NCBI GenBank assembly: GCA_001799195.1 | Contig: MGSU01000050.1 | Span: 1 to 17,083 of the forward strand | Length of the DNA stretch: 17,083 bases | Source: Deltaproteobacteria bacterium RIFOXYA12_FULL_61_11 | GTDB lineage: Bacteria > Bdellovibrionota_F > JAHFAK01 > YA12-FULL-61-11 | Reading direction: 5' to 3' | Shown: positions 1 to 17,083 of the stretch, one piece after another | Layout: each line of letters begins with the position of its first letter | How positions within the stretch are numbered: position 1 is the first letter of the stretch | Notes under the pieces: generated by a model | The model's input: the letters and a program-made list of their open reading frames with translations, nothing else | Told to the model about the DNA's origin: nothing | Databases searched by the model: none | Position numbers and translations under genes: made by a program

Positions 1-588
1 CGAGGCTTCCCGGAGTGACAACGAGGCGGAGCAGTCCCTCGCCAGGCTGCGCTTGACCGCCACCCCGGTCAAGCCGGGGAAGCATTCCCGCGCCGCGGCC
101 ACGGCCTGATCGTCCCCGGCGAGGAAGATCACGGGCACCTCGAAGTGCCCTGCGTGCAACCCGGCCAAACCCGCCTCGTCGATGGTGCGGCCCCCCACCC
201 TGACCTCGCGGAGATGCCCCGAGAAGGTATGGGCCAACACCGCGGTGCCGGAGTGTCCTCCCGCGTGATACCCGACGAGGAGGACGGCCGTGACTTCCGG
301 GGATATACCCTCGACCATGTAGAGACCGGTCCCCCACCCTTGGATGAGCGAAGCTCGGGGATGGAGCAGGCGCAGATCGAGGTTGTCGGCATTGCAGTGG
401 GCGTCCCGGACCAGCACTTCAGCGGTCGGGTCAGCCGCGAGAAGGCCCTCGATCACGGCGTTCAGGTCGCTATGGAGGTACGCGACGGCGAGTTCGTAGC
501 GTTTTCCCGTCGTGTCGGCGAAATGTCGCGTGGCGACCCCGGTCACACCCTCGAGATCGACCGAGATGAGGTAGCGACGCACGGCCAT
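1..588 (-). CDS. D-aminopeptidase, M55 (DppA-like), C-terminus cut by window edge
   Basis: Zinc peptidase of family M55, which removes N-terminal D-amino acids from short peptides such as D-Ala-D-Ala. The frame is open from the ATG at 588 to base 1, giving 196 residues; the family runs to about 270, so the C-terminal quarter is missing. The start reads MAVRRYLISVDLEG. The DxE pair (D11, E13) matches the first metal ligands of Bacillus DppA. H64 in VRDAHCNADN, H108 in GYHAG and E138 fit the remaining ligands, and H120 in LAHTFSG fits the catalytic His. KLHP-type (LLHPRA), MVEG and AGDDQ motifs are also typical. The gene starts 20 bases after the receiver gene ends, with a GAGG about 10 bases before the ATG, so co-transcription is likely. 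No signal peptide is visible, so it is probably cytoplasmic. Family assignment is confident; the exact substrate is not known. Confidence 0.9.
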   Translation of the reverse strand, partial: MAVRRYLISVDLEGVTGVATRHFADTTGKRYELAVAYLHSDLNAVIEGLLAADPTAEVLVRDAHCNADNLDLRLLHPRASLIQGWGTGLYMVEGISPEVTAVLLVGYHAGGHSGTAVLAHTFSGHLREVRVGGRTIDEAGLAGLHAGHFEVPVIFLAGDDQAVAAARECFPGLTGVAVKRSLARDCSASLSLREAS

Positions 589-608
589 GGAGGACACCTC
601 GTCGGTGT

Positions 609-1358
609 TCAGGCGAACAGCGCCGCCAGGCGCTTGCGGCCGGCGGCATCAAGGTCGGTCAAACAGATCTCCATCCCCTTCGGGGGAGTCAACTGACAGC
701 GCGTGACCTCTCCCGTAAAGGTCAGGTAGAAGTCGGTCTTGCGCGATCCGATACGGAGAATGGCACGGCTGCCCTCGGGGGCAATCACGTCCGAAGCCAC
801 GAACAGGGTGTCGACCAGCAACTCCCGGCGTACCTCGTGGTTGTGCTCGGCCTCGAAGAGCACCGCCGTTTCCATGGTGATGTCCTCGAGCAGGAGCTCG
901 GTCACGGTCGACGTGGGTCCCTGGTCCTCGAGACCCCCGTCCGGAAGGTCGGGCGGCGGGGTCAACTCGGACTGCCCCATTTTCTGCCGGTACAGTTCCA
1001 CTCCTATCTCCACGTGTTCTTTGAGCTTCTCGTGGTCGAAGGGTTTCACCAGGTACAAATAGACCTTGGCCTCGTTGATGGCATTGAGGAGATCGCTGGA
1101 GTCCGAGTACCCGCTGAGGATGATCCTCGTCGCGTTGGGCGCGAACTGGATCGAGCGTTTGAGGAACTCGGCGCCGGACATACCAGGCATCTTCATGTCC
1201 GATACTATCACGGCGAGCTCGTCACCTTCTTGTTGCACCACCTCGAGCGCCTGTTCTCCGCTCTCGGCCTGGAGCACCTCGTAGTCCCGGCGAAAGAGTC
1301 TGAAGAGGAGGTCGACGTTGTCCTTCTCGTCATCGACGATGAGGATGTGATGTTTCAT
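609..1358 (-). CDS. Response regulator: receiver domain plus degenerate PilZ-like C-terminal domain
   Basis: 249-residue two-domain protein. Residues 4-120 are a complete receiver domain: acidic pair D9/D10, phospho-acceptor D54 in VSDMKMPGMSG, S82 in ILSGYS and K105 in VKPFD. A Pro/Gly-rich linker (about 130-150) leads to a C-terminal region (about 155-249). That region has a VRREL start, beta-rich spacing and an end (TDLDAAGRKRLAALF) that recalls the tails of myxobacterial PilZ-type domains. The usual PilZ RxxxR and D/NxSxxG c-di-GMP motifs are not intact, so nucleotide binding is doubtful. There is no DNA-binding helix-turn-helix, so output is probably through protein contact or ligand binding. 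The start has only a weak GGGG before the ATG. The gene lies 55 bases after the FlgO-like lipoprotein gene and 20 bases before the D-aminopeptidase gene. No histidine kinase is in the window. Confidence 0.88.
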   Translation of the reverse strand: MKHHILIVDDEKDNVDLLFRLFRRDYEVLQAESGEQALEVVQQEGDELAVIVSDMKMPGMSGAEFLKRSIQFAPNATRIILSGYSDSSDLLNAINEAKVYLYLVKPFDHEKLKEHVEIGVELYRQKMGQSELTPPPDLPDGGLEDQGPTSTVTELLLEDITMETAVLFEAEHNHEVRRELLVDTLFVASDVIAPEGSRAILRIGSRKTDFYLTFTGEVTRCQLTPPKGMEICLTDLDAAGRKRLAALFA

Positions 1359-1413
1359 ACTGGCCCCGGTCCGGTGATGAGCAGGTCCTCGAGCATGGGA
1401 CTCTCAGTATCGA

Positions 1414-1962
1414 TCATTCGAGATACTGGGCTATGGTCGCGTCCACCGTAATTTCCTCATCGAACGTCATGGCCTCGGTGCCGGCCTTGAGGTCGAGGAG
1501 TTTGAACTGGACCGCGAGGCGCTGCTGCGGATCGCTGTACATTCCCACGAGGGCGTAGGCGGCGCCGCACTGCGAACCCAGTTTTTCGGTCTCGAGTCCG
1601 CTGAAAACGCTTGCAAGGTCGAGCTTATGCTTGTCGATGCTACTTTTGAGGGTCGCTGCCGAGGTCACGGTGTGACTTTCTCCTGCAACCAGGATGAGTT
1701 CGCCCTGCAGGAAGGTCGAGAGCGCCGTGGTCTTCCCGCTGTCGTGGAGGACTGGGAAGATCGCCAAGGTACCGCCGTCGGTCTCTTGCAGACGAGCCTT
1801 GATCCGGCGCAAGACGTTTTGCAACAACCAGTTGGTATCCTGATCGAGATCCGCCTCCATAGCGGCGGCTTGTTGCAAGGTCTTGTCCGTCGAACGTTGC
1901 TTCTTGGCCGGAGTACAGGCTACTGCCAGGGTGACGAGCAGGAGGACGAGGAGTAGTTTCAT
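1414..1962 (-). CDS. FlgO/CsgG-like lipoprotein
   Basis: 182-residue predicted lipoprotein. The signal peptide MKLLLVLLLVTLAVAC has a clear lipobox (AVAC, lipidated C16); the +2 residue is Thr, which in E. coli would favour outer-membrane sorting. The start at 1962 is chosen because GGAGG lies about 6 bases upstream and the signal peptide follows at once; the open frame extends further 5' but encodes nothing lipoprotein-like. The body resembles FlgO/CsgG-type domains: GTLAIFPV near residue 68, a central helical region with TTALSTFLQGEL, then CGAAYALVGMY and VQFKLLDLKAGTE, the 'absent/present-in-cell adhesin or flagellar accessory' fold. No flagellar gene is nearby, so a flagellar role is not supported. 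It starts 14 bases after the FGE-fold lipoprotein gene and is probably cotranscribed with it. Family assignment rests on fold-like motifs. Confidence 0.8.
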   Translation of the reverse strand: MKLLLVLLLVTLAVACTPAKKQRSTDKTLQQAAAMEADLDQDTNWLLQNVLRRIKARLQETDGGTLAIFPVLHDSGKTTALSTFLQGELILVAGESHTVTSAATLKSSIDKHKLDLASVFSGLETEKLGSQCGAAYALVGMYSDPQQRLAVQFKLLDLKAGTEAMTFDEEITVDATIAQYLE

Positions 1963-1976
1963 GCAATACCTCCAGT

Positions 1977-2837
1977 TCATAGGGTTTCGAGGACACAACG
2001 GAAACCGATGGAACTTCCAGCTTCGAGGGTACCTCGATGGGCCCGGGCATAGGTGCGGAGCTCCGTGGCAGGATCGAGGAAGCTGCCGCCGCGAATGGTC
2101 TTCCCCTCGCTCCCCGCTTCGTTGTTCCAAAGGTTGCTGCACACCGTGCGCAGGCAGCGTTCGAAGAACGACGGGAGGTAGTAGTCCCGGGTCCACTCGT
2201 GGACATTGCCGGCCATGTCGTACAGGGCATAAGGCGAAGCTCCGGCGGGATACGAGCCCACCTCGGAGGAGCCATCAACGCTCTCTTTGCACGCGACGTT
2301 TTCGCAATTCGCACGTTTCCCCGCGGCAACCGCGGGCTCTTCATTGCCCCATGGGTATATCCGATGGTCGGTACCCCGCGCAGCCAACTCCCACTGGGCC
2401 TCGGTTGGTAGATCCCCGCCCTTCCATTGGCAGTACTGCCGTGCCTGCTCCCAGGTCACACAGTTGATTGGGTAGTTCGCACGGCCTTCCTGCAGGTAGT
2501 TGCACTGCACATAGGTCCCGGCTTTGCTGCAAACCGAGGCCTCGACGCAGGCCTGATATTCTTCCGCGGTGACCTCGAAACGGTTGATCTGGAACGCCCG
2601 CAGTTCGATTTTGGCATAGCTCTTATTCTCTTTTTCTCCGAGGCTATTGCCCATATCGAAGGTCGTTTGCGGTATCGCAATGAACTTGTTGGTCTTATCG
2701 GTCAGCGGGGTATCGCTGGGTCCCGCATCTTTATTATCGCCAGAAGGATTGGCAGGATCAGCGGGAGTCTCGTCCCCCGCACCACAGGCGAGCATCGCAA
2801 GCACGCACCCGATCGAGAGTATACGGAGCAGGGTCAT
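1977..2837 (-). CDS. FGE-sulfatase-fold (SUMF1-like) lipoprotein
   Basis: 286-residue lipoprotein. The signal peptide runs to lipobox MLAC (C18), followed by an Asp/Pro/Gly-rich linker (about 19-48). Residues 50-285 form a formylglycine-generating-enzyme-type domain: FDMGNS, INRFEVTAEEY, NCVTWEQARQYCQW, GDLPTEAQWELAARG, YPWGN, YDMAGNVHEWTRD, IRGGSF and a final GFRC. The cysteine pair that does FGE chemistry is absent: where the catalytic segment would be, the sequence reads LRTYARAHRG. It is therefore probably a binding or scaffold protein rather than an oxidase. Ten cysteines in the mature domain (97, 103, 112, 126, 136, 178, 183, 228, 233, 281) suggest several disulphides, consistent with export. 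GAGGA lies about 5 bases before the ATG. It heads a run with the FlgO-like gene 14 bases downstream. Confidence 0.92.
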   Translation of the reverse strand: MTLLRILSIGCVLAMLACGAGDETPADPANPSGDNKDAGPSDTPLTDKTNKFIAIPQTTFDMGNSLGEKENKSYAKIELRAFQINRFEVTAEEYQACVEASVCSKAGTYVQCNYLQEGRANYPINCVTWEQARQYCQWKGGDLPTEAQWELAARGTDHRIYPWGNEEPAVAAGKRANCENVACKESVDGSSEVGSYPAGASPYALYDMAGNVHEWTRDYYLPSFFERCLRTVCSNLWNNEAGSEGKTIRGGSFLDPATELRTYARAHRGTLEAGSSIGFRCVLETL

Positions 2838-2852
2838 GAAGTTCCTCGGTCC

Positions 2853-2877
2853 AGGCTATGAAGATCTTTTCTAGCCT
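2853..2877. promoter_or_regulatory. Inverted repeat overlapping the candidate -10 box
   Basis: AGGCTA (2853-2858) and TAGCCT (2872-2877) are perfect inverted arms. Inside them GAA (2860-2862) pairs with TTC (2869-2871), leaving one unpaired T and a six-base centre. The dyad covers the predicted -10 box of the downstream FGE-fold gene, where a repressor site would be expected. It could instead be an RNA hairpin if transcription starts farther upstream. Confidence 0.4.
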
Positions 2878-2896
2878 GTCCGATGCGGATTTTCAA
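2868..2896 (-). promoter_or_regulatory. Candidate sigma70-type promoter for the FGE/FlgO-like run
   Basis: On the minus strand, TTGAAA (2896-2891) and TAGAAA (2873-2868) are separated by 17 bases, matching the -35 and -10 consensus at 5 and 4 of 6 positions. The predicted transcript would begin near 2861, about 24 bases before the ATG at 2837. It sits in the 106-base gap after the propeller lipoprotein gene. Consensus match only. Confidence 0.45.
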
Positions 2897-2943
2897 TGCG
2901 ATTTTTCTGCAGGGCGCGGGAGGAACTCGAAAGGGAACGGAGG

Positions 2944-4245
2944 TCAGTAGACCGCGATGCTCGAGGGGAATTCTCCGACCTGGACCCGGTTCAGAGCCTG
3001 CAGGCCGCGTGCGTAGTTCATGCTGAGGAAGGAGATGTCGCGGCTGCCCGAATTCACGGTGATGGCATATTTGCCCGCGGGATCGACCCACACCCGCACC
3101 GGCATCGTGCCGACGGACACCGGGGTCATGGGCTCGAAGTTGAGGTTCTGATACTCTTCCTGGAACCCGGTCGGCATGGCGATGTTGCTGTTGAAGCGGA
3201 TCAGGGTCGCGGTGTTGGTAGTCTGGTTGGTGATGACCGCGAGCTTCCCGCTGCGGTCGAACATGACATCGCTGTTGGCGCCGTCTTGCGGTATGGGCAT
3301 CACCGAGGCATTGCGGATCAAGCTCTCAACCCCTTGCGGGTAGACGTTCACGACGCTGGTGTTGGCGGTGAGGATGTTCTTGGTCCGTTCGGCCACGGCA
3401 AGGGCCGAAACCTGGGCATATTGCTGCACGAAGAGGGGTTCGACCTCTTCGCTCCCCGCTACCAGACGATCGAGCTTGAAGACCGTGAACCCGCCGTCGA
3501 TGAAGCTGGAGACGATCAACAGATTGGATACCTCGATCAGATCCACATCGTTCGGCGAGTACTGGACCTCGACGTCGCGAAGGTGGGTCAACGCGCCCCC
3601 TTCGTACTTGAAGATCGAGATCGACCGGCCTGCCCGATTGGCCGAAAATACGTACTTCCCATCACCGGTCTGAACAAGTCGCATGGGCTCGGCTCCGGTC
3701 TCGACCGTGGCCGGAGTCGGCGCGGGGGTTGCGACGGTCTTGCCGTTCGCCGTGGTAGTGCCTGCTTCGACGGCCTTCACGATGGAGTCGATGGGGATGA
3801 CGGAGAGCGAATCCTCACCGGCATTTGCGACGATGAGGACTTTCTTGTCGGTGGTGACCAAGAGGTCCGAAGGATTGGCGCCCGTGGTCAGCTCCAAGGT
3901 GCTGTGCCTGGTCGCGCTGACGGTCGTGGTGCTGTTGTCGAGCAGGCCAAGGTCGGTCGGCATCCCCGTTGCGCCCTGTTGGGTCGGCATCATCCCCATC
4001 GAGGTCGTCTTGGCTGAGAAGGACACCACCGAGACCGTGTTGCTCTGGAAATTGCTGACGAAGGCGAGTTTGCGCTGGCCGCTTGCACCCGCGGCCTGGG
4101 TTGCTCCCGGGACCCCAGCCTGCTGGAAGGCATTCCCCGTCGTACCCGTCGAGGTGAGGTTCTTGTTGCATCCGACGAGGGTCCCGACCAGCGCGGCGGT
4201 CGTCAGGATGGTCACGAGCGTGCTCATTGCTACCATGGAACGCAT
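2944..4245 (-). CDS. Seven-bladed YVTN-type beta-propeller lipoprotein
   Basis: 433-residue lipoprotein. The signal peptide ends in lipobox TLVGC (C26), followed by a Thr/Gly/Ala-rich linker to about residue 55. After that, seven strand repeats can be counted by eye: KLAFVSNFQSNTVSVVSF, KVLIVANAGEDSLSVIPI, KYVFSANRAGRSISIFKY, NLLIVSSFIDGGFTVFKL, NILTANTSVVNVYP, KLAVITNQTTNTATLIRF and KYAITVNSGSRDISFLSM. This is the YVTN/NHL-like pattern, usually a binding platform rather than an enzyme; the ligand is unknown. The ATG at 4245 is preferred over a GTG at 4269 because AAGGGTGG lies about 7 bases upstream and it gives a normal signal peptide. A terminator-like hairpin separates it from the 742-residue lipoprotein gene upstream, so it may have its own promoter. 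Confidence 0.87.
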   Translation of the reverse strand: MRSMVAMSTLVTILTTAALVGTLVGCNKNLTSTGTTGNAFQQAGVPGATQAAGASGQRKLAFVSNFQSNTVSVVSFSAKTTSMGMMPTQQGATGMPTDLGLLDNSTTTVSATRHSTLELTTGANPSDLLVTTDKKVLIVANAGEDSLSVIPIDSIVKAVEAGTTTANGKTVATPAPTPATVETGAEPMRLVQTGDGKYVFSANRAGRSISIFKYEGGALTHLRDVEVQYSPNDVDLIEVSNLLIVSSFIDGGFTVFKLDRLVAGSEEVEPLFVQQYAQVSALAVAERTKNILTANTSVVNVYPQGVESLIRNASVMPIPQDGANSDVMFDRSGKLAVITNQTTNTATLIRFNSNIAMPTGFQEEYQNLNFEPMTPVSVGTMPVRVWVDPAGKYAITVNSGSRDISFLSMNYARGLQALNRVQVGEFPSSIAVY

Positions 4246-4260
4246 GTTCAAACCACCCTT

Positions 4261-4288
4261 CTTTAACACATCATGTCAATTCGGTCAA
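4261..4288 (-). promoter_or_regulatory. Weak candidate promoter for the 433-residue propeller gene
   Basis: TTGACC (4288-4283) is a good -35 box, but the hexamer 16 bases later, TTAAAG (4266-4261), matches only 3 of 6 -10 positions. A second TTGAC lies nine bases downstream of the first. An A-rich stretch (about 4363-4378) lies farther upstream. If used, the leader would be very short, about 10 bases. Confidence 0.2.
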
Positions 4289-4392
4289 GGCCTCGTTCCT
4301 CTTGCGTGATTGGATCGAGGACCTGCCACGCTCGGCTGTTTTGCAAAGATCGGGCCGTAGGGTTGTCGTTTTTTGTCTTGTGATTTCATGCA

Positions 4393-4427
4393 CCAAGAAA
4401 CAACCGCCTGCCAGTCCTCGGGCAGGC
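4393..4427 (-). terminator. Rho-independent terminator-like hairpin
   Basis: On the minus strand GCCTGCC (4427-4421) pairs perfectly with GGCAGGC (4412-4406) around an eight-base loop. It is followed by GGTTGTTTCTTGG, a modest T-rich tail. It lies 24 bases beyond the stop codon of the 742-residue lipoprotein gene, where a terminator is expected. The interrupted T tract makes it moderate rather than strong. Confidence 0.55.
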
Positions 4428-4450
4428 TGGGACATCCGAGGGGCATTCGG

Positions 4451-6679
4451 TCACTGAGCTGTCTGGATGATGGCGTTGCGCTTGCGGAAGTTCGAGAGGT
4501 CGACCACCGAGATCGAGCCGCTGGAGGCATTGGCGATAAAGGCCAGCGGACGGCCCGCGACCTCGAGATAGGTGACCGCGACCGGGTTGGTGCCGAGGGG
4601 GAGGGGTTCACGTCCGTCGAAGGTCTCGAAGACGAACGCATCCTCTCGGGTGGTGGGGTTGAGCGGCGCCGGATCGATGCGGAAACCGACCGCACCCTCG
4701 TCGCTCTTGTAATCGAAGCCTTCCAGGGCTCTCTGCCGCTGGAGTCCCGAACGGGTGCCGACAACGGTATAGGTGCCGTTCGCGCGGAGATGGAAGGGCA
4801 ACTCCGCGCCGAGGAGGGCCTGGCGGTCGAGTTCCCGCGGTTGGACTCGCACCCGGTGCGAGTCCAGGACCTCGACCAGGACGAAATCATAGTGCAAATC
4901 GTCGAGTTCGAGCACCAGTACATCTGCTCTTTCGGGGAGGATGGTCTTCACGTTCCGAGGCGCGCCCCCCCTGGCCGCAGGATGGGTATAGGGAGTATTC
5001 CCCTCGTCGACCTCAGGATACATCCTCGGTCGCAGAGGTTCGTCTTCGAGTTCGACCGGGATCTCCTCGGCCGGCAAGGGCAGGTACGGTACGACCTCGG
5101 TGAAATCGAGGTCGGCGGCGGTGAGGATGAAGTCCTGGCCGAGCACGCCCCGTCCGGCACTGCCGGGTATCACTCCCTCGTAGGTCACCACGAAGGTTTC
5201 ATCCTTGGTGACACCATCGGTGGTGGAGAGGAAGCTCATCCTCGGCTTCGAACGGACCTCTCCGGTGGCGAGCTCGTCCTTGAAGGCCGGATAGGCCATG
5301 ACGAAGCCACTCTCGCTGCCCTGGGCGTGCGGATAGAGATCGACTTGGAACAGTTCGGGATTCTCGTTCGCGGGATCGAAGAACCTGAGGTCGCCGTTGC
5401 GATCGGCCGCCAACAGCAATTGCACCATGCCCTCGTGGGTATCGGCCAAGAGCGCATGCGTCCTGGCCACGAGGGGATGGCTCAGGGCCAACAACGTTGG
5501 TTGGGCACTGAAGTACGGGGCACTGCGCTCGGCGATGGTACCGCTCTTGTAGTCGACGAAGATCAGGGTGGGGCGTTCCTGGGGAGCCAGGACCAACTGA
5601 TCGGTCTCCGGGAGATAGAGGACCTTGCTGGCCGCGGGGAGGAGATCGAAGGTGCGATGCAGCACCAGTGTGTAAGAATCGTCGTTCTCCTCGAGGAGCA
5701 ACTCGACCATCCGCTCCTGCTCGAGATCGGGGATGAGGAGATGCGGCACGTCCTGGCGTAAGAACACGGTCGGGGTCCCGATACGCGAGGACAGCGTGAC
5801 GGGAAGGACCGCCACTTCCTCGTGATCCTCGAGGGTATAGAGGGCCACGACTGCTTGCCCATCGGCTTCTTCCACCGAGAACAAGAGATGTTGGTGGAGG
5901 GCCAACCCGAGAATGGTCCTCCGGTTCACCTTGAGTGGCCGCAAGCTATTGGTCCTGAATGCGAAAAAGTCCTTCGAGGTGGTGAGGTACTTGCCGTTGC
6001 CGACCTTGAAGGCACACCCGCTGGCCGCGTGCTCGAACGTCTCTCCCAGGCCGACCTCGCCCATTTCCCGCGGTCCCTGAGCGGAATACGCGGTGACCAC
6101 GAAACGTTTCCGCCGCTCGGAGTAGCTGACCTTCCATTGGGCTTCCGGGACCTTGGCAGGGTCGAGCCGCAGTCCATTGAGGAATGGGTTCGACGGCCGG
6201 CCCTTGTCCACGAACACGGGGAGTTCGGACGAGGCCACGGTCTCGGAACCCAGAACCTTGAAAGTATAGGTTGGCTTAGAGGGATCGAGGGTCAATTCCA
6301 ACTCGACCAAGTAGCTCTGGCCGCCGATGCTGGTGGCCAAGACCAGCGAAACCACGCGGCCGATCTGTCTCCAGAGCATCGCGTCGATCAGTTGACCCCC
6401 GACGAACACCGGTTGGACCTCGTCCTCGTACACGGGAAACAGGTCGAGAAAGCGGCCGCGGTGCTGGGCATAGACCGAGACAGAGCTATTACCCCGGTTG
6501 ACCGTGACCAGATAGCGTTCCTTCTCCCCCACCTCGACCCCGAAGAGCCGGAAGGGATCTTGGAGGTTGGAGGTGTGGACGTTGCGTCGCAATTGGTCCC
6601 CGCACCCCAGTATCAGCACCGCCAGGCAGACCAGGCTAGTGCGGGTTGCGTATCGTGCCGACCGGCAGATTGTGTTCAT
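4451..6679 (-). CDS. Large lipoprotein with propeller-like repeats at both ends
   Basis: 742-residue lipoprotein of no family I can name. The signal peptide ends in lipobox LILGC (C26). Near the N-terminus is a propeller strand pair (RYLVTVNRGNSSVSVYA). Further strand repeats follow (VVSLVLATS, HLLFSVEEADGQAVVALYTL, HLLIPDLEQERMVELLL, RPTLIFVDY, GMVQLLLAADRNGDLRFFDP). After an acidic, Pro-rich middle, the last 40 residues carry a textbook YVTN strand (LAFIANASSGSISVVDL). This layout suggests a propeller closed by its N- and C-terminal strands with a large insertion, or two propeller modules. The ATG at 6679 lies inside the upstream gene, giving a 44-base overlap; a TTG at 6685 is possible. 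No later start would keep the signal peptide, so the overlap looks real and suggests translational coupling. Confidence 0.83.
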   Translation of the reverse strand: MNTICRSARYATRTSLVCLAVLILGCGDQLRRNVHTSNLQDPFRLFGVEVGEKERYLVTVNRGNSSVSVYAQHRGRFLDLFPVYEDEVQPVFVGGQLIDAMLWRQIGRVVSLVLATSIGGQSYLVELELTLDPSKPTYTFKVLGSETVASSELPVFVDKGRPSNPFLNGLRLDPAKVPEAQWKVSYSERRKRFVVTAYSAQGPREMGEVGLGETFEHAASGCAFKVGNGKYLTTSKDFFAFRTNSLRPLKVNRRTILGLALHQHLLFSVEEADGQAVVALYTLEDHEEVAVLPVTLSSRIGTPTVFLRQDVPHLLIPDLEQERMVELLLEENDDSYTLVLHRTFDLLPAASKVLYLPETDQLVLAPQERPTLIFVDYKSGTIAERSAPYFSAQPTLLALSHPLVARTHALLADTHEGMVQLLLAADRNGDLRFFDPANENPELFQVDLYPHAQGSESGFVMAYPAFKDELATGEVRSKPRMSFLSTTDGVTKDETFVVTYEGVIPGSAGRGVLGQDFILTAADLDFTEVVPYLPLPAEEIPVELEDEPLRPRMYPEVDEGNTPYTHPAARGGAPRNVKTILPERADVLVLELDDLHYDFVLVEVLDSHRVRVQPRELDRQALLGAELPFHLRANGTYTVVGTRSGLQRQRALEGFDYKSDEGAVGFRIDPAPLNPTTREDAFVFETFDGREPLPLGTNPVAVTYLEVAGRPLAFIANASSGSISVVDLSNFRKRNAIIQTAQ

Positions 6680-7823
6680 AGTCAAAAACCGTGATGCTGT
6701 CGGATAGGAAATTGGTCACATACCCTCGGCCGCTCGGCTCGTGGAATACCAGGTTCATCGGTCCGTTGCCGGTATCGAGCTCCTTCACCACGCTGCGGGT
6801 CACGAGGTCGAGGACCGTCATCATCGAACTCTCGTAGTCGAGTACGTACAGAGATCGACCGTTCGGGGCCAACGCCAGGGTCGAGGGTTCGGTCCCCGGG
6901 ATCGGGATCTCGTCGATGATCATGGAGGTCAGGGGCTCGTGCGCGACCTGGTTGTCCTCAAGCATGGATAAGTCGAGTACCAACACTCTGTTCTGACTGA
7001 GACTGGACACGTAGGCCAGGGATCGGGCCTCGTCCACCGCGATCCCGCGGACTCCGGCCGTGCTGCCGCCGAGGTTTCGTTCCAGGTACACATAGCCCTC
7101 GACCTGAGGTCTGGCCAAGTCGACCACGAAGACGATGTTCGCGTTGGTGGATCCGGCCAGGGCGAAGCGTCCGTCGGGCGTGATCGCCACGGTACACAGC
7201 CCGATCCCGCGGGAGAACCGGAAGGTAGCACCCTCGGTCGAGTCCAGGGCCAACTCGACCACCCGGGGGGGGGCTCCCTCGAACGTCACGACCGAGAGAA
7301 CCCCGGTGAGGGTGTTGGTGGCCGCGAGGGTGGTCTTCCCTTCATCGGAGCGGTGCAAGGCGAAGGCCCCGGGGTTGCTGTCGAGGAAGATGCGTTGGTC
7401 GAAGGTCATCGTGATGGCTCGCGCACCGGTCCGGTGGAGCCGGTAGAGGTCCAGGCTGTGATCGTCCTTCTGCGTCAGGTACAGGACCTCGCCCTCGAGG
7501 CGAAGGTCCATGCCGAGGTTGGCGATGGTGTGGACCTCGCCGAGCACCAGTTCGCCCGCGGTCCCGGCCTCGAGTTCGAGGATCGAGATCGAACCGCTGG
7601 TCTGGGAGAGGTCGAAGTTGGAATTGACCACCAGGGCGAGTGGGGGTTGCCCTGCCTGGTTGAGGATGCTCAGGCCGACCGGGCTGTTGAGGCTGCCGTC
7701 GACCTCGCGCACGTCGAAGACCTGGGACGAACAGGAGGTCAGGGTGACGAGCAGGAGACCCAAGACCCGCCCTGTCAACGACCTCCCGGTCTTTCCCCTG
7801 TCACCGTTTGCTACCGAATGCAC
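6636..7823 (-). CDS. Seven-bladed YVTN-type beta-propeller lipoprotein
   Basis: 395-residue lipoprotein with signal peptide ending in LTSC (C31). Seven strand repeats are visible: LALVVNSNFDLSQTSGSISIL, VLYLTQKDDHSLDLYRL, TTLAATNTLTGVLSVVTF, FALAGSTNANIVFVVDL, LAYVSSLSQNRVLVLDL, SLYVLDYESSMMTVLDL and GYVTNFLSDSITVFDY. The VTPDGR/LAPNGR-type turns between blades (AITPDGRFA, LAPNGRSL) are typical of the family. The GTG at 7823 has AGGGGGT a few bases upstream and gives a normal-length signal. An ATG at 7853 is possible, but its AGGAGG abuts it with no spacing; a TATACT box (7865-7860) sits just before it without a good -35. The gene follows the IDH gene by 91 bases and overlaps the next lipoprotein gene. 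A run of nine C on the coding strand lies at 7273-7265. Confidence 0.85.
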   Translation of the reverse strand: MHSVANGDRGKTGRSLTGRVLGLLLVTLTSCSSQVFDVREVDGSLNSPVGLSILNQAGQPPLALVVNSNFDLSQTSGSISILELEAGTAGELVLGEVHTIANLGMDLRLEGEVLYLTQKDDHSLDLYRLHRTGARAITMTFDQRIFLDSNPGAFALHRSDEGKTTLAATNTLTGVLSVVTFEGAPPRVVELALDSTEGATFRFSRGIGLCTVAITPDGRFALAGSTNANIVFVVDLARPQVEGYVYLERNLGGSTAGVRGIAVDEARSLAYVSSLSQNRVLVLDLSMLEDNQVAHEPLTSMIIDEIPIPGTEPSTLALAPNGRSLYVLDYESSMMTVLDLVTRSVVKELDTGNGPMNLVFHEPSGRGYVTNFLSDSITVFDYEHNLPVGTIRNPH

Positions 7824-7914
7824 TGCACCCCCTGGCCGTGTACCCCGACGCATCCTCCTAGTATAGGCAGTGCGGCCTGGCAAGGAAGTTCTGCGAGATG
7901 GTGGAGGTGACGGG

Positions 7915-10158
<2,244 letters not shown>

Positions 10159-10189
10159 TCAATGAAGACATGGTTCAGCACACCCCCGC

Positions 10190-10198
10190 TGTATAGCA
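10190..10198 (-). promoter_or_regulatory. Possible extended -10 promoter of the IDH gene
   Basis: On the minus strand TGC-TATACA (10198-10190) fits an extended -10 element, 47 bases before the IDH ATG. No convincing -35 hexamer lies 16-18 bases upstream, although extended -10 promoters can do without one. Weak consensus evidence only. Confidence 0.25.
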
Positions 10199-10237
10199 CA
10201 GTTGCGACCCCTTGCATCCAAATAATTATCACTTTGT

Positions 10238-10251
10238 TTCAACTTGTTAAA
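10238..10251. promoter_or_regulatory. Imperfect A/T-rich palindrome upstream of IDH
   Basis: TTCAAC-TT-GTTAAA reads as an inverted repeat with five of six matching pairs. It stands in an A/T-rich island (about 10217-10252), unusual against the GC-rich surroundings, and lies about 40 bases upstream of the possible -10 box. It could be an operator or simply composition. Confidence 0.2.
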
Positions 10252-10273
10252 CACGCAAGGCCCTTGGTGCACC

Positions 10274-10289
10274 GGTCTGGCGCCAGTCC
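10274..10289. repeat. GC-rich palindrome after the glycosyltransferase gene
   Basis: GGTCTGGCGCCAGTCC is a 16-base palindrome with one mismatched pair around a perfect CTGGCGCCAG core. It lies 48 bases past the glycosyltransferase stop codon. There is no T tract and no loop, so it is not a standard terminator. Function unknown. Confidence 0.3.
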
Positions 10290-10336
10290 ATCCCCTCCGC
10301 TCCCAGGTCTTTGCTGAGCGGATGGCTTTCCAGAAC

Positions 10337-11503
10337 TCAGATCGGCCGGTCGATCCTCAACTCCCGGCCGCCGAAGAGGACCTTGCCCCGCCCGAAACGA
10401 AGGACGAAAGCCCATAGATAGACGACCAGGGCCAAGCCTAGGCCCAAGGGGGCCAGCGCTGCCGGGGCAACTCTCTTGCCCATGCCTCTGCGCTGCAGCG
10501 CCAGCAAACCTACCGTGCTGACCAGCACGGCGAGGTGGGGAAAGGTTGCCGCAGGTGTGCCGAGAGCGAGTGCGTACAGCGCGCAACCCATGCTACAGCC
10601 CAAGGCTCCCAAGCTTCCGAGGAGGAGCAGGAAGGTGCCGGGACCGAAGCCGAGCCAGGGTGCGCCGGCCGCGGTCATCCGAGCCCACCCGCGCAGGGCC
10701 TGGCTCAAAGTCGCATAATTGCGGCACTCGAAGAGCTGGGCCTGCGGGACATAGTGATAGGGCAAGGCCTCGCGCTTGCAGAGCCGGCCCAGGGCGAGAT
10801 CATCTTGGGTGAAGGTAGCGATGCGGCGATGTCCGCCCAGGTCGAGGTAGGTCCGGCGATCGAACAGCACAAACTGCCCGGTGACCCAGGTGATCGGATC
10901 GGCGGGATCGTCGATGGCTCGGAGCGGCATGAACAGGAAGGTGCAGAGATAGGTCACGTCCTCGAGCACGTCGACCAGAAGACTGTGGTTGGGATAGATC
11001 CCGCCACACGAAAAGACCTTGGCACCGTGAACTCGGCAGTGCGTCAAGGCTAGGCCGAGACTCGAGGGGCGCACGGCCACATCCGCGTCGAGGAAGAGCA
11101 GCCATTCGCCCGTCGCTACGCTCGCTCCCCGCCACAAGGCCAAGGATTTGCGGTTGAGGCCGGGTTCGCCTACGTCCGGCGCGGCCATGATCTTCAGGGG
11201 CAACCGGTCTTTCCAGCGTTTGGCCCGCTCGACCGTGGCGTCGTTCGAGGCATCGTCGACGACCACGACTTGGGCAAGCGGAACGTCGCTCCGGCCGAGC
11301 GAGGCAAGGCACGCGTCGATGTTCTCCTCTTCGTTCCGGGCCGGGATGATGATCGAGACCGTGGGCCAGGGTTTCCCCTCATGCTCATCGGTCTCGACCA
11401 TAACAGGGCGCCTCGCCAGACGCCGCGCTTGGAATAGGGCCCGGACGAAGGCCGCGAGCAGGACCACGAACGCGGCTAGGGCACAGGGAAGGGAAAAACT
11501 CAT
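10337..11503 (-). CDS. Membrane-bound GT2-family glycosyltransferase (HpnB/CrtQ-like)
   Basis: 388-residue inverting glycosyltransferase of family GT2. An N-terminal membrane segment (about 4-24) precedes the catalytic domain. That domain has SIIIPARNEEENIDACL (50-66), VVVVDDASNDAT (79-90), the metal-binding DAD (139-141) in LLFLDADV, WVTGQFVLF (206-214), catalytic-base-type TQDD (232-235) and QALRGW (268-273), a variant of the QxxRW product-binding motif. Three or so hydrophobic segments close the protein (about 290-312, 322-337, 347-369). This plan matches HpnB-like and carotenoid-glycosyltransferase-like enzymes that act on lipids at the inner membrane; the actual acceptor cannot be read from sequence. 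The ATG at 11503 has AGAGGG five bases upstream, better than a GTG at 11524. It diverges from the sulfotransferase gene. Confidence 0.88.
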   Translation of the reverse strand: MSFSLPCALAAFVVLLAAFVRALFQARRLARRPVMVETDEHEGKPWPTVSIIIPARNEEENIDACLASLGRSDVPLAQVVVVDDASNDATVERAKRWKDRLPLKIMAAPDVGEPGLNRKSLALWRGASVATGEWLLFLDADVAVRPSSLGLALTHCRVHGAKVFSCGGIYPNHSLLVDVLEDVTYLCTFLFMPLRAIDDPADPITWVTGQFVLFDRRTYLDLGGHRRIATFTQDDLALGRLCKREALPYHYVPQAQLFECRNYATLSQALRGWARMTAAGAPWLGFGPGTFLLLLGSLGALGCSMGCALYALALGTPAATFPHLAVLVSTVGLLALQRRGMGKRVAPAALAPLGLGLALVVYLWAFVLRFGRGKVLFGGRELRIDRPI

Positions 11504-11551
11504 GGAAGCCCTCTGGAAGAGCACCTCCGGCTCATCCTAGTCGGGTCATGA

Positions 11552-11583
11552 AAAATAGCAACCGTATTGAATTTCTTTGACAA
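11552..11583 (-). promoter_or_regulatory. Weak candidate promoter of the glycosyltransferase gene
   Basis: The minus strand carries TTGTCA (11583-11578) and an extended -10 TGC-TATTTT (11560-11552) with a long 20-base spacer. The region is A/T-rich compared with both neighbours. The -35 lies in a TTTGACAAA palindrome that also reads TTGACA on the plus strand, but no plus -10 follows it at the right distance. Confidence 0.25.
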
Positions 11584-11647
11584 ACACCTTGCGCCCTCAT
11601 CCCCGTCATGGTACATCGACCTTGATCCTTTCGCACCAAGGCCCGTC

Positions 11648-12496
11648 ATGGTCCCCCCCCTCCCCGATACCGAGAGAGACGCCGATCCCTCCTTGGTGTT
11701 CATTATCGGGTTGCACCGCTCGGGAACGACCTTCCTCTACCAGACCATGGCCGACGGCCTACCCGTCGCTGCGGTACGGCTCGTCCATGTGCTCTGCTGG
11801 CGCGAACTGAGCGCCCCCGAGGGCCCTTCGACCCTCGAGACCTTGCGTGCCGCCCTGAACGAGACCTTCCGCGCGAGAGGCATCAGCGACCGCAAGATCG
11901 ACCGGATCCACGTCAGCGCCAATACCGTCGAAGAATACGGCTGGATTCTACGCTATGCCGGTGGTTCCATGTCCCTCCGCGAAGCCACCCTGCCGGTCTT
12001 TCGCGAACTGTGTTCCCTCGTTCCCAGGACAGGAGAACCCGAAGGTCCTCTCGTACTCAAGAATCCCTGGGACACCGGCCGCGTCGCGTGGTTGGTCACA
12101 ACCTTCCCCTCCGCCCGTTTCGTCTTCCTCTCGCGCGATCCCGAGGCCATCCTCCGCAGCCAGGTCAACGCGGCCGTCTCCTATGCCACCGAACCCCATC
12201 CCTTTCTCGGCTTGTTGCTCGCACCCATCCCGAGGGGGTGGCTCTACCTCGCGGTGCATCGCTGGGGACGCCTCCTGCTTGGGACCGTGCTCTTCCGCGC
12301 CGCGGTGAGAGTCCTCCTGCGAGCGAGCATCCGGCGGGAGCTGAAGAAGTTTAGCGCCGCCCTCTCCGCGGTCCCGGCAAGCCGCCGCTTCGAGTTGGCC
12401 TACGAAGACCTCTGCACAGACCCCCCCGGGTGGCTGCAGCGCCTTCGCGAGTTCCTGGGCACAGTCCCGGGAGATTCTCCCGGCCGGAAGAGCTGA
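11648..12496 (+). CDS. Sulfotransferase family protein (PAPS-dependent)
   Basis: 282-residue protein with the two nucleotide-binding signatures of PAPS sulfotransferases. The 5'-phosphosulphate loop is GLHRSGTTFLY (21-31), close to the N-terminus as is usual. The 3'-phosphate segment is RFVFLSRDPEAILRSQ (157-172), containing the conserved Arg and Ser. VEEYGWILR, LVLKNPWDTGR and a late LAYEDLC segment also fit prokaryotic sulfotransferases. The frame is open back to a TTG at 11567. That first stretch has poorer codon bias and no ribosome site, so the ATG at 11648 is chosen, with the TTG form (309 residues) possible. Eight C bases follow the start codon. It would sulphate a hydroxyl or amino group on an unknown acceptor; divergence from a lipid-type glycosyltransferase gene makes a glycolipid one guess. 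Confidence 0.82.
   Translation: MVPPLPDTERDADPSLVFIIGLHRSGTTFLYQTMADGLPVAAVRLVHVLCWRELSAPEGPSTLETLRAALNETFRARGISDRKIDRIHVSANTVEEYGWILRYAGGSMSLREATLPVFRELCSLVPRTGEPEGPLVLKNPWDTGRVAWLVTTFPSARFVFLSRDPEAILRSQVNAAVSYATEPHPFLGLLLAPIPRGWLYLAVHRWGRLLLGTVLFRAAVRVLLRASIRRELKKFSAALSAVPASRRFELAYEDLCTDPPGWLQRLREFLGTVPGDSPGRKS
12467..12483 (+). other. Strong short hairpin at the end of the sulfotransferase gene
   Basis: CCGGGAG-ATT-CTCCCGG forms a perfect seven-pair stem with a three-base loop, overlapping the last codons of the sulfotransferase. No T tract follows, so it is not a standard terminator. It might help separate the converging sulfotransferase and radical SAM transcripts, whose stop codons are 63 bases apart. 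Confidence 0.35.
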
Positions 12497-12559
12497 ACCG
12501 GTAGCAAGGGTTTCCTCCCGGAGCCGCCGTGCGCCTCCCTCGCCCGGGTTTCAGGATAG

Positions 12560-13846
12560 TCAGGCCTTCGGTGAGGCGGTCAGGTTGACCCCGAAGTTCT
12601 TGAGCTCCTCGAGGCGGCAACTCCAGTAGAGCTTGCCCCGGTAGAGGGTCATGTTCGGGCAGCCGTCGCACATGTTCAGGGCCCCGTCCTGTTGGAAGTC
12701 TATGGGTTGCTGGACGAGGAACCACTGCAGGTAGATCGGTTCGAGCAGGAGACGCGGCCGACGCACGACCTTCCCCAAAAAACGCCACGCCGCGGACCTG
12801 ACTCCCCGGTCGAAGGGGAAGAACAAGAACAGCACGAGGAACCCCATGGTGAAGGTACGCCGCGGACTCAGGGCCAGCCATTTCCCGGTGAAGAAATGGG
12901 CGACGTACTGGGCGAGCTCGTAAAAACGCGGCCCGACATACCCCAGGGTTTCGCCGGCCCAGAGGAACCGGGTGGCCAGGAGCCACTTGAGCGCTTGCGG
13001 GGTATGGGTACCGCCAAGATACGCGGCGGGCTGGAAAACCGGGTCCGCTCGCCTGATGGTTTCGACCACGTCGGAAACGAGGAGCGGGGGATAGGTGGCC
13101 AGTTCCGGACTGGAGAAGTGGGGATCGAGTTTCACCTTGTTCCCGGCGGCGAAGAAGTCGAGGTGTTCACCCATGACCGGGTCGCGGAACAGGATGAAAT
13201 GCATGGAATTACACAGGTCGGGGTGTTCCCCTGCCCAGCGCACCAGTTCCGGCACTTCGGCCACGTTCTTGCCCGAGACCGTGATGTTCATGCCGCAGGT
13301 CACCCCACCGCAATCCCGAACCATACCCGCAAGGCGTTCGCGCAGCGGGAAGAACGTCGCCTCGTCCGCGCCTTCGGGGATCTCCTTGCGACGCTGGGTC
13401 GAATCGATGTGGAAGGTGAAGGAGGCTACCCCGGCCTCGCGAAGCGCGGCCAACAATTCCGGCGTGAGCGCCTGGCCATTGGTGTTGATCGAGGGTTTCC
13501 ATCCCATCTGCCGGCCGAGCCGAACAATCTCGACGAGCTCGGGGTGCAGGAGCGGCTCTCCGCCGGCAATGCTCAAACCATCGCTCTTCCTGATCCGCCG
13601 GAGTTCTTGCAGTTCGGTGCGAATTTCCTCCAGGGTCTTGTGCCCCTCTTTTCGACTATCCCGATAACACCCTTGGCAGGTGATGTTGCACTTGGTGGTC
13701 ACCTCGAGCCAGGACATGCCGTTGTCGGTCGTGGACCAGGGTAGCCGGAAGAGTTGCAAGGGGTCGAGCGTCTTGCCCGCTTCGCTCGTCTGGTGTTGCA
13801 CTCGTCCCTCCGCGTGAGTCGGCCGTTGAAGAGGCTCGACGGTCAT
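12560..13846 (-). CDS. Radical SAM enzyme with extra C-terminal cysteine motif
   Basis: 428-residue radical SAM protein. The cluster-binding CNITCQGC (C53, C57, C60) follows WLEVTTK; the SAM-binding GGEP is at 95-98, with HIDS (146-149) and NITVSG (187-192) later in the barrel. After the core comes a basic region with a hydrophobic stretch (about 331-346), then CDGCPNMT (C393, C396) and WSCRLEE (C410), which look like ligands for an auxiliary iron-sulphur cluster as in SPASM-type proteins. The reaction is not predictable; lipid or peptide tailoring are both possible, and the hydrophobic stretch hints at membrane association. Its ATG overlaps the stop of the upstream membrane-protein gene in an ATGA, so the two are translationally coupled. 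It converges with the sulfotransferase gene. Confidence 0.9.
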   Translation of the reverse strand: MTVEPLQRPTHAEGRVQHQTSEAGKTLDPLQLFRLPWSTTDNGMSWLEVTTKCNITCQGCYRDSRKEGHKTLEEIRTELQELRRIRKSDGLSIAGGEPLLHPELVEIVRLGRQMGWKPSINTNGQALTPELLAALREAGVASFTFHIDSTQRRKEIPEGADEATFFPLRERLAGMVRDCGGVTCGMNITVSGKNVAEVPELVRWAGEHPDLCNSMHFILFRDPVMGEHLDFFAAGNKVKLDPHFSSPELATYPPLLVSDVVETIRRADPVFQPAAYLGGTHTPQALKWLLATRFLWAGETLGYVGPRFYELAQYVAHFFTGKWLALSPRRTFTMGFLVLFLFFPFDRGVRSAAWRFLGKVVRRPRLLLEPIYLQWFLVQQPIDFQQDGALNMCDGCPNMTLYRGKLYWSCRLEELKNFGVNLTASPKA

Positions 13847-14400
13847 TCCTGACCGGCGAGAGCCCGGTCGAGCACCGCCTCCAAGGGCGCTTGATTGGCT
13901 TGCGGCCGGTTGCGCAAGGCCAGTTTTCCCGCGGAATCCACCCTTGCCAGGAAGATATTATCGGTGAGCAGGGATCTGCACCCGAACTCGCGACTCGAGG
14001 TGGGACAGAACAACGAGTACAACCCGTAATGGTTGCACAAGAACACGCGCAGGCGTCGCGGCTCGCTCCCGTTCGGGGTCGAACGGTGCGCTGCGGCACG
14101 TTGTAGCGTTGACACCAGGGCCATGGGAAGGGGTTCCGTGGAATGAAGGTCCAAGAATTCGTCCTGATGACGGTAAGAGAAGAAGGGTTGGGGATACATG
14201 ACGAACAGGGCCATCAGGCCGAGCAAGGCCAAGACGAGGCCGGCGAGGAACTTGAACAGGGCAGGGAGGAAGGCCCGCTCGCGATGCTCGCTCAACCGGA
14301 AGCTCTTCAGGCGGGTGATGGTTCGAAGGGCGACCGGTATCGGGGAAGGTGCGCGGTCATGGCGGGAGGGCGGGACACCCCCTGGTTTCCTCGGTCGCAT
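13843..14400 (-). CDS. One-pass membrane protein of unknown function, coupled to radical SAM gene
   Basis: 185-residue protein not assigned to a named family. A basic N-terminus (about 1-45) is followed by one transmembrane segment (about 48-69), then an outside domain of about 115 residues. That domain has motifs LDLHSTEPLP, RVFLCNHYGLYSLFCP and LLTDNIFLARVD, so the soluble part probably lies in the periplasm. It contains three cysteines (122, 132, 141). From memory, similar hypothetical proteins continue into an HExxH-type zinc motif, which is absent here; that comparison is uncertain. The ATG at 14400 is used (a TTG lies six bases upstream); the ribosome site is weak. The stop overlaps the radical SAM start by four bases. 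A good promoter candidate lies just upstream. Confidence 0.75.
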   Translation of the reverse strand: MRPRKPGGVPPSRHDRAPSPIPVALRTITRLKSFRLSEHRERAFLPALFKFLAGLVLALLGLMALFVMYPQPFFSYRHQDEFLDLHSTEPLPMALVSTLQRAAAHRSTPNGSEPRRLRVFLCNHYGLYSLFCPTSSREFGCRSLLTDNIFLARVDSAGKLALRNRPQANQAPLEAVLDRALAGQE

Positions 14401-14432
14401 CGTCAACTCGTGAGTACTGGCACGACCCGGCG

Positions 14433-14461
14433 ACGATAGCGTATTGGAGCCGGGGGGTCAA
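14433..14461 (-). promoter_or_regulatory. Candidate sigma70-type promoter for the membrane protein / radical SAM pair
   Basis: TTGACC (14461-14456) and TATCGT (14438-14433) on the minus strand are spaced by exactly 17 bases and match consensus at 5 and 4 of 6 positions. The transcript would start about 26 bases before the ATG at 14400. It lies in the 136-base gap between divergent genes; no comparable promoter is evident for the plus-strand gene. Confidence 0.45.
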
Positions 14462-14536
14462 AGAGGATCGATGGGCTCTTGACGCCGGCCCGGCAATGCT
14501 GCAGGACAAGAAGGTCGAAATGCGCGATGGGGGGGT

Positions 14537-15415
14537 ATGGCCTCGGACGCTTGGTTCGTCAGTCCCTGGACCGAGCTCGAACCGGCCCGCGGGCACCTCC
14601 TGCTTCCGGGTAGCGGGGAACGGGGCTCCCGGCCCCTGGAGGTGCGTTCGCATCATTTCCCCATCGGCCGGAGCGAGCTCCTGCTCGAGGAATACCGCAC
14701 GCGAGATGCCGGACTCTTCACACCCTGCCTGCTCGTCCTCCACGCCGACGAGGTCAACGCCAGGGCCGCGGCGCTCTTGACCATCGCGGCTTCGGGAGGT
14801 AGGGTCCTGGCGGTGCGCGGGGGTCGCCGCAACGTGTCTCTGCGTCGAGCAGACGGAACGTGGAGAGCCGATCCGAACCGGATCTTCACCCCTCGGGGCA
14901 GACACAGGACCCTGCAAGAGTTACGGCCCGAGGTCGTCATGCCTCCTCGGCGGCTCCTCGCCTCTTTGGCAGAACTCGCTCGGGCCATCGTTACCCTGGC
15001 AACCTTCGAGGCGCATGGGGTCCCCTGGTTGGTCGCGGTCCACACCAACACTCCTGCCGGCTCCTTCTCGATCGAGCGCTTCCTCGCCGCACCCGAAACC
15101 GAAAACGATCCCGGCATCCTCGCGGGTAGAGCCAATCCCGGGCTGCTCCCACGAAGCAGGGGCAAAGACCTGTGCTTGACCACCAGTGCCGAGCTCTTCC
15201 ACCGGCTCACCGGCCGTACCAACGTCGTGCTTCAACGCACCCCCCTGCCCCATGCCCTCGACGATGGTTCGCTTTCTGTGTGGGCAGGGCTCCATGGCCG
15301 CAACTACCTCAATGTTGAAACCGAGGCGCCCAAATACCGGCTCGATCGCGAGGCAGTGCTGCGTTCGAGAAAGCTGCTCGACGTGGCGCTGGGAGTAGTG
15401 CGGGAAGGTTTGTGA
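14537..15415 (+). CDS. Unrecognised protein with metallohydrolase-like motifs
   Basis: 292-residue protein with no signal peptide and no membrane segment. I do not recognise a named family. Distinct blocks look conserved: VLHADEVNARAAA (His69, Asp71, Glu72), GGRVLAVRGGRRNVSL, DPNRIFTPRG (112-121), VAVHTNTPAGSFSIERF (His169), LCLTTSAELFHRL, NVVLQ, DDGSLSVW (242-249) and YLNVETE (257-263). Paired His/Glu blocks and a later His are what zinc peptidases or amidases of the M14/amidase type show, so a peptide or amide hydrolase is a reasonable guess, not a finding. The ATG at 14537 follows a run of seven G. It is divergent from the membrane-protein/radical SAM pair and ends 10 bases from the stop of the converging methionine gamma-lyase gene. 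Confidence 0.75.
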   Translation: MASDAWFVSPWTELEPARGHLLLPGSGERGSRPLEVRSHHFPIGRSELLLEEYRTRDAGLFTPCLLVLHADEVNARAAALLTIAASGGRVLAVRGGRRNVSLRRADGTWRADPNRIFTPRGRHRTLQELRPEVVMPPRRLLASLAELARAIVTLATFEAHGVPWLVAVHTNTPAGSFSIERFLAAPETENDPGILAGRANPGLLPRSRGKDLCLTTSAELFHRLTGRTNVVLQRTPLPHALDDGSLSVWAGLHGRNYLNVETEAPKYRLDREAVLRSRKLLDVALGVVREGL

Positions 15416-15425
15416 GGATGAGAGG

Positions 15426-16697
15426 TCAGACCTTGGCTAGGGCCTGGGTGAGATCGGTGATCAGGTCGTCGACGTGCTCGACCCCAACCGAGATCCGCAC
15501 GAGGCCGTCGGTGATCCCGGCCTTCTCGCGTTTGTCCTTGGGCACGACCGCGTGGGTCATCGAGGCGGGATGCTGGATGAGGGAATCGACGCAACCGAGC
15601 GAGACGGCCAGGGTGAACAAGCGGACGTTATCCATTAACCGCACGCCGGCGTCATACCCGCCCTTCAGATCGAAGGCGATCATGCCGCCGAAACCGCGCA
15701 TCTGTTCCTTGGCCAGGCGATGATAGGGGAAATGCTCCAGACCGGGATACCTCACCACCGAAACTTTCGGGTGTTTCTCGAGGAAGGTCGCCAGGGTCAT
15801 GGCGTTGCTGCAGTGCCGTTCCATGCGGAGGGCCAAGGTCTTGAGGCCCTGGTTGACCAGCCAGGTATCGAAGGGGCTGGGGCTGTGACCGAGATCTTTG
15901 ATCAGGATGTAGAGTCGGTCTTTGATCCGGTCGTTGTTGGTGGTGACCACGCCGCCGACCACGGTACCGTGCCCGCACAGATATTTGGTGGTGCTGTGGA
16001 AGACCAGATCCGCGCCGAGGGCCAGAGGATTCTGCAAATACGGTGTGGCGAAGGTGTTGTCCACGATCACGCACAGCTCGGGATTGACCCGGTGGGCCAG
16101 TCGCGACACCGCGGTGATGTCGGTGATTTTCATCGTCGGGTTGGCAGGGGTCTCGAACAACAGAGCCCGGGCCTTCGGATAACGGCCGAGGGCGGCCTCG
16201 ACGGCTCCGAGGTCGCTCGTGTCGAGCTCTATCGAGGTGACGCCGTACTGGGGTAACACCTCGCAGCAGAAATGGGTGGTGCAGCCGTAGAGCGCCTCGT
16301 CGATAAGCACGGTGTCCCCGGCTTTGGCGCAGGCCATGATGGCGGCGCTGGCCGCGGCCATCCCCGAGGAGAAGACCAGGGAGGACACCCGGGTCTCAGG
16401 ACTGCGCAATTTCACCTCTCGCCCCTCGATGGCGTTCATCTTGGCCTCGAGCACCTTCACCGTGGGATTGCCCAGGCGGGTGTACATATAGCCTTCTTCC
16501 CTGCCCGAGAACACGTCGGAACCGTGCTTGGCGCTCTTGAAGCTGAAGGTCGAGGTCTGGTAGATGGGCGAGTTGTGGCTGTGCGCGCCGAATTCTCCGA
16601 AATGTTCGCCCGCGTGGATCACCCGCGTGGCGAAGTCGCAATCGAGATAATAATCGTGATTGAGTTGGTCCAACCGGGCTGAGAGTTTATCTTCCAT
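15426..16697 (-). CDS. megL: Methionine gamma-lyase-like PLP enzyme
   Basis: 423-residue fold-type I PLP enzyme of the Cys/Met metabolism family. YTRLGNPTV (72-80) binds the cofactor phosphate of the partner subunit; SSGMAA (110-115), LYGCT (136-140), DNTFATPY (213-220) and the PLP lysine K238 in HSTTKYLCGHG follow. The Cys in LYGCT (C139) matches the active-site Cys of methionine gamma-lyases, where cystathionine beta- and gamma-enzymes usually have Gly. The end, SLIQHPASMTHAVVP and GLVRISVGVE, also resembles known methionine gamma-lyases. It would split methionine into methanethiol, ammonia and 2-oxobutyrate; cystathionine gamma-lyase or synthase activity cannot be excluded. The ATG at 16697 follows GAGGAGG by five bases, which decides the start against a 97-codon open extension. 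It starts 16 bases after the hydrolase gene, so one operon is likely. Confidence 0.92.
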   Translation of the reverse strand: MEDKLSARLDQLNHDYYLDCDFATRVIHAGEHFGEFGAHSHNSPIYQTSTFSFKSAKHGSDVFSGREEGYMYTRLGNPTVKVLEAKMNAIEGREVKLRSPETRVSSLVFSSGMAAASAAIMACAKAGDTVLIDEALYGCTTHFCCEVLPQYGVTSIELDTSDLGAVEAALGRYPKARALLFETPANPTMKITDITAVSRLAHRVNPELCVIVDNTFATPYLQNPLALGADLVFHSTTKYLCGHGTVVGGVVTTNNDRIKDRLYILIKDLGHSPSPFDTWLVNQGLKTLALRMERHCSNAMTLATFLEKHPKVSVVRYPGLEHFPYHRLAKEQMRGFGGMIAFDLKGGYDAGVRLMDNVRLFTLAVSLGCVDSLIQHPASMTHAVVPKDKREKAGITDGLVRISVGVEHVDDLITDLTQALAKV

Positions 16698-16713
16698 GGT
16701 ATCCTCCTCGTGG

Positions 16714-17083
16714 TCACTCCCCCGATCCCATAGCAGAGGCTGGATCAATGTGCAACGTGGGCACCTCCCGGGTCTCACCGAACTCGGGAACGATAAAGGC
16801 CTCGGCAGGAACCCCCGCCCGTTCCCTGGCTCTGGCAAGATGCAACCCGGGTTCCTCGACACCCTCGTCGGTGAGCTGGAAGGTTCCGAAATGGATACCC
16901 ACGCTCCGGGCGGCGCCGAGGAGGAGGTGGGCTTGGACCGCCTCCTTCGGATCGATATGGGCCGCGGCCATGAACCAACGCGGCTCATAGGCCCCGATGG
17001 GCAAGAACGCGAGCCGGATGGGTCCGAACGTGTGGGCGATCAACTCGAAATGCCGGTCGAACCCGGTATCTCCGGCAAAATAC
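16714..17083 (-). CDS. Metallo-beta-lactamase-fold hydrolase (NAPE-PLD/UlaG-like), N-terminus cut by window edge
   Basis: C-terminal 122 residues of a metallo-beta-lactamase-superfamily protein; the frame is open to the window edge. YFAGDTGFDRHF carries the bridging metal Asp of GDT. LPIGAYEPRWFMAAAHIDPKEAV is the signature of the NAPE-phospholipase-D-like/RomA branch, and VGIHFGTFQLTDEG contains the last metal-binding His. The HxHxDH motif that would confirm catalysis lies outside the window. Members hydrolyse phosphodiester or lactone bonds; the bacterial substrate is often unknown. It precedes the methionine gamma-lyase gene by 16 bases, suggesting cotranscription, though no functional link is evident. 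Confidence 0.9.
   Translation of the reverse strand, partial: YFAGDTGFDRHFELIAHTFGPIRLAFLPIGAYEPRWFMAAAHIDPKEAVQAHLLLGAARSVGIHFGTFQLTDEGVEEPGLHLARARERAGVPAEAFIVPEFGETREVPTLHIDPASAMGSGE

Follow-up and report, generated by a model that had tools for sequence, protein, structure and literature searches.

A recurrent pair of genes for propeller-type lipoproteins in several little-known bacterial phyla

Sequence profiles place a dyad of lipoprotein genes, here called A and B, in five or more little-known bacterial phyla, in differing genomic surroundings. It was recognised in a stretch of 17,083 nucleotides (the window), where A and B are followed by three further lipoprotein genes (C, FGE and D) that look like local neighbours, unrelated to the dyad. 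It is probable, though well short of certain, that A and B constitute a coupled, two-propeller, lipid-anchored envelope scaffold, constitutively present and acting in the manner of BamB, and that C, FGE and D are unrelated lipoprotein genes of local occurrence. A translation-coupled lipoprotein pair that is near-universal in several uncultured phyla would represent an envelope component absent from the view provided by model organisms.

Gene organization of the window

Five consecutive open reading frames on the minus strand are transcribed in the order A, B, C, FGE, D:

7823-6636, minus strand: gene A, lipoprotein with a seven-bladed YVTN propeller, first of the dyad (GTG start; lipobox LTSC-S, C31)
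6679-4451, minus strand: gene B, predicted propeller lipoprotein with two inserted beta-modules, second member of the dyad (lipobox ILGC-G, C26)
4427-4406, minus strand: terminator-like hairpin just 3' of B (7 pairs, 6 of them G-C) with a weak tail
4269-2944, minus strand: gene C, YVTN/lactonase-type propeller lipoprotein, outside the conserved unit (lipobox LVGC-N, C26 if numbered from the ATG at 4245)
2837-1977, minus strand: FGE gene, FGE-fold lipoprotein, lineage-specific neighbour (lipobox MLAC-G, C18)
1962-1414, minus strand: gene D, short lipoprotein with a putative divergent CsgG-N/FlgO-type domain, neighbour (lipobox AVAC-T, C16)

A hydrophobic stretch precedes the lipobox cysteine in each of the five, and none has aspartate at position +2. 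Reading of the frames thus confirmed the description in an earlier note on this DNA of five tandem genes on one strand, each with a signal peptide and a lipobox (C31, C26, C26, C18, C16). Chance lipoboxes can be ruled out for A and B because the lipobox of both is conserved across phyla. The start of B lies inside the end of A, an overlap of 44 nucleotides; gaps of 181 nucleotides (B to C), 106 nucleotides (C to FGE) and 14 nucleotides (FGE to D) separate the other lipoprotein genes. The hairpin at 4427-4406 is a possible end of the A-B transcript, but a weak candidate, as the surrounding region overall shows no more hairpins than shuffled sequences do. Pfam and NCBIfam matches identify a monomeric isocitrate dehydrogenase gene (idh) upstream of A and, downstream of D, a receiver-domain gene (55 nucleotides after D) followed 20 nucleotides later by a D-aminopeptidase (M55) gene that is cut by the end of the window.

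Conservation and genomic surroundings of the A-B pair

Profile searches identified relatives of B in both genomes of the window's phylum (2/2), in all five of the phylum of G034, in all seven of the phylum of G184, in seven or more of the nine of the phylum of G172, and in a divergent form in G015, the sole genome examined of its phylum; a search of named genomes with the single B sequence gave no match, and one with a three-member alignment of B matched G001 alone to a named genome. A lies directly upstream of B on the same strand at 19 of the 20 loci where the arrangement is readable (the window, G001, G034, G059, G060, G062, G184, G389, G390, G391, G392, G036, G318, G172, G021, G397, G309, G393 and G015, with G393 counted although its A is cut by a contig end). 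The exception is G398: there A comes after yidC at the edge of a contig, and the B that was found is on a different contig. In G061 the contig breaks off before A would be reached. The stop codon of A and the start codon of B overlap by 1 or 4 nucleotides at most loci (44 in the window), and overlaps of 1 or 4 nucleotides usually go with coupled translation.

The window's own genes can be assigned by profiles drawn from other phyla only: with the window's phylum left out, the A profile scores window A at 186.6 bits, C at 44.0 bits and B at 13.2 bits, and the B profile scores window B at 161.9 bits and A at 36.8 bits. By these scores, each of the two window genes belongs to the family whose letter it bears. 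In plasmid records, the matches to A were all partial propeller matches of low identity. Propeller lipoproteins as such are not new. A coupled pair of this kind, with inserted modules and spread over several phyla, was not described in the papers searched, which says nothing of papers outside that set.

The surroundings of the pair vary with the lineage. The order is idh-A-B in the window and A-B-smc in four genomes of the phylum of G034, with just B-smc visible in G061; in the fifth genome of that phylum (G062), TamB-like and TamA-like Omp85 genes precede A-B. A follows yidC in six genomes of two phyla (G172, G021, G309, G397, G398 and G015), with B next in five of the six, and rnpA stands before yidC in most of the first five. 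No constant neighbour of A-B was seen in the phylum of G184. The yidC, mnmE and rnpA products were recognised by eye in the sequences, and the identifications were extended by phmmer; the TamB-like gene was identified by eye. Since the surroundings change by lineage, A-B is the unit. In G015 the order is yidC-A-B-mnmE (locus L136, 2612-8131), and the pair sits within an otherwise well-conserved rnpA-yidC-mnmE region. The yidC-A-B-mnmE and A-B-smc orders should make the pair easier to find and test in cultivable relatives. Secreted proteins with long runs of aspartate (DDDDDDD) are frequent in G184, G036 and G318 (loci L067, L068 and L070).

Predicted folds of A and B

Gene A passes the cut-off of the YVTN repeat family (TIGR02276 of NCBIfam, 41.2 bits, cut-off 27.85) and that of the Pfam Lactonase family (PF10282, 25.9 bits). 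Its predicted model (med6a843d0b35, pLDDT 80.9) shows a YVTN propeller resembling the structures of YncE (Z 32.5), 1l0q (Z 32.6) and Lp49. YncE of Escherichia coli (3vgz), the Methanosarcina surface-layer protein 1l0q and Lp49 of Leptospira (3bws) thus share the fold of A (Z about 31-33) and have YVTN-type repeats; none of the three is known to be a member of a coupled two-gene pair.

For gene B, searches of Pfam, NCBIfam (to E 0.1) and PHROGs gave nothing significant, and hence it does not reach the TIGR02276 repeat cut-off. In its predicted model (mbf54804fb5d5, pLDDT 74.4), a propeller closed by the N- and C-terminal parts aligns with YncE 3vgz (Z 23.8 over 282 residues, rmsd 3.0), from which B differs by two inserted beta-modules at residues ~150-232 and 476-690. 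The propeller fold of B is read from this model and from profile similarity to A (hhalign of the two family profiles, 99.1%, E 7e-19), a relatedness fitting either an old duplication or a shared fold. The earlier count of three propeller-type genes therefore stands by family matches for A and for C (PF10282, 41.9 bits, above the Pfam cut-off), and for B as a prediction. General WD40 propellers dominate the Foldseek lists for the A and B models, which gave no functional hint.

The inserted module of the B type occurs once in B of the phyla of G184 and G172, and in the latter phylum in A too. In G109 (locus L138, contig C47, 8000-22000), one open frame of 13,861 amino acids is matched at several places by the beta-module inserted in B; the module may therefore serve as a repeat unit of giant proteins as well.

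Proposed role of the A-B pair

The two products share lipid anchors and predicted propeller folds and would be translated together, features that suggest a stoichiometric two-propeller complex. Coupled translation would cause A and B to be made in similar amounts; both would be lipid-anchored, probably in the outer membrane and facing the periplasm, although the +2 rule of E. coli may not hold in this phylum; and the two would form a stoichiometric heteromer. Near-universality in four phyla and the presence of housekeeping neighbours suggest a constitutive role, in which the heteromer would be a binding scaffold in envelope biogenesis, acting like accessory lipoproteins of the BamB type. The likeness to BamB of the BAM complex, a lipid-anchored propeller with a proposed accessory scaffold role, is a functional analogy only: BamB is a single protein, A and B are two, and neither matched the BamB/PQQ propeller family (Pfam to E 1, NCBIfam to E 0.1).

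The weakest step is the process served. Assembly of membrane or outer-membrane proteins is named here, by analogy, as a tentative best guess that may well be wrong; the reason is that A-B follows yidC in two phyla and, in one genome, a TamA/TamB-like pair. The proximity of the pair to yidC, smc and idh, all housekeeping genes, may reflect expression level rather than shared work. A further-reaching reading is unlikely: that several candidate phyla have in A-B a core complex of envelope assembly that has escaped recognition, its two lipid-anchored propellers working with the YidC insertase or an Omp85-type machine and replacing or complementing BamB-like accessory proteins there. Propellers are versatile, and A and B could also be binders of small molecules or metals, or enzymes.

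BtuG of Bacteroides has a propeller fold, and we rank as the main rival to an envelope scaffold the improbable reading that A and B are a surface-exposed ligand-capture pair, like the BtuG-type propeller lipoproteins that pass vitamin B12 to a transporter. The precedents are surface propeller lipoproteins of Bacteroides with a role in vitamin B12 hand-over (PMC6143338, PMC10404256), and A-B, if placed on the cell surface, would share that character with BtuG (PMC6143338); sequence matches in the PDB include propeller entries of the YncE family and of surface layers. However, no gene for a transporter or TonB-dependent receptor was recognised beside A-B in the loci examined, A is nearly always paired with B, and near-universality in four phyla with housekeeping neighbours is more in keeping with a core function than with a locus for nutrients.

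Very improbable is an enzymatic function of the lactonase/6-phosphogluconolactonase kind or of the heme-d1/NosZ-like propeller kind. A and C both pass the PF10282 cut-off, and there are weak matches of the NirF/cytochrome d1 type, but the 6-phosphogluconolactonase equivalog (NF008258, cut-off 370 bits) is missed by A (18.4 bits) and C (19.6 bits), all other NCBIfam equivalogs are likewise far below cut-off (L-NosZ, 31.2 versus 700; hydrazine synthase beta, 32.6 versus 560), and B has no significant Pfam match. A coupled envelope scaffold thus remains the preferred reading of A-B.

Genes C, FGE and D and their neighbours

The window's genome was compared with one other genome of its phylum, G001 (JAHFAK01, 'Deltaproteobacteria bacterium isolate nzgw173'). 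In G001, A stands next to B, neither C nor FGE is matched, and the match to D, at E 0.08 and broken by a stop, is negligible. Across the other phyla, A-B lies amid other genes, and the five genes were found together at none of the other loci examined. The proposal of the earlier note that all five products may form one assembly accordingly fits A-B in part, as a pair of consecutive lipoprotein genes coupled over several phyla, and is not supported for C, FGE and D, which fall outside the pair; the outcome that the note had named as refuting it, related genomes in which the genes are scattered, is the one observed. Besides the absence of C, FGE and D from G001 in credible form, the B-C and C-FGE gaps and the weak hairpin argue against one transcript. 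The tie that it had drawn to the receiver and D-aminopeptidase genes comes down to physical proximity in one genome.

There is accordingly only a slim chance that the five lipoproteins, the receiver protein and the D-aminopeptidase form one outer-membrane assembly specific to this lineage. Five lipoprotein genes do stand in a row on one strand, with FGE and D just 14 nucleotides apart, and the window's genome is isolated, with no close kin in which a lineage-specific system could be compared. Against it stand A-B in G001 without C, FGE or a credible D, the gaps of 181 and 106 nucleotides with the hairpin after B, the numerous FGE domains of the window's genome, and the lack of the full set of five in any other genome examined.

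The FGE gene product has the FGE-sulfatase fold (PF03781, E 2.7e-45, 155.5 bits, Pfam cut-off 23.3). It was rejected as an active formylglycine-generating enzyme, as the catalytic cysteine pair is missing: where bacterial FGE has LCHESYC, the aligned residues here are LDPATEL. It resembles GldK/PorK of type IX secretion in being an FGE-fold lipoprotein, and GldK is its best NCBIfam match (TIGR03525, E 4.5e-32); with 111.9 bits where the cut-off is 350, it falls far short of that family, and type IX secretion, considered for an FGE-fold lipoprotein beside propellers, was rejected. In contrast to GldK/PorK, the window's protein is one of some 20 FGE-domain stretches in its genome and has no link to A-B elsewhere. 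About 20-21 further stretches in the window's genome match the FGE protein, and none in G001, which by sequence matching is a lineage-specific expansion. These stretches lie on contigs C206, C186, C20, C337, C90, C85, C132 and others of that genome (G000), several of them in frames of 550-1400 amino acids.

Gene D had been called FlgO-like. Its match to FlgO (PF17680, E 0.11, 12.8 bits) is below the gathering score of 22.6, and the label was rejected; what lies behind it, besides that match, is distant kinship to proteins with CsgG/FlgO domains, such as a relative in G169 (E 3e-4, 22% identity over residues 6-180) that itself matches CsgG and FlgO (39.0). The name PilZ-like for the tail of the receiver protein was likewise dropped, since Pfam gave nothing for residues 126-249 even at E values as high as 5.

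Elsewhere in the window (10337-14406), a GT2 glycosyltransferase gene (10337-11524, minus strand) is followed by a sulfotransferase-family gene (11567-12496, plus strand) that adjoins a radical SAM gene (12560-13846, minus strand), with a gene that has no Pfam match beside the latter (13843-14406, minus strand). These four could be a small modification cluster.
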